64,000 nucleotides of DNA, from the NCBI GenBank assembly GCA_019753155.1, contig JAIELG010000008.1:1-64000 (forward strand), read 5' to 3'. The DNA comes from Burkholderiales bacterium. GTDB taxonomy: Bacteria; Pseudomonadota; Gammaproteobacteria; Burkholderiales; JABEVD01. Shown piece after piece: positions 1-64,000 of this stretch. The position numbers and the translations under genes were made by a program. Numbering within the stretch: the stretch's first letter is position 1; every line of letters begins with the position of its first letter. The notes beneath the pieces are model-generated. The model did no database searches and was not told where the DNA came from. It worked only from the letters and a program-made list of their open reading frames with translations.

Positions 1-119
1 TAAATACGGTCGGGAAACCATATTTTATGCGGGTTTTACCCTTCCGCCGACCCTCTATCGTGAAATTTTCGGGCTAACGGGTATCATTGCATAATGTTCG
101 ATAGATGAAGGAGATACCC

Positions 120-338
120 ATGGTATACGCCGAAATCATTGCCATGGAAGCGGATTCGCTACCTCCCGAAAAGCAGGCCGAGGTGCTCGACTTCATCGAA
201 TTTCTCAAATCGAGGCAACATCGCGCAGAAGATGCGTCGACTCCCGGCACGCCTGGGGAAATCGAGGCATTTTTCCGGAGTTTCGATGTCGACACGAGCC
301 ATTACAAGTTCGACCGGGAAGAGGCCAATGCCCGTTAA
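120..338 (+). CDS. DUF2281/VapB-like antitoxin
   Basis: This 72-residue acidic protein has the short helical N-terminus (LPPEKQAEVLDFIEFL, about residues 14-29) typical of DUF2281 antitoxin-like proteins, which lie next to PIN-domain toxins and are thought to bind and neutralise them. The ATG at 120 is preferred over the in-frame ATG at 105 because AAGGAGAT lies just upstream of 120. Its stop overlaps the start of the PIN toxin frame by 11 bases, the usual antitoxin-first arrangement. No DNA-binding motif is obvious, so autoregulation is not shown. Family identity is inferred from sequence pattern and context. Confidence 0.75.
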   Translation: MVYAEIIAMEADSLPPEKQAEVLDFIEFLKSRQHRAEDASTPGTPGEIEAFFRSFDVDTSHYKFDREEANAR

Positions 339-707
339 GGCGTTCATTGACACGAACATCATCATCTACGCTCTCGGCGCTAACTCGACCAAGGCAGAAC
401 TGGCTACCCCCCCCTGTTTACACAATACCCGACCATTTCCACTCAGGTACTTTCCGAAACAGCGAATGTGGCACTGAAAAAACTGGCCTTGCCGTTATCG
501 GAGACCCGCAAGCTGCTGTCGATGCTCGAAGCGAGGTGCAAGGTTGAAATCATCATTCCTGCAACGATGCGCAGGGCGCTCGATATTTCCGGGAAATACG
601 GTTTTTCCTGGTATGACAGCCTGATCGTTGCTTCTGCGCTGGGTGCAGGATGCGACACGATTTACACGGAAGACATGCACCACGGTCAAATTCTCGAAGG
701 CAGCTAG
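328..707 (+). pseudogene. VapC-like PIN-domain toxin, frameshifted
   Basis: The first frame (from ATG 328) encodes the PIN start FIDTNIIIYAL, then runs out of frame. The other half, in a different frame to the stop at 705-707, contains STQVLSETANVAL and the PIN C-terminus YDSLIVASALGAGC...TEDM. Joined together these would carry all the expected acidic metal ligands of a PIN ribonuclease. The break coincides with a run of eight C residues at 407-414; one extra C (or two fewer) restores a single frame of about 126 codons. It is either a recently inactivated toxin, a homopolymer slippage allele or a sequencing error. The overlap with the upstream antitoxin frame is intact. Confidence 0.8.
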
Positions 708-943
708 ATGGTGAACAACCCATTCAGAGGATGAAGTACGGATTGATGGAACAACTCGATCCTGTCATGCGCTCGTGGCTCCAGCGCCAGTGTTAAAGTT
801 TCGTGGACTCGCATCCATCATTTCACGTACATCTCATTGTTTCCATACGTCACGTAGGGCTGTGCATTTCTCCGCGAACTCCGCATTTCCGCGTGAGCCG
901 GGGTTACCCCAAGCGGGTGGATGAACCGTGGCCGGAACGGTAT

Positions 944-971
944 TGAGTTACCGTCGAATATTTCCTATACT
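944..971 (+). promoter_or_regulatory. Sigma70-type promoter for the DUF433/DUF5615 pair
   Basis: TTGAGT at 944-949 and TATACT at 966-971 are separated by 16 bases, about 30 bases ahead of the DUF433 start. The remainder of the 708-1002 gap holds no convincing gene, only a 21-codon frame at 731-796. Confidence 0.55.
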
Positions 972-1002
972 CCAAGTAGTCAAAACGGCCCGAGGCAACG
1001 CC

Positions 1003-1230
1003 ATGAACTACCAGGATCGGATCACCATTGAGCCGGGAAAGCGCGGCGGCAAGCCCTGCATACGTGGGTTGCGCATCACGGTTTACGACGTTCTGGAAAT
1101 GCTTGCAGGCGGAATGAGCCAGACGGAGATAATCGATGATTTCCCCGAACTCGAATCCGATGACATCCTGGCATGCCTGAGCTTCGCCGCAAACAGGGAG
1201 CACAGTCTTCACTCGCTGGCGAATGCATGA
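1003..1230 (+). CDS. DUF433 family antitoxin-like protein
   Basis: This 75-residue protein matches the DUF433 pattern: ITIEPGKRGGKPCIRGLRITV (residues 7-27) followed by a small helix-turn-helix-like segment (VLEMLAGGMSQTEIIDDFPEL). DUF433 proteins are commonly encoded just before a DUF5615 PIN-like protein and are regarded as antitoxins that probably bind DNA. The start at ATG 1003 begins at the conserved N-terminus. The stop overlaps the next gene's start as ATGA at 1227-1230, implying coupled translation. The function of this pairing is inferred from the family, not shown here. Confidence 0.85.
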   Translation: MNYQDRITIEPGKRGGKPCIRGLRITVYDVLEMLAGGMSQTEIIDDFPELESDDILACLSFAANREHSLHSLANA

Positions 1231-1571
1231 AACTATTGCTGGACGAAAACCTGTCCAGGAAGCTTGTCCCCTTCTTGCAAACCGATTATCCGGGCAGCAG
1301 CCAGATCGCGTTGCTGGGCATGGAAAGGAATTCGGACAGCGAAATCTGGAAATACGCCAAGGACAATGATTACGTGATCGTCACCCAGGACTCGGATTTT
1401 CATGAGCTGAGTCTGCTGTTCAACGCCCCACCGAAAATCATTTGGCTGAAATCAGGCAATCAGCCAAAATCCGCCATCCTGAACATGCTCATCCGACACA
1501 GAGAAACCATAGAGAAAGTGCTAAGCGTCGATGGCAAGGCCTGCATCGAGATCTACAACTTACAAGCCTGA
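1227..1571 (+). CDS. DUF5615 PIN-like protein (putative toxin)
   Basis: This 114-residue protein begins KLLLDENLSRKL and contains VIVTQDSDFHEL (about residues 48-59), the two acidic motifs of the DUF5615/Mut7-C-like PIN superfamily. Such proteins are predicted ribonuclease toxins partnered with DUF433 antitoxins. Its start codon overlaps the antitoxin stop (ATGA). Unlike the neighbouring VapC, the frame is intact. No activity can be inferred beyond the family; presence of both acidic motifs suggests an active metal site. Confidence 0.82.
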   Translation: MKLLLDENLSRKLVPFLQTDYPGSSQIALLGMERNSDSEIWKYAKDNDYVIVTQDSDFHELSLLFNAPPKIIWLKSGNQPKSAILNMLIRHRETIEKVLSVDGKACIEIYNLQA

Positions 1572-1594
1572 AAAAGCAGGGGCCTCCAGAGAGA

Positions 1595-1610
1595 CCCCGC
1601 GCCCGCGGGG
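1595..1610. terminator. GC-rich hairpin downstream of the DUF5615 gene
   Basis: CCCCGC (1595-1600), a four-base loop, and GCGGGG (1605-1610) form a strong stem 24 bases after the stop codon. There is no T run, so termination is plausible but not certain. Confidence 0.4.
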
Positions 1611-1620
1611 ATAGCCGATA

Positions 1621-1638
1621 AAAGGGACGCTGCCCTTT
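1621..1638 (-). terminator. Terminator of the ppa-ribBA-...-pncC operon
   Basis: On the minus strand AAAGGG-CAGCGT-CCCTTT forms a six-base-pair stem followed by TTAT, just beyond the stop of pncC, the last gene of the leftward operon. Confidence 0.5.
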
Positions 1639-1644
1639 ACAGGC

Positions 1645-2124
1645 TCAGGACAGCATTTCCAGAAGCCCCGAGAGGGAGACTCCCACCGCCTGCCGACGCA
1701 CTTCCCCGCGGCCTCCGGAAAACAGCCGTTTCGCCGTCGAGACTTTCCCGTCCCTCGACGCCCATCCGAAGCATACCGTGCCGACCGGCTTTTCCGGGGA
1801 ACCGCCGCCAGGCCCCGCTATGCCCGTGATGGAGAGCGCAACATCCGCCCGGCTGTGCCGGATCGCGCCGAGCGCCATCTCCCGCGCCGTCTCGACGCTC
1901 ACCGCGCCATAGATCTTGAGGATATCGGGATTCACCCCGAGCATCTCCCGCTTGGAAATATTGGAATAAGTGATGAAGCCGCGCTCGTACCAGATGGAGC
2001 TTCCGGGAATGGCGGTCAAAGCCTGCCCCACCCATCCGCCCGTGCAGGATTCGGCAGTCGCGAGGAGAAAGCCCTTCAGCTTCAGCGCCTCCCCAACCCT
2101 GAGAGAAATGTCGTCGATATCCAT
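1645..2124 (-). CDS. pncC: Nicotinamide-nucleotide amidohydrolase PncC (CinA C-terminal domain)
   Basis: The 159-residue product is a stand-alone CinA C-terminal domain. It hydrolyses nicotinamide mononucleotide to nicotinate mononucleotide in the cytosol, recycling the NMN released by DNA ligase. The signature TAESCTGG lies at residues 23-30 and SITGIAGPGGG near 101-111. The ATG at 2124 is chosen because it overlaps the pgpA stop as TGATG and begins at the usual N-terminus (MDIDDISLRVGEAL); an in-frame start 33 bases upstream would extend into pgpA. It is the last gene of the ribBA-ribH-nusB-thiL-pgpA-pncC operon, a common betaproteobacterial order. Confidence 0.9.
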   Translation of the reverse strand: MDIDDISLRVGEALKLKGFLLATAESCTGGWVGQALTAIPGSSIWYERGFITYSNISKREMLGVNPDILKIYGAVSVETAREMALGAIRHSRADVALSITGIAGPGGGSPEKPVGTVCFGWASRDGKVSTAKRLFSGGRGEVRRQAVGVSLSGLLEMLS

Positions 2125-2624
2125 CAGGCCAGAAAAGACTTGAAAAGTGCAAGGCAAAGCAGCGCGTAAAAAGCCGCGAGCAGGTCGTCGAACATCACGC
2201 CGAATCCCCCGTGCAGCACCCTGTCATAATGAGCTATGGGCGGCGGTTTCAGAATATCGAAGAAGCGGAACAGGACGAAAGCGCCCGCCTGCCAGAAAAA
2301 ACCCGGCGGGGTAAAAAAGAGGACGAGCATGAACGCCACGATCTCGTCGAAAACGATGCCCGGATGATCCTCCACCCCGAGCGCCCTGCCGGTCCTGCCG
2401 CAAAGCCATATCCCGAGCAGGAAAAGCTGGCAGATGAAGAACAGGAAAAGCCATTCGGAATGGCCGAACCAGGGTTTCAGATAGCCGAAAACCGGAAAAG
2501 CGACCAGGGTGCCCATCGTGCCCGGCCCTATCGGGGACAGGCCCGCGCCGAAGCCGAAAGAGAGGAAATGAACAGGATGAGAGAGCACGAAGCGCCATGT
2601 GGGCCTTTCAGCGGAAATGCTCAT
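2124..2624 (-). CDS. pgpA: Phosphatidylglycerophosphatase A
   Basis: This 166-residue inner-membrane protein removes phosphate from phosphatidylglycerol phosphate to give phosphatidylglycerol. The PgpA signature GLSPIGPGTMGTL lies near residues 28-40 and the acidic motif PGIVFDEIV near 87-95; hydrophobic segments lie in between and at the C-terminus (LLAAFYALLCLALF). The start at 2624 (MSISAERPTW) overlaps the 3' end of thiL by 17 bases; a longer in-frame start exists at 2663. Position between thiL and pncC is the conserved order. Confidence 0.92.
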   Translation of the reverse strand: MSISAERPTWRFVLSHPVHFLSFGFGAGLSPIGPGTMGTLVAFPVFGYLKPWFGHSEWLFLFFICQLFLLGIWLCGRTGRALGVEDHPGIVFDEIVAFMLVLFFTPPGFFWQAGAFVLFRFFDILKPPPIAHYDRVLHGGFGVMFDDLLAAFYALLCLALFKSFLA

Positions 2625-3558
2625 ATCCCGTCTCCTCCATGGCGATGGCCTTGCCTTGCGCATCCAGGAGCGTCAATCCCGCTCCCGCCGCGATCTTTCC
2701 TACCCTCGTGAGGCGCATGGAGAGGCTTTTCCCCAAGGCGAGAATTTCTTCCGACCTCTCCACGGGGGCGGTGAAACACAATTCGTAATCGTCCCCTCCC
2801 GCAAGGATCGCGTGCGCCGCCACAGGGTTTTCCCTGTATTTTTCCACAACTTCGGACAAGGGGATAGCATCGGCTTCGACAATCGCCGAAACTTTCGATC
2901 TTTCCAGTATATGACCGAGATCGGCGCAAAAGCCGTCGGAGAGATCTATCGCGCATCTCGAAATGCCGGCAAGCCGGATGCCCAGATCGACCCTTGGCAC
3001 CGGATTGCGCAAGGCTTCGAGGCAGGATGCGGCGTCCCCTTCATCGAGGACGATGCGTTTTTGCAGATGGGCAAGCCCGAGCGCTGCATCGCCGAGCGTG
3101 CCGGAGACCCATATTTCGTCCCCGGCCATCGCGCCGCTGCGCTTCAATGCAAGCGCCTCCTCGACTTCCCCCATGATCTGCACGCAGATGGCAAGCGGCC
3201 CTCGCGTCGTATCCCCGCCCACGAGATCGACGCAATAACGCTCCGCCTGCATCATGAAGCCCTTCGAAAAAGCATCCAGCCATGATTCTTCCGCTGACGG
3301 AAGGGCGAGCGCGAGAGTCGCCCATCTCGGCATTGCACCCATCGCCGCCATGTCGGAAAGATTGACGGCAAGCGCCTTTCTGCCCAGCAGAAAGGGATCG
3401 TCATCCTGGAAGAAGTGTATACCCGCTATCAGCATGTCCGTGGATACGGCAATGGTTTTCATCGAGGCGATCAGCGCGCAATCGTCCCCGATTCCGAGCA
3501 GCGCACCCCTGGCCTCACGGGTGAAATAACGGTCTATGATTTCGAATTCGGATGCCAA
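2608..3558 (-). CDS. thiL: Thiamine-monophosphate kinase
   Basis: The 316-residue protein phosphorylates thiamine monophosphate to thiamine pyrophosphate, the last step of cofactor synthesis. It has the full ThiL architecture (AIRS-like N- and C-terminal halves) with the metal-binding GIGDDCAL near residues 22-29, STDMLIAG near 39-46, VNLSDMAAMG near 65-74 and GGDDYELCF near 254-262. Length is typical of the family. It follows nusB with a two-base gap and overlaps pgpA, so expression is tied to the riboflavin genes. No TPP riboswitch is visible in the operon. Confidence 0.95.
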   Translation of the reverse strand: MASEFEIIDRYFTREARGALLGIGDDCALIASMKTIAVSTDMLIAGIHFFQDDDPFLLGRKALAVNLSDMAAMGAMPRWATLALALPSAEESWLDAFSKGFMMQAERYCVDLVGGDTTRGPLAICVQIMGEVEEALALKRSGAMAGDEIWVSGTLGDAALGLAHLQKRIVLDEGDAASCLEALRNPVPRVDLGIRLAGISRCAIDLSDGFCADLGHILERSKVSAIVEADAIPLSEVVEKYRENPVAAHAILAGGDDYELCFTAPVERSEEILALGKSLSMRLTRVGKIAAGAGLTLLDAQGKAIAMEETGYEHFR

Positions 3559-3561
3559 GAG

Positions 3562-3981
3562 CTACCCGAATTCCGGGGCACGCAAACGGGAGGCGAGCTT
3601 GTCCAGAACGCCGTTCACGTATTTGTGCCCGTCCGTTCCGCCGTAAAGCTTGGCGAGTTCGACCGCTTCGTTGATCACCACGCGGTAGGGGATATCGGAA
3701 TGATGTCTGAGTTCGAACGCGCCTATGAGCAGAATCGAGGCTTCCACGGGACTCAGTTCCGCAAAGGACCGGTCGAGATGGGGCTGGATCAGTTCCTGCA
3801 GCGTTCCGGACTCCGAAATCACGCCTTTCAGGAGCTTTGCGAAGTAGGCGCCGTCGAGCTCCGAAAAACCCTCGTCCTGCCTGAAATGGGATTCGATCTC
3901 TTCGGCCTCCCCCCCCGCGAGCTTCCATTGGTAGAGCGCCTGCAGCGCCGCCTCCCTGGATTTCCTGCGCTTTCCCTTCAT
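3562..3981 (-). CDS. nusB: Transcription antitermination factor NusB
   Basis: This 139-residue all-helical protein binds boxA RNA with NusE (S10) to support rRNA antitermination. The N-terminus ([19 protein letters not shown]) carries the arginine-rich start and the C-terminal part has the conserved [18 protein letters not shown] and [11 protein letters not shown]. The start ATG at 3981 overlaps the ribH stop as ATGA; a much longer upstream frame is only readthrough of ribH sequence in another frame. The ribH-nusB pairing is widely conserved. Confidence 0.94.
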
Positions 3982-4448
3982 GACAGCCGGCGCATGAGAT
4001 TCGCCATCTCTATCGCGACAAGGCCGGCATCCCTGCCCTTTTCGCCCATCCTGGAAAAAGCCTGGTCGTCGTTCTCCGTGGTGAGTATGCCGTTGGCAAC
4101 CGGAACGCCCGTCTCCTGCTGGACCTGCATCACGCCCCTTGCGGACTCGTTGGAAACCACTTCGAAATGGTAGGTTTCCCCCCGAATCACGGCGCCCAGG
4201 GCGACGAGCGCATCGTATTTCCCGCTCGAAGCGAGCTTCCTCAAGGCAACCGGAATTTCGAGCGCACCCGGCACGGTGACGAGAATCATGTCGGAGGTGT
4301 TCACCCCATGATGGGTGAGCGCCGCGACGCACCCGCTCAGCAAGCCTTCGGATGCCTCGATGTTGAACCGGCTCATGACCATGCCTATCCTGAGGCCGGA
4401 GCCGTTGAGATTCTTTTCGGTTTCCTCGATGTGTTCGTATTTCGCCAT
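3978..4448 (-). CDS. ribH: 6,7-dimethyl-8-ribityllumazine synthase
   Basis: The 156-residue enzyme condenses 5-amino-6-ribitylamino-uracil with 3,4-dihydroxy-2-butanone 4-phosphate, the penultimate step of riboflavin synthesis. Family motifs are present: [14 protein letters not shown] near residues 26-39, VPGALEIP near 59-66, and [22 protein letters not shown] near 85-106, with the proposed catalytic histidine in ETYHF. It lies 8 bases after ribBA, which supplies the butanone substrate, and overlaps nusB by four bases. Confidence 0.95.
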
Positions 4449-4456
4449 GATTTCCC

Positions 4457-5557
4457 CTATCCGATTTCATCCATCGATTCGACGAAGCCTGTCACTTCGA
4501 GGTCGAACCCCGTCATGCTCGGCATCTTCCTGGGCGCGGCAAGCAGGCGCATTTTCCGCACGCCGAGATCCCTCAGGATCTGCGCACCTATCCCGTAGTT
4601 TCTCAGGTCGACCTTGGATTCCGCCCTGGGAGCGGTGCGCATCGCGCGTTCGAGCAGGTCGCCTTCGCACTCCTTGCGGCCAAGAAGGACGATCACACCC
4701 GAATCCGCATTGGCGACGACATCGAGCGCATCGTTCAGCTTCCAGGAATGAGTCCTGCTCTCGATGTCGAGCAGATCCAGTACGGAAATGGGTTCATGCA
4801 CCCTGACCAGGGTATTCTTTTGTGCGTCGATTTCGCCCCTGACCAGCGCCAGGTGGCTCTGGTTCGAATTCCTGTCGAGATAGACGACGAGCCTGAATTC
4901 CCCGTAAAGCGTCCGGATCGGCCGCTCCGCCACGCGGCTCACCAGGGACTCGGTCTGGTTCCTGTAATGGATGAGGTCGGCTATGGCGCCTATCTTGAGC
5001 TGATGCATTGCGGCGAATTCCATGAGATCCGGAAGGCGCGCCATTTCCCCGTCCTCCTTCAGGATTTCGCAGATCACCGAAGCCGGGGTGAGGCCCGCAA
5101 GCGCCGTCAGATCGCACCCCGCTTCCGTATGCCCGGCCCTGACCAGAACCCCGCCCTTTTGCGCCATCACCGGAAAAATATGTCCAGGCTGAACGATGTC
5201 TTCGGGTTTGGCGTCCTTCGCCACCGCAGCCTGGATCGTCCTCGCGCGATCCGCCGCGGAAATGCCGGTCGTCACCCCGCTTGCGGCCTCGATCGAAACC
5301 GTGAAATTGGTTCCCATCGGAGCGCGGTTGGCGGCAACCATGAGCGGCAGGTTGATCTGCCTGCAGCGCTCTTCGGTGAGGGTGAGGCAGATCAGCCCGC
5401 GCCCGAACCTCGCCATGAAATTGATCGCCTCCGCCGTGACGAAATCCGCCGCCATGACGAGGTCTCCCTCGTTTTCGCGGTCTTCCTCGTCGACGAGGAT
5501 GACCATCCTCCCCTGCCTGAGGTCCTCTATGATGTGCGGTACCGGGCTCAGGGTCAT
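4457..5557 (-). CDS. ribBA: 3,4-dihydroxy-2-butanone 4-phosphate synthase fused to a degenerate GTP cyclohydrolase II domain
   Basis: Residues 1-200 form a complete RibB domain: [16 protein letters not shown] near 24-39, the phosphate/metal loop GTNFTVS near 82-88, and [14 protein letters not shown] near 141-154. RibB converts ribulose 5-phosphate to the four-carbon riboflavin precursor. Residues 205-366 have the RibA fold pattern ([13 protein letters not shown]...), but the zinc-binding cysteine triad expected after VRVHSEC is absent, replaced by a sequence without cysteines, and catalytic motifs are missing. A separate RibA must therefore exist elsewhere. Such inactive RibA halves are known in proteobacterial RibBA. 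It starts two bases after the ppa stop and leads into ribH. Confidence 0.92.
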
Positions 5558-5558
5558 G

Positions 5559-6107
5559 TCAGAACATCGGCTTGTGCGCAGCCTGCCGATAGCGTTCGGC
5601 CCCGCTCATGATTTCGGTTTCGGCTTCGGCCACGCCCACCCATCCGTCCACCTTAACCCATTTCCCCTTTTCGAGATCCTTGTAATGCTCGAAGAAGTGG
5701 CTGATCTGGGCAAGGGTCAGCTCGGGAATATCGGAATGGGAATGAATGTCCCGGTAAAGCGTGCAGAGCTTGTCCACGGGAACGGCCAGAACCTTGCCGT
5801 CCTCCCCGGACTCGTCCGTCATCTTCAGCATGCCTATCGCGCGGCTTCTCACCACGACTCCCGTCATCAGGGGCACGGGACTCAGCACCAGGACATCCAC
5901 GGGATCGCCGTCATCCGACAGCGTGTGGGGAATATAGCCGTAGTTGCAGGGATAATGCATCGCGGTCGACATGAAGCGATCGACGAACATCGCGCCCGTC
6001 TCCTTGTCCACTTCGTATTTGATGGGATCCCCGTTCATGGGAATCTCGACGATCACATTGAAATCGCGCGGAAGATCACGCCCGGAATTGACCCTGTCCA
6101 GATTCAT
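5559..6107 (-). CDS. ppa: Inorganic pyrophosphatase
   Basis: This 182-residue family I soluble pyrophosphatase hydrolyses pyrophosphate released by biosynthesis. It carries the PPase signature DGDPVDVLV near residues 66-74, the N-terminal [18 protein letters not shown] near 21-38 and the YPCNYGYIP segment near 52-60. Length is normal. It is the first gene of the leftward operon and abuts ribBA. The upstream gap to the divergent hpnD carries a shared palindromic -10 element. Confidence 0.95.
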
Positions 6108-6138
6108 AAAGCCTGCCCTTTGAAATTATTGGAAAACC

Positions 6139-6152
6139 CCATTATATAATGG
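6139..6152. promoter_or_regulatory. Palindromic -10 region between ppa and hpnD
   Basis: CCATTATATAATGG is a perfect 14-base palindrome containing TATAAT on both strands, placed between two divergent genes. It could supply the -10 hexamer for both; matching -35 elements are weak (TTGAAA at 6120-6125 on the plus strand, with a long 19-base spacer). Confidence 0.4.
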
Positions 6153-6234
6153 CAATCCGCAAATCATGAAAAATCTCGCTGCGGCAGAATCCGAAATCTG
6201 CTAAATTTGTCTATCCCAATTCAGCGAGCCAGCC

Positions 6235-7068
6235 TTGACGCCAGACCAATATTGCCGGGAAAGGGCTGCAAAAAGCGGATCGAGCTTCTATTACAGCTTC
6301 CTGTTCCTGCCACCCGTGAAACGCCGCGCCATCACCGCGCTCTATGCTTTTTGCAGGGAAGTCGACGATGTCGTCGACGAATGCAGGGACGCGAGCGTGG
6401 CGAGGGCGAAGCTCGCCTGGTGGCGGAGCGAGATCGAAGCGGTGTTTGCGGGAAATCCCGAGCATCCCGTGGGAAAAGCGCTCCAGGGCGTCGTATCGGG
6501 CTTCAACCTGCCGATCGAACTCTTCCGCGAAATCATCGACGGCATGGAAATGGATCTGGATCAGTCCCGCTATCCCGACTTCAAATCCCTGCAACTTTAT
6601 TGCTACCGGGTAGCCGGCGTTGTCGGTCTCCTTTCGGTCGAGATTTTCGGCTTCGAGGACAGAAAAACGCTCGATTACGCGCATGAGCTCGGCATTGCCC
6701 TTCAGCTCACCAACATCATCCGCGATGTCGGAGAAGACGCAAGGCGCAACAGGATCTACCTGCCCATGGACGAGATGGACCGGTACGGCGTCATGCCATC
6801 CGACATCATGAATTCGCGGGACAGCGATCGCTTCCGCGAACTCATGGCGTTCCAGATCGTTCGCGCGAAACGCCACTACGCCAACGCCCTCGACGCATTG
6901 CCGGCGTCCGACAGGCAGAATCAGAAACCCGGGCTCATCATGGCCGCCATCTATTCCGCGCTGCTCGATGAAATCGAAAAGGATCCCGGATGCGTCCTGA
7001 CGGGCCGCACCTCCCTCACCCCGATCCGCAAAGTCTGGATCGCATGGAAGACATGGGGACGGCGGTAG
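6235..7068 (+). CDS. hpnD: Presqualene diphosphate synthase HpnD
   Basis: The 277-residue protein belongs to the squalene/phytoene synthase family and most resembles HpnD, which joins two farnesyl diphosphates into presqualene diphosphate for hopanoid synthesis. Both aspartate-rich motifs are present: DDVVDE at residues 44-49 and NIIRDVGEDARRNRIYLP near 162-179. The start is an uncommon TTG at 6235, which begins exactly at the conserved N-terminus; no suitable ATG is nearby. It overlaps the start of hpnE by about 25 bases. HpnC, its usual upstream partner, is absent here. Plain phytoene or squalene synthase activity is the alternative. Confidence 0.85.
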   Translation: MTPDQYCRERAAKSGSSFYYSFLFLPPVKRRAITALYAFCREVDDVVDECRDASVARAKLAWWRSEIEAVFAGNPEHPVGKALQGVVSGFNLPIELFREIIDGMEMDLDQSRYPDFKSLQLYCYRVAGVVGLLSVEIFGFEDRKTLDYAHELGIALQLTNIIRDVGEDARRNRIYLPMDEMDRYGVMPSDIMNSRDSDRFRELMAFQIVRAKRHYANALDALPASDRQNQKPGLIMAAIYSALLDEIEKDPGCVLTGRTSLTPIRKVWIAWKTWGRR

Positions 7069-8306
7069 TCGGGGGCGGATATGCGGGACTCGCGGCGGCA
7101 GTCTCCCTCGCCGAAAACGGCGTCCCCGTCACCCTGTTCGAGTCATCCAGAACGCTGGGGGGGCGCGCCCGCGGCCTGATCTGCAACGGCGAGCGTCTGG
7201 ACAACGGGCAGCATATCCTGCTCGGCTGCTATGCCGAAACGCTGGCCCTGATCGAAAAAACATGCGGGGCTGCCGAGCCTTTTTCCAGAATCCGGCTCGA
7301 TCTTTCCATCGATGCATTCCGTCTGAAATCCCTGCCCCTTCCCCCGCCCCTCGACCTCCTCGCGGGCATGCTGCTCTCGCAAGGGCTGTCCTTTCAGGAG
7401 AAAGCGAGCGCGATCCGCTTCATTTCCCGCACAAGGCGCGCCAGACAGGATGCCGACATCGCTGTCGCAGAACTTTTGCGGCAAAACCGGCAAAGCGAGA
7501 AGCTCGTGCGTCTTCTCTGGAAGCCCCTGTGCATTTCCGCCCTCAATACCCCAATAGAAGCAGCCTCATCCCTTACATTCCAGGCTGTCCTGAAAGACGG
7601 TCTGGATGGGGCGGGGAGCGACATCATCATCCCCAAAGTCGATCTTTCGACCCTGTTTCCCCTGGGCGCGGCAAACCATGTCAGAGACAGGGGAGGGGAA
7701 ATCCTGACGTCAACCCCGGTCAGGGCCATACGCAAAAAAACGCGGGGGTTCGAAATCATCACCGACGCCTCGTCGCGTTCTTTTTCCCATGTCGTTGCGG
7801 CAGTCGCGCCCCAGCATCTTTCCAGGCTGATTGCGGAGCTGCCCGAAATAAAAGGGACCGGGCATTTCGCCTACCAGCCGATTTACACGACATATTCCAG
7901 ATATCCCGATGCAATCTCGCTTCCCCGCCCGATGATGGGGTTCTCTCGGGGACTTTCGCAGTGGCTGTTCGACAGGGGAACATGGTGCGGGCAGAAGGGC
8001 CTGATCGCGGCAGTCACAAGCTCGGAGGGCGAACATCTGACGCTTTCCCACGATGCGATTGCGAAAAAGGTCCACGAAGAAATCGGGAGGATCGTGCCCG
8101 GCCTTCCCCTCCCCCTCTGGCAAAAAGTCATCGCGGAAAAACGCGCCACTTTTTCATGCACCCCCAATCTCGAAAGGCCCGCGCAGAAAACTGCCGTTCC
8201 CGGATTCCATCTCGCCGGAGACTATACTGTCGGGAAATACCCCGCCACGCTGGAAGCCGCAGTGCGCAGCGGCCTCTCCTGCGCGCGTCTCATCGTTTCG
8301 TCCTGA
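7044..8306 (+). CDS. hpnE: Hydroxysqualene dehydroxylase HpnE
   Basis: This flavin amine-oxidase-fold protein (about 420 residues) has the N-terminal dinucleotide-binding motif VVGGGYAGLAAAVSLAENG and a C-terminal FAD motif AGDYTVGKYPATLEAAVRSG. HpnE reduces hydroxysqualene to squalene, the last step of the HpnC-D-E route. The start could be ATG 7044 or ATG 7053, both inside hpnD; 7053 has GGAAG close upstream. Coupling to hpnD supports the hopanoid assignment over phytoene desaturase. No squalene-hopene cyclase is in the window. Confidence 0.85.
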   Translation: MEDMGTAVVGGGYAGLAAAVSLAENGVPVTLFESSRTLGGRARGLICNGERLDNGQHILLGCYAETLALIEKTCGAAEPFSRIRLDLSIDAFRLKSLPLPPPLDLLAGMLLSQGLSFQEKASAIRFISRTRRARQDADIAVAELLRQNRQSEKLVRLLWKPLCISALNTPIEAASSLTFQAVLKDGLDGAGSDIIIPKVDLSTLFPLGAANHVRDRGGEILTSTPVRAIRKKTRGFEIITDASSRSFSHVVAAVAPQHLSRLIAELPEIKGTGHFAYQPIYTTYSRYPDAISLPRPMMGFSRGLSQWLFDRGTWCGQKGLIAAVTSSEGEHLTLSHDAIAKKVHEEIGRIVPGLPLPLWQKVIAEKRATFSCTPNLERPAQKTAVPGFHLAGDYTVGKYPATLEAAVRSGLSCARLIVSS

Positions 8307-8402
8307 CTGTTGCCATCGAATCCATTCGTATGATAAATTTCGCGGGCGCTGTCGAAGCGCGGAAACGGAGCGTACTTTAAATCTAAAAGAAAGGATCAAA
8401 AC

Positions 8403-8495
8403 ATGCAGGCATTGCCATGGCTCGTCGTACTCGTCTTCATCCTGCCGGCCGTCATCATGCTGTCCGACTACGGCAACATCAAGAAAAAACAGTAA
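8403..8495 (+). CDS. 30-residue predicted membrane peptide
   Basis: An ATG at 8403 follows AAAGAAAGGATCAAAAC, a reasonable ribosome binding site. The product has a single hydrophobic segment (LPWLVVLVFILPAVIML, about residues 4-20) and a polar, lysine-rich tail (NIKKKQ). It sits alone between hpnE and a strong hairpin terminator that begins 8 bases after its stop, which argues for a real transcribed unit. It is too short for family assignment; its layout resembles small membrane-protein regulators or complex subunits, but no function is proposed. Confidence 0.5.
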   Translation: MQALPWLVVLVFILPAVIMLSDYGNIKKKQ

Positions 8496-8502
8496 TCCGG
8501 GA

Positions 8503-8529
8503 AAAAGGGGCGCGTCCAGCGCCCCTTTT
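8503..8529. terminator. Bidirectional intrinsic terminator
   Basis: AAAAGGGGCGC (8503-8513) and GCGCCCCTTTT (8519-8529) form a perfect 11-base-pair stem with a five-base loop, with A and T runs suited to both directions. It separates the convergent small ORF at 8403 and the gene at 8529-8894. Confidence 0.9.
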
Positions 8530-8894
8530 CAATGCAGGCTCAGGCTGGGGACATGCATGTTGGCAAAATCGTCCTCGACCATGTCGGTCACCATGGAATG
8601 TATTTCCACGTCGAACCATTCCTTGAACAGCTTGAGATTCCTGCCCGAAGGCCAGAGACTCTCGTCCCCCACCCAGTCTTCCAGTTCGCGCTCGAAAAGC
8701 TCGTCGAAATTCGAATAGACGAATTGAAGCGCGCTTTCCTCGTCGTCGAACTCGGGAATCAGGAGGGCCGTGGCATCCTTCCTGAGCTCATCGAGCGTCA
8801 TCCCTTCGGGAACGGGATCGATGCAGTTCACGAGCCAATCCAGGAATTGCTGTTTGGGTTTGATGATGGCGAGGCTGCGATTGATTTCGTACAT
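8529..8894 (-). CDS. Conserved hypothetical acidic protein
   Basis: The 121-residue product starts MYEINRSLAIIKPKQQFLDW and is rich in aspartate and glutamate, with several aromatic residues but no signal peptide, membrane segment or recognised motif. The N-terminal part resembles small uncharacterised proteins found in betaproteobacteria. Codon usage matches its neighbours and the frame is clean. It ends at the bidirectional terminator and is separated by about 60 bases from the ATPase gene upstream on the same strand. I do not recognise a function. Confidence 0.75.
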   Translation of the reverse strand: MYEINRSLAIIKPKQQFLDWLVNCIDPVPEGMTLDELRKDATALLIPEFDDEESALQFVYSNFDELFERELEDWVGDESLWPSGRNLKLFKEWFDVEIHSMVTDMVEDDFANMHVPSLSLH

Positions 8895-8956
8895 GCTGTT
8901 TCCACAAAGATGATGCCGCAATTGTAACCGCAATCGGGATGCAAAATTATGAAATT

Positions 8957-10144
8957 TTACGGCGGATCGGGAAAGCGTCTGACTGCGGGATGGTAGGCTG
9001 TCCTGTAGGAATCGGGGAGCCTGGTCAGCGCATCGGCAGCCAGCGTCCTGGAAGGGTATGAGCCGTATACGACGAGATACCTGCCGGCCTTCACCGGATA
9101 GATGTAAATCGAATTCACGTCGATTGCGGAGGCCCCGAGGAAATGGGAAAGCCAGTCCTTCCTCTCGCGCCCGATCTCGAAGAGGCCAATGGTATACGCT
9201 TTCGGCCCGGAGAGGTGCCGCATGGAAATGCCGATTCTGTCCTCTACGGCATCGATGCTCATGCGGGGCTCGCTCAGAATTGCCGGCATCCCCAGCAGGA
9301 GAAGAAGCACAACGGCAGGGAGCATCCTGCCTGCGACGGGTTCGTGACCACTGTCCCTGACGGCGACCCTGGCGTGCTTTGCCCTGATCGTGATCGAACC
9401 GTCGACATAGGCCGCGAGCAACGATTTGTCGGCAAGGATGTTGATCCGCCTCATGAGTCCGTTCGAAGCAGAATAGATCAAGCTCGCCGCTCCCCGGCTG
9501 AACGGGTTTTCCCCGAAAAACCCGGCCGCCCGCATCCTGAACCCGAGATAATCCGCCATCGCATCGCGTGACATGGGCTTCACGGAAAAATGGTGCACGA
9601 TCCTGTCCCTGAGTTGCCTCATTCTGGGCAGGCCGAGCTTCCCGTCCAGCTCCGGCTGCCCGAACAGAATAAGCCTCAAGAGCTTGTGCCGGCTCGATTC
9701 GAGGTTGTAGAGCAGCCTCAATTCCTCCAGGGTTTCGCAAGGCATCGCATGCGCTTCGTCTATGATGACAAGCACGCTCCTGCCCCGTGCATATTTCTCG
9801 ATGAGGGCATCCTGCACCAGCTTCAAAACCCTGGCCGGGCGCAAATCCCGCGAATCCAGCCCCAGTTCGTCCGCAACGGCGTAGATGACATCCTCCCTGG
9901 AAATGGCCGGATTAGGCAGGTATATCGTTTCGACTGTTTCGGGCAGACTTTCCATCAGCATCCTGCACAGCATGGTTTTCCCGCTGCCCACTTCGCTCGT
10001 CACCTTGATGATGCCGTCCCCATGAGTTGCGGCATAAATCAAAACTTCGAGCAACTCTCCGCGCCCGGCGCCAGGATAGAAAAACCCGGTTGCCGGGGTA
10101 ATGGAAAAGGGCGCCTCCGAAAGGCCGAAATAAGAAAGGTACAT
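8957..10144 (-). CDS. ExeA/MshM-like AAA ATPase with C-terminal SPOR-like region
   Basis: The 395-residue protein starts MYLSYFGLSEAPFSITP, the typical N-terminus of the ExeA/GspA/MshM family. Walker A (EVGSGKT, near 48-54) and Walker B (VLVIIDEAH, near 125-133) are intact. A membrane segment near 277-293 (LPAVVLLLLLGMPAIL) is followed by a periplasmic tail with a SPOR-like pattern (YIYPVKAGRYLVVYGSY). Such ATPases help build type II secretion or MSHA-type pili across peptidoglycan. No secretion or MSHA genes lie nearby, so its partner is unknown. The ATG at 10144 follows the upstream ABC gene by 4 bases; a GTG at 10156 would overlap it. Confidence 0.8.
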   Translation of the reverse strand: MYLSYFGLSEAPFSITPATGFFYPGAGRGELLEVLIYAATHGDGIIKVTSEVGSGKTMLCRMLMESLPETVETIYLPNPAISREDVIYAVADELGLDSRDLRPARVLKLVQDALIEKYARGRSVLVIIDEAHAMPCETLEELRLLYNLESSRHKLLRLILFGQPELDGKLGLPRMRQLRDRIVHHFSVKPMSRDAMADYLGFRMRAAGFFGENPFSRGAASLIYSASNGLMRRINILADKSLLAAYVDGSITIRAKHARVAVRDSGHEPVAGRMLPAVVLLLLLGMPAILSEPRMSIDAVEDRIGISMRHLSGPKAYTIGLFEIGRERKDWLSHFLGASAIDVNSIYIYPVKAGRYLVVYGSYPSRTLAADALTRLPDSYRTAYHPAVRRFPDPP

Positions 10145-10148
10145 GGCG

Positions 10149-10874
10149 TCAATCACCGATTGCGCGCAGGAAAGCCTGCTCGATGGTGCGCTCCGACGCT
10201 ATCAGGCAAAGCGCGTCCGGCGTTCCGGAAAATTTCAGCTCTCCATCGTGCAGCACGATCATCGTGTCGCAAATTTCACCCATTTCGGCAAGGGAATGGG
10301 ACGTGAAGAGCAGCGTTTTTCCCGCATCCTTCATCCGCACAAGCTTCGCCTTCACCAGAATCCTGGCCTTCGCATCCAGCCCGCTCATCGGTTCATCGAG
10401 TACGAACAGATCCTTTCCGCTCAAAAAACAGGCGGCAAGCCCGAGCTTCTGCGTCATCCCCTTGGAAAATGCCCTGACCGGCTTGTCGAGCGCATCCCGC
10501 TCTAGATCCAGGTCTTCCAGAACCGCGAACATTGCGGATTTATCCGGCTCGATATCATGGAGTTTCATGGAATAGCTCAGGAAATCCCCGCCATTCAGGT
10601 AGTAAGGCGGATTGAAGCGTTCCGGCAGATAGGCGAGCCTTGCCCTGGCGCGGCTCTCGACATGGGATACGCCGAAAATCTCGACCCGCCCGGAATCGAG
10701 CGCGCAAAAATCGAGCATGCACTTGATGAGCGTGGTCTTTCCCGCGCCGTTCACTCCGGCCAATCCGAGGAAACGGCCGGAATCGAGGCTGAAATCCACA
10801 TCACTGAAAACGACTGATTTTCCGAATTTTTTCCCTGCGCCATAAAACCCGAGCGCCGCATTGCCGTGAAGCAT
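10149..10874 (-). CDS. ABC transporter ATP-binding protein (ABC-2 type, orphan)
   Basis: This 241-residue ATPase has Walker A GVNGAGKTT (near residues 40-48), the signature region AFSKGMTQKL (near 134-143), Walker B LFVLDEPMSGLD and the switch histidine TSHSLAEM. The sequence style matches ATPases of ABC-2 exporters of the CcmA/NatA type. No permease gene is adjacent: downstream is the ExeA-like ATPase, and divergently upstream lies the Mla operon. In related genomes an ABC ATPase/permease pair often sits between mlaB and ibaG, so this may be a displaced remnant of such a pair; that is inference. Confidence 0.85.
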   Translation of the reverse strand: MLHGNAALGFYGAGKKFGKSVVFSDVDFSLDSGRFLGLAGVNGAGKTTLIKCMLDFCALDSGRVEIFGVSHVESRARARLAYLPERFNPPYYLNGGDFLSYSMKLHDIEPDKSAMFAVLEDLDLERDALDKPVRAFSKGMTQKLGLAACFLSGKDLFVLDEPMSGLDAKARILVKAKLVRMKDAGKTLLFTSHSLAEMGEICDTMIVLHDGELKFSGTPDALCLIASERTIEQAFLRAIGD

Positions 10875-10971
10875 CGAACTCCCCTTAAGTTACCCTTAAA
10901 CTCTCCACTCCAATATAGCAGCCGTCCGCCGCAATCCAAGGCACTGTCTTTGTCCTGGAAGGTGGTTTAAA

Positions 10972-11811
10972 ATGGCGGCTTATTCTCTGGGAAACATTGT
11001 GCAGTCGGCGAATTTCGTAGAAATCAGAAACCTCAATTTCACCTATGACACGCGCCCGATCCTGAAGGGCATCGACATGGATATCCACAAGGGCCAGGTT
11101 GTTGCGATCATGGGCGGGAGCGGCTGCGGCAAAACCACGCTCCTGAGACTGATCGGCGGGCAAATCAGGCCGACCGGAGGACACGTCAGGTTCGACGGAG
11201 AGATCATCCACGAGCTCGACAGGGACGCGCTTTATGAGACCCGGCGCAAGATGGGCATGCTGTTCCAGTTCGGCGCGCTTTTCACGGATCTTTCGGTGTT
11301 CGACAATGTCGCGTTCCAGATGCGCGAACATACCGACCTGCCCGAGGCGATCATCCGCGATCTCGTCCTGATGAAGCTCGACGCGGTCGGCCTGCGCGGC
11401 GCGAGGGATCTGATGCCGAACCATCTTTCGGGCGGAATGGCAAGGCGCGTGGCCCTGGCGAGAACGATTGCGCTCGACCCCATGCTCATCATGTACGACG
11501 AGCCTTTCACGGGGCTCGATCCGATATCGCTCGGAGTCATCGGCAACCTGATCAGGAAGCTCAACGATGCGCTCGGCGCGACTTCCATCGTCGTCACGCA
11601 CGACGTTCAGGAATCCTTCCAGATCGTCGATTATGTCTATTTCATCTCCGAAGGCGTCGTCGTCGCGCACGGCACGCCCGAGGACATGTACGCGTCGAGC
11701 GTCCCGTTCGTTCACCAGTTCATACACGGCGAAATAGACGGACCCGTACCGTTTCACTATCCGGCCTTGCCCTACCCGGAAGATCTTTTCCTGGAACGCT
11801 CCCATGCTTGA
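10972..11811 (+). CDS. mlaF: Phospholipid ABC transporter ATPase MlaF
   Basis: The 279-residue ATPase energises the MlaFEDB inner-membrane complex that moves phospholipids between the inner and outer membranes. Walker [10 protein letters not shown], the signature [13 protein letters not shown] and Walker [14 protein letters not shown] are intact, followed by [10 protein letters not shown]. The ATG at 10972 has GGAAGG upstream; a GTG at 10999 is the alternative. The protein carries a longer tail than E. coli MlaF (to [13 protein letters not shown]). It overlaps mlaE by 8 bases and heads mlaFEDCB. Confidence 0.95.
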
Positions 11812-12598
11812 GCATCTGGACAGGCTCATCAGGAAAACCGGGCATGCGGGCATCGATGCCATATGGCGTCTGGGTTATGCCGGAAAGTTCATGTTCCTTA
11901 CCCTGATCGGTTCGGGAACGAGCTTCAGACGCTTTCACCTCACCATACGCGAAATTTATTTCACCGGGGTGCGCTCGCTCATCATCATCGTCGTTTCCGG
12001 CCTGTTCGTAGGCATGGTTCTGGGGCTGCAAGGCTACGAAACCCTGCAACGCTACGGCGCCTCGTCCTCCCTGGGCGTCATGGTGGCGCTCGCCCTCGTG
12101 CGCGAACTCGGCCCGGTGGTTGCCGCGCTCCTGTTCGCAAGCCGGGCAGGTTCCGCGATAACGGCGGAAATCGGCCTCATGAAGGCGACGGAACAGCTTT
12201 CCGCCATGGAAATGATGGCGGTCGATCCGATATCGAGGGTGGTGGCCCCGCGCTTCTGGTCCGGCGTAATCTCCATGCCGCTCCTCGCTGCGATATTCAA
12301 CACGATGGGCATTTTCGGCGGCTACCTGATCGGAGTGGTGCTGATCGGGGTGGACGAAGGCTCGTTCTGGTCGCAAATGCAGGCCGGGGTCGATCTCAGG
12401 TATGACATCATGAACGGGGTGATCAAGAGCTTCGTTTTCGGCATCGCGGTGACGGCGATCGCGGTTTTCGAAGGTTATGATTCCCCGCCCACGGCGGAAG
12501 GCGTTTCCAGTGCCACGACGCGCACCGTTGTCACGTCTTCCCTGTCCGTTTTGATTCTGGATTTCGTTTTGACCTCATTCATGTTTCGGGGAGCTTGA
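11804..12598 (+). CDS. mlaE: Phospholipid ABC transporter permease MlaE
   Basis: This 264-residue inner-membrane permease has the MlaE family core: several hydrophobic helices, the [21 protein letters not shown] motif near residues 123-143 and the ATPase-contacting region following it. It binds phospholipid within a homodimer under the MlaD ring. The gene overlaps mlaF and ends 4 bases before mlaD, consistent with stoichiometric production. Confidence 0.95.
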
Positions 12599-12602
12599 TT
12601 TA

Positions 12603-13070
12603 ATGGAACGCACAACACTGGATTTATGGGTAGGCATTTTCATCGCCGCCGGCATCGGAGCGATACTCCTGCTCGCACTCAAGGTAGGAAACATGAGCAG
12701 CTTCAATGGTTCCAACACATACCAGATTTATGCCTATTTCGACAACATCGGCGGATTGAAGCAGCGCGCCCCGATCAAGAGCGCGGGCGTCGTGGTCGGC
12801 AGGGTCGCGGCGATCGCTCTGGATCCGAAGCAGTACAAGGCCCGCGTCACGTTCAACCTCGACAGGCAATACCAGTTCTCGAAGGACAGCACCGCTTCCA
12901 TCCTGACTTCCGGACTGCTCGGCGAGCAGTATATCGGCATTGAAACCGGGGCAGAAGACGCCATGCTCAAACCCGGAGACACCCTGGCATTCACCCAGTC
13001 GGCCGTGGTTCTCGAAAAATTGATCGGTCAATTCATCTTCAACAAGGCCGGCTCAGGCAATCACAACTAG
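12603..13070 (+). CDS. mlaD: MlaD, MCE-domain phospholipid-binding subunit
   Basis: The 155-residue protein has one N-terminal membrane anchor (LWVGIFIAAGIGAILLLAL, near 7-25) and one MCE domain (YFDNIGGLKQRAPIKSAGVVVG, with the glycine-rich strand ILTSGLLGEQYIGIE near 100-114). MCE proteins form a periplasmic hexameric ring that passes phospholipids to MlaC. Length is typical for MlaD. It sits between mlaE and mlaC. Confidence 0.95.
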   Translation: MERTTLDLWVGIFIAAGIGAILLLALKVGNMSSFNGSNTYQIYAYFDNIGGLKQRAPIKSAGVVVGRVAAIALDPKQYKARVTFNLDRQYQFSKDSTASILTSGLLGEQYIGIETGAEDAMLKPGDTLAFTQSAVVLEKLIGQFIFNKAGSGNHN

Positions 13071-13080
13071 AAAGGTCATC

Positions 13081-13677
13081 ATGAGAAAACTGTTAACCCT
13101 ACTCCTCCTCGTCCCGGCGCTGGCTCATGCGGAAGTCGCGCCTGATGTATTAATCAAGGATCTCGCCCAGGAAGTGACCACCATCATCAAGCAGGAGAAA
13201 GCCAGAAACTCGAACAAAAAGGAATTGGCTGTAGCCGTCGACACCAAGATCATGCCCCATTTCGATTTTACCCGGATGACGAAGCTGGCTGTCGGCAAGG
13301 GGTGGAAGGATGCATCGCCCGAGCAGCAGAAGGCGCTGACCCAGGAATTCCACACCCTGCTCATGAACACCTATTCCAACGCGCTGCATTCCTACGAGAA
13401 CGAGCCCATAGAAGTCCTCCCGCTATCCGCCCAACCCGCATCGGATCAGGTCATGGTACACAGCCGCGTCATCCAGAATGGCAAGGAACCCGTCACGATC
13501 GATTACAGGATGGAAAAAACCGGCCAGGGATGGATGATTTTCGATGTGGCAGTGGAAGGCGTGAGCCTCGTCACGAATTACCGCAGCACGTTCCAGACCG
13601 AGATCAGCAATACCGGCATATCCGGCCTCATCAAGCTGCTCGAGGACAAGAACAAGAAATTCGATACAAGCAAATGA
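13081..13677 (+). CDS. mlaC: Periplasmic phospholipid-binding protein MlaC
   Basis: The 198-residue protein begins with a Sec signal peptide (MRKLLTLLLLVPALAHA, likely cleaved after residue 17). The mature part has the Ttg2D/MlaC fold pattern with HFDFTRMTKLAVGKGW near 60-75 and VSLVTNYRSTFQTEI near the C-terminus. MlaC carries a phospholipid between MlaD and the outer-membrane MlaA complex. In many relatives an mlaA gene lies within this operon; here it does not. Confidence 0.94.
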   Translation: MRKLLTLLLLVPALAHAEVAPDVLIKDLAQEVTTIIKQEKARNSNKKELAVAVDTKIMPHFDFTRMTKLAVGKGWKDASPEQQKALTQEFHTLLMNTYSNALHSYENEPIEVLPLSAQPASDQVMVHSRVIQNGKEPVTIDYRMEKTGQGWMIFDVAVEGVSLVTNYRSTFQTEISNTGISGLIKLLEDKNKKFDTSK

Positions 13678-13955
13678 TCTCCCGTCAAGGCGCGCGCATT
13701 TCCATGGAAGGCCCTGTCGCCATCTGGAACGTCAGGGAAATGCTTGCGCAGGGCCTTGCCGAGATCGAAAATGGCGCGATCGAAGTCGACCTTGCCAGGG
13801 TATCCAGCGTGGATTCGTCCGCGATCGGCATGATGCTCGAATGGATGCGGGCGGCAAAACGGCACAATCGAAGTCTGTCCTTTCTCAACATGACGCAGGA
13901 ACTCCAGAGCCTCGCCCGCCTCTACGGGCTGGACGGGGTGATTCCCCAAGGATAA
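13674..13955 (+). CDS. mlaB: STAS-domain protein MlaB
   Basis: This 93-residue STAS-domain protein has the anti-sigma-antagonist-like core VDLARVSSVDSSAIGMMLEWMR near residues 38-59, including the conserved DSSA loop. MlaB binds MlaF and is needed for complex assembly and activity. The start ATG at 13674 overlaps the mlaC stop as ATGA. It is the last gene of the mla operon, followed by a 69-base gap to ibaG. Confidence 0.92.
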   Translation: MISRQGARISMEGPVAIWNVREMLAQGLAEIENGAIEVDLARVSSVDSSAIGMMLEWMRAAKRHNRSLSFLNMTQELQSLARLYGLDGVIPQG

Positions 13956-14024
13956 GCGCCTATCCTTCACACCCCCTGGACTGTTAGAATCAGGTTCGAA
14001 TTGCTCAAATTTAAAGAGGACGCC

Positions 14025-16152
<2,128 letters not shown>

Positions 16153-16172
16153 ATTTCGTGTAAAATCAGATC

Positions 16173-17477
16173 ATGTCCATTATTTCCCGCCTCGACACCC
16201 TCCAACCCGGCTTCGATTCCGGACTTGGGCGCCTGCTCGCCATCGAGAACATGCGCGACCCGAAAATCGAGGAAACGGTCGCCTCCATCCTTCTCGATGT
16301 CAGAACAAGGCAGGATGCCGCGCTGCTCGACTATACGAAAAAATTCGACAGGCTCGATGCCGCTTCGATGCAGGAACTCGACCTGCCCAAATCGAGACTG
16401 GATGATGCGCTTGCAAATCTGCCCGAGAATCAGCGGGAAGCTCTCTGCGCTGCGGCAGACAGGATCAGGGCTTACCACGGGAAGCAGATCCAGACGTCCT
16501 GGCGCCATGTCGAGGAAGACGGAACCATGCTCGGGCAGAAGATCACGCCGCTCGACCGCGTGGGGCTTTACGTGCCCGGAGGCAAGGCCGCCTATCCTTC
16601 ATCCGTCCTCATGAATGCGATTCCGGCCAAAGTGGCGGGCGTATCGGAACTCATCATGGTCGTCCCCACCCCGGACGGGGAAAAAAACGAACTCGTCCTT
16701 GCGGCGGCCGCAATCTGCGGCATCGACAGGGTGTTCTGCATCGGAGGCGCGCAGGCCGTCGGAGCGCTCGCCTACGGCACCGAGACGGTTCCCGCGGTAG
16801 ACAAAATCGTGGGGCCGGGAAATGCTTATGTGGCCGAAGCCAAGCGCAGGGTTTTCGGGACTGTCGGCATCGACATGATTGCAGGCCCATCCGAAATCCT
16901 GGTGATTTGCGACGGAAAAACAAACCCCGACTGGATCGCCATGGATCTCTTTTCACAGGCCGAACACGACGAGATCGCCCAATCCATCCTGCTCTCTCCC
17001 GACGGGGATTTCCTCGACAGGGTCGAAGCGAGCATGGCAAAGCTGCTTCCCGAAATGCCCCGGCGCGACGTGATATCCGCATCCCTCCGGAACAGGGGGG
17101 CGCTCGTCAAGGTGAAGGATCTTGGGCAAGCCTGCGAAATCGCAAACAGGATCGCGCCCGAACACCTCGAACTCTCCGTGGAGGATCCGGAAGCGCTTCT
17201 GGAAAAAATCAGGCATGCAGGGGCGATCTTCATGGGCCGCTATGCATCCGAGTCGCTCGGGGATTACTGCGCGGGGCCGAACCATGTGCTGCCTACATCG
17301 AGAACCGCCAGATTTTCATCCCCTCTGGGCGTATATGACTTCCAGAAGCGCAGCAGCCTGATTTCGGTATCCAGGGCGGGCGCAGCGAGCCTGGGGAAAA
17401 TAGCGCAGACGCTCGCTCTCGGCGAAGGCCTGCAGGCTCACGCCAGATCCGCCTCATTTCGTTTCGAGCCATCTTAA
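16173..17477 (+). CDS. hisD: Histidinol dehydrogenase
   Basis: The 434-residue zinc enzyme oxidises histidinol to histidine through histidinal. It has [20 protein letters not shown] near residues 130-149, the [15 protein letters not shown] segment, the [11 protein letters not shown] loop and the C-terminal [18 protein letters not shown]. Length is normal. The following gene is hisB after 8 bases; hisC, expected here in related operons, is missing. Confidence 0.96.
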
Positions 17478-17485
17478 GGAGCATC

Positions 17486-18073
17486 ATGCGGGAAGCCGAA
17501 GTCAAAAGGAATACGCTGGAAACAGCGGTCAGCGTCAAAATCAATCTCGACGGAACGGGAAAATCCGGAATGGCGACGGGAATCGGCTTCTTCGATCACA
17601 TGCTCGACCAGATTGCGAAACACGGCCTGATCGATCTCGCCGTCGATGCGAAAGGGGATCTGCATATCGACGGACACCATACCGTCGAGGACATCGGCAT
17701 TACCATGGGTCAGGCGTTTTCCGGGGCGATCGGGGAAAAGAAAGGCATACGCCGCTACGGACACGCCTATGTACCGCTGGACGAAGCGCTCTCGCGGGTC
17801 GTGGTCGACATTTCCGGCAGGCCCGGTCTTGTCATGGATGTGGCATTCACGCGCGCCATGGTGGGGGAATTCGACCTGGAACTCGTTCGAGAATTCTTCC
17901 AGGGCTTCGTGAACCATGCCTCAATCACCCTGCACATCGACAACCTCAAGGGATGCAATGCGCACCATCAGTGCGAAACCATTTTCAAGGCATTCGGGCG
18001 CGCCTTGAGGTCGGCCTGCGAAATCGATCCGCGCCTCGACAACGCCATGCCTTCGACCAAGGGCTGCCTGTAA
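17486..18073 (+). CDS. hisB: Imidazoleglycerol-phosphate dehydratase
   Basis: This 195-residue protein is the monofunctional dehydratase HisB, without the N-terminal phosphatase domain found in enterobacteria. Metal-binding motifs [23 protein letters not shown] and [18 protein letters not shown] are intact. It produces imidazole-acetol phosphate, the substrate of the HisC aminotransferase, whose gene is not here. A separate histidinol-phosphate phosphatase must also exist elsewhere. Confidence 0.95.
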
Positions 18074-18074
18074 A

Positions 18075-18746
18075 ATGGCTGAAATAGCCATAGTCGATTA
18101 TGGCATGGGAAACCTGCGCTCGGTCTCCAAGGCGATCGAGCATGTTGCGCCTGGCTCGAAGGTATCCGTGACCCGCGAAGCATCCGAAATACTGGCGGCA
18201 AGCCATGTCGTTTTTCCCGGACAGGGCGCCATGCCGGACTGCATGCGGGAACTCGATTCCAGGGGGTTGCGGGATGCGGTCGTGCGCGCGGCATGCGAAA
18301 AACCATTCCTGGGCATATGCATCGGGCTGCAGATGCTTTTCGATTTCAGCGAAGAAGGCAGCGTGGCGGGACTCGGCATACTGAAGGGCAAGGTGAAGCG
18401 GTTTCCCCAGGAGAAAATGCATGACGCATCCGGCGAAAAGATGAAAGTGCCGCATATCGGCTGGAACGGGGTCGAACAATGCGCCTTCCATCCGCTCTGG
18501 GAAGGGATAGGGCAGGACAGCCGCTTCTATTTCGTGCACAGCTACTATGTCGAGCCGGACGACGAGGGCATCGTCGCAGCATACAGCCGTTACCCTTTCC
18601 GCTTCGCTGCGGCCGTGGCTAAGGACAATATTTTTGCCGTACAATTCCATCCGGAGAAAAGCCAGAGCGCAGGGCTTGCCCTGCTGCGCAATTTTTCGCT
18701 CTGGAATGGCAAAACATCAAGTGGAGAAAAACAGCGGTCATGTTGA
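18075..18746 (+). CDS. hisH: Imidazole glycerol phosphate synthase, glutaminase subunit
   Basis: The 223-residue class I amidotransferase supplies ammonia to HisF. The nucleophile cysteine is in [12 protein letters not shown] (near residues 77-88) and the catalytic His-Glu pair is in QFHPEKSQ near the C-terminus. The start [13 protein letters not shown] is typical. It begins one base after hisB and overlaps hisA by 7 bases. The C-terminus has a short extra polar tail. Confidence 0.95.
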
Positions 18747-19492
18747 TTATTCCTGCTATCGATTTGAAGGACGGCGAATGCGTTCGCCTCAAGCAAGGCC
18801 TGATGGAAGTCGCCACAGTCTTCTCGGACGATCCGGCAACCACGGCGAAGCATTGGCTGACCCAGGGTGCGAGACGGCTTCATCTTGTCGACCTCAACGG
18901 CGCATTCGCCGGAAAACCCAAGAATGGGGATGCGATCCGCTCGATTCTGAAGGCCGTGGGGGATGAGATTCCGGTCCAGCTCGGCGGCGGAATCCGCGAC
19001 CTGGAGACCATAGAGCGCTATCTCGACGACGGCATCACCACCGTCATCATAGGAACGGCTGCGGTCAAGACGCCGGGCTTCCTGCATGACGCCTGCAACG
19101 CATTTCCCGGCCATATCATGGTCGGGCTGGATGCCAAGGATGGCAAGGTTGCCGTCAACGGCTGGTCGAAAGTAACCGGGCACGATGTCGTCGATCTCGC
19201 CAAACGCTTCCAGGATTACGGCGTCGAGGCGGTCATTTACACCGATATCGGACGGGACGGCATGCTCTCCGGGGTCAACATCGAGGCGACGCTGAACCTT
19301 GCACGCGAGCTTACCATTCCCGTGATCGCGAGCGGCGGCATCACCAATCTGGATGACGTCAGGGCGCTTTGCGCGATAGAGTCCGAAGGCATCATGGGGG
19401 CGATCACGGGGCGCGCCATCTATGAAGGCACACTCGACTTCAACGCGGCGCAGGAACTTGCGGATGCGTTGGCCCCGAAATTCCCGGAATAA
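18740..19492 (+). CDS. hisA: ProFAR isomerase HisA
   Basis: The 250-residue (beta/alpha)8-barrel isomerase opens the ribose ring of ProFAR. The catalytic aspartates are in [13 protein letters not shown] (5-17) and [14 protein letters not shown] (near 168-181); phosphate loops are in QLGGGIRD and [11 protein letters not shown]. It overlaps hisH and is followed by hisF one base after its stop, as in most his operons. Confidence 0.96.
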
Positions 19493-19493
19493 A

Positions 19494-20255
19494 ATGGGAC
19501 TCGCAAAAAGGATCATTCCCTGCCTCGACGTGACCGGAGGGCGGGTCGTCAAGGGCATCAATTTCGTCGGACTCAAGGATGCGGGAGATCCCGTCGAAAT
19601 CGCCCGGCGTTATGACGAGCAGGGCGCGGACGAACTCACTTTCCTCGACATCACGGCAAGTTCGGACGAGCGCGGACTGATCCTGAAAATCATAGAGGAC
19701 GTGGCATCCCAGGTGTTCATTCCGCTCACCGTGGGCGGCGGAGTCAGGGCCGTGGCGGACGTGCGCAGCCTGCTCAATGCGGGCGCCGACAAGGTCAGCA
19801 TGAACACTTCGGCGGTCGCCAATCCCGAGCTTGTCAGAGAAGCATCGAACCGCTTCGGCTCTCAATGCATCGTGGTCGCGATCGACGCCAAGCGGACCGG
19901 GGAAAGAACATGGGAGGTTTTCACCCATGGCGGCAGAAATGAGACCGGGCTGGACGCGGTCGCCTGGGCGGTGAAGATGCAGGAATTCGGGGCGGGAGAA
20001 ATCCTGCTCACCAGCATGGACAGGGACGGCACGAAAAACGGTTTCGATCTCGAACTCACGCGCGCCGTATCGGATGCGCTCGACATTCCCCTCATCGCGA
20101 GCGGCGGGGTGGGCAATCTCGAACATCTGGCGCAGGGCGTGCTTGAAGGACACGCGGATGCGGTGCTTGCGGCGAGCATTTTTCATTACGGCGAATTTAC
20201 CGTGAGGCAGGCGAAGGCATACATGGCAAGTCGGCATATCGAGGTGAGACTTTGA
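19494..20255 (+). CDS. hisF: Imidazole glycerol phosphate synthase, cyclase subunit
   Basis: The 253-residue barrel enzyme cyclises PRFAR using ammonia from HisH, giving imidazole glycerol phosphate and AICAR. The N-terminal [15 protein letters not shown] (7-21) holds the catalytic Asp, the second is in [15 protein letters not shown], and phosphate loops are VGGGVR and IASGGVGN. The ATG at 19494 is the conserved start; a longer frame upstream lies inside hisA. Confidence 0.96.
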
Positions 20256-20650
20256 ACGAAAACTGGCTGAACAAGATCAACTGGTCGAATGAAGGGCTGG
20301 TTCCGGCAATCGCGCAGGATGCGTCCACCGGGCGCGTACTCATGGTGGCATGGATGAACCGGGAATCTCTCGAACAGAGCGAGAAAACCGGGGTTGCGAT
20401 CTACTGGTCGCGCTCCAGAAAAAAACTCTGGCGCAAGGGAGAGGAATCCGGACACATCCAGAAGATCATGGAAATGCGCCTGGATTGCGACGAGGACGTG
20501 ATTCTCCTGAAAGTCGAACAGACGGGCGGAATCGCCTGTCATACGGGAAGAGAGAGCTGCTTCTACCAGAAGCTGGAAAACGGTCACTGGGTCGTGACGG
20601 ACGAAGTAATCAAGGCGCCCGACGAAATCTACGGGAACGGCAAGGCATGA
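20252..20650 (+). CDS. hisI: Phosphoribosyl-AMP cyclohydrolase
   Basis: The 132-residue zinc/magnesium enzyme opens the adenine ring of phosphoribosyl-AMP. It has [16 protein letters not shown] near residues 34-49, the [16 protein letters not shown] metal site and the zinc cysteines in [11 protein letters not shown]. It is separate from HisE, unlike the enterobacterial fusion. The start is TTG at 20252, overlapping the hisF stop; no ATG fits the family N-terminus. Confidence 0.94.
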
Positions 20651-20958
20651 CCATCCTCGAGCGCATCGCGGACACGATCGAATCCCGCAAGGGGGGCGAT
20701 CCGAAATCCTCCTATGTCGCCCTGCTTTTCGACAAGGGGCAGGATGCGATTTTGAAAAAAATAGCCGAGGAAGCGGGAGAGACGCTGCTCGCATCCAAGG
20801 ACGGTGATAAACTGCACGTTGTAAGGGAAACTGCGGATCTCTGGTTCCATAGCCTCGTCATGCTCGCCTGGCACGGCCTGCGCCCGGAGGATGTTTATGC
20901 CGAGCTGGAAAGAAGGGAAGGCATTTCCGGAAACGAGGAAAAAGCGGGGCGCAAATGA
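20647..20958 (+). CDS. hisE: Phosphoribosyl-ATP pyrophosphatase
   Basis: This 103-residue MazG-like enzyme removes pyrophosphate from phosphoribosyl-ATP. The metal-binding helix [16 protein letters not shown] (37-52) and [15 protein letters not shown] (61-75) are typical. It overlaps hisI by ATGA and hinT by four bases, so the his operon runs directly into hinT and tatABC. Confidence 0.94.
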
Positions 20959-21308
20959 TGGAAAGCTGTATTTTTTGCCGGATCATCCGGGGCGAAATCC
21001 CAAGCCGAAAAATTTTCGAGGACGACGACATCGTCGCCTTCCACGACATCCACCCGGCGGCCCCGGTGCATTTTATGCTGATCCCGAAGGCGCATGTCGA
21101 ATCCCTGGCGCATGCGGACGATACGCACAGGGATGTATTGGGAAAAATGATGGTGCTCGCCCCCAGGCTGGCAAAGGAATTGGGACTCAATGACGGGTTC
21201 CGCACGATCGTCAACACGGGAAGAGTGGGCGGTCAGGAAGTGTTGCATCTGCACATGCATGTCCTGGGCGGCAAGGACAGGCTTCCCCCCATGCTTGCCC
21301 GCAACTAA
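20955..21308 (+). CDS. hinT: HIT family nucleotide hydrolase HinT
   Basis: The 117-residue HinT-type protein has the zinc-like N-terminus [14 protein letters not shown] (4-17) and the HIT motif [11 protein letters not shown] (near 96-106), whose central histidine is the nucleophile for hydrolysing AMP-lysine-type phosphoramidates. Start choice between adjacent ATGs at 20955 and 20958 is open. It lies between hisE and tatA, a conserved betaproteobacterial link. Confidence 0.94.
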
Positions 21309-21323
21309 TTTCAGGGAGTTTAT

Positions 21324-21542
21324 ATGGGTTCATTCAGCATCTGGCACTGGCTCATCGTCCTTCTGGTCGTTCTCCTGATTTTCGGGACGAAGAAACTGAG
21401 GAATATCGGCAGCGATCTCGGCGGCGCGGTCAAAGGCTTCAAGGAAGGCATGTCCGCGGGCGAGTCCGAGCAGAAGAAGATCGATTCTGCTGCAGGCGGG
21501 CAGACCATCGAGGGAGAATTGAAGGAAAAGACGAAATCCTGA
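21324..21542 (+). CDS. tatA: Sec-independent translocase subunit TatA
   Basis: The 72-residue protein has one N-terminal membrane helix ([19 protein letters not shown], about 7-25) with the conserved FG hinge, an amphipathic helix ([15 protein letters not shown]) and a charged tail. TatA oligomers form the export pore for folded twin-arginine substrates. GGGAG-like Shine-Dalgarno sequence precedes it. It is first in tatABC. Confidence 0.94.
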
Positions 21543-21546
21543 CCCA

Positions 21547-21915
21547 ATGTTCGACATCAGCTTCTCCGAACTTCTCCTCATCGGGATCGTCGCACTCGTC
21601 GTCATCGGACCCGAACGCCTTCCCAGAGTGGCGCGCACCGTGGGACTTCTGGTAGGGCGCGCCCAGCGCTATGTGCATGATGTCAAGGTCGAGATACAGC
21701 GCGAAGCCAATCTCGAGGAAATCCAGAAAATGCAGGAAGAAGCCCGCGAATCCGCAATGAAGCTCGAGGCATCCCTGAAAACCAGGGCTTTCGAATATGA
21801 AAAGAAATTCAGGGAAGCCGAAAACACCCTGCACGGCGAGTTCGAGAACGTGAACAAGCCGCCCGAGGAACAGGAAGACCCCAGGCAGCTCAGGATCGAT
21901 TTCGGCGAAAAATGA
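21547..21915 (+). CDS. tatB: Sec-independent translocase subunit TatB
   Basis: This 122-residue protein begins MFDISFSELLLIGIVALVVI, the single membrane helix with the conserved glutamate of TatB, followed by GPERLPRVARTVG and a long charged, helical cytoplasmic tail (coiled-coil-like near 50-100). With TatC it forms the signal-peptide receptor. Four bases separate it from tatA, and it overlaps tatC by four. Confidence 0.95.
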   Translation: MFDISFSELLLIGIVALVVIGPERLPRVARTVGLLVGRAQRYVHDVKVEIQREANLEEIQKMQEEARESAMKLEASLKTRAFEYEKKFREAENTLHGEFENVNKPPEEQEDPRQLRIDFGEK

Positions 21916-22640
21916 GCACTCAGGAAAGCCTCATCTCCCACCTGATCGAACTCAGGACCCGCCTGCTGCGGATCTTCATCGCGATCGTGATCGTTTTTCT
22001 CTGCCTCGCTCCCTGGGCGAGGGATCTGTACACTTTTCTCGCCCACCCCCTGCTCGCCCACCTGCCCAAAGGGGGAAGCATGATCGCAACCGAAGTCACC
22101 ACCCCGTTTCTCGTGCCGATGAAAATCGCAATCATGGCCGCATTTCTCGTCACGCTCCCCCACACCCTCTACCAGCTTTGGGCATTCGTGGCGCCGGGGC
22201 TGTATGCCCACGAAAAGAAGCTGGTCGCCCCCCTGATCGTCGGAAGCACCTTCCTCTTCGTCTGCGGCATGTCTTTCGCCTATTTCCTCGTATTTCCGGT
22301 CGTTTTCGGCTTCATATCGAAAGTCACCCCCGAAGGCGTGTCGATGATGACGGACATCGGAAAATACCTCGATTTCGTTCTCACCCTGTTCATGGCGTTC
22401 GGCGTCACCTTCGAAGTTCCGATCATCGTCATCATCCTCGTCAGGATGGGATTCGTCAGCGTCGCAAAACTGAAGGAAATGCGCCCCTACATGATCGTCG
22501 GGGCGTTCATTCTGGGCGCGATATTCACCCCCCCCGACGTCGTCTCGCAAACCATGCTCGCGCTACCGCTCTGGCTGCTCTACGAGCTCGGCATTTTCCT
22601 CGCCAAATTCGTGCCCGACATGCCGGAACAGGCGCCATGA
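21912..22640 (+). CDS. tatC: Sec-independent translocase subunit TatC
   Basis: The 242-residue polytopic protein starts with the TatC signature (LISHLIELRTRLLR, 6-19), carries the conserved FLVPMKIAIMAAFLVTLPHTLYQ region, and six hydrophobic segments. TatC recognises twin-arginine signal peptides. Start overlaps tatB (ATGA). The cytochrome bc1 Rieske protein is a classic Tat substrate, but its usual genes are absent from the nif3-sspA locus downstream. Confidence 0.96.
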   Translation: MSTQESLISHLIELRTRLLRIFIAIVIVFLCLAPWARDLYTFLAHPLLAHLPKGGSMIATEVTTPFLVPMKIAIMAAFLVTLPHTLYQLWAFVAPGLYAHEKKLVAPLIVGSTFLFVCGMSFAYFLVFPVVFGFISKVTPEGVSMMTDIGKYLDFVLTLFMAFGVTFEVPIIVIILVRMGFVSVAKLKEMRPYMIVGAFILGAIFTPPDVVSQTMLALPLWLLYELGIFLAKFVPDMPEQAP

Positions 22641-22664
22641 CCCCGCATGGAAAGACCAGAGAGC

Positions 22665-23552
22665 ATGTCACATTCGAAACAGTATTGCGGGCGATTCGCC
22701 CCTTCCCCGACAGGACCGCTCCATTTCGGCTCCATCGTCGCGGCGGCAGGAAGTTTTCTCGACGCCAGGGCGAACGGCGGCAAATGGCTGGTCAGGATGG
22801 AGGATATCGACGAAGCCAGGACCGAAGCGGATGCCATCTCCCGTATTCCCTATACGCTGGAAGCGCTCGGGATGGAATGGGATGGCGAGATCACCCGGCA
22901 AAGCAGGCGTAAATCGATTTACGGGGAAGCTTTGGCGAGCCTGGCAGGCACGACCTATCCCTGTTCCTGCTCGCGGCGCGACACCGGGGAAATCTACCCC
23001 GGCACCTGCAGAAACGGCGCGAGGGGAGCGGCCCGGACAATCCGGGTCAGGGTCGGCAACGAAACCATTTCGTTTGTCGATGCCATACAGGGCGAATTCG
23101 GGCAGAACCTGGAAAAGGATGTGGGCGACTTCGTCCTGTTCCGGGCCGACGGATTTTTCGCCTACCAGCTTGCGGTCGTGGTCGACGACATGGAACAGAA
23201 TGTGACGCATGTCGTGCGGGGAGCGGACCTGCTCGATTCCACGCCGAGGCAGGTCTACCTTCAGCGGCTTCTGGGCCACGCAACGCCCGCCTATTCCCAC
23301 CTGCCGGTCGCGGTGAATGCCAAAGGCGAAAAACTCTCCAAGCAGACGCTCGCCCAAGCCGTGGAGCCGGGAATACCGGTACTTTTCAATGCGCTTAAAT
23401 TTCTGGGACAGGCCCCGCCCGACGAGCTTCTGGATGCGGACATCGCCTCGTTCTGGAAATGGGCGATCATGCATTGGGACAGCGCAGATATCCCTAAAAC
23501 AACCACAGGAAGCATCGATGAGTTCGATCAAGATAGAATCCCTGGACCATGA
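22665..23552 (+). CDS. gluQ: Glutamyl-Q tRNA(Asp) synthetase
   Basis: The protein (about 295 residues) is a truncated glutamyl-tRNA synthetase without the anticodon-binding domain. GluQ attaches glutamate to queuosine at position 34 of tRNA-Asp. It has the HIGH-type RFAPSPTGPLHFGS, the zinc site CSCSRRDTGEIYPGTC, and a KMSKS-like loop GEKLSKQTL. ATG 22665 follows GAGAG; an earlier in-frame ATG lies at 22647. The 3' end overlaps rlmD by 35 bases. Confidence 0.93.
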   Translation: MSHSKQYCGRFAPSPTGPLHFGSIVAAAGSFLDARANGGKWLVRMEDIDEARTEADAISRIPYTLEALGMEWDGEITRQSRRKSIYGEALASLAGTTYPCSCSRRDTGEIYPGTCRNGARGAARTIRVRVGNETISFVDAIQGEFGQNLEKDVGDFVLFRADGFFAYQLAVVVDDMEQNVTHVVRGADLLDSTPRQVYLQRLLGHATPAYSHLPVAVNAKGEKLSKQTLAQAVEPGIPVLFNALKFLGQAPPDELLDADIASFWKWAIMHWDSADIPKTTTGSIDEFDQDRIPGP

Positions 23553-24822
23553 AGGCAGGGGCGTTGCGCATTGCGCAGGAAAAGCCGTTTTCGTGGAAGG
23601 CGCGCTTCCCGGCGAAATCGTGGACTATTCCGTCTTCAAGAAGAAACCCAAGGTCGAATTCGCCAACATATCGAAACTCATCAGGGAAAGCCCCCACAGG
23701 GCCACTCCGAAATGCGCGTATTTCGGCATCTGCGGCGGCTGCAGCATGCAGCATCTCGATGCAGCGTCCCAGGTCGCGGCGAAACAGCGCGTGCTCGAAG
23801 ACGCCTTGTGGCATATCGGGCGGGTAAAACCCGGCGTCATCCTGCCCGCGATCCACGGCCCATACTGGGAATACCGGCACCGCGCGAGGCTCTCCGTGCG
23901 TTACGTGGAAAAGAAAAAAAAACTCCTCGTCGGCTTCAACGAAAAGCGCACCCGTTATGTCACCGACATGGACAGTTGCAAGGTTCTGCCCCGTCGAATC
24001 TCGCAACTGATCCCGTCACTGAAAGCGCTCATAGGCGGATTTTCCATCAAATCCCGCCTTCCCCAGGTCGAAATCGCCGTCGGGGAGGATGCGGATTTGT
24101 TGGTATTCAGGATACTGGAAGCCCTGAACGACGCCGACGAAGCCGCGCTCAGGGAATTCTCGATCAGGCATTCCATCCGAATCTTTTTGCAGCCCAAGGG
24201 GGTCGATTCCATCTACCCATTCCATCCCGCCGAGTCCGGACCGCTCCACTACGCGCTTCCGGAATTCGGGATAAGCATGCCCTTTCAGCCATCGGATTTC
24301 ACACAGGTCAATTTCGCAATCAACCGCGCCCTGGTGAGGCGGGCGATATCGCTGCTCCGCCCATCCCACCATGACAGGATAGCCGATCTGTTCTGCGGCC
24401 TCGGAAATTTCACCCTGCCCATCGCAAAATCAGGCGCCCAGGTCGTCGGGATCGAAGGAAGCGCATCCCTGGTCAGGAGGGCCCAGGAAAATGCAGCAAA
24501 AAACGGCATAAAGAATGCGAACTTCATCGAAGCCGATCTCTTCAGGATGGATGCACAGCGGTTCGACGCGCTGGGCCGCTTCGACAAGATGCTGATCGAC
24601 CCGCCCAGGGCCGGGGCTGCCGAAGTGGTCGAGGCTATAGGGAAAAACCCGCCGTCGAGGATAGTTTATGTCTCATGCGACCCGGCAACTCTCGCAAGGG
24701 ATGCCAATACGCTGGTCAATTCCAAAGGATACGATCTGCAGGCGGCGGGGGCGGTCAACATGTTCCCGCATACTTCCCACGTGGAATCCATAGCCCTTTT
24801 CACGCTTCCAGAAGTTCCTTGA
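23518..24822 (+). CDS. rlmD: 23S rRNA (uracil-1939-C5)-methyltransferase RlmD
   Basis: The 434-residue enzyme methylates U1939 of 23S rRNA. A TRAM-like N-terminal domain is followed by the 4Fe-4S ligands CAYFGICGGC (C-x5-C-x2-C) and a fourth cysteine in DMDSCKVL. The methyltransferase part has DLFCGLGNFTLPIAKSG and the catalytic VSCDPATLARD motif. ATG 23518 has CAGGAAG upstream and begins at the conserved N-terminus; longer frames lie inside gluQ. The 3' end overlaps the convergent tcdA by 23 bases. Confidence 0.94.
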   Translation: MSSIKIESLDHEGRGVAHCAGKAVFVEGALPGEIVDYSVFKKKPKVEFANISKLIRESPHRATPKCAYFGICGGCSMQHLDAASQVAAKQRVLEDALWHIGRVKPGVILPAIHGPYWEYRHRARLSVRYVEKKKKLLVGFNEKRTRYVTDMDSCKVLPRRISQLIPSLKALIGGFSIKSRLPQVEIAVGEDADLLVFRILEALNDADEAALREFSIRHSIRIFLQPKGVDSIYPFHPAESGPLHYALPEFGISMPFQPSDFTQVNFAINRALVRRAISLLRPSHHDRIADLFCGLGNFTLPIAKSGAQVVGIEGSASLVRRAQENAAKNGIKNANFIEADLFRMDAQRFDALGRFDKMLIDPPRAGAAEVVEAIGKNPPSRIVYVSCDPATLARDANTLVNSKGYDLQAAGAVNMFPHTSHVESIALFTLPEVP

Positions 24823-25516
24823 TCACCGCGCCCGCCAGCATGAAGCCGAAGAGCGGCGGCATGTAACTGATCGTGCCGTTCACTGCCCTAGGGCGGCCTC
24901 GACCGGAGACGGGCTCTGGAGGGAGCGGCGCGCGCGGGGGTTCGTCCGTAAAAACGGTCAGCACCCCAGACGCGATCCCGCGCTTTCTCAGCCGCTTCCT
25001 CATCTGGCTGGCAAGCGGGCAAATGCGGGTTCCGGCGATATCGGCGAGCCTGATCCGGGAAGGATCGAGCTTGTTTCCGGCCCCCATGCTCGATGCAACC
25101 TTCAATCCCCTCTTGACGCTCTCGGCAACGAGCGCAACCTTGCAGTTGAGAGAATCGATCGCATCGATCACGTAGTCCGCATCGAAAGGCACGATTTCGT
25201 TCACATTTTCCACTGTCAGGAATTCGCGCCTGATAATGACGCGGCATTCAGGATTGATGTCCGCTATTCTCGCCTGCATCAATTCGGCCTTGGACTGGCC
25301 CACGGTCGACAACAGGGCGGGAAGCTGCCTGTTGATGTTGCTGATTGCGACGATATCGTGATCCAGCAGCGTCAGGCGCCCTATCCCGCCTCTGGCGAGC
25401 GCTTCGGCGCAATACGAGCCGACGCCGCCGAGGCCTGCCAGAAAAACATGTTTTCCCGCAAGTTTCTCGACCCCCTCTTCCTTGATGAGGATGCGCGTTC
25501 TTTCGAATTGATTCAT
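24800..25516 (-). CDS. tcdA: tRNA threonylcarbamoyladenosine dehydratase TcdA
   Basis: The 238-residue E1-like enzyme (formerly CsdL/YgdL) converts t6A37 in tRNA to its cyclic form using ATP. It has the Rossmann motif FLAGLGGVGSYCAEALARGG (27-46), DHDIVAISNINRQ and the ASSMGAGNKLDPSRI segment. Length is near the family norm. It overlaps tatD by ATGA and is the third gene of a degS-tatD-tcdA run. Confidence 0.93.
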   Translation of the reverse strand: MNQFERTRILIKEEGVEKLAGKHVFLAGLGGVGSYCAEALARGGIGRLTLLDHDIVAISNINRQLPALLSTVGQSKAELMQARIADINPECRVIIRREFLTVENVNEIVPFDADYVIDAIDSLNCKVALVAESVKRGLKVASSMGAGNKLDPSRIRLADIAGTRICPLASQMRKRLRKRGIASGVLTVFTDEPPRAPLPPEPVSGRGRPRAVNGTISYMPPLFGFMLAGAVIKELLEA

Positions 25517-26268
25517 TCCAGTTCCAGTATTTCAACGGCATTCGCAGTTGTTGCAATCATGATTTCATTTACAGATATCTTCCTTAATTGTGCAATAACT
25601 TCCGCTATTTTTGGCAAATATTCAGGGCTGTTTCTCGCCTTGCCTATGAAGGCAGGGGGCATGTCCGGAGCGTCGGTCTCCAGGACTATCGCTTCGAGCG
25701 GCAGGTTCCCGGCGAGGAAACGGATTCTGGATGCGCGATCGTAGGTCATCGCCCCGCCGAACCCGAGCTTGAAGCCGAGCTTGATGAATTCCTGCGCCTG
25801 TTGAAGGCTGCCATTGAAAGCATGGGCGATTCCGCCTTTCACTCGGGTTTTCCGCAAACAGGAAAGCACGGCATCCTGGGCGCGGCGGATATGCAGAAGC
25901 ACAGGCAGGTCGAATTCCTGAGCCAGTCTCAGTTGCGATTCGAAATAGGACAACTGCTTCCCCCTGTCATAACCCTCGACGAAGAAATCGAGTCCGATCT
26001 CGCCCACGGCAACAGCCTCGCCCGCCCTCGAATGCAGGACATCGATATCACCGGGACAAGCGTCCTCCACATACATCGGATGGATTCCAAGCGCGGGGTA
26101 ACAACCGGGATAGCGTCCGCAAATTTCAAGCACCTTGCCAAAACCCTTGCGCTCCACTGCGGGAACCACGAATTTTCCGACCCCCGCATCGCGCGCACGG
26201 GAAACCACGTCACCCCTGTCGGAATCGAATTCAGCCGCGTCGAGATGGCAATGCGTGTCGGTCAGCAT
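25513..26268 (-). CDS. tatD: TatD-family metal-dependent deoxyribonuclease
   Basis: The 251-residue TIM-barrel hydrolase has metal-site motifs TDTHCHLD (3-10), GEIGLDFF (near 92-99), HIRRAQDAV and ETDAPDMPP. TatD-type proteins are 3'-5' DNA exonucleases or related hydrolases; despite the name they are not needed for Tat export. It begins at the stop of the protease gene (TGATG) and overlaps tcdA. Confidence 0.92.
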   Translation of the reverse strand: MLTDTHCHLDAAEFDSDRGDVVSRARDAGVGKFVVPAVERKGFGKVLEICGRYPGCYPALGIHPMYVEDACPGDIDVLHSRAGEAVAVGEIGLDFFVEGYDRGKQLSYFESQLRLAQEFDLPVLLHIRRAQDAVLSCLRKTRVKGGIAHAFNGSLQQAQEFIKLGFKLGFGGAMTYDRASRIRFLAGNLPLEAIVLETDAPDMPPAFIGKARNSPEYLPKIAEVIAQLRKISVNEIMIATTANAVEILELE

Positions 26269-27407
26269 CAGTCATTTCTTGCTTTGGGCCGTTTGCCTAC
26301 CGTGACATTGACCTGCATTTCGCGCCCGCCCCTAAGGATCTTCAATGCAGCGGTTTTTCCAGGCTCGAGTCCCGCAATCTGGTTCAGCATCGAGGAAGAG
26401 TCGTCGACATGCCTGCCATCGAGTTCGAGCAGGATATCCCCAGGCTTCACCCCCGCGAGGGATGCCGGCCCTCCCCTGAATACGCCTGCAATCAGCGCCC
26501 CTCTGGTATCGGACAACCTGAACGAGTCGGCAAGCTCGGGACTGATGTCCTGCACTTCGACGCCGATCCAGCCGCGCGTGACGACACCCTTCGCCATGAT
26601 CTGTTCCATGACGCTCCTGGCAAGGCTCACCGGTATGGCGAAACCGATCCCCAATGAGCCGCCGCTTTGCGAATAAATCGCGGTATTGATCCCGACCAGG
26701 TTGCCGCTCGCATCCACCAATGCGCCGCCGGAGTTGCCGGGATTGATCGCGGCATCGGTCTGGATGAAGTTTTCGTAAGTATTGATCCCGAGATGGCTCC
26801 TCCCCAGCGCGCTGACGATACCCATCGTGACCGTCTCGCCCACTCCGAAAGGATTGCCTATGGCGAGCACGACATCCCCCACCCGGATGTTTTCGGAATG
26901 ACCGAAGGTAACAGGCGTGAGGTTGCCGAAATCGACCTTGAGCACGGCAAGATCGGATTCGGGATCTGAACCGACGATCCTGGCAAGCGACTTCCTGCCA
27001 TCCGAGAGGGCCACCTCGATTTCATCGGCAGAGGCAATGACATGGTGATTGGTCAGGATAAATCCCTCGGGACTCACGATAACGCCCGAACCGAGACTGA
27101 CGCTCCGCCTGGTTTCATCGTTCTGCCCTGGTTCGCCGAAAAATCGCCTGAAGAAGGGATCGTCCGTCAGGGGATTTCCGGGCGCTTTCTTGCTGGTGAA
27201 GATGTTGACGACTGAAGGCGTCGCCTTCCCCGCGGCTGCGCTGAAACCGCTCATTTTCCCGGCCTGCCCGGTCGCAGCCTCGCGTATCGTCGCAATCGCG
27301 CCGTGCCCGCCCCAAGGGAGAAGATCGGACTTCAGTGTAGAGACAACAAACAATATTGCGAGACTGATGGTCGCCGTTTGTGCAAAAATAAGCCAAAGCC
27401 TGCGCAT
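26268..27407 (-). CDS. DegS/HtrA-type serine protease, membrane-anchored
   Basis: The 379-residue protein has an N-terminal membrane anchor (IFAQTATISLAILFVVS, near 7-23), a trypsin-like domain with the triad His in TNHHVIAS, Asp in ESDLAVLKV and Ser in NPGNSGGALVD, then a single PDZ domain (GWIGVEVQDIS... to the C-terminus). One PDZ plus an anchor fits DegS/AlgW, which senses misfolded outer-membrane proteins and cleaves the anti-sigma factor RseA. No rseA or rpoE is in the window, so the DegS role is inferred from architecture. It is divergent from the Nif3 gene by 14 bases. Confidence 0.93.
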   Translation of the reverse strand: MRRLWLIFAQTATISLAILFVVSTLKSDLLPWGGHGAIATIREAATGQAGKMSGFSAAAGKATPSVVNIFTSKKAPGNPLTDDPFFRRFFGEPGQNDETRRSVSLGSGVIVSPEGFILTNHHVIASADEIEVALSDGRKSLARIVGSDPESDLAVLKVDFGNLTPVTFGHSENIRVGDVVLAIGNPFGVGETVTMGIVSALGRSHLGINTYENFIQTDAAINPGNSGGALVDASGNLVGINTAIYSQSGGSLGIGFAIPVSLARSVMEQIMAKGVVTRGWIGVEVQDISPELADSFRLSDTRGALIAGVFRGGPASLAGVKPGDILLELDGRHVDDSSSMLNQIAGLEPGKTAALKILRGGREMQVNVTVGKRPKARND

Positions 27408-27421
27408 GACCGAGGATCCTT

Positions 27422-28162
27422 ATGTTTCACAAAGAATTGGAAGATTATACCGGACGTTTGCTTGAGATAGACCGATTCCGGGATTATTGCCCGAACGGCT
27501 TGCAGGTGGAAGGCTCGCGGGATATAGGAAAAATCGCAACAGGCGTGAGCGCATCGCTGCTGTTCCTGGAAAAAGCGAAGGATTGCGGGGCGGATGCCGT
27601 CTTCGTCCACCACGGCTATTTCTGGCGCAACGAGGATGCGAGAATCACGGGCATCAAGAAAAAGCGCATCGCCTTCCTCATCGAAAACGGGATGAGCCTT
27701 TTCGCCTACCATCTGCCGCTGGATAGCCACCCTGACTTGGGCAACAATGCAAGGCTGGGCGCAAAACTCGGTTTCGCCATGAAATCGCGCTTTGGCGACC
27801 AAGGTATTGCGATGATGGGTGAAATCGAACATCCGGCCCCGATAGAAGAAATCGGGAGCACGATAGAGCGGGAACTGGGCAGGAAACCCTCCATTTTCGG
27901 AGGAAGCTTCGTCAGGAAAATAGCCTGGTGCAGCGGCGCGGCCCAAGGGCTTTTGCTGGAAGCTGCGGCGCTCGGAGCGGACGCCTATCTCTCGGGAGAA
28001 ATCTCCGAGCAGACCGTGCATGAAGCCATGGAATCGAATATCGCCTACATCTGCGCAGGACACCATGCGACCGAGCGCTACGGCATCGAAGCCCTCGGCG
28101 AACACCTTGCTGCGGCTTTCGCCCTGGAGCACGAATTCATCGACTGCGACAACCCGATTTGA
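27422..28162 (+). CDS. Nif3-like dinuclear metal-centre protein
   Basis: The 246-residue protein belongs to the NIF3/YbgI family (labelled GTP cyclohydrolase 1 type 2 homologue), forming hexamers with a dinuclear metal site. Likely ligands are in FVHHGYFW, HLPLDSHPDLG and GHHATERYG. The molecular role is unsettled. In many proteobacteria it precedes petABC and sspAB; here sspA follows directly. The stop overlaps a TTGACA element. Confidence 0.92.
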   Translation: MFHKELEDYTGRLLEIDRFRDYCPNGLQVEGSRDIGKIATGVSASLLFLEKAKDCGADAVFVHHGYFWRNEDARITGIKKKRIAFLIENGMSLFAYHLPLDSHPDLGNNARLGAKLGFAMKSRFGDQGIAMMGEIEHPAPIEEIGSTIERELGRKPSIFGGSFVRKIAWCSGAAQGLLLEAAALGADAYLSGEISEQTVHEAMESNIAYICAGHHATERYGIEALGEHLAAAFALEHEFIDCDNPI

Positions 28163-28187
28163 CAGTTTCCATTTTATATACATAAAC
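28159..28187 (+). promoter_or_regulatory. Candidate sspA promoter
   Basis: TTGACA at 28159-28164 precedes a very AT-rich stretch; a -10 such as ATAAAC at 28182-28187 has a 17-base spacer but a poor match. A second, closer promoter is possible in the AT-rich 28200-28250 region. Confidence 0.3.
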
Positions 28188-28256
28188 TTATGACATAGGG
28201 ATTTAAATTTGAGTTGAAAATGGTTTAAAATGTCATTTTATCGGGAAATTACGGAT

Positions 28257-28856
28257 ATGATGACACTGTATTCGGGCACGTCCTGCCCTTTCAGTCAACG
28301 ATGCCGCATCGTGCTGTATGAAAAGGACATGGATTTCCAGATCATCGACGTCGATCTTTACAACAAGCCGGAAGATCTGGCGGTCATGAACCCCTACAAT
28401 CAGGTTCCCGTACTGGTCGAACGCGATCTGATCCTGTACGAATCCAACATCATCAACGAATACATCGACGACCGCTTCCCCCATCCGCAGTTGATGCCGG
28501 CAGACCCGATCATGAGGGCGAGGGCGAGACTCTTCCTTTTCAGGTTCGAGAAGGAGCTTTTCGTGCATGTGGATGAAATCGAGCACGGCAGCCAGAAATC
28601 CGCCGAAAAATCCAGGGTCGCCATCCGGGACAGCCTGACACAGATTTCGCCTGTTTTCGCCCGTCAGAAATATATCCTGGGCGATGAGTTCTCGATGCTG
28701 GATGTCGCGCTCGCCCCGCTCCTGTGGCGGCTCGATTATTACGGCATCCAGCTCGGCAAGCAGGCTGCGCCCATCCTGAAATATGCGGAAAGAATCTTCA
28801 GCAGGCCCGCATTCATCAGCGCTCTGACAGCCTCAGAAAAGGTCATGCGCAAGTGA
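28257..28856 (+). CDS. sspA: Stringent starvation protein A
   Basis: This glutathione-S-transferase-fold protein (199 residues) has the thioredoxin-like N-terminus LYSGTSCPFSQRCRIVLYEKDMDF, NPYNQVPVLVERDLILYESNII, and an all-helical C-terminal half. SspA binds RNA polymerase with sigma70 and supports stationary-phase and acid-stress transcription. The start at 28257 matches family length; an in-frame ATG at 28230 would add nine residues. It overlaps sspB by four bases. Confidence 0.94.
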   Translation: MMTLYSGTSCPFSQRCRIVLYEKDMDFQIIDVDLYNKPEDLAVMNPYNQVPVLVERDLILYESNIINEYIDDRFPHPQLMPADPIMRARARLFLFRFEKELFVHVDEIEHGSQKSAEKSRVAIRDSLTQISPVFARQKYILGDEFSMLDVALAPLLWRLDYYGIQLGKQAAPILKYAERIFSRPAFISALTASEKVMRK

Positions 28857-29236
28857 GTGGGGCATCCACCAAGCCTTATCTCATTCGGGCAATATATGAA
28901 TGGTGTTCCGACTGTGGTCAGACGCCCTACCTTTCGGTGAAAATCGATGCAAGGACGCGTGTGCCGCTGGAATTCGTCAAGAACGGGGAGATCGTCCTCA
29001 ACATATCGGCCGGTGCGACCAAGGCGCTCGTGCTCGGCAACGACTCGATCCAGTTCTCGGCCCGTTTCGGAGGCGTCCCCCGCGAAATCCTGATCCCCAT
29101 CTCGCGCGTCGCCGGAATATTCTCCAAGGAAAGCGGAGAAGGACTCTTTTTCCAGGTCGAGGAAGAAGGCGAACCGCTGCCTGAAGACGAGCCTCCTCCT
29201 GTCGGCGGCAAGCCGCGCCTCCACATCGTCAAGTGA
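28853..29236 (+). CDS. sspB: ClpXP adaptor SspB
   Basis: The 127-residue protein delivers ssrA-tagged peptides to ClpXP. The folded domain contains YEWCSDCGQTPYLSV, ISAGATKALVLGND and SFSARFGG-like strands, followed by an acidic linker and the C-terminal ClpX-binding tail GGKPRLHIVK. The start is GTG at 28853, overlapping the sspA stop (GTGA). Confidence 0.95.
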   Translation: MSGASTKPYLIRAIYEWCSDCGQTPYLSVKIDARTRVPLEFVKNGEIVLNISAGATKALVLGNDSIQFSARFGGVPREILIPISRVAGIFSKESGEGLFFQVEEEGEPLPEDEPPPVGGKPRLHIVK

Positions 29237-29240
29237 TCGA

Positions 29241-29269
29241 TTGCCCGCCATCTTCCCAGCTTATATAAT
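29241..29269 (+). promoter_or_regulatory. Promoter of tRNA-Thr
   Basis: TTGCCC (29241-29246), a 17-base spacer and a consensus TATAAT (29264-29269) lie so that transcription would begin a few bases ahead of the tRNA at 29279. Confidence 0.75.
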
Positions 29270-29278
29270 CCCTCATTC

Positions 29279-29354
29279 GCCGGCATAGCTCAGACGGTAG
29301 AGCAGCTGATTTGTAATCAGAAGGTCGTGGGTTCGATTCCTATTGCCGGCACCA
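29279..29354 (+). tRNA. tRNA-Thr (anticodon UGU)
   Basis: A complete 76-base cloverleaf: acceptor GCCGGCA pairs with TGCCGGC (29344-29350), the D arm is AGCTCAGACGGTAGAGC, the anticodon loop TTTGTAA gives anticodon TGT, the T arm carries GGTTCGATTCC, and the CCA end is encoded. It closely parallels known bacterial tRNA-Thr(UGU). The gene's 3' end borders a repeat-rich, gene-poor stretch, a typical integration site for mobile elements. Confidence 0.96.
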
Positions 29355-29428
29355 GATAAAGCCAGTGAATTCAACAGATTGACGTGTTTTTTCTTGCCGA
29401 CAAGGCCAACAAAATCATCAGAAAAATC

Positions 29429-29524
29429 ATTCTGGCACACTGCAACTGTGCCAGAATTGTGCCAAAATGATTGCTCTTTTTACCCCGAATTGTTGTTTCC
29501 TTTGTCTGTGCCAGTTTCGTGCCA
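29429..29524 (+). repeat. GTGCCA repeat cluster behind tRNA-Thr, possible integrase arm-site relic
   Basis: GTGCCA occurs at 29448, 29459, 29508 and 29519: two pairs, each 11 bases apart, the pairs exactly 60 bases apart. Both pairs fit TGTGCCAGwwwyGTGCCA. The first copy also forms a perfect 11-base inverted repeat with 29429-29439 (ATTCTGGCACA, seven-base loop). Regular repeats just past a tRNA 3' end resemble arm-type sites of a tyrosine recombinase. The rest of 29355-29644 contains no gene I can support. Confidence 0.45.
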
Positions 29525-29644
29525 TTCTCTTTTCATGGCTTCAAGATTGATGCACTTCTAGTAGCTCAATCCGCCATTTTTCCTGGTGAATTCAATTCGC
29601 TTGGCTAGGGGAGGGCAGGTCATCGAAAGCAAGCTTCGCGCTCG

Positions 29645-29773
29645 ATGGCGAATCGTTACGGCGTAACGAAAAGGGAAATGCTGGAAAGACTTATCATCGA
29701 GGCCGACGATGCGATTGTCAAAACACTGGAAATCGATACCACGGAATGGGATCAATATTTCGTGACGCGGTAA
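29645..29773 (+). CDS. 42-codon ORF, possible C-terminal remnant of a mobile-element protein
   Basis: The frame encodes a helical, charged peptide (ANRYGVTKREMLERLIIEAD near residues 2-21, then TLEIDTTEWDQYF). The spacing of hydrophobic residues and the ending look like the C-terminal part of a small DNA-binding or replication-associated protein rather than random sequence. The frame stays open for 13 codons upstream of the ATG, to a TAG at 29606, with basic residues there, so it may be a truncated end of a longer gene. I do not recognise the family. The gap 29774-29926 holds nothing I can identify. Confidence 0.35.
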   Translation: MANRYGVTKREMLERLIIEADDAIVKTLEIDTTEWDQYFVTR

Positions 29774-29926
29774 CGTCACTATAGCTAAAGTCGAAAATCA
29801 TCCTGAATATGGCGCGGCACCCGTGTCGGGCAGTTGCATGAACTCCAGATCAAACTCATCGTGAAAAACAACAGTCCAACTCATATTTCGTTATGGATGA
29901 AAAGCAATATGCATACAAGATCATAT

Positions 29927-30103
29927 TCAACCCAGCTTCTTCGCCAGTTCTTCCGCCCGAGAACGAATTGATCCGCTATCGGACAGCCGCAGGGCCTTTC
30001 AGGCTGCTTCGAAAGAGCCGGGGAAGCGCTCATCCAGCCAGACGAAAAACAGCAGAAAGCCGAATTCCATGGAATGCCCGATCAGGATTTCCCGGATATC
30101 CAT
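29927..30103 (-). pseudogene. Small membrane-protein frame interrupted by one stop codon
   Basis: From ATG 30103 the minus strand encodes 34 residues with a hydrophobic stretch (SMEFGFLLFFVWLDERFPG), stopping at TGA 29999-30001. The same frame then continues for 23 more codons with a protein-like ending (SRAEELAKKLG) to a second TGA at 29927. AAGG lies just before the ATG. This may be a 58-residue gene broken by a nonsense mutation, or a genuine 34-residue protein. It follows the L,D-transpeptidase gene by 53 bases in the same direction. Confidence 0.35.
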
Positions 30104-30156
30104 GCGCCTTGCGGCGATGAAAGGAATTCCAGCTCGAAAGTTGCTGCGAGAACGTT

Positions 30157-30642
30157 TCAGACGAACTCCAGAATCTCGACTTCGGTACCGGCATCCACCC
30201 TTTCGAAAAGATCGAGCAAATCAGCGTTATGCATCCTGATGCAGCCTATCGAACCCGGTTTCCCCATCTCGGCGCTGTCAGGGGAGCCATGGATGTAGAT
30301 GTAGCGGCGCATCGTGTCGACGTCCCCATGCCTGTTGAAGCCAGGCTCCTTTCCTGAAAGCCAGAGTATTCGGCTCAAAATCCAGTCCCGCCCGGGGAAT
30401 CTCTCGCCAAGCTCCGTAGAATAGATTTCGCCTGTGGGCCGCCTTTTCACGAAAACAGTATTGACGGGCATGTCCGCCCCGATTTTCGCCCTGATCACAT
30501 GACGTCCCCTCGGGGTCATGAAGCTGCCCATCTTTTCCCCAACCCCGTTTTTCGAAGTCGAAACCGGGTATTCCCTCAGCACTTCGCAATCCTTCCCCAG
30601 CAATCTCAGAGTTTGCGACTCTATGCCTATCCTTATTCTCAC
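30157..30642 (-). CDS. L,D-transpeptidase (YkuD domain) without a signal peptide
   Basis: The 161-residue product has the YkuD catalytic motif IYIHGSPDS...GSIGCIRMHNADLL, with the nucleophile cysteine and histidine intact. Family members make 3-3 crosslinks in peptidoglycan or attach proteins to it in the periplasm, yet no signal peptide or anchor is visible from the chosen start. The GTG at 30642 overlaps the tadA stop (GTGA); an upstream ATG at 30690 also gives no signal sequence. Export route or a cytosolic role is unclear. Confidence 0.85.
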   Translation of the reverse strand: MRIRIGIESQTLRLLGKDCEVLREYPVSTSKNGVGEKMGSFMTPRGRHVIRAKIGADMPVNTVFVKRRPTGEIYSTELGERFPGRDWILSRILWLSGKEPGFNRHGDVDTMRRYIYIHGSPDSAEMGKPGSIGCIRMHNADLLDLFERVDAGTEVEILEFV

Positions 30643-31097
30643 GCTTTCCGTCTCTTTTCCGAAAAAAACTGTTTCAGGATTTCGCCGCATTCCTCTTTCA
30701 GGATGTTCGAACTCAGCGTGGCATGATGGTTGAGCCGTGAATCCGAAAAAACATCCAGAACGCTGCCGCAGGCTCCTGTTTTAGGGTCGGATGCGCCATA
30801 AATCAGGCGTGAAATCCTAGCGTGCTGGATCGCGCCCGCGCACATCAGGCAGGGTTCGAGCGTCACGAAAAGCGAGCAGCCCACCAGCCTGTAATTCCCG
30901 ACCCGCCTTGCCGCATCCCTCATGGCCTCGATTTCCGCATGGGCCGTGGGATCATTCGAGGAGATGGGGCGATTGCATCCCTCCCCCACGATTTGCCCAT
31001 CCAGGACGACAATCGCCCCCACCGGCACTTCCCCCATGGACATGGCTTTCTGCGCGAGCGCCAGTGCAAGGCGCATGTATTCCTCATCGGTCGTCAT
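30639..31097 (-). CDS. tadA: tRNA-specific adenosine deaminase
   Basis: The 152-residue zinc enzyme deaminates A34 to inosine in tRNA-Arg(ACG). The zinc motifs THAEIEAM-type (TAHAEIEAMRDA, with the proton-shuttling Glu) and TLEPCLMCAGAI are intact, plus GEVPVGAIVV near the N-terminus. Length is typical. It overlaps the L,D-transpeptidase gene, a pairing seen in other betaproteobacteria. Confidence 0.94.
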   Translation of the reverse strand: MTTDEEYMRLALALAQKAMSMGEVPVGAIVVLDGQIVGEGCNRPISSNDPTAHAEIEAMRDAARRVGNYRLVGCSLFVTLEPCLMCAGAIQHARISRLIYGASDPKTGACGSVLDVFSDSRLNHHATLSSNILKEECGEILKQFFSEKRRKA

Positions 31098-31117
31098 GGC
31101 TGGAGATTGTATCCCTG

Positions 31118-31972
31118 TTATCGGAAAGAGACCAATGCCACCCCGGATATCATGATCAGACCCGCGAGGAAATGCATCCTGAAGCCCCGCTCCCTGAACA
31201 GGATGGCGCCATACGCTATCCCGAAAAGCAGGCTCGTCCTTTTGACGGCGATCATGTAGGCGACTTGCGACAGGTCAAGCGCCATGAAGTGCGAAACGAC
31301 CATGACCGAAACCATGGCCCCGACTGCCAGGGCCCATATTGGGCGACCGGACAGGGTTCTTACGGAAGGGCGTGAAAAGAACAGGATCGACACGATGCCG
31401 AGCACAAGATAATACAATGCCCCGAAGGCAAGCGGCGGGCAATATTTCAGCGCGCCTTTTCCCATCACGGAAGTGAGACCGTAGATGACCGAAACCAGCA
31501 GCATCCACCTGCTGCCCGGCTCATCCAGAATGGCGCGAAACGGCTCGAAAATGCCTTTCCCCATATGCCTGATGTTGAGCAGGAATGCCCCCAGCGTTAT
31601 CAGCGCGATTCCGGCAAGACCTGTCGACGCGATTTTCTCCCCGAGCAGGACATAGCCGGCCAGCGCGGAAAATGCCGGCGTGAAGGCCAGATAGGGCATC
31701 GTGAGGTACAGGGGAGAAGCCCGGATCGCGCGCATGTAAAACAGCATCGCCGCGATCTCCAAGGGCACGGCGCAAAAAACCCAGCCCCAGAAAACAGGCG
31801 GGACATGGGGCAGAGGATGGAAGAAAAGTATGGGGGCAAGCAATATTCCAGGGACGGCGAACCTCAGGAACATCAGATCGTCCATGGAATAATCCGAAAG
31901 GCGCCACTTGGTGAAGGCATCCGCCGATGCAAGGGAAAAAGCGCTCAGAAGCGCATACAGCAGCCAGTCCAT
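31118..31972 (-). CDS. EamA/DMT-family transporter
   Basis: The 284-residue membrane protein shows about ten hydrophobic segments in two repeats of the EamA type (for example LLYALLSAFSLASADAF at the start and FLAGLIMISGVALVSF at the end). Members move small metabolites or drugs across the inner membrane; the substrate cannot be deduced. It lies between tadA and the TPM/LemA genes on the same strand, with short gaps. Confidence 0.88.
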   Translation of the reverse strand: MDWLLYALLSAFSLASADAFTKWRLSDYSMDDLMFLRFAVPGILLAPILFFHPLPHVPPVFWGWVFCAVPLEIAAMLFYMRAIRASPLYLTMPYLAFTPAFSALAGYVLLGEKIASTGLAGIALITLGAFLLNIRHMGKGIFEPFRAILDEPGSRWMLLVSVIYGLTSVMGKGALKYCPPLAFGALYYLVLGIVSILFFSRPSVRTLSGRPIWALAVGAMVSVMVVSHFMALDLSQVAYMIAVKRTSLLFGIAYGAILFRERGFRMHFLAGLIMISGVALVSFR

Positions 31973-31981
31973 TATAAAAGT

Positions 31982-32479
31982 TCAAAACAATACCGGCTTG
32001 TTGGAAAGCTCGTCAGGTCCTGCCATCGCAGGAAAATGCAACTGAAGCACCGAGCCCACGGCATGGATACCGCCTGCGATGCCGGCCTCGAACCGTCCCT
32101 CCCTGAAGCAGGCTTCCATCTCGCGGCAGATATTTTCCCAGCCACTCGCGCCGAATCTCGCATGAATTCCCCGGTCGGCCACGATTTCGACGCCCCTGTC
32201 GGCCCACAGCAGATAAATCAGCACCCCGTTGTTATGCTCAGTATCCCATACCTTTAGCATGGAGAACACTTCGATTGCGCGCTCATGCGCATTCTGCCCG
32301 CGCAGGAGCGGCCCGATATCGAGCGCATGCTCGACGGCAAAACGGATCTGCCCGTCGTGCATCGCTTCCATCTCGGAAATCGCGGCTTCGATCGAAAGCA
32401 GGGCTTTTTCCGGGAAAGCCCGCCTGACCTGGCTTTTCGTCGCCATCAGGTGCCTGAATATGCGCAGGATATTCACCAT
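31982..32479 (-). CDS. TPM-domain protein, cytoplasmic form
   Basis: The 165-residue protein resembles the TPM (TLP18.3/Psb32/MOLO-1) domain: KALLSIEAAISEMEAMHDGQIRFAVE near 26-51, then NNGVLIYLLWADRGVEIVADRGIHA near 83-107. It lacks a signal peptide and membrane segment, unlike its neighbour. TPM proteins are linked to membrane-protein repair or phosphatase-like activities. Start ATG 32479 (or GTG 32476) overlaps the upstream TPM gene, so the two are co-translated. Confidence 0.85.
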   Translation of the reverse strand: MVNILRIFRHLMATKSQVRRAFPEKALLSIEAAISEMEAMHDGQIRFAVEHALDIGPLLRGQNAHERAIEVFSMLKVWDTEHNNGVLIYLLWADRGVEIVADRGIHARFGASGWENICREMEACFREGRFEAGIAGGIHAVGSVLQLHFPAMAGPDELSNKPVLF

Positions 32480-33273
32480 CTTCCCGAAGCGCCTCCTCCG
32501 CCGAATCCGCCACCGCCGCCACTGAATCCGCCACCGCCGCCAAACCCGCCGAATCCTCCGCCATAAAATCCGCGTATCCCCATCAAGGTGAACAGGAAGG
32601 CCAGAAAACCGACGAAGATCGAGACGATGAGCGTCCCCGCCATGACCCATGCAAACAAGCCCAGTATCCCGCCCGTTATCAGGGCGCCCGGAAGCCGGCC
32701 TGCAATGGCGCGCAGGATGCCGCCCAGAAAAAGCGCTGCCATGAAAAAAATCGGGATGAAGGCTCCCCAGTCGCTGCGCTTTTCGGCCCGTGGCTCCGGG
32801 AGCTTTTCTCCTTCGATAACGGACATCATGCTTTCCATGCCGGCATCGATCCCGCCGTAAAAGTCCCCAGTTTTGAATCGGGGGATGATGATTTCGCTGA
32901 TGATCCTTTTTGCTGTCGCGTCGTTCAGCACCCCTTCCAGCCCGTATCCCACCTCGATCCTCAAGGTTCGGTCGTCTTTGGCGACGATCAGGATCGCACC
33001 GTCGTCCACATTCCTGCGCCCGAGCTTCCAGGCTTCGGCAACACGTATGCCGTACTGCTCGATTTCTTCCGGTTTCGTGCTCGGAACGATCAGGACGCCG
33101 ATCTGGCTTCCCTTTTTCTTCTCGAAGGCGATGAGCTTTCGTTCGAGCGCCGCCTTCTCGGATCCGCTCAATGTCGCAGTGAGATCCGTGACAGGCTCAT
33201 TCAGGGCAGGAACCCGCACTTCGGCATGAGCCAACCCGAAAACGAAAAGCGCGGCGAAGAGGAGTTTTGGCAT
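32473..33273 (-). CDS. TPM-domain membrane protein with glycine-rich tail (YgcG-like)
   Basis: The 266-residue protein has a signal peptide (PKLLFAALFVFGLAHA), a periplasmic TPM domain (VTDLTATLSGSEKAALERKL..., DDGAILIVAKDDRTLRIEVG), hydrophobic helices near 170-230 and a glycine-rich end (FGGFGGGGGFSGGGGGFGGG). This is the YgcG architecture usually encoded next to lemA. Function is not established; membrane-stress roles have been suggested for such proteins. Confidence 0.92.
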   Translation of the reverse strand: MPKLLFAALFVFGLAHAEVRVPALNEPVTDLTATLSGSEKAALERKLIAFEKKKGSQIGVLIVPSTKPEEIEQYGIRVAEAWKLGRRNVDDGAILIVAKDDRTLRIEVGYGLEGVLNDATAKRIISEIIIPRFKTGDFYGGIDAGMESMMSVIEGEKLPEPRAEKRSDWGAFIPIFFMAALFLGGILRAIAGRLPGALITGGILGLFAWVMAGTLIVSIFVGFLAFLFTLMGIRGFYGGGFGGFGGGGGFSGGGGGFGGGGASGRW

Positions 33274-33866
33274 TACTTGCCGAAATCGACTTTAGGCGCC
33301 GCAGAAATCGACTTTTCGTTTTCAACCGAAAAATTGGGCTTCACTTTATAACTGAAAGCCATCGCAGTCAGATTACTGGGAAAGCGCCGAACTGCATAAT
33401 TGTAATCCTGGACGGACTTGATGTAGCGGTTCCTCGCCACGGCAATCCGGTTCTCCGTGCCTTCGAGCTGAGCCTGCAAATCCCTGAAGTTGGCGTCCGC
33501 CTTGAGCTGTGGATAATTTTCAGAAACCGCGATCAGGCGCGATAGCGCCGATGTCATGCTGGCCTGGGCAGCCTGGAAACGGGCAAAAGCCTGCTCGTCG
33601 TCGACGAGCTCGGGCGTGACCTTGACGGCGCCCACTTGCGCCCGCGCCTGCGCCACCTGCTCGAGCACTTCCTTTTCGTGGGAAGCATAACCCTTGACCG
33701 TGCTGACGAGGTTAGGGACAAGATCGGCCCGCCTCTGATACTGGTTGAGCACTTCGGCCCATGCCGTCTTGGTCTGCTCGTCGGTCAACTGGATCGTGTT
33801 GTAACCGCAGCCGGAAAGGCTGGAAAGAGTCACGAAAAACAGGAAACACAAAAAGATTTTTTTCAT
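33273..33866 (-). CDS. lemA: LemA-family lipoprotein
   Basis: The 197-residue protein has a lipoprotein signal (hydrophobic stretch then LSGCGYN, cysteine near residue 20) and the LemA pattern NQYQRRADLVPNLVSTVKGYASHE followed by long helices and NYPQLKADANFRDLQAQLEGTENRI. LemA is widespread and of unsettled function. The start of the next gene shares its stop (33273). The lemA-ygcG-TPM order is conserved. Confidence 0.94.
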   Translation of the reverse strand: MKKIFLCFLFFVTLSSLSGCGYNTIQLTDEQTKTAWAEVLNQYQRRADLVPNLVSTVKGYASHEKEVLEQVAQARAQVGAVKVTPELVDDEQAFARFQAAQASMTSALSRLIAVSENYPQLKADANFRDLQAQLEGTENRIAVARNRYIKSVQDYNYAVRRFPSNLTAMAFSYKVKPNFSVENEKSISAAPKVDFGK

Positions 33867-33938
33867 GGCATTCCTCCCATCGACATTACATGATAGTCAA
33901 ACCTGCATCGACTTTCCAGATTTCAGCCCCGACAACCG

Positions 33939-33988
33939 TTGACAGTATCACGATCGTTATGTAATTATGCATAACGGTCGTTACATAA
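33939..33988 (+). promoter_or_regulatory. Promoter with overlapping inverted repeats ahead of the tautomerase-like gene
   Basis: TTGACA (33939-33944), 17 bases, then TAATTA (33962-33967). CGTTATG (33955-33961) and CATAACG (33970-33976) form a 22-base palindrome over the -10, and TTATGTAA (33957-33964) pairs with TTACATAA (33981-33988). This layout is typical of a repressor operator; no regulator gene is adjacent. Confidence 0.65.
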
Positions 33989-34027
33989 ATTACCGTTCGA
34001 GAAGCCCTCAAATTAAGGAGATATGAA

Positions 34028-34444
34028 ATGCCGCTGACTTTTACGTTTACCGAAGATGCTTTGCCGCAAGGCGCCGAACAACAGGTTGTCGCCAAACTGA
34101 CGGATGCCATGCTGAAATGGCATGGCTTGACCGGAAATAAAGTGATGATCCCCACCATCACGGGTCAAGTCCATGTCATGCCCAAGGGAAGGACTTTTAC
34201 GGGCGGAAAGGAACTATCAGGCGCGTGGGTCGAGTGGAAAACCCCATCGTTTGCATTTGCCACGCGCGAAATCCAGATTGGATATGCCGAAGAAGCGACC
34301 AACATCGTGCATGAAGCATCCGGCGGCAAGCTGCAGAAAAATCAGATCTGGTTCAATGTAGTGCATGCGGTCGACGGTGCGTGGAGCATCGACGGCAAGG
34401 CGATGACGAATGCGGAACTGGGGGATGCCATCTCCAAGGGCTGA
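34028..34444 (+). CDS. Tautomerase/MIF-superfamily-like protein
   Basis: The 138-residue protein starts MPLTFTFTEDALPQG, so removal of Met would expose Pro1, the catalytic base of tautomerases, and the pattern of an N-terminal strand, helix and GYAEEATNIVHEASGG segment fits the superfamily. No signal peptide is present. AAGGAGATATGAA precedes the ATG. It is a single-gene unit behind a palindromic operator and is followed by a hairpin, which suggests inducible expression, perhaps in response to a xenobiotic or redox signal. Substrate is unknown. Confidence 0.7.
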   Translation: MPLTFTFTEDALPQGAEQQVVAKLTDAMLKWHGLTGNKVMIPTITGQVHVMPKGRTFTGGKELSGAWVEWKTPSFAFATREIQIGYAEEATNIVHEASGGKLQKNQIWFNVVHAVDGAWSIDGKAMTNAELGDAISKG

Positions 34445-34470
34445 ACCTGCATCAAAAACCCGAGACATTG

Positions 34471-34492
34471 GGGTTGGCCCATGGGCCAACCC
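34471..34492 (+). terminator. Perfect 22-base palindrome after the tautomerase-like gene
   Basis: GGGTTGGCCC (34471-34480), AT, GGGCCAACCC (34483-34492). It lies 27 bases after the stop. No T run follows, so it may act as a terminator, an RNA-stabilising hairpin or a protein site. Confidence 0.5.
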
Positions 34493-34585
34493 TCCTGCGG
34501 AAATGGATCGGGGCTGATTTTTCAAGAACCCTCGATTTCGAAACTGCAAAACCCCGAGAGGGTCCCATGTTAAAATCCGAAAACA

Positions 34586-34894
34586 ATGGAATATCTTCTC
34601 CTCTTCTTTCTGGCGGCGCTCATTTGGTTCTGGTTCTACAGCCTGGGCACTATCGAACTTGCGAAGGCTGCCGGAAAGCGCGCCTGCGTCGATGCGGATG
34701 TCCAGTTTCTCGACGACACGGTGGCGAGCGTTTCGCTCAGGCTGCGGCGGCACAGTTCGGGACGCCTCGCGCTGCACCGAACCTACAAGTTCGAATTCAG
34801 CGACACGGGCGACCGGCGCCTGGAAGGAGAAGTGATCCTGATCGGATCGAAGGTCGAGTCGGTGACGATGGATCCCTATCGCCTGCTTCACTGA
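34586..34894 (+). CDS. DUF3301 family protein
   Basis: The 102-residue protein begins with a membrane anchor (YLLLFFLAALIWFWFYSL, 3-20) followed by a small domain with CVDADVQFLDDTVASVSLRL and HRTYKFEFSDTGDRRLEGEVIL, the DUF3301 pattern. Function is unknown; members are single-anchor inner-membrane proteins of proteobacteria. It ends at a hairpin shared with the convergent nrdB. Confidence 0.85.
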   Translation: MEYLLLFFLAALIWFWFYSLGTIELAKAAGKRACVDADVQFLDDTVASVSLRLRRHSSGRLALHRTYKFEFSDTGDRRLEGEVILIGSKVESVTMDPYRLLH

Positions 34895-34941
34895 AAAATC
34901 TCGCTACGGCGTGTTGCCCTTCGCCCCGAGGTTCCTCGAAA

Positions 34942-34963
34942 GGGCGCTTGCGCGCCCATTTTT
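34942..34963. terminator. Terminator between DUF3301 gene and nrdB
   Basis: GGGCGC-TTGC-GCGCCC (34942-34957) is followed by ATTTTT on the plus strand. On the minus strand the same stem follows the nrdB stop directly and is trailed by a short T run, so it can serve both genes. Confidence 0.7.
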
Positions 34964-36054
34964 CAGTCCCAGGAAAGTGCGCCGCCGGTTTGGTACTCGG
35001 TGACTCTGGTTTCGAAAAAGTTTTTTTCCTTCTTCAGATCGATCATTTCCGACATCCACGGGAAGGGGTTGGCTGCGTTCGGGTAGAGCGCATCCAGCCC
35101 GATCTGCTGGCAGCGGCGGTTCGCGATGTAGCGCAGGTATTCCTTGAACATCGGGGCGTTCAACCCGATCACGCCGCGCGGCATGGTGTCCTCGGCATAG
35201 CGGTATTCGAGGTCCACGCCCTTCTGCATCAATACCCTGATTTCCTCGCGGAAAGCCGGCGTCCAGAGATGCGGGTTCTCCAGCTTGATCTGGTTGATCA
35301 CATCGATGCCGAAGTTGCAGTGCATCGACTCGTCCCGCAATATGTACTGGTACTGCTCGGCTGCGCCCGTCATCTTGTTGCGCCGACCGAGGGCAAGTAT
35401 CTGGGTGAACCCCACGTAGAAGAACAGCCCCTCCATTATGCAGGCAAAAACAATCAGGCTTTTCAGGAGCTTCTGGTCGCTCTCGGGCGTTCCCGTTTTG
35501 AACTCGGGGTTGGTCAAAGTGTCGATGAAGGGCAGCAAAAACTCGTCCTTCTCGCGTATCGACTTCACCTCGTGGTACATGTTGAAGATTTCGCCCTCGT
35601 CGAGACCCAGGCTTTCCACGATGTACTGGTAGGCATGGGTGTGGATCGCCTCCTCGAAGGCCTGGCGCAAAAGGTACTGGCGGCATTCCGGGTTGCTGAT
35701 GTGGCGGTAGGTGCCGAGCACGATGTTGTTCGCGGCGAGGCTGTCGGCTGTCGTGAAAAAGCCGAGGTTGCGCCTGATGATGAGGCGCTCGTCCTCGGTC
35801 AGGCCGTTGGGGTCTTTCCACAACGCGATGTCGCGGTTCATGTTCACTTCCTGCGGCATCCAGTGGTTCGCGCAGGCGGCAAGATACTTCTCCCAGGCCC
35901 ACTTATACTTGAAGGGAACGAGCTGGTTGACGTCGGCCTTGCAGTTGATGATGCGTTTGTCCTCCACTGAGACGCGGCGCATGGAAATGTCGACTTCGTC
36001 CTGTTGCGCCATCGCGCGCATGACCGGCTGGCGCATTTCTTCGAAACTGAGCAT
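34963..36054 (-). CDS. nrdB: Class Ia ribonucleotide reductase, beta subunit
   Basis: The 363-residue subunit houses the diiron-tyrosyl radical cofactor. By alignment spacing with E. coli R2, the first ligand Asp is in [10 protein letters not shown], the Glu/His pair and radical Tyr are in [10 protein letters not shown] (E-x2-H-x3-Y), and later ligands are in [12 protein letters not shown] and [11 protein letters not shown]. The C-terminal tail, which docks on NrdA, ends TGGALSWD. It is 28 bases downstream of a small CxxC ORF that couples to nrdA, an unusual insertion in this operon. Confidence 0.96.
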
Positions 36055-36082
36055 ATTTTATCCTTTTCTTATTGGCTGGCCA

Positions 36083-36196
36083 TTACCGGCACGCCTCGCA
36101 TTGTGGTTCCCCGCCCTTCGGGCTTGACTGGCTACACAAGTCAGCCTCCGCCGAAATCCCGGCCATGTCGAGCGCATTCCTGATTGCAGCTCTCAT
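36083..36196 (-). CDS. 37-codon ORF coupled to nrdA, ending in a NrdA-like CxxC tail
   Basis: The ATG at 36196 overlaps the nrdA stop as ATGA. The peptide has a helical first half (MRAAIRNALDMAGISAEADL) and ends CSQSSPKGGEPQCEACR. NrdA itself ends CSIDNPECEACQ, so the two share the order C...P-(E/Q)-C-E-A-C. The DNA repeats AATGCGAGGC at both ends of the ORF. The nrdA tail cysteines pass electrons from thioredoxin or glutaredoxin to the active site, so a free or added tail is intriguing. It may be a duplicated nrdA end drifting as a relic, or a functional mini-protein. No homologue is known to me. Confidence 0.45.
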   Translation of the reverse strand: MRAAIRNALDMAGISAEADLCSQSSPKGGEPQCEACR

Positions 36197-39012
36197 TGAC
36201 ATGCCTCGCATTCGGGATTGTCTATGGAGCAGAATTTCGTCTCCTCCGCCTCGATCTTCACCGCATTGAGCGAACCGGCGCTTGTCGTCGATTTCTCGGC
36301 GGAAGTCGCCCCCAGCGTGCGTAGGTAATACGTGGTCTTGAGTCCCCGCACCCATGCGAGTTTATAGGTCTCGTCCAGCTTTCTCCCCGAAGCCCCCGCC
36401 ATGTAGATGTTGAGCGACTGCCCCTGGTCTATCCATTTCTGGCGGCGCGAAGCGGCTTCGACCAGCCACACGGGTTCGACTTCGAATGCGGTCGCGTAAA
36501 GATTCCTGATGTCCTGCGGAATCCTGTCTATTTTCGAGAGGCTGCCGTCAAAATACTTGAGGTCCGCGATCATGACTTCGTCCCACAGCCCGAGCGCTTT
36601 CAAATCCCTCACCAGAATCTCGTTGGTGATGGTGAATTCGCCCGAAAGGTTGGATTTCACGTAAACGTTCTGGTAGGTGGGCTCGATGCTCGCCGAAACC
36701 CCCACGATGTTGGAGATCGTCGCAGTCGGAGCGATCGCTATGCAGTTCGAGTTCCTCATGCCGTATTGTGCGATCCTTGCGCGCAATGCATCCCAGTCGA
36801 GCGTCGACGAAGCATCGACTTCCACATGGCCGCCGCGCTCCTCATTCAGCAGCTTGAGCGAATCCTGGGGCAGTATGCCGCGATCCCACAGACTGCCCTT
36901 GAAAGTGCTGTAGCGACCGCGCTCCTCGGCAAGCTCCGTGGAAGCCCAGTAAGCGCAGTAAGCCACCGCTTCCATGGAACGATCGGCGAATTCGATCGCG
37001 GCATCCGATGCATAGGGAATCCTCAAACTGTGCAGGCAATCCTGGAAACCCATGATGCCGAGTCCCACCGGGCGATGCTTGAGATTCGCGTTCCGCGCTT
37101 TCTTGACCGCGTAATAATTGATGTCGATCACGTTGTCCAGCATGCGCATCGCGGTGGAAATCGTCTTTCTCAGCTTGTCGAAATCGATCCCGCCATTCGG
37201 GCCGATATGCGCCGCAAGGTTGACCGAACCGAGATTGCACACGGCGATCTCGTCTTCGCTCGTGTTGAGCATGATCTCCGTGCAGAGGTTCGAACTGTGG
37301 ACCACCCCTACATGCTGCTGCGGAGAGCGGATATTGCAGGCATCCTTGAAGGTGATCCAGGGATGTCCGGTCTCGAAGAGCATGGTCAGCATCCTGCGCC
37401 AAAGCTGCTGCGCGGGGATTTTCTTGAATAACCTGATCCGCCCCTGCGCCGCGTCTTCTTCATAGGCGACATAGGCCTGCTCGAAAGCGCGCCCGAACTT
37501 GTCGTGCAGATCGGGTACGTCGGACGGGGAAAACAGCGTCCATTCCCCGCCCTCCATCACGCGTCTCATGAAGAGGTCCGGAATCCAGTTCGCGGTATTC
37601 ATGTCGTGCGTGCGACGCCTGTCGTCCCCCGTGTTCTTACGCAATTCCAGGAATTCCTCTATGTCGAGATGCCAGGTTTCGAGGTAGGCGCAGACCGCAC
37701 CCTTGCGTTTGCCGCCCTGGTTGACCGCGACAGCCGTGTCATTCACCACCTTGAGGAAGGGCACCACGCCCTGGGATTTGCCGTTCGTGCCCTTGATGCG
37801 GGAGCCCATGGCCCGCACGCGGGTCCAGTCGTTGCCCAAGCCCCCGGCGAACTTGGAGAGCAGCGCATTTTCCTTGATTGCCTCGTAGATCGCATCGAGA
37901 TCATCGTTCACCGTGGTGAGATAACAGGAGGAAAGCTGGGAGCGCCTCGATCCGGAATTGAAGAGGGTCGGAGTGGAACTCATGAAATCAAAGCTCGAAA
38001 GGAGCTTGTAGAATTCGATTGCGCGCCCCTCGCGGTCGACCTCATTGATCGCAAGCCCCATCGCGACACGCATGAAGAAAGCCTGAGGAAGCTCGATGCG
38101 CGTATCCTGAATATGCAGGAAATACCGGTCATACAGGGTCTGCAGGCCGATATAGCGGAATTTGAGGTCGAGATCCGCATCGAGCGCGGCGCCAAGACGG
38201 GGAAGGTCGAACTGGAGCAGGCGCTCGTCGAGCAATTCGGCGCCCACCCCTTTCCTGACGAAATCAGGGAAATATTCGGCATAGCGTGCCTTCATCGCCT
38301 CCTGAGACACGTCCTCACCCAGCACTTCGCTCCTGATGGTGGAGAGCAGAAGGCGCGCCGTCACGAAATCGTAGGCAGGCTCCCTCTCGATCAGCACACG
38401 GGCGGAGAGGATGGCGGATTTGAGCACTTCGCCCATGGGCACGCCGTCGTACAAGTCCCTGAGGGTGGCTTCGGCGATGCAGGTGGAATCGACTTCCAGT
38501 CCATCGCAAGCGAACCCGATCATGCCGTTCAGATGTTCGATGTCGAGCGGAATCTTTCCACCCTTGCCATCGAGCGCATGGAGCGTATTACGGGAAGCGC
38601 CCGCGCCGCTCTTCGCGCGCTCCCTGGCGCGCTCTTCGCGATAGAGCACATAAGCCCGCGCCACGTCATGTTCCCCGGAACGCATCAGGGCAAGCTCGAC
38701 CTGATCCTGGATGTCCTCGATATGAAATGTCCCCCCGTTGGGTTGACGCCGCAATAATGCGCCCACGACATTATCAGTCAGTTGCGCGACAACTTCACGG
38801 ATGCGGGCGGACGCAGCACCCTGCCCGCCGTTGACCGCGATGAATGCCTTGGTTAGGGCAACCAGGATTTTGGACGGCTCGAAACCGACCACGGCGCCGT
38901 TGCGCCTGATGATCTTGTATTGCTCGTAACGGGAATGCTGAGGGTCCGGGTTTCCTGAAGGATGAGTCAGCGGCATGGACATTGAAGCGGGGATTCCTGT
39001 GGATAGCTGCAC
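36193..39012 (-). CDS. nrdA: Class Ia ribonucleotide reductase, alpha subunit
   Basis: The 939-residue subunit reduces ribonucleoside diphosphates. An N-terminal ATP-cone (IIRRNGAVVGFEPSKI near 34-49) indicates dATP feedback control. The active site includes QLSSCYLTTV, NLCTEIMLN (with the Cys-x-Glu pair) and CNLGSVNL; MRNSNCIAIAPTATISNIVG is the substrate loop. The redox tail ends in CEACQ. Start is GTG at 39012 with AGGAG eight bases upstream; ATG 38982 is an alternative. Two NrdR boxes lie upstream. Confidence 0.96.
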   Translation of the reverse strand: MQLSTGIPASMSMPLTHPSGNPDPQHSRYEQYKIIRRNGAVVGFEPSKILVALTKAFIAVNGGQGAASARIREVVAQLTDNVVGALLRRQPNGGTFHIEDIQDQVELALMRSGEHDVARAYVLYREERARERAKSGAGASRNTLHALDGKGGKIPLDIEHLNGMIGFACDGLEVDSTCIAEATLRDLYDGVPMGEVLKSAILSARVLIEREPAYDFVTARLLLSTIRSEVLGEDVSQEAMKARYAEYFPDFVRKGVGAELLDERLLQFDLPRLGAALDADLDLKFRYIGLQTLYDRYFLHIQDTRIELPQAFFMRVAMGLAINEVDREGRAIEFYKLLSSFDFMSSTPTLFNSGSRRSQLSSCYLTTVNDDLDAIYEAIKENALLSKFAGGLGNDWTRVRAMGSRIKGTNGKSQGVVPFLKVVNDTAVAVNQGGKRKGAVCAYLETWHLDIEEFLELRKNTGDDRRRTHDMNTANWIPDLFMRRVMEGGEWTLFSPSDVPDLHDKFGRAFEQAYVAYEEDAAQGRIRLFKKIPAQQLWRRMLTMLFETGHPWITFKDACNIRSPQQHVGVVHSSNLCTEIMLNTSEDEIAVCNLGSVNLAAHIGPNGGIDFDKLRKTISTAMRMLDNVIDINYYAVKKARNANLKHRPVGLGIMGFQDCLHSLRIPYASDAAIEFADRSMEAVAYCAYWASTELAEERGRYSTFKGSLWDRGILPQDSLKLLNEERGGHVEVDASSTLDWDALRARIAQYGMRNSNCIAIAPTATISNIVGVSASIEPTYQNVYVKSNLSGEFTITNEILVRDLKALGLWDEVMIADLKYFDGSLSKIDRIPQDIRNLYATAFEVEPVWLVEAASRRQKWIDQGQSLNIYMAGASGRKLDETYKLAWVRGLKTTYYLRTLGATSAEKSTTSAGSLNAVKIEAEETKFCSIDNPECEACQ

Positions 39013-39065
39013 GGCAACATCTCCTGTTTTATTTGATTTTAAATATTATTTTAATGCGGCGCAAA

Positions 39066-39146
39066 ACACTATATGTAGTGTTTTACCAGCAAATAAAAAC
39101 TAATTCTAGTAGCTTATCCGGCAAAGCGCAACACTATTTTTATGAC
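39066..39146 (-). promoter_or_regulatory. nrdA promoter flanked by two NrdR boxes
   Basis: On the minus strand, -35 TTGCGC (39131-39126), 17 bases, -10 TAGAAT (39108-39103). The box at 39066-39081 (ACACTATATGTAGTGT) is near-perfect and lies just past the expected start; a weaker box at 39131-39146 (ACACTATTTTTATGAC) touches the -35. NrdR would repress when (d)ATP is plentiful. nrdR is not in the window. Confidence 0.85.
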
Positions 39147-39164
39147 AAAAAAAGGGGGGCAAAA

Positions 39165-39722
39165 TCAAGAAGATAGAGACCAATCCCCGAAGCTGTTCCT
39201 GTACCTGTCCCAATCGAAAAAAGGCCCCGGGTCCGTCTTCCTGCCGGGGGCGATGTCCGAATGTCCGGCGGCTGCGCAGCGAGGGTATTTTTCGAGTATG
39301 GCGCGCGTCAGCATCCCGAGCGTCTCATACTGTTCATCGTCAAAGGACGAAAAATCCGTCCCTTCGAGTTCTATCCCGATCGAAAAATCGTTGCATTTCT
39401 CGCGTCCGCGCCAGTTCGATACCCCGGCATGCCAGGCGCGCCTGACTACGGGCACGAACTGGACGATCACGCCAGTCCTCCTGATGAAAAAATGGCTCGA
39501 AACCCTAAGGCCGGAGAGGGCACCGTAATAGGGATGCGCAGCCTCATCCAGGGTGTTGGTGAAAAGCTCGATCACCCCGCCTCCGCCGAACTCCCCCGGC
39601 GGCAGGCTGATATTGTGGATGACGATGAGATCCACCTCCATTCCGGCAGGGCGCTCGTCGCAATTCGGAGAAGGAATGAAGTGCGCGCCATGCAGGATGC
39701 CCGCTTCGTCCAGAGCCGTCAC
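39165..39722 (-). CDS. ampD: 1,6-anhydro-N-acetylmuramyl-L-alanine amidase AmpD
   Basis: The 185-residue cytosolic zinc amidase cleaves the peptide from anhydro-muropeptides in cell-wall recycling. Zinc ligands are in LIVIHNISLPPG, WHAGVSNWRGREKCNDFSIGIELEG and GHSDIAPGRKTDPGP. The start is GTG at 39722, overlapping the pilR stop (GTGA); a longer frame upstream lies within pilR. The pilS-pilR-ampD order is common in betaproteobacteria. Confidence 0.93.
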   Translation of the reverse strand: MTALDEAGILHGAHFIPSPNCDERPAGMEVDLIVIHNISLPPGEFGGGGVIELFTNTLDEAAHPYYGALSGLRVSSHFFIRRTGVIVQFVPVVRRAWHAGVSNWRGREKCNDFSIGIELEGTDFSSFDDEQYETLGMLTRAILEKYPRCAAAGHSDIAPGRKTDPGPFFDWDRYRNSFGDWSLSS

Positions 39723-41044
39723 TTGATCCCCAGCCTGTCCATGCGGTAGCGCAGCGCCCTGAACGTCACGCCCAGAAGTTTTGCCGCAGCGGTGCGATTG
39801 AAGCGGGTCTTGCCAAGTGCATCCAGAATCGCCTCCCGCTCGATCCTGTCGAGATAATCCTGCAACGGGAGCTCTCCCTGGAGAGAGGAGGACTCCCCTG
39901 CACCCGGCTCGAGCTGAAGATCGTCGGGGGTAATCAGGTTTTCCGAGCACAAGGCGGCTGCGCGCTCCAGAATGTTCTCGAGCTCGCGCACGTTTCCGGG
40001 AAAACCGTATTGCGACAGGGCGGAAAGTGCCTCAGCGCTGATTTCGCAACGGTTCATGCCCTGATTGATGCGATCGAGCAGCGCATGCGCGAGCAGCGGG
40101 ATATCCTCGCGCATCTCCCGCAACGGCGGCATTCTCAACGCGATCACATTGAGCCGGTAATACAGATCGTGCCTCAGGCGCCCCTTCTCCACGCATTCGG
40201 AAAGGCTTTGATGGGTGGCGGAAATGATGCGCACGTTCACCGCTTCTTCCTGCGATGAACCGAGCTTCCTCACCTTCTTTTCCTGAATGGCGCGCAGCAG
40301 CTTGACCTGCATCAGAAGCGGCAAATCCGCCACTTCGTCGAGGAACAGGGTGCCGCCGTCCGCTGCCTGGAAAAAACCGTCCTGATCCTGATCGGCCCCG
40401 GTAAACGCGCCCTTTCTGTAGCCGAAGAACTCGCTCTCCATGAGGTTCTCCGGAATGGCGCCGCAATTGACAGCAACGAAAGGTTTGTCGCGTCTTGCGC
40501 TCATCTCGTGGATCGATCTTGCTGCGCGCTCCTTCCCGCTCCCGGACTCCCCCCTGATGTAAACGGGAGCCTGGCTGCGCGCAAGCTTCTCTATCATTTC
40601 CCTCACCTGCACCATGGCAGGAGAGTTTCCAAGCAAGCCCCCAGGCTCGAATGCGGCAGACTTGGGCAGGGTCAAAGCGGACTTGACGAGCGAGCGCAAT
40701 TGCTCGAGAGAAACGGGTTTGGCAAGATAATCGAACGCGCCCGCCTTGAGCGCGGCGATCGCATTGTCGAGGCTGCCGTGAGCGGTGATGACGGCAACAG
40801 GCAGCGAAGGGTAGTGCTTTGCAATATGCTCGACAAGCTCGAGCCCTTCCCCGTCGGGCAGGCGCATATCCGTCAGGCAAAGATCGTAATGGTGCCTGCC
40901 CAGCAAATCGAGCGCACCCTTGACGCTTTTCGCGCGCGAAACCTCCAGCCCCATCCGGAACAGGGCAAGCTCCAGAAGTTCGAGTATATCCGGCTCGTCA
41001 TCGACGATCAGCACGCCGCCGCCGGCCTCCTTCCTTTTACTCAC
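39719..41044 (-). CDS. pilR: Sigma54-dependent response regulator PilR
   Basis: The 441-residue protein has a receiver domain (VLIVDDEPDILELL, phospho-acceptor Asp in LCLTDMRLPDG, Lys in YLAKPVS), an AAA+ domain (GESGSGKE, GAFTGA, GGTLFLDEVADLP) and a Fis-type helix-turn-helix (NRTAAAKLLGVTFRALRYRM). PilR activates pilA from sigma54 promoters. GTG 41044 overlaps pilS by 8 bases and opens the receiver domain. Assignment to PilR over other NtrC-family members rests on the PilS-like partner; pilus genes are not in the window. Confidence 0.9.
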   Translation of the reverse strand: MSKRKEAGGGVLIVDDEPDILELLELALFRMGLEVSRAKSVKGALDLLGRHHYDLCLTDMRLPDGEGLELVEHIAKHYPSLPVAVITAHGSLDNAIAALKAGAFDYLAKPVSLEQLRSLVKSALTLPKSAAFEPGGLLGNSPAMVQVREMIEKLARSQAPVYIRGESGSGKERAARSIHEMSARRDKPFVAVNCGAIPENLMESEFFGYRKGAFTGADQDQDGFFQAADGGTLFLDEVADLPLLMQVKLLRAIQEKKVRKLGSSQEEAVNVRIISATHQSLSECVEKGRLRHDLYYRLNVIALRMPPLREMREDIPLLAHALLDRINQGMNRCEISAEALSALSQYGFPGNVRELENILERAAALCSENLITPDDLQLEPGAGESSSLQGELPLQDYLDRIEREAILDALGKTRFNRTAAAKLLGVTFRALRYRMDRLGIK

Positions 41045-42638
41045 TCCCCTCTCCCTTGCATCTGATTCTGAAATGACCGCCTTCCCTGTCATCGATATAA
41101 TCCAGCGCGGCATCGTTGACTTCGGAGATTTCGCGCGCGATATAAAGCCCGAGTCCGGTTCCGCCTTCGGAAGTCGTGAAGAAAGGCTCGAACAACTGCG
41201 CACGCAAAGGCTCCGGAACACCGCGGCCATCGTCCATGATATCAACTTCCACGACATCCGGCTTAACCCCGTCGCCGACGCTGATGCAAATACTCCCCTT
41301 GCCCTTTTTCGAATGATGCCAGGCATTGCGGCAAAGATTCCACATCACCTGATTCAAATGGCTCTTGTCGAAAACGAGACACCGCCCGGCGCACATCTCG
41401 AGCGAAAAGCATTCGCGCGGCACCTTGTGTATCTGGCAGAATTGCTCCAGGAAAGCCGGAAAGAACTCATCCGGGCTGAAAATTTCGGTATTGGCCCTGT
41501 CTTTGCGGTTGAAACGCAATATATCCTGGATCATGTTGTCGAGCCGCTTCGAATTGTCCAGGATGATGCTCAGCAGCCTGGACTGCACGGGCTCATGATT
41601 CGCATCTTCGAGCAGCAACTCGGCCGCGTAGGTGATGGAGGAAAGCGGATTCCTGATTTCATGCGCAATATTGGCGGTCAGCCTGCCAAGGGCCGCAAGC
41701 TTGATTTGTCTCGCCTGATTCTGAATCCTGTCCCAATCCTCCAGAAATATGACAGAACCGCTCTCGTCGACGGGGACGAAACGCACGCGGATTTTCCTTC
41801 CCCGGGCGGATGCAAGCTGGTCCCCATTTTCGAGGCGCCCGTCCAGCCAGCATTGCCAGAGAATGAAGAGATTGGGTGTCACCCTGGACAGAAGCGCCCC
41901 CAGGAGCGATTTCCCCTCGATGTCCAGGAGGCTTTCGGCCTGAAGATTCCAGCTCAGTATTCTCCCCTCGGCATCCACGACAAGAATCCCGTCCTGCAAG
42001 TCCTGGATCACCATATGGTTGATCTGCGCCATGCTGGCAAGATCGGCCCCGCGCCTCCTGGCAAGTTCGACGCTCTCCCGGCTCGACTGGGCCAGAACGC
42101 GCATCAAGCCTCCCATCGCAAAAAAGCCGATGGAAAGCATGCCGGCCTGCGCATACTGCGAGGTTCCTGTGTCCAGGTAAAACAGGTCATAGGAATGTTC
42201 GAGCAGAACCGAAAGGCTTGCCAGGGATGCGAAGAACAGCATCAGCCGTCCCTGCCGAATGAGTCCCGATGCCGCCAGCGAAACCAGTAGCAGGAGCCCG
42301 ATGCCGCTCTGTATGCCGCCGCTCGCATGCATCAGCATCACGACGAAAACGATGTCGAGACAGACCTGAAAAGCCAACTGGACATTGAAATCGGGCTTGC
42401 GCAAGGCTATCGGCACGATGAACCCCATGCCGAGCCCCAGGTAAGCCACGCTGCCTAAAAGAAAGAGGAGCGGATTGGTAATCCCGAAAACAAGTTTGTC
42501 GCCAAGAAAAAAAAAGACAAGCAGGAAAAGCCCGCCTAGAATGATGCGATAAATGTTAAAATAATTAAGTAGGCGCCAGAACAAATCGTCGTGATAGGCC
42601 TGACCATCCGGAACGACAAGCAGATTAACCAGGTTCAT
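41037..42638 (-). CDS. pilS: Sensor histidine kinase PilS
   Basis: The 533-residue kinase has six N-terminal membrane helices (residues about 30-190), a PAS domain (DLQDGILVVDAEGRILSWN), a HisKA helix with the phospho-histidine in LTANIAHEIRNPLSS, and an HATPase domain (NLCRNAWHHS, DDGRGVP, TSEGGTGLGL). This is the PilS layout, which senses pilin levels in the membrane. Start overlaps the PP0621-family gene (ATGA) and the stop overlaps pilR. Confidence 0.92.
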   Translation of the reverse strand: MNLVNLLVVPDGQAYHDDLFWRLLNYFNIYRIILGGLFLLVFFFLGDKLVFGITNPLLFLLGSVAYLGLGMGFIVPIALRKPDFNVQLAFQVCLDIVFVVMLMHASGGIQSGIGLLLLVSLAASGLIRQGRLMLFFASLASLSVLLEHSYDLFYLDTGTSQYAQAGMLSIGFFAMGGLMRVLAQSSRESVELARRRGADLASMAQINHMVIQDLQDGILVVDAEGRILSWNLQAESLLDIEGKSLLGALLSRVTPNLFILWQCWLDGRLENGDQLASARGRKIRVRFVPVDESGSVIFLEDWDRIQNQARQIKLAALGRLTANIAHEIRNPLSSITYAAELLLEDANHEPVQSRLLSIILDNSKRLDNMIQDILRFNRKDRANTEIFSPDEFFPAFLEQFCQIHKVPRECFSLEMCAGRCLVFDKSHLNQVMWNLCRNAWHHSKKGKGSICISVGDGVKPDVVEVDIMDDGRGVPEPLRAQLFEPFFTTSEGGTGLGLYIAREISEVNDAALDYIDDREGGHFRIRCKGEGSE

Positions 42639-42835
42639 TGCACATGCAATTGACGATGTTCATCGCAGCAGAAAAACAGACTGCCGGATGCGACGCTCTC
42701 GCTCCTTGGCTGGTAGAGGCCGCAATGGGCGCATCGGACCATGTCCTCTTCACGAGCCGATTGTTTCGGGGTACGATTCTTGACGAGGGAATAAGCGATA
42801 AAAATGATGACAGCCAGCAGAATGATTTTAGCCAT
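42635..42835 (-). CDS. PP0621-family small membrane protein
   Basis: This 66-residue protein has an N-terminal membrane helix (KIILLAVIIFIAYSLV, 3-18) followed by a zinc-ribbon-like segment with CAHCGLYQP and FFCCDEH. This matches the short PP0621-family proteins encoded just before pilS. Two cysteine pairs suggest metal binding. A start at 42835 fits; a longer in-frame ATG exists at 42879. It may aid PilS, but this is only from context. Confidence 0.8.
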   Translation of the reverse strand: MAKIILLAVIIFIAYSLVKNRTPKQSAREEDMVRCAHCGLYQPRSESVASGSLFFCCDEHRQLHVQ

Positions 42836-42949
42836 GGATCAACCATAACAAAGCGTCGCGGAAAAGGCAAGGCGCCCAAAAGAATCCACTAGAACATTCG
42901 ATTTCCGCCGAGGCACCATGACTATCCCCGGTCATTTCAAGATTCGACC

Positions 42950-45850
42950 ATGATTACGCAAGCAAATATCAGGGGCTGGTGGCGCTCATTGGGCATCCAG
43001 GTCAAGATGCATCTCTTGATACAGAGTTGCGTGCTCGTCATCCTGCTGATCGCGCAGCACTGGATTCTTGCCCATTTCGAAGACCAGGTGAGACAATCGA
43101 CGGAAAGCCGCGCCATCGAAGCTGCGGATGGCGTGATCAACGGCATGAACATGCTGATGCTGACGGGAAAAATCCAGGATCCCGCCAATCGCGTGCTGTT
43201 CATCAGAAAAATGGGAAGCTCGAAAGGGATATCCAGCCTCAGGATCATCCGCGCGGATCAGGTCAAAAGACAGTTCGGCACGGGGCTTCCCGAAGAGCAG
43301 GCGCAAGACGACATCGACCGTAAAGTCCTTGCATCGGGCAAAACCTATTTCGGCAAAATCGATCTTCGCCAGTCTTCGCTGCGGGTCGTCGTCCCCTTCA
43401 TCGTGAGCACAAACTTCCGGGGCACGAACTGCCTGATGTGCCATCACGTCGAGGTCGGAAGCGTAAACGGCGCCGCCAGCATCATCATGGATCTGTCCGA
43501 TGGGCAGGCTCAAATCGATCAGGTCAACACCTTCCTCTGGATCGGCCAGATCGGATTGCAGGCGACGCTCTTCGTCTTCATCGGACTTTTGCTGCGCTCC
43601 TTCACCGCCCCAGTCGGAACGCTGCAGGAAGTCATGAGCGCGATGCAGGCGGACGGCGACCTCTCCAGGCGCGTCGATATCGTCAGGGGCGACGAGATCG
43701 GACAAATCGCCGGCGCGTTCAATGCCCTCGCCGGCAGCCTCGAAGCCAGTGTGCGCCAGGTCAACGACTATTCCAGGATGGTTGCGGCCACGCTCAAGGA
43801 CCTTGGCGAAAGCGAGGGAAAGTTCAGGCAGCTTGCGGAAAACATCGACCAGATATTCTGGATGACCGATTTCGAGCGGAAAAAGCTGCTGTACGTCAGC
43901 CCTGCCTTCGAAAAAATATGGGGAACGAGCCGCGATGCGCTCGTCTCGCCCGATTCGCTCCTCGACGCCATCCATCCCGACGACAGGGTGCATGTCATAG
44001 CGGCCATCGGCGGGATGGCCGAGGGCAAATACGATGAAACCTACCGCATCATCAGAAAAGACGGCGAGATCAGGTGGGTGCGCGACAGGGCTTTCCCCGT
44101 AAAAGACGAGAAAGGGCATGTCATCAGGATTGCCGGCATCGTCGAGGACATCACCAGCCGGAAAGAAGTCGAGGAGCAGTTGAGGCTTTCCGCCCAGGTC
44201 TTCGTGAGCAGCCTGGAAGCCATCATGATCACCGACAGCCAGAACAACATCATCAAGATCAACAAGGCTTTCACGGATATCACGGGATATTCCGAAAGCG
44301 ACGTGGCAGGCCGGAATCCCCGCATCCTGAAGTCCGGCAGGCACAAGGCCAGCTTTTACCGCGTGATGTGGCAGATCCTGCTTTCCACCGGAAACTGGCA
44401 GGGCGAAATCTGGGACAGGAGGAAGAGCGGCGAAATCTATCCGAAATGGGTGTCCATCCATCTCGTCAAGAACGATTTGGGCGAGATCTCGAATTACATC
44501 GCGCTCTTCTCCGACATCACCGAGCGCAAGGCGTCTTTCGAGCGGATCAAGCGCCTTGCCCATTATGACGCCCTGACCAACCTGCCCAACCGATCGCTTC
44601 TGAACGAGCGGCTGGACTCCGCCATCGCCGCGGCAAAACGCAACGACAGGAAAGTCGCCGTACTCTTCCTCGATCTCGACCGGTTCAAGAACATCAACGA
44701 TTCACTCGGCCACTTTGCGGGAGATCTTCTGCTGCAGGCCGTGGCAAACAGGCTGAAGCGCTGCGTGCGCGGCATGGATACGGTAGCCCGCCTGGGAGGG
44801 GACGAATTCGTGATCATCCTGAATGGCATACACGAAGCAAACGATGCGGCCCATGTCGCCCAGAAAGTGCTGGAAATCATGCTTGACCCCGTCCCGATAG
44901 AAAACCAGGAAATCAGCACCACGCCGAGCATCGGAATCAGCATTTATCCCGAAGACGGACAGGATCACGCGACATTGATCAAGAATGCGGATGCCGCGAT
45001 GTACCATGCGAAAGATCTGGGACGGGGCAATTTCCAGTTCTTCACCGCGAACATGAACGCGAAGGCTTTCGAGCAGCTTTCCTTCGAAAACGACCTGAAA
45101 CAGGCTTTGAAGCGCGAGGAATTTCTCCTCTACTACCAGCCCCAGATCGACATGCAAAGCGGGAAGATCGTCGCAATGGAGGCGCTGCTGCGCTGGAAGC
45201 ATCCGGAGAGAGGGCTTGTTCCCCCCGATGCATTCATCCCGATTGCCGAAGAGTGCGGGGCGATCGTTGCCATCGGAGAATGGGTGATCCGGGCAGCCTG
45301 CATCCAGAACATGGCCTGGCAGCAGGCCGGACTTTCCAGCGTGCCGGTTGCCGTCAATCTTTCGGCCGTGCAGTTCCGCAAAAAAGACCTCGTCGCCACC
45401 ATCCGGCGAATTCTCGAAGAAACCGGGCTGCCCCCTTCCCTGCTCGAACTCGAAATGACGGAACGGATCATCATGGCAGATGCCGATTCGACCGTGGAGA
45501 CGCTGCTCGCCATCAAGGAAATGGGGCTGCTGCTGTCGATCGATGACTTCGGGACAGGATATTCCTCCCTCAGTTACCTGAAACGCTTCCAGGTCGACAA
45601 GCTGAAAATAGACCAATCCTTCGTGCAGGATATCGAGAGCAGCCGGGACAATGCAGCGATCGTCAAGACCATCATCGCCATGGGGCACAACCTGCGCCTG
45701 AAAGTGATTGCCGAAGGCGTGGAAACTTCCGAACAGATGGCCTTCCTCAAGGAACATGGCTGCGATGAAGCCCAGGGCTATCTTTTCAGCAGACCCCTGC
45801 CGGCCATTGAATTCGAAACCCTGTTGCGCAAAGAAATCCGAACGATATAA
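42950..45850 (+). CDS. Heme-c-type sensor PAS-PAS-GGDEF-EAL protein
   Basis: The 966-residue protein has a membrane helix (about 22-42), a periplasmic sensor with a c-type heme motif C161-LM-C164-H165, a second helix (195-217), HAMP, two PAS domains (about 285-410 and 415-535), GGDEF (about 540-700) and EAL (about 710-960). GGDEF is intact (RLGGDEF) with an RxxD inhibitory site five residues before it. EAL residues are intact ([24 protein letters not shown]). It can potentially both make and break c-di-GMP in response to a redox or gas signal at the heme. It is monocistronic, divergent from pilS. Confidence 0.93.
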
Positions 45851-45878
45851 TCGAACTCCCTTACCCCGGAGGCCAGTC

Positions 45879-46598
45879 ATGCGTCCAAGCAACAGAGCAG
45901 CCAACGAAATCCGCCAGATGAATATCACCCGCAATTACATCAGGCATGCGGACGGTTCGGTTTTGATCGAATCGGGCGACACGCGCGTGATTTGCACCGC
46001 ATCCATCGAAGAATCCGTCCCCTCCTTTCTCAAGGGGAAAAACCGCGGATGGTTGACCGCGGAATACGGCATGCTGCCTCGCTCGACGGGAAGCCGCATG
46101 CAGCGCGAGGCCGTCAGCGGAAAACAATCCGGAAGAACCCACGAAATCCAGCGCCTCATCGGAAGGAGCCTGCGCTCGGTGATCGACCTCGACATGCTGG
46201 GCGAGCGCACCGTCAAGATAGACTGCGACGTTATCCAGGCCGACGGGGGAACCCGGACCGCGAGCATCAGCGGCGCATTCGTCGCGCTCCACGATGCGGT
46301 CGATCGCCTCGTAAAAACCCATAAGCTTTCCGCTTCTCCCATCCGGGATTTCGTCGCGGCGACATCGGTCGGCATTTATCTCGGCAAACCCGTGCTCGAT
46401 CTCGACTATCTCGAAGACTCGGAATGCGACACCGACATGAATGTCGTGATGACGGGAAATGGCGGCCTGATCGAAGTCCAGGGTACGGCCGAAGGCGCGC
46501 CCTTCACGAGGGTGGAACTCGATGCGATGATTGATCTCGCATCGGACGGAATCCGGGAAATCATCGCACTGCAAAAAAAGGTTCTCAACCGGACTTAG
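45879..46598 (+). CDS. rph: Ribonuclease PH
   Basis: The 239-residue phosphorolytic 3'-5' exonuclease trims tRNA precursors. It starts [20 protein letters not shown] and has [44 protein letters not shown] and [19 protein letters not shown], all conserved. It lies 28 bases after the sensor gene with a GGAGG site and leads the rph-birA-coaX-SPOR run. Confidence 0.95.
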
Positions 46599-46601
46599 GC
46601 C

Positions 46602-47561
46602 ATGACGCCCCTTTCCTTCTCCATGCTGCGCATCCTATCCGACTGCAGGTTCCATTCCGGGGAAGACATCGCAAAGACGCTCGATGTATCGAGGGCGAGC
46701 ATATGCAATGCGGCGAAAACCCTGGAAGCCGCAGGGCTGGAAATCGACAGGATAAGGGGACGGGGCTACAGGATGAGCAAAGCGCTCGAATGGCTCGATC
46801 GCGGGAAAATCCTGTCGCTGGCGGGAAGCCCCTTCGAAATCGAGATTTGCGACATCATCGACTCGACCAATTCCGAGCTGCTGCGCGCAAACGGCCCGCA
46901 CGGGCGCATCGTCGCCGCCGAAATGCAGACGAACGGCAGGGGCAGAATGGGGCGCGCCTGGCACGCCTCCCCGGGGGGGGCGCTCACCTTTTCCATATCC
47001 TGGCGCTTCGATCGGGGCGCGGGCTTCCTTTCGGGACTCAGCCTCGCTGTCGGCGTCGCCCTGGTGCGCGCCATGAAAACCTGCGATATCGAGGGCATCA
47101 GCCTGAAATGGCCCAACGATATGCTCTACAGCTTCCACAAGCTCGCCGGAATCCTGATCGAGGTGAAGGGGGACATGCTGGGGCCCACGACTGCCGTGAT
47201 CGGCATCGGGATCAATTTCAGGCTTTCCGGCAAGGTCAGGGAAAACATCGATCAGGCGGTCATCGACCTCGAATCCATCCCTTGCAGGCAGCCTGGCCGC
47301 AATGCGCTTTTCGCCGCGATCCTGCGTGAGCTGGAAGGTGCCCTCGATGCATTCGAAACCGGCGGGTTCGAGGCATTCAGGCAGGAATGGACGGCGCATC
47401 ATGCCTATCACATGAAGCCTGTCAGGATGAAGCTTCCATCCGGAAAAGTCGAGGAAGGGATCGTTGCCGGGGTCAGCGAAAGAGGGGAAATCCTGCTGGA
47501 TACCGCACGCGGCAGGCTTGCCTTTTCTTCCGGCGAAGTCAGCCTCAGGGGAGCGTCATGA
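46602..47561 (+). CDS. birA: Biotin-acetyl-CoA-carboxylase ligase and repressor BirA
   Basis: The 319-residue protein has an N-terminal winged helix (HSGEDIAKTLDVSRASICNAAKTLEAAG, 18-45), so it is the repressor-type BirA, and a ligase domain with TNGRGRMGRAWHASPGGALTFS and the substrate site KWPNDMLY. It attaches biotin to AccB. It starts three bases after rph and overlaps coaX by ATGA, a conserved pairing in betaproteobacteria. Confidence 0.94.
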   Translation: MTPLSFSMLRILSDCRFHSGEDIAKTLDVSRASICNAAKTLEAAGLEIDRIRGRGYRMSKALEWLDRGKILSLAGSPFEIEICDIIDSTNSELLRANGPHGRIVAAEMQTNGRGRMGRAWHASPGGALTFSISWRFDRGAGFLSGLSLAVGVALVRAMKTCDIEGISLKWPNDMLYSFHKLAGILIEVKGDMLGPTTAVIGIGINFRLSGKVRENIDQAVIDLESIPCRQPGRNALFAAILRELEGALDAFETGGFEAFRQEWTAHHAYHMKPVRMKLPSGKVEEGIVAGVSERGEILLDTARGRLAFSSGEVSLRGAS

Positions 47562-48259
47562 CGCTTCTTGTCGTTGATGCCGGAAACAGCAGGGTCAAAT
47601 GGGGGCTGTACGAGAAAGGCGGATGGCGCATACAGGGCGCATCGGACAATTCGGACATGGACGACCTCGCGTCGGACTGGGCAAGGCTCGATCCTGCCGC
47701 GATCATCGGATCCTGCGTATCCGGAAACGAATCTCGTCTCAACCGCCTTCATCCCGAGTTGCCGTTCACATGGATCAAGCCGCGCGCATTTCAATGCGGG
47801 GTTCATAATGGCTACGACAATGCGGAACGGCTCGGCCCGGATCGCTGGGCGGCTCTCATCGGCGCGAGAGCGCTGCTCCCCGATGGCGGACTCGTCGTCG
47901 GCCTCGGCACGGCAATGACGGTCGATGTCATGAGTCCGGATGGGAAATTCGAGGGCGGCATCATCGTCCCCGGCCTTTCCCTGATGAAACAGGCATTGCA
48001 GGACGCCACCCGCCTGAGTATGGGAGAAGGGCATTTCGAATTTCCTTCCGGCAATACCGGGGATGCCGTCCACAGCGGCGCCCTGCTTGCGCTTTCCGGA
48101 GCGATCGAGAAAATCGCGCGATCGATGGGCAATCCGCAATGCATCCTGAGCGGGGGGGATGCAAAGACGCTCTTTCCCCATATTCACGCAAGCGTCCGAA
48201 TCGTGGATAATCTCGTGCTCGAAGGCCTCGTATTGATCGCAAAAGACCTGTCTTTATGA
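47558..48259 (+). CDS. coaX: Type III pantothenate kinase
   Basis: The 233-residue kinase performs the first step of CoA synthesis and is resistant to CoA feedback as a family. It has the phosphate loop LLVVDAGNSRVKWG (3-16), GPDRWAALIGAR near 99-110 and GTAMTVDVMSPDGKFEGGIIVPG. Start ATG 47558 lies in birA's stop; it overlaps the SPOR gene by four bases. Confidence 0.94.
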   Translation: MTLLVVDAGNSRVKWGLYEKGGWRIQGASDNSDMDDLASDWARLDPAAIIGSCVSGNESRLNRLHPELPFTWIKPRAFQCGVHNGYDNAERLGPDRWAALIGARALLPDGGLVVGLGTAMTVDVMSPDGKFEGGIIVPGLSLMKQALQDATRLSMGEGHFEFPSGNTGDAVHSGALLALSGAIEKIARSMGNPQCILSGGDAKTLFPHIHASVRIVDNLVLEGLVLIAKDLSL

Positions 48260-48930
48260 AATGGCTCTTCCTGATTCTTGTCCTGGCAAACCTCGCTCTT
48301 GCGGCGTGGGAACAGTTCGCCCGCCAGAGTGCCCCCAACCCGCTCGCAAGACAGGAACTCAACGCGGACAAAATCAGATTCGCCCAACCATTGCCGCAAT
48401 CGCTGCCGGTATCGGCTCCCCTGCCGGCCAAAGCGAACCCAGTCGAGAGCATCTGCTACAAATGGGGCATTTTTTCCGGGAATTCCGTGGAAAAAGCGAG
48501 AAATGCCCTCAAAACGCTCGCCCAATCAGGCACCGTGAGCGAACAAAGCCTGCCAAAATCCGACAAACTGGGCTATTGGGCCTATATTCCGCCGAAAAAA
48601 ACGAAACAGGAAGCGCTGGATGAAATCAGAATGCTCAATGAGCTCGGCATAAAGGATCACTTTCTCATTCAGGACAGCGGCAAGTGGCAGTATGCGGTCT
48701 CCCTGGGCGTTTTCAGGACGGACGAGGCCGCCGGAAAATACGTGTCGATTCTTCGCGGCAGGGGCCTCAAGTCCGCGCTCTCGGGAAGGCGCGACAGCGG
48801 GGATATCCTATTCCTGGTCAGCGGCGTGCAGGCATCCTTTGCCGCAGAAGTAAAAAAACTCGATTTCCCCAAAGCGAAACTCGAAACAGCCGACTGCAAT
48901 GCTATTGCGGAAAAAGCTTCCCGGGATTGA
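48256..48930 (+). CDS. SPOR-domain membrane protein
   Basis: The 224-residue protein has an N-terminal helix (KWLFLILVLANLALAAW), a proline-rich linker and a C-terminal SPOR-like domain (KWQYAVSLGVFRTDEAAGKYVSILRGRGLKSA) that should bind glycan strands lacking stem peptides. Such genes follow coaX in several betaproteobacteria. The 3' end overlaps the convergent FAD oxidase gene by 29 bases. Division or envelope roles are inferred from the domain only. Confidence 0.88.
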   Translation: MKWLFLILVLANLALAAWEQFARQSAPNPLARQELNADKIRFAQPLPQSLPVSAPLPAKANPVESICYKWGIFSGNSVEKARNALKTLAQSGTVSEQSLPKSDKLGYWAYIPPKKTKQEALDEIRMLNELGIKDHFLIQDSGKWQYAVSLGVFRTDEAAGKYVSILRGRGLKSALSGRRDSGDILFLVSGVQASFAAEVKKLDFPKAKLETADCNAIAEKASRD

Positions 48931-50272
48931 GTATCCCCTTCGGGTCGAAAACCGACTTGATTCCCTTCATCAGACCGAGGGTCGCGGGATCGAGCTCCCT
49001 GGAAACATACGATCGCTTCTCCCTGCCCACCCCGTGCTCGCCGGAGAGCGTGCCGTTCAAGGCAAGGACGAGGTCGAAAATCATTCCCAGGCAAATCTCG
49101 GCGCGCCCCATCTCCTGGCTGTTTTCCGGATCGACGAGCAGATTCACATGGATATTCCCGTTTCCGGCATGGCCGAAATTGACATTGGCGAGATTATATT
49201 GCGAACTCAACCGATCGAGTCCGCCGAGCAACTCGGGAAGGCGGGACACCGGGACCACGATGTCCTCGTTGATTTTTTTCGGCGCGATATCCCGCAGCAG
49301 GGGGGACAATGCCCGCCTTGCCGCCCACAGGTCGCCGGGGTCCGCGACCTGTCCGGCATCGATCAAGCCTTCGTTGCCGCACGAAGCGAGGATCGCCCGA
49401 CAATCCTGCGCAATATCGGCGCCGTCCACCTCTATCATCAGCATCGCGCGGGAAGACTCGGGGATCATGCCGGGATGGCGGGACCGGATCAAATCGAGCG
49501 ATCCGCCATCCAGAAATTCCAGCGCGGAAGGCGCCACGGACTGCCCCATGATGGCGATGATCGCAAGGGCCGCGCTTTGCGCGTCCCGGTAATGCGCCGC
49601 GATCCCGCCCGTCGCATCCGGGAGCGGCGTGAGCTTCAATGTCGCCTCGGTGATGACCGCAAGCGTGCCTTCGGAGCCGATGATGAGGCGGGTCAGATCG
49701 TAACCCACGACCCCTTTCGTCGTATAACATCCCGCCTTGATCGCGTCCCCTTTCCCGGTGACTGCCTTGAGACCCAGGACATGCTCGCGCGTCGTGCCGT
49801 ATTTGACCGCATGGGGCCCTCCCGCGCAGGTCGCAAGATTGCCCCCTATGCTGCAGAAGGCGGAACTCGAAGGGTCGGGCGACCAGAAGAAACCATGCGG
49901 CCTTGCCGCATCCTGGATTTCCTGGTTCAGAACGCCCGGCTCGGCCACGATCACGCGGTTTTTCGCGTCGACTTCGAGTATCCGCCTCATGCGCTCCAGG
50001 GACAGGGCCACCCCTCCCCGCTCGGGAATGCTGCCTCCGGCGGTGCCCGTGCCTCGCCCGCGCGGCGTGACGGGAACCTCGAATTCGTTGCAAAGCAGAA
50101 TCAGCGACCGGACTTCCTCCGCATCCACGGGGAAAACGACCGCCCCAGGCGGGAAAATTTTCCTCGAATTATCGTAGGAATAGGCATAACAATCGGCGAT
50201 ATCGGTATGGCAGCGCGCGGGGGGAAAGAGTGACCCAAGTCCGGCGAGAAACGGACCAGGCAGGCTAGACAT
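48902..50272 (-). CDS. FAD-binding 2-hydroxyacid dehydrogenase (GlcD/D-lactate dehydrogenase type)
   Basis: The 456-residue flavoprotein has the PCMH FAD domain (VTPRGRGTGTAGGSIPERGG, ICSIGGNLATCAGG-type loop, GYDLTRLIIGSEGTLAVITEATLKL) and the FAD-oxidase C-terminal domain (NFGHAGNGNIHVNLL, LSGEHGVGREKRSY). It oxidises a D-2-hydroxy acid such as glycolate or D-lactate. No GlcE/GlcF partners are nearby. Start overlaps hemY by 8 bases, so it appears to be cotranscribed with the heme genes. Confidence 0.9.
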   Translation of the reverse strand: MSSLPGPFLAGLGSLFPPARCHTDIADCYAYSYDNSRKIFPPGAVVFPVDAEEVRSLILLCNEFEVPVTPRGRGTGTAGGSIPERGGVALSLERMRRILEVDAKNRVIVAEPGVLNQEIQDAARPHGFFWSPDPSSSAFCSIGGNLATCAGGPHAVKYGTTREHVLGLKAVTGKGDAIKAGCYTTKGVVGYDLTRLIIGSEGTLAVITEATLKLTPLPDATGGIAAHYRDAQSAALAIIAIMGQSVAPSALEFLDGGSLDLIRSRHPGMIPESSRAMLMIEVDGADIAQDCRAILASCGNEGLIDAGQVADPGDLWAARRALSPLLRDIAPKKINEDIVVPVSRLPELLGGLDRLSSQYNLANVNFGHAGNGNIHVNLLVDPENSQEMGRAEICLGMIFDLVLALNGTLSGEHGVGREKRSYVSRELDPATLGLMKGIKSVFDPKGILNPGKLFPQ

Positions 50273-51443
50273 TCAGGATCAGTTCCTGGGCAAGGCGGTA
50301 ATGATGCTCGGCATCGTTCGGTTTCTGCATGATTTCCCCCAGTCTCGCCTGGGCAAGATGGGCTGCAGCGCTCGGGTGAACCGACAGGCTCGCATCGAGA
50401 TAATTTTTGGCCTTGCCCCACAATTTCTGATGCATGCAAAGCCTGCCGAGGGTGAGCAGCAATACCGCATCGTCGTCGTGCTTCTTGAGCCAGAGTTCGG
50501 CCCGCTCTATCCGCTTCACCGTGTCAGGTTCCGGACAATCGGCATAAATCGCCACGAGATGGGAATTCCACTGGCTGTCCAGGCTCTCCTCGATGACCTT
50601 CTGTGCAAGCGCGCATTCCTTGAATGAAATGAAAGTCTGCGCCGCGACCGCTGCGGTTTTGGCATCCCGCCTCTCGGATTCCGGAATTTTCTGCCAATAG
50701 GCAAGGAATTTATCCCTGCCGCCCACCAGTTTGAGCTTTTCGATCCTGGCATGGCGCTTCAGCTGCTCCGAATAGGCCGCATCGAACGCATTGCGGGTAT
50801 CGAGCTGCGCGGCGAGATCGAGCACCGCATCCCAGTTCCTCAGATGCTGCTCCGCCTTCAATTCCAGCCTGAGCGCGGCAGTATGCTGGCGTCCGCCCGA
50901 TTCCTTCATTTTTTTCAGGACATTGCGCGCTTCCGAATAGCGCCTTTCCCTGATCAATAATTCGGCTTCCGTGATCAGCCTGAGCGTTTTCTGCGATGGA
51001 TCGAGTTCCTCCGCACGGGCAAGATAACCGTCGCGCCGGTCGAATCCTCTCAGCTCATGCGCGGACCGGGCCGCCACCACGGCGTTGAGCGCGGGAGATT
51101 CCTTCGCTTCCATCGCCTGCGCCGCCGCTTTCTCGGCCTTTGCGTAACGCCCCTCGAAATAGGCGATCAATCCCTCCAGCATGGCAAAGCGGTTTTTTTC
51201 CTGAGTCCGCCTCGAATGATATTCGCGCGCCCGCTCCGGCAGCGCAATCATGTTCGTTGCCAGCCGCATGAAACCATACATGACGAAAAAAAAGCCGAGC
51301 ACCAGGACGACGAAAAAATTGAGCGACAATTCGATGCGATAAGGAGGATAGACGAACAGCAGATAGCCTGTATTGGGTTTCGCGGCCAGCGTAAGGCCTA
51401 CCGCCGCCGCGAAAATGGCCAATATCCAGAGCATCGCCTTCAT
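50265..51443 (-). CDS. hemY: HemY family protein (TPR, inner membrane)
   Basis: The 392-residue protein has two N-terminal membrane helices (about 3-21 and 42-64) and a TPR-rich periplasmic/cytoplasmic region (EGLIAYFEGRYAKAEKAAAQAM and C-terminal repeats). This is the proteobacterial HemY of hemCDXY operons, unrelated to the protoporphyrinogen oxidase of the same name in Gram-positives. Its role in heme synthesis is structural or regulatory and not settled. It overlaps hemX by four bases. Confidence 0.93.
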   Translation of the reverse strand: MKAMLWILAIFAAAVGLTLAAKPNTGYLLFVYPPYRIELSLNFFVVLVLGFFFVMYGFMRLATNMIALPERAREYHSRRTQEKNRFAMLEGLIAYFEGRYAKAEKAAAQAMEAKESPALNAVVAARSAHELRGFDRRDGYLARAEELDPSQKTLRLITEAELLIRERRYSEARNVLKKMKESGGRQHTAALRLELKAEQHLRNWDAVLDLAAQLDTRNAFDAAYSEQLKRHARIEKLKLVGGRDKFLAYWQKIPESERRDAKTAAVAAQTFISFKECALAQKVIEESLDSQWNSHLVAIYADCPEPDTVKRIERAELWLKKHDDDAVLLLTLGRLCMHQKLWGKAKNYLDASLSVHPSAAAHLAQARLGEIMQKPNDAEHHYRLAQELILNV

Positions 51444-52450
51444 TTGACGCTTCCCCTGAAGTCATGGATGGCATTCAGGCTGTCGTTGATATCCATTCTG
51501 TCGAGATTGATCTCGCTGCCGTAGATCTGATGCAAGGTGGAAAGGGATTCCTTCGCCTCGGCCGAGTTGACATCGAAATAACGCCTGATCCAGTCCTGCG
51601 CCGTTTTCAGGTCTTCCCTGAAAGCGCCCTGATCATGGGCGAGAAGAGAAAGCCGGGCGCTCAAAAGGCGCAGTTTGAGATTTTCCCGGAGAAAATAGGC
51701 CTGGGACGGCGGCAACAGCGGCATCTCCTCTTTCCCCATATTCTGGATCTTGACGAGCTGCTTGACATCTTCCCAGGCTTCGCGCCCGAATGCCAACCAT
51801 ACGCTGCCTTCCTTCTTCCCGGTCTTGCCGGGCGCAGGGTGGGGATGCGCTTCCATGGCAAGCGGCATGGCATCGACCAGATTGAGCACGTTATCGAGAT
51901 GCAGGCTTTCGCCTACCACATCGGCGAAAGGCATGGATTTCAACCTGTCGATATCCCTGTTGATGACTTTCCTGAGCGGTCGCAACTGGGGCCGATCCAT
52001 GCGCTGCAACGTATTGTCGACATTTTGCAGGGCGATCAGCGCGGCCCTGACGTTCCCGGCCAGTTGAAGCTGCTGGTTGGCGATCAGGAGAACCTGTTCC
52101 ACCTCGGCAAGGGCCGATTCGTCCCGACTCCTGGCAAGCTCCTGGTACATCTGTTCGAGCGCAACCTGCTGGTTCTGGGAATCAGCCATTTTCCGCTCCA
52201 GGATGCCTATCCTCACATCCGAAGCGCGCTCGGCTTCCAGGGCCTGTGCGGCGCGCTGCCTGCTTTCGTGGTTGTAGCTTTCCGCCGCAGCGAGCCTGGA
52301 GGCAAGCTCGAGTTGCAGTTTATTGATCTGATTGCGCGTATCGAACCATTGCCAGGCGATGATGATCGCGCAGAGCGCCGCGATCATGGTCAGGACATTA
52401 ATGCTGGTGAATACCTTGTCCGTCCATGCCTTGCCAGATTGTTCATCCAT
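51440..52450 (-). CDS. hemX: HemX family protein
   Basis: The 336-residue protein has one membrane helix near residues 17-34 (VLTMIAALCAIIIAWQWF) followed by a long coiled coil (about 40-110) and a HemX domain with DRPQLRPLRKVINRDIDRLK. It is annotated in databases as uroporphyrinogen-III methyltransferase, but no methyltransferase domain is visible here. ATG 52450 overlaps the hemD stop by 8 bases and is preferred over an in-frame ATG at 52504. Confidence 0.92.
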   Translation of the reverse strand: MDEQSGKAWTDKVFTSINVLTMIAALCAIIIAWQWFDTRNQINKLQLELASRLAAAESYNHESRQRAAQALEAERASDVRIGILERKMADSQNQQVALEQMYQELARSRDESALAEVEQVLLIANQQLQLAGNVRAALIALQNVDNTLQRMDRPQLRPLRKVINRDIDRLKSMPFADVVGESLHLDNVLNLVDAMPLAMEAHPHPAPGKTGKKEGSVWLAFGREAWEDVKQLVKIQNMGKEEMPLLPPSQAYFLRENLKLRLLSARLSLLAHDQGAFREDLKTAQDWIRRYFDVNSAEAKESLSTLHQIYGSEINLDRMDINDSLNAIHDFRGSVK

Positions 52451-53210
52451 TGCCGTGTTCCCCGAATTTGAACCATTTGAAGAGGCCCAGAAGCAATCCT
52501 TCATCTCCGCTTTCCGTCACCACGACCTTCTCGAACCCTTCGTCCCTTGCAATTCCCCCGATTCTTTCATGGGGCACGAAGATCGGTTTTTTCCTGATCC
52601 AGATGCAATCCTTCATCATCTCGCACAAATTCCTCACGCATTCCCCGCTTGTCGCAGTAACGGCCTGCAAGTCCGCTTCATCCAGGCTGATGCGGGCTTC
52701 CGGCACCAGACGCCGGTAACATTCGGCATACTCGACCCAGGCGCCCCGCGCCTTCAATTCCTCGCCAAGCGCTTCGCGCCCGCCCACGCCTCTGAAAATC
52801 ACGATCCGCTTTCCCTGGACGGCAGCGAGTTCAGGCAATTCCAGCAGGCCTTCGCTGTCGTATCTGCCCTCGGGCACGAGCACGTTTTTCGCGCCCGACG
52901 ATTCCAGGGCGGCAAGGCTGGATTTCCCGACCGCAGCCAGCCCGAGTCCAGGCGGCAACGCCCCGATCCGCCCGAGCGCCTTTTCCACGGCATTTGGGCT
53001 GATGAAAATCGCCAAATCGAATTCGTCGAGGCGACCCAGGACCGATCGCAAAGTCCCGTCGTCCTCGATATCGCCGATTTCTATAGCAGGAAAAACGACC
53101 GCCTTCCCGCCTGCCCGCTCTATCCCTTCGACCAGATTGTCCGCCTGTCGGGCGGGCCGCGTGACGAGAACGGCAATATCCGTCAGGGGCGACGCTTCCC
53201 TAGATTGCAT
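52443..53210 (-). CDS. hemD: Uroporphyrinogen-III synthase
   Basis: The 255-residue enzyme inverts ring D and closes hydroxymethylbilane. Sequence is divergent, as usual in HemD, but has [22 protein letters not shown] at the start, [11 protein letters not shown] and the C-terminal [18 protein letters not shown] 53210 overlaps the hemC stop by 11 bases; a longer frame to 53273 lies inside hemC. The gene is placed correctly between hemC and hemX. Confidence 0.92.
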
Positions 53211-54135
53211 CAAGGATGTCTCCCGCCCCCCCGGCAAGAAGCCTGTCCGCAACCCGTTTGCCAATTGCGGCAAACGCTGCCGGTTCCCCTGAATCGGCAG
53301 CGCGGATCATGTTTTTTCCATCCGGACTCGCGACAAAGGCGCGCAAGCTCATTTCCCCTTGCGCAATCTGCGCGAAAGCCCCCAGCGGCACCTGGCAGCT
53401 CCCGCCGAGCTCCAGGCTCACGACGCGCTCCGCCAGAACGCACCGCGCGCTCTCATCATGATTGAGCGGCCTCAAAAAATCCAGGAGTTCGGTCCGGTCG
53501 GAGCGGCACTCTATGCCGAGCGCCCCCTGCCCGACGGCGGGGAGGCTGTCCTCGGGCGCGATGAGCGCCCTGATCCTGTTTTCCAGCCCCAGCCTCTTGA
53601 GGCCGGCGGCCGCAAGGATGATCGCGGCATATTGCCCTTCATCGAGCTTCCTGAGTCTCGTCTGGACGTTGCCCCGCAATGGCTGCACCTCGAGATGGGG
53701 GAAACTGTACCTCAACTGGCTTTCTCGGCGCAGGCTGGATGTGCCGACAACCGCGCCTTCGGGCAGCGCGGAAAGACTCTCGTATCGGCTGGAAACGAAG
53801 GCATCCCTCGGGTCTTCGCGTTCCGTGATCGCGGCAAGCATGAAGCCTTGCGGGAGCATCATCGGCACATCCTTCATGGAATGCACCGCGATGTCGGCGC
53901 GTCCGTCTTCCAGAGCCTGTTCCAGCTCCTTGATGAAGAGGCCCTTGCCGCCGATTTTTGCCAGAGGCTGGTCCAGGATTTGATCCCCTTGCGTGGTCAT
54001 GCCCAGTATACTGATCCCGGTTTGCGGGTATAATAGCGCAAGCCGCCGACTGATGAACTGCGCCTGCCACATGGCGAGCGCGCTTTCGCGCGAAGCAATG
54101 ACGATACTTGCGGGGGGGAATGCCGCTGGGTTCAA
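53200..54135 (-). CDS. hemC: Porphobilinogen deaminase
   Basis: The enzyme (about 311 residues) links four porphobilinogens into hydroxymethylbilane. It has [14 protein letters not shown], the substrate-binding Lys/Arg loop [34 protein letters not shown] and the cofactor-attachment cysteine in [13 protein letters not shown] perfect AGGAGG (54146-54141) sits five bases before TTG 54135, so TTG is chosen; GTG 54141 and ATG 54171 are in frame but badly placed relative to that site. Confidence 0.93.
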
Positions 54136-54140
54136 ATTCA

Positions 54141-54146
54141 CCTCCT
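54141..54146 (-). promoter_or_regulatory. hemC: Consensus ribosome binding site deciding the hemC TTG start
   Basis: AGGAGG on the minus strand is spaced five bases from TTG 54135, an ideal distance, whereas the GTG at 54141 overlaps it. Confidence 0.7.
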
Positions 54147-54226
54147 GGTATATTTTTTTCGATTTTAACATGGACGACCCAAGTCCGGGGACACACCCTC
54201 GCCGGTCAAATTAATCCAAGACGACG

Positions 54227-56977
54227 ATGCCTGATCAATCCACGCCAGAAAAGGACCTTCCGCTTCGCGACGACATCCGCCTCCTCGGGCGAATTCTCGG
54301 AGACACATTGCGCGAGCAGGAAGGAGCCGACACATTCGCCCTGATCGAGACCATCCGGCAAAACGCCATCCGCTTCAGGAGGGACGGCGATCCTTCTGCA
54401 AAAGTGGCGCTCGAAGCCTGCCTTGGCAGCCTGTCTCCGACTGACACGATACTCGTCGTGCGCGCTTTCAGTTTTTTCTCGCAACTGTCCAATATCGCCG
54501 AAGACCTGCATCACAACCGGCGACATCGCGCCCACCAGATCGCAGGCTCCAAACCCCAGGAAGGCAGCATTGCCCTTGCGCTCGAACGCATCCTGGAAAC
54601 AGGTCTTGGCAGCGGCGAAATCGGGGAATTCTTCCGCAAGGCGATGATCGTTCCCGTGTTGACCGCGCATCCAACCGAAGTGCAGCGCAAAAGCATATTG
54701 GACCGGCAGCGTGAAATCGCGGACCTTCTGACGCAGCGTGACCGCATCGCGCTCACGCGCGAAGAAACCGCGCAAAACGAGGAAGCGCTGCGTCGCGTGA
54801 TCCTGACCCTGTGGCAAACCCGCGTGCTGCGCTCCGCGCGCCTCACGGTGGACGATGAAATCGAAAACGGACTCGCCTTTTACCGTTACACCTTCCTGAG
54901 GGAAGTGGCCGCGCTTTATGCCGAAATCGAGGATACCCTGGCAAGCCGCCTGGGCGGAAACTTTTCGCTGCCCCCTTTCCTTCACATCGGAAGCTGGATC
55001 GGGGGAGATCGTGACGGCAACCCGTTCGTCACGCACCAGGTCACCCTCCGCGCTGCGGAGAGGCAGTCGACTGTTGCGATGGATTTCTACCTGGAGGAAA
55101 TCCACGAACTCGGCAAGGAATTGAGCCAGTCCATCCGCCTCGTCGAGATTTCGCCTGCGCTCGAAAAGCTTGCCGACGCCTCCCCTGACAAATCCGACCA
55201 CAGGATGGACGAGCCCTACCGCCGCGCCCTGATCGGGGTCTATTCGAGGCTGGCCGCCACGTCGCAAAAGCTGGATCATCATGCCGCCGAGCGTCCCCCC
55301 GTCGGCATTTCCGAGCCCTATGCGAATGCGGGAGAATTCATCCACGATCTCGACATCCTGCTCGACTCGCTGAGATCGCATGGCTCGTCCCGTGTCGTCA
55401 ACGGCAGGCTGCGTCACCTGCGCAGGACCGCGGAAGTCTTCGGATTCCACCTTGCGCCGCTGGATATGCGCCAGCATAGCGGCGTGCATGAAGAAACCAT
55501 TTCGGAGATTTTCCTGCATGCGGGAAGGCCCGGGTATGCCGCGCTTTCCGAGGAGGAGCGCTGCGCATGGCTGCTGGAGGAAATCCAGATCCACAGGCAA
55601 TTGCGCTCTGCACATGACGAATACAGCGCCCAGGTTGCAAGCGAACTCTCCATACTGGATACGGCGGGAGACATTCACAGGCGCTATGGGCGGGATGCGC
55701 TGCCCAATTACATCATTTCCAAAACGGCGAGCGCGAGCGACATACTCGAAGTCGCCCTGCTCCTGAAGGAAGCTGGATTGCTCAAAACCGGTGACAATCC
55801 TGAGCTTTACGTCAACATCATCCCCCTCTTCGAGACGATCGAGGATTTGCGCGGCTGCGGCGCCATCATGGAAAAACTGTTTTCCATCCCTTCCTACATG
55901 AAGCTGCTCCAAAGCCGCGGCCTTGTGCAGGAAGTGATGCTCGGCTACTCCGACAGCAACAAGGACGGCGGATTCTTGACGGCGAACTGGGAGCTGTACA
56001 AAGCGGAAGTCGATCTCGTCAATGTATTCAACGAGCACGGCGTCAGGCTGCGCCTTTTCCACGGGCGCGGCGGCACCGTCGGACGCGGCGGCGGCCCGAG
56101 TTACCAGGCCATCCTGGCGCAACCGCCCGGCAGCGTGAACGGCCAGATCCGCATCACCGAACAGGGCGAAGTCATCGCAAGCAAATATTCCGACCCCGAG
56201 ATCGGCAGACGGAACCTCGAAAGGATGGTCGCGGCAACGCTGGAAGCAACCCTGATCCATCATGCCGTGAAGCACAACCCGGAACATTTCAGGGTGATGG
56301 AGGAATTGAGCGTCGAAGCTTATGCCGTCTATCGCAACCTGGTATACGAAACCCCGGGCTTCATCCGCTTTTTCAGGGAAGCCACCCCGATCAACGAAAT
56401 ATCCGAACTCCATATCGGCAGCCGCCCCGCTTCGCGCCGCGCATCGGACAGGATAGAGGATCTGAGGGCGATTCCCTGGGTATTCAGCTGGGGACTCAAC
56501 CGCATCATGCTCCCGGGATGGTACGGTTTCGGCAGCGCCGCCGAAGCCTTCATAGAGCGCGAAGGCGAAAAGGGAGTCGCGCTGTTGCAGGAAATGTACA
56601 AGGCATGGCCCTTCATGCAGACCCTCCTCTCCAACATGGACATGGTGCTCGGAAAAACGGACATCAACATCGCCTCGCGCTATGCCGAACTCGTCGGGGA
56701 CAAGCCCCTGAGCGAAGCGATTTTCGGGAGGATCAGGAACGAGCTCGAAAAAGCGGTGAAAATGCTTTTCATCGTCACCGGAAACCGGGAATTGCTGCAG
56801 GACAATCCGACGCTAAAACGCAGCATACGCAACAGGAGCCCCTATATCGACCCGCTCAACCACCTTCAGGTCGATCTTTTGAGGCGGTTCAGGGGGGGAG
56901 ACAGCGAGGAGAAAGTCAAGCGCGCCATTTTGCTTTCGGTGAACGGCATCGCTGCAGGATTACGCAACAGCGGCTGA
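54227..56977 (+). CDS. ppc: Phosphoenolpyruvate carboxylase
   Basis: The 916-residue enzyme carboxylates PEP to oxaloacetate, refilling the TCA cycle. Catalytic His is in VLTAHPTEVQRKS (near residues 142-154); other motifs are GSWIGGDRDGNPFVT, LGYSDSNKDGGFLTANW and FHGRGGTVGRGGGPS. The C-terminus ends RNSG, as expected for PEPC (consensus RNTG). It is divergent from hemC with only about 90 bases between starts and is followed by rnpB on the other strand. Confidence 0.97.
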   Translation: MPDQSTPEKDLPLRDDIRLLGRILGDTLREQEGADTFALIETIRQNAIRFRRDGDPSAKVALEACLGSLSPTDTILVVRAFSFFSQLSNIAEDLHHNRRHRAHQIAGSKPQEGSIALALERILETGLGSGEIGEFFRKAMIVPVLTAHPTEVQRKSILDRQREIADLLTQRDRIALTREETAQNEEALRRVILTLWQTRVLRSARLTVDDEIENGLAFYRYTFLREVAALYAEIEDTLASRLGGNFSLPPFLHIGSWIGGDRDGNPFVTHQVTLRAAERQSTVAMDFYLEEIHELGKELSQSIRLVEISPALEKLADASPDKSDHRMDEPYRRALIGVYSRLAATSQKLDHHAAERPPVGISEPYANAGEFIHDLDILLDSLRSHGSSRVVNGRLRHLRRTAEVFGFHLAPLDMRQHSGVHEETISEIFLHAGRPGYAALSEEERCAWLLEEIQIHRQLRSAHDEYSAQVASELSILDTAGDIHRRYGRDALPNYIISKTASASDILEVALLLKEAGLLKTGDNPELYVNIIPLFETIEDLRGCGAIMEKLFSIPSYMKLLQSRGLVQEVMLGYSDSNKDGGFLTANWELYKAEVDLVNVFNEHGVRLRLFHGRGGTVGRGGGPSYQAILAQPPGSVNGQIRITEQGEVIASKYSDPEIGRRNLERMVAATLEATLIHHAVKHNPEHFRVMEELSVEAYAVYRNLVYETPGFIRFFREATPINEISELHIGSRPASRRASDRIEDLRAIPWVFSWGLNRIMLPGWYGFGSAAEAFIEREGEKGVALLQEMYKAWPFMQTLLSNMDMVLGKTDINIASRYAELVGDKPLSEAIFGRIRNELEKAVKMLFIVTGNRELLQDNPTLKRSIRNRSPYIDPLNHLQVDLLRRFRGGDSEEKVKRAILLSVNGIAAGLRNSG

Positions 56978-56982
56978 TTTAT

Positions 56983-56995
56983 TGCCGGAACGGCA
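56983..56995 (-). terminator. Hairpin downstream of rnpB
   Basis: TGCCG-TTC-CGGCA on the minus strand lies just past the RNase P RNA 3' end (with TTCTTTTCC between them) and just past ppc on the other strand. It could end either transcript. Confidence 0.4.
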
Positions 56996-57001
56996 GGAAA
57001 A

Positions 57002-57344
57002 GAAGCTGGCCGGTAAGCCGGGTTCTGTCTTGGACAGTCATTCCTCTAGGCCCGAGGTTACCCGCGGGCTCAAGCAACCCACCCGGGAACAGCGCGAGCC
57101 ACGCTAACGTTCCCCTATTTGGTCTTGCTCCGGATGGGGTTTACCATGCCGTCTGCGTTACCGCAAACGCGGTGCGCTCTTACCGCACCTTTTCACCCTT
57201 GCCTGTGTCCTTGCGGACCATCGGCGGTTCGTTCTCTGTGGCACTTTCCATGGCCTCGCGGCCTCCGGCAGTTAACCGGCATCCCGCTCTACGGAGCCCG
57301 GACTTTCCTCTCCCCTTGCGGGCAGCGACTGTCTGGCCAGCTTC
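57002..57344 (-). ncRNA. rnpB: RNase P RNA (class A)
   Basis: The minus strand from 57344 starts GAAGCTGGCCAGACAGTC, continues GGGGAGAGGAAAGTCCGGGC, the hallmark P3/P4 region, and ends with the AGAACCCGGCTTACCGGCCAGC match that pairs with the 5' end. The length of about 343 bases fits a bacterial type A RNA, whose catalytic RNA matures tRNA 5' ends. Exact ends are approximate. Its promoter must lie within the 3' end of the aminopeptidase gene. Confidence 0.96.
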
Positions 57345-57356
57345 CGTTTCATTTTA

Positions 57357-58808
57357 TCACCGATTCAGCCACGCCCTCAAAAATTCCAGCCCCCACTTCA
57401 CGCCGAAACCCGTGATGTCGGTGCCGACCGACCCGAGTCCCCCCTTGCAGTTGCTCGCGGAAAGATCGACATGAAGCCAGGAAATGCCTTCCTCTACGAA
57501 TTTACCGAGAAAATGCGCGGCAAGGATATGGTCGGCATCGCCTTCCAGCGTGCATTGCCTGATGTCGGCGAAATCGCTCTCCAGTTCCTTGCCGTAGTCG
57601 GCATCCATAGGGAACGAACAAAGCCTTTCGCCGCTTTTTTTGCCGCAGTCGACGGCAAGAGCGAGCAGTTCTTCGTCGTTCCCGAAAATGCCGCTGTAGC
57701 GATTCCCCAGCGCCGTGGCCATGCTCCCGGTGAGGGTCGCGAAATCGATCACGAGATCGGGGCTTTCCCGGCTTGCAAGGGTGAGGGCATCGGCAAGCAC
57801 CATCCGACCTTCCGCATCGGTATGCACGATCTCTATGCTCAATCCGTTCAGCGCCGTGACGATATCGTTCTGCTTGTAGGCTTGCGGGCTGATGTGGTTC
57901 TGCGCGATCGCGAGCCAGCAATCGATTCCGATGTCCAGCTTCGCTTCGCTTGCGGCGAGGAGAAGCCCGAGGGCGACCGCGGAACCGTTCATGTCCTCGT
58001 GCATGCCGTGCATATAGCGAGCGGGTTTCAGGTTGTGCCCGCCGGTGTCGAAACAGATCCCCTTTCCTACCAGCGCGATGCTTTTTGCCGGATGTTCCGG
58101 CGCATAGGCAAGATGCACAATGGCGGCATCATCGATCCCGCTGCCCTGAGCCACCGCGCAGAATGCCCCGGCCCCCATTTTCAGGAGCGCATCGAGGCCG
58201 AATTCCTCGTGTTTCCAGTTGCGCCCGGCTGCAAGCTTCGTGATTTTTTCCCTGTAGCTTCCGGGATTCAGCTCGTTGGGGGGCATGGCAGTGAGTTCCC
58301 TCGCCAGGATATTGCCCACGCCCGCCGCGCGGATTTCCGAAAAGTCGCCCTCGAAACCGTGAAGCATGATTTTTTCAAGCGGCTTGTCCCCGTCCTTCTT
58401 TTTTCGCACGGGAAGCGGACTTCCGTTCACCCATGCGCAGTACATGGCAAGTTCCGCCATGCCCCTGCGCGCTTCTTCTTTGCCCAGAACCGCGACATGC
58501 AATGCTTTCGGACGTTCTTCGAGCAGGGAAAGCACCGCCTTTTTCACATGGGCCTGCCGCTCAAAAGCGGATTGTGCATCGTCGATCATCGCAAAGCTCG
58601 CCAATGCGCCCGATGCAAGGTTCACCGAAACGGGAGATTCGGCGAGTTCTTCCGGCTTCAGCCCCTTGCGCGCAAGCACCGCCTGCAATGCGCCCCTTCC
58701 CGGAATGTCGTCGGCAAGCGCTTCGGATTTCGGAATCAGCACGAGCAGATGCGTGAATTCGGCATCCCCCGGCAACGGATGGCTGTTCTGTTTCAATTCG
58801 GCGAGCAT
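57357..58808 (-). CDS. Leucyl aminopeptidase family protein (M17)
   Basis: The 483-residue M17 metallopeptidase has the metal site VGKGICFDTGGHNLKP, MHEDMNGSAVAL and the signature HTDAEGRMVLADAL. The catalytic Lys and Arg and ligand Asp/Glu residues are present, though the loops differ from E. coli PepA (GICFDTGGHNLKP instead of GITFDSGGISIKP, and DMNG for DMGG), placing it with the PepB-like or divergent branch. It releases N-terminal residues in peptide turnover. ATG 58808 is chosen over an in-frame upstream start at 58832. Confidence 0.9.
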   Translation of the reverse strand: MLAELKQNSHPLPGDAEFTHLLVLIPKSEALADDIPGRGALQAVLARKGLKPEELAESPVSVNLASGALASFAMIDDAQSAFERQAHVKKAVLSLLEERPKALHVAVLGKEEARRGMAELAMYCAWVNGSPLPVRKKKDGDKPLEKIMLHGFEGDFSEIRAAGVGNILARELTAMPPNELNPGSYREKITKLAAGRNWKHEEFGLDALLKMGAGAFCAVAQGSGIDDAAIVHLAYAPEHPAKSIALVGKGICFDTGGHNLKPARYMHGMHEDMNGSAVALGLLLAASEAKLDIGIDCWLAIAQNHISPQAYKQNDIVTALNGLSIEIVHTDAEGRMVLADALTLASRESPDLVIDFATLTGSMATALGNRYSGIFGNDEELLALAVDCGKKSGERLCSFPMDADYGKELESDFADIRQCTLEGDADHILAAHFLGKFVEEGISWLHVDLSASNCKGGLGSVGTDITGFGVKWGLEFLRAWLNR

Positions 58809-58834
58809 GTTCAATCCCTGTGGTCTGAGCACGG

Positions 58835-58840
58835 ATTATA
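58835..58840 (-). promoter_or_regulatory. Candidate -10 element for the aminopeptidase gene
   Basis: A consensus TATAAT on the minus strand (58840-58835) lies about 27 bases before ATG 58808. A CTCTTG -35 is a poor match. Confidence 0.35.
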
Positions 58841-58917
58841 ATCCCTGACAACCCGACAAGAGGACGAAACTGAACACGCGAACCCGGATATCGGCGAACC
58901 CGGCCTGCCAACCCGTT

Positions 58918-60893
<1,976 letters not shown>

Positions 60894-60973
60894 GAACGAA
60901 TCATAGCATTGCAGCCGATTCGATTGATAGAGACTTCCCTTGCGATTTTGATTAGACTAACGCGTTTTTCGGA

Positions 60974-62593
60974 ATGCCTGAAATGAACACTGAACTTGCA
61001 AATTCGATCGAGCGCGAGGTTCAAAAAAGGCGCACGTTCGCCATCATCTCGCACCCTGACGCGGGTAAAACCACGCTCACCGAAAAGCTCCTGCTTTTTT
61101 CCGGCGCGATCCAGCTTGCAGGAACGGTCAAGGGCAGGAAAAGCGGGCGGCACGCGACTTCCGACTGGATGGACATCGAAAAGCAGCGGGGCATTTCGGT
61201 TGCAAGCTCGGTCATGCAGTTCGACTACCGCGACCATATCATCAACCTGCTCGACACTCCGGGACACGAAGACTTCTCCGAAGACACCTACCGCGTCCTC
61301 ACCGCAGTCGATTCGGCGCTCATGGTGATCGATGCGGCCAAGGGCGTGGAAGAACAGACGATCAAGCTCCTCAACGTATGCAGGATGAGGCAGACGCCCA
61401 TCCTCACCTTCATGAACAAGATGGACCGGGAAGCGCGAGACCCGCTCTCTCTCCTCGACGAGGTCGAATCCGTCCTGAAAATCCAGTGCGCCCCCGTGAC
61501 CTGGCCCATAGGAATGGGCAAGTTCTTCAGGGGAGTCTACCACCTCATGAACGACGAAATCCTGCTGTTCGAGGCGGGACAGGCCGAGGCGAAGCAGGGT
61601 TTCGAGACGATCAAGGGGATAGACAATCCCAAGCTCGACGAGCTTTTCCCCATGGAAGTGGCGCAACTCAGGATGGAAGTCGATCTCGTTCGAGGCGCAT
61701 CCCCGGCCTTCGATACCCGCGAATTCCTCCAGGGCCGCCAGTCTCCGGTTTTCTTCGGCTCCGCGATCAACAATTTCGGGGTCAGGGAAATACTCAATGC
61801 GCTGGTCGACTGGGCGCCTGGCCCGCTTCCCAGGGATGCGACGGCAAGGGAAGTCGCGCCGGGCGAGAGCGCATTCTCGGGATTCGTCTTCAAGATACAG
61901 GCCAACATGGACCCCATGCACAGGGACAGGATCGCGTTCCTGCGGGTTTGCTCGGGGCGCTTCGAGCGGGGAATGAAAATCCGCCACCTGCGTCTCAATC
62001 GCGACCTCAAGATCTCCAACGTGATCACTTTCATGGCGCACCAGAGGGAGCAGGTCGAGCAAGCCTACGCAGGGGACATCATCGGGCTGCACAATCACGG
62101 CAATGTGCAGATCGGCGACAGCTTCAGCGAAGGCGAGATGCTGCGCTTCACCGGCATCCCCTATTTCGCCCCCGAACTCTTCCGGGTCGCAAGGATAAGA
62201 AATCCGCTCAAGATCAAGCAACTGCACAAGGGATTGCAGCAGCTCGGGGAGGAAGGCGCGGTCCAGGTATTCAAGCCCGTCTCGGGAGGAGATCTTGTGC
62301 TCGGCGCAGTGGGCGTGCTTCAATTCGAGGTCGTGGCGCACAGACTGGAATCCGAATATGGCGTGGATGCGGTTTTCGAACCCGCTTCCATCCAGTCCAC
62401 GCGCTGGGTCACCTCGAAAAACACGAAAAAACTCGAGGAATTCGAAAGAGCGCTCGCCAATCAGGTTGCATACGATGCCGGCGGAAGCCTCGCTTATTTC
62501 GCCACCTCCAGGGTGAACCTGGAACTCACCCAGGAGCGCTGGCCCGATATCGAGTTCCACGCGACAAGAGAACACGCATCGAAACCGGGCTGA
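60974..62593 (+). CDS. prfC: Peptide chain release factor 3
   Basis: The 539-residue GTPase recycles RF1/RF2 from the ribosome after termination. G motifs are [29 protein letters not shown] and [10 protein letters not shown], with the switch region [20 protein letters not shown]-like GISVASSV following. Domains II and III (RF3-C) follow. The start at 60974 ([11 protein letters not shown]) could instead be ATG 60983. It is followed by parE after 9 bases. Confidence 0.95.
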
Positions 62594-62602
62594 GAGGAAC
62601 CC

Positions 62603-64000
62603 ATGGCCGAAAAGTACAGCGAAGCGTCGATCAAGGTACTGAAGGGGCTGGAGCCTGTCAGACAGCGCCCCGGCATGTACACCAGAACGGAAAATCCCTG
62701 CCATATCGTCCAGGAAGCGATAGACAACGCATCCGATGAGGCGCTCGGGGGCTTTGCGGACAAAATCGAAGTCACCCTGTTCGAGGATAATTCGGTTTCC
62801 ATTACCGACAACGGCAGGGGCATTCCGGTCGGCATCCACCCCGAGGAAGGCATACCCACAGTGGAGATCGTCTTCACGAAACTGCATGCGGGCGGAAAGT
62901 TCGACAAGAAATCAGGCGGCGCATACAGCTTTTCGGGTGGACTGCACGGCGTCGGGGTATCGGTCACGAATGCGCTCTCTTCCAGACTGGAAGTAACGGT
63001 AATGCGCGAAGGGGCCATACACAAAATCGCATTCGAGAATGGAGAAGTCGCGCAAGCCCTGGAGAAAACGGGAAGCTGCGGCAGGAAAACGGGAACCAGC
63101 CTTTTCATCCGCCCCAATCCCGTCTATTTCGATACGCATGTGATCCCGCTTGCCGAACTCGAACGGCTGCTGAGATCGAAGGCGGTGCTCCTGCCGAATA
63201 TCAGCGTATCGCTCACCATCGCCAGGACCGGCGAAACCAAAACCTGGTCCTATCCGGAAGGATTGAAGGGCTACCTCGAAGAGATGCTGGACGGGAGCGA
63301 GCCGCTCATCCCGTTTTTCAGCGGAGACAGGATCTGCGGAAAATCCTCCGATTTCTCGGAAGGGGAAGGCGCTGCCTGGGTGATCGCCTGGACCGAGGAA
63401 GGATCCATCTGCCGCGAGTCCTATGTCAACCTGATCCCGACCCCGGCAGGAGGCACGCACGAATCGGGCCTGCGCGACGGCGTGTTCCAGGCGGTCAGGA
63501 ATTTCGTCGAGCACCATGGCCTGCTTCCGAAGGGCGTGAAGCTCATTTCCGAAGACCTGTTCAGCCGCGCGAGCTTCGTCCTTTCGGCCAAAATACTCGA
63601 CCCGCAGTTCCAGGGGCAGACGAAAGAGCGGCTCTCCAGCCGCGAAGCGGTCAAGCTCGTATCTTCCATGCTGTCCGACCCGTTCGAACTCTGGCTCAAC
63701 GAACATGCAGAGCACGGCAAAAAACTCGCCGAGCTCGCCATCCGCCAGGCCCAGAACAGGCTCAAATCGGCCCAGAAGGTCGAAAAGAGGAAAGGTTCCG
63801 GGGTCGCGGTATTGCCGGGAAAATTGACCGATTGCGAATCGAAGGACGCCTCGCGCACCGAACTCTTTCTGGTCGAAGGGGATTCGGCCGGGGGGTCGGC
63901 CAAGATGGGGCGGGACAAGGAATTCCAGGCGATCCTTCCCCTGCGCGGCAAGGTGCTCAACACATGGGAGCAGGAATCCGCCCGACTTTTCGCCAACAAC
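62603..64000 (+). CDS. parE: DNA topoisomerase IV subunit B (partial, runs off the window)
   Basis: The first 466 codons of a GHKL-type II topoisomerase subunit are present, with no stop before the window ends. The ATPase motifs are EAIDNASDEALGGFADKIEV, DNGRGIPVGIHPEEGIPTVEIVFTKLHAGGKF and GGLHGVGVSVTNALS, followed by the transducer domain and the TOPRIM start TELFLVEGDSAGGSAKMGRDK. The style (EKYSEASIKVLKGLEPVRQRPGMY) matches ParE rather than GyrB. GAGAGGAA precedes ATG 62603. Confidence 0.93.
   Translation, partial: MAEKYSEASIKVLKGLEPVRQRPGMYTRTENPCHIVQEAIDNASDEALGGFADKIEVTLFEDNSVSITDNGRGIPVGIHPEEGIPTVEIVFTKLHAGGKFDKKSGGAYSFSGGLHGVGVSVTNALSSRLEVTVMREGAIHKIAFENGEVAQALEKTGSCGRKTGTSLFIRPNPVYFDTHVIPLAELERLLRSKAVLLPNISVSLTIARTGETKTWSYPEGLKGYLEEMLDGSEPLIPFFSGDRICGKSSDFSEGEGAAWVIAWTEEGSICRESYVNLIPTPAGGTHESGLRDGVFQAVRNFVEHHGLLPKGVKLISEDLFSRASFVLSAKILDPQFQGQTKERLSSREAVKLVSSMLSDPFELWLNEHAEHGKKLAELAIRQAQNRLKSAQKVEKRKGSGVAVLPGKLTDCESKDASRTELFLVEGDSAGGSAKMGRDKEFQAILPLRGKVLNTWEQESARLFANN

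Follow-up and report, generated by a model that had tools for sequence, protein, structure and literature searches.

Repeats behind a tRNA-Thr gene of a Burkholderiales bacterium are most likely putative integrase docking sites left by a decayed element

Why does a regular array of short repeats lie directly behind a tRNA gene, in a stretch with few genes? The window, i.e. the whole 64-kb stretch of DNA analysed here, has a sole tRNA gene according to ARAGORN, tRNA-Thr(TGT) (29279–29354, + strand; also Rfam RF00005), whose 3' end is the presumed attachment core. The genes ahead of it we take to be sspA and sspB. The original prediction had read the repeats as an integration scar, citing two units exactly 60 bp apart, paired GTGCCA cores one helical turn apart, an 11-bp inverted repeat, a start about 75 bases past the tRNA and a gene-poor stretch of about 800 bases. 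This repeat array was confirmed. The two units start at 29447 and 29507, with a half-site spacing of 11 bp in each. Pair 1 (29447–29464, − strand) reads TGTGCCA(N4)TGTGCCA on the + strand, which on the minus strand gives two copies of TGGCACA spaced by 11 bp (letters TTGGCACAATTCTGGCACA). Pair 2 (29507–29524, − strand) lies 60 bp from pair 1 and reads TGTGCCA(N4)CGTGCCA on the + strand, its half-sites differing from each other by one letter. A single half-site TGGCACA (29433–29439, + strand) is inverted relative to both pairs and lies inside the inverted repeat (ATTCTGGCACA at 29429–29439 and TGTGCCAGAAT at 29447–29457). From 29429 on, the letters are ATTCTGGCACA, CTGCAAC and TGTGCCAGAATTGTGCCA, and 60 bases on, TGTGCCAGTTTCGTGCCA. 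With the next half-site, the inverted repeat matches at 14 of 15 positions (29425–29439 and 29458–29472). The inverted repeat starts 74 bases after the tRNA, the arm sites begin 74–93 nt after its end, and the gene-poor stretch measures 802 bases (29355–30156); the next protein gene after the array ends at 30157.

The array stands out statistically in its exact form. The motif GTGCCAG(N4)GTGCCA (GTGCCAGNNNNGTGCCA) occurs exactly twice in the 64 kb, at 29448 and 29508, and none of 100 dinucleotide shuffles reached two occurrences. With two mismatches allowed, the motif is unremarkable (4 matches compared to 1.44 expected; 7 of 100 shuffles reached 4). Among the other 6-mers of the window, none makes up two pairs at 11-bp spacing within 300 bp, and 200 first-order Markov sequences, each of 64 kb, likewise contained no such double pair.

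The same repeat was found beside integrases at tRNA 3' ends in related genomes, as the scar reading had anticipated. The motif matches in 11 of 60 genomes, including the window's own, and the ten matches outside the own genome are spread at one per genome. Half of these (genomes G004, G031, G044, G023 and G053) lie at a tRNA 3' end beside a tyrosine integrase or its relic, the tRNA being tRNA-Arg, -Leu or -Met; the other five showed no tRNA and no obvious integrase within the 3-kb loci. Within the own genome there is one further match, inside a gene that reads as hicA-type and probably a coding chance. The letters of pair 1, TTGGCACAATTCTGGCACA, are exactly those before the integrases of loci L046 (from the same genus), L051 and L112 (a locus cut by a contig end), and close variants are present in L082 and L110. 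The strict double-pair pattern was found in the own genome only among 250 genomes of the order. A looser pattern (tRNA end, 40–100 nt, pair) matched at 17 places in 15 of 399 order genomes, own included; six of these loci were inspected (L126, L128, L131, L138, L140 and L142), of which L131, L138, L140 and L142 looked tRNA-linked, and the remaining places were judged from the match alone. In viral contigs, the exact motif occurs in 12 stretches, four of which are identical in sequence (reversed control 0). An integrase was recognised near 1 of the 12 and, when a different pair was examined in the same way, near 0 of 7. The motif alone is not specific to integrases in viral contigs and is no proof by itself. 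Relatives of the L049 integrase were present at two loci in viral contigs.

The spacing is far more constant than the letters. The genome collection contains 42 relatives of the L046 integrase, of which 33 with a complete N-terminus were used and 9 dropped. In 26 of the 33, the 300 bp before the integrase start contain a perfect repeat, 7 nt or longer, whose two copies start exactly 11 nt apart. A spacing of 12 was observed in 2 of 33, and the other spacings from 5 to 25 in 0–2 of 33. Control stretches 800–3300 bp upstream gave 0–2 of 25–26, and shuffled sequences a mean of 0.37 and a maximum of 3. An imperfect pair was seen by eye in several of the seven exceptions. Of the 42 L046-type loci, 26 have a tRNA gene according to ARAGORN, mostly just ahead of the pair. 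The letters of the pair vary by element (TTGGCACA, TTGGGACA, TTGGTGTAA, TTGCCGTG, TGGTAAC, TGCCATA, TTGTCACC and more), and where both ends lie in the fetched stretch (L048, L051, L086), the pair recurs at the element's far end in the same direction. Identical short words exactly 11 bp apart are thus a hallmark of the attachment sites of related tyrosine integrases. In searches of the open-licence PMC literature we saw no statement of this rule, and we do not claim novelty for it.

According to the original prediction, no integrase gene remains. This holds for the gene body, which is gone, but the last 33 nt survive. They encode the last ten codons and the stop of a tyrosine integrase, RAEELAKKLG* (29959–29927, − strand), identified by blastn and by comparison with L046. 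The blastn identity is 90–93% over 30–31 nt in three relatives (E 4e-5 to 4e-4), where the targets are integrase ends, and 10 of 10 residues are identical to the C-terminus of the L046 integrase from the same genus. The tail lies about 400 bp from the arm pairs and belongs to the same family as the pair-associated integrases. The debris beyond it, which extends to where the next host gene ends (29960–30156, no strand assigned), may hold further, badly decayed integrase sequence. When the alignment was extended beyond the tail, the real score was reached by 1, 2 or 3 of 200 shuffles in 4 of 13 test rows, two of which are the same L046 end, and by 7–144 of 200 shuffles in the other nine. Similarity to integrases further upstream in the gene, past 29959, is marginal.

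Based on these observations, we consider the array to be a decayed attL-like junction of a tRNA-integrating element with its own tyrosine integrase, mostly lost since, with a probability of about 0.86. The repeats would most likely be putative integrase docking sites left by this element, and it is their position and family association that suggest the label 'arm-type'. The same letters at five tRNA-integrase junctions elsewhere, the 11-bp rule in the integrase family and the integrase tail support the scar reading. Further support comes from the position directly after a tRNA, the recurrence of the pair at the far end of related elements, the intact and broken elements at tRNA-Met in the own genome (described below) and the plasmid-type gene remnant between the arm sites and the tail. 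A mobile element would have inserted at the 3' end of tRNA-Thr, leaving the tRNA whole. Its integrase would have held the TGGCACA half-sites with the N-terminal arm-binding domains, with the catalytic domains at the tRNA 3' end; presumably two integrase molecules sat on each unit, on one face of the DNA and one helical turn apart. Most of the element would have disappeared later, namely the body of the integrase, the second arm pair and the tRNA repeat at the far end. The survivors would be a single arm with its five half-sites, a small plasmid-type gene in broken form and the final ten codons of the integrase, all of them presumably from one element.

As expected for an attL-type junction, the window contains an intact tRNA 3' end and arm-type repeats of the kind seen at such junctions, whereas the integrase gene is represented by its last 33 nt only and a second tRNA 3' end (attR) is missing. 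Because so little of the integrase gene is left, we call the locus a remnant and not an element, and with neither attR nor an integrase body the element cannot be delimited. With both gone, the site in the window is now a relic. A CIME consists of the remains of an element that are flanked by attL and attR and lack the integrase. The window resembles such relics in having attachment-site remains without a working integrase; unlike a CIME, it has no second att site and is thus a scar rather than a mobilisable element.

Several features speak against the decayed junction: the missing attR and integrase body, the direction of the half-sites, the motif's lack of a tie to integrases in viral contigs, a tail of only 33 nt, and the double unit, which none of the other genomes among the 250 of the order has. 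Most L046-type elements have the integrase start beside the tRNA. Both pairs of the window have half-sites that face the tRNA, with the integrase tail (− strand) located beyond the pairs, so that the half-site direction is opposite to that in most relatives of the matching integrase. Such a mirror layout is known, but from integrase groups other than this one. The integrase genes of L140 and L050 have their 3' end turned to the tRNA, where it overlaps the pair or directly adjoins it. Of the 24 relatives found for the L140 integrase, 9 have a repeat of 6 nt or more at spacing 11 around the gene end, 3 around the start and 0 further downstream, and 19 of the 24 L140-type loci have a tRNA gene.

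Alternatively, there may have been two superposed insertions, where the arm sites come from an L049/L140-type integrase, whose 3' end lies over the arm pair and ends in GT-x-x-AQ, and the LAKKLG tail from a different element. The direction of the pairs fits the layout of L049, L050 and L140, and pair 2 reads NGTKLAQ on the minus strand, similar to NGTNLAQQ and HGTFMAQ. Furthermore, tRNA-Met of the own genome carries two elements in tandem. However, we detected no further residues of an L049/L140-type integrase upstream of pair 2, which in that frame is preceded by a stop codon a few codons away. We regard two insertions as possible but rather doubtful. As this explanation shares the scar reading with the single decayed junction, the two are not mutually exclusive. 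Independently of the window, the final codons of the integrase gene contain the arm pair at L049:6558–6579 (NGTNLAQQ) and L140:1500–1528 (HGTFMAQSQK), and thus the site fixes the C-terminus of the integrase in the L049/L140 group.

The tandem elements at tRNA-Met (locus L199, G000:C1:168500–183000, at 2989–13230) comprise one intact and one broken element. The intact element of 7.9 kb consists of the tRNA, a pair, cargo, an integrase with its C-terminus towards the tRNA, a second pair and a 50-bp copy of the tRNA 3' end. Its pair letters are TGTAACCC twice, and its integrase matches Arm-DNA-bind_3. Directly behind it, the broken element still has a single half-site and the relic of an integrase, together with a third copy of the tRNA. 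The own genome thus keeps living and broken versions of the window's layout. The order of tRNA, 11-bp-spaced pair, cargo, integrase C-terminus towards the tRNA and pair corresponds to that of the window's presumed element; in contrast to the window, the L199 element is complete, uses the letters TGTAACCC, has the 50-bp tRNA copy at its far end, and encodes an Arm-DNA-bind_3 integrase.

Apart from the integrase tail, the 800 bases contain a 42-codon remnant of a small (83–86 aa) plasmid-type protein (29645–29773, + strand; tblastn E 9e-11 to a Raoultella plasmid protein). Relatives of this protein are encoded on 10 of 72,556 plasmid records, mostly from Cupriavidus, Caballeronia and Burkholderia, and no Pfam or PHROGs family matched the remnant. 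In locus L073, a full-length relative immediately follows an ORF that we read as IS21 istB, and GTTAC-type palindromes are present in both this relative and the window remnant. When 29270–29800 was compared to plasmids and phages, the matches listed (20 of 238 and 20 of 677 records) included only the tRNA gene plus the Raoultella plasmid gene. An Rfam scan found the tRNA, one sub-threshold match on its other strand and nothing else.

The repeats could also be plasmid iterons or operators of another regulator that were brought in by a plasmid fragment and are unrelated to integration. The plasmid-type gene remnant is only 120 bp away, and the Raoultella plasmid with that gene has iteron-like repeats spaced by 12 bp. 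Iterons form longer arrays, however, and the letters and the 11-bp spacing in the window match tRNA-integrase junctions, which makes this origin improbable. Even less probable is that the inverted repeat is an intrinsic terminator hairpin and nothing more. There is a terminator-like match at 29457–29429 (− strand; 2 in the region compared to 0.9 expected) and the single-strand folding z-score is −1.98, but a hairpin leaves the second unit 60 bp away and the same letters at other tRNA-integrase junctions unexplained. A sigma-54 promoter is hardly credible: TTGGCACAATTCTGGCACA fits the spacing of the consensus GG-N10-GC (−24 GG, −12 GC) and the genome encodes sigma-54, but the minus-strand site points into the tRNA antisense, no gene follows on that strand, and other pairs of the family (TTGCCGTG, TGTAATT, TTGTTGTAA) do not fit.

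Returning to the decayed junction, the original prediction had proposed to look for a second copy of the tRNA 3' end outside the window. In the own genome, no second tRNA-Thr 3' end was found within 3 mismatches of 25; we conclude that the far end has been lost. Two outcomes that would have contradicted a scar, conservation of the repeats in element-free relatives and a match to a known regulatory site, were not observed. Comparing 29360–30165 across nine genomes of the genus (own included), the relatives align only in pieces of 30–34 nt, one inside the small-protein remnant (29654–29687) and the other in the integrase's last codons (29927–29957). In four of eight relatives (G001, G002, G003 and G007), tRNA-Thr could be read past; other sequence follows there, and three of the four have differently lettered pairs behind tRNA-Thr. 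The L,D-transpeptidase-like and then tadA-like genes (30157–31097) follow tRNA-Thr only in the window genome when compared to its genus relatives, where they adjoin cheR, cheB and a squalene-synthase-like gene (names assigned by eye) instead. The scar thus coincides at its right border with a rearrangement, either in this lineage or in that of the relatives.

Two of the relatives carry further structures at the same tRNA-Thr. In G003 (locus L039, G003:C32:48000–62500, at 5098–12669), a 50-bp copy of the tRNA 3' end and matching pairs delimit a 7.5-kb insertion. The pairs (TAGGCTACA twice at 11-bp spacing) lie at 5265 and 12518, and nowhere else in the nine genus genomes. PADLOC models assign the cargo of the insertion to RT_UG5-nitrilase (DRT) and to a pair of SIR2-type and short-Argonaute genes; inspecting the ORF list of the insertion by eye, we saw no integrase. 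In G007 (locus L040, G007:C32:1–4500, at 1418–1592), five pairs at spacing 12 are stacked, identical within and different between pairs (GTACGCA, ATGGTTAACA, GGTTGACAG, GGTTGCCA and GGTATCCA), together with an 11-spaced GTAACCC pair nearer the tRNA. The stack could represent stacked scars or sites for several integrases.

Similar arrangements are known from other systems. In those integrases that have an arm-binding domain, it holds short sites that flank the core, whereas the catalytic domain cuts the core (PMC8138268; PMC2951348). The site in the window would have functioned in the same manner. IntS of ICEMlSymR7A has five short arm-type motifs with the consensus TGKTGGTATC around the attachment core, which are needed for integration (PMC11963761). 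As in the window, several short motifs lie by the core, and the consensus is close to the family words TGGTAAC and TGGTACA; those sites were tested experimentally, and in the window a single arm survives. In Oenococcus prophages at tRNA genes, the direct repeats of attP differ with the type of integrase and were proposed as arm sites (PMC8074189). Their words include TTTGCACA and TGGTACAA, and the letters are integrase-specific as in the pair family; unlike the relic in the window, these are complete prophages of Gram-positive hosts (PMC8074189).

The array itself would be an ordinary genomic fossil at a tRNA gene, although the rule behind its repeats is unusually clear. Of more interest than the window are the defence cassette of L039, which lacks an integrase, and the pair stack of L040, and the wider 11-bp regularity also merits attention. 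Tentatively, and rather doubtfully, the pairs might be a readable key, with a constant grammar (two identical short words whose starts are 11 bp apart) in at least three tRNA-targeting integrase groups and free letters; cassettes without an integrase but with matched end keys, such as the one in L039, might then be moved by a foreign integrase with the same key, and the window would be a used-up lock at a defence hotspot. The 11-bp rule provides a simple computable mark for the ends of attachment sites, also where the integrase is gone, as in scars, or was never present, as in passive cassettes. With it, one could put to the test by which integrase a given defence cassette without its own integrase is moved.
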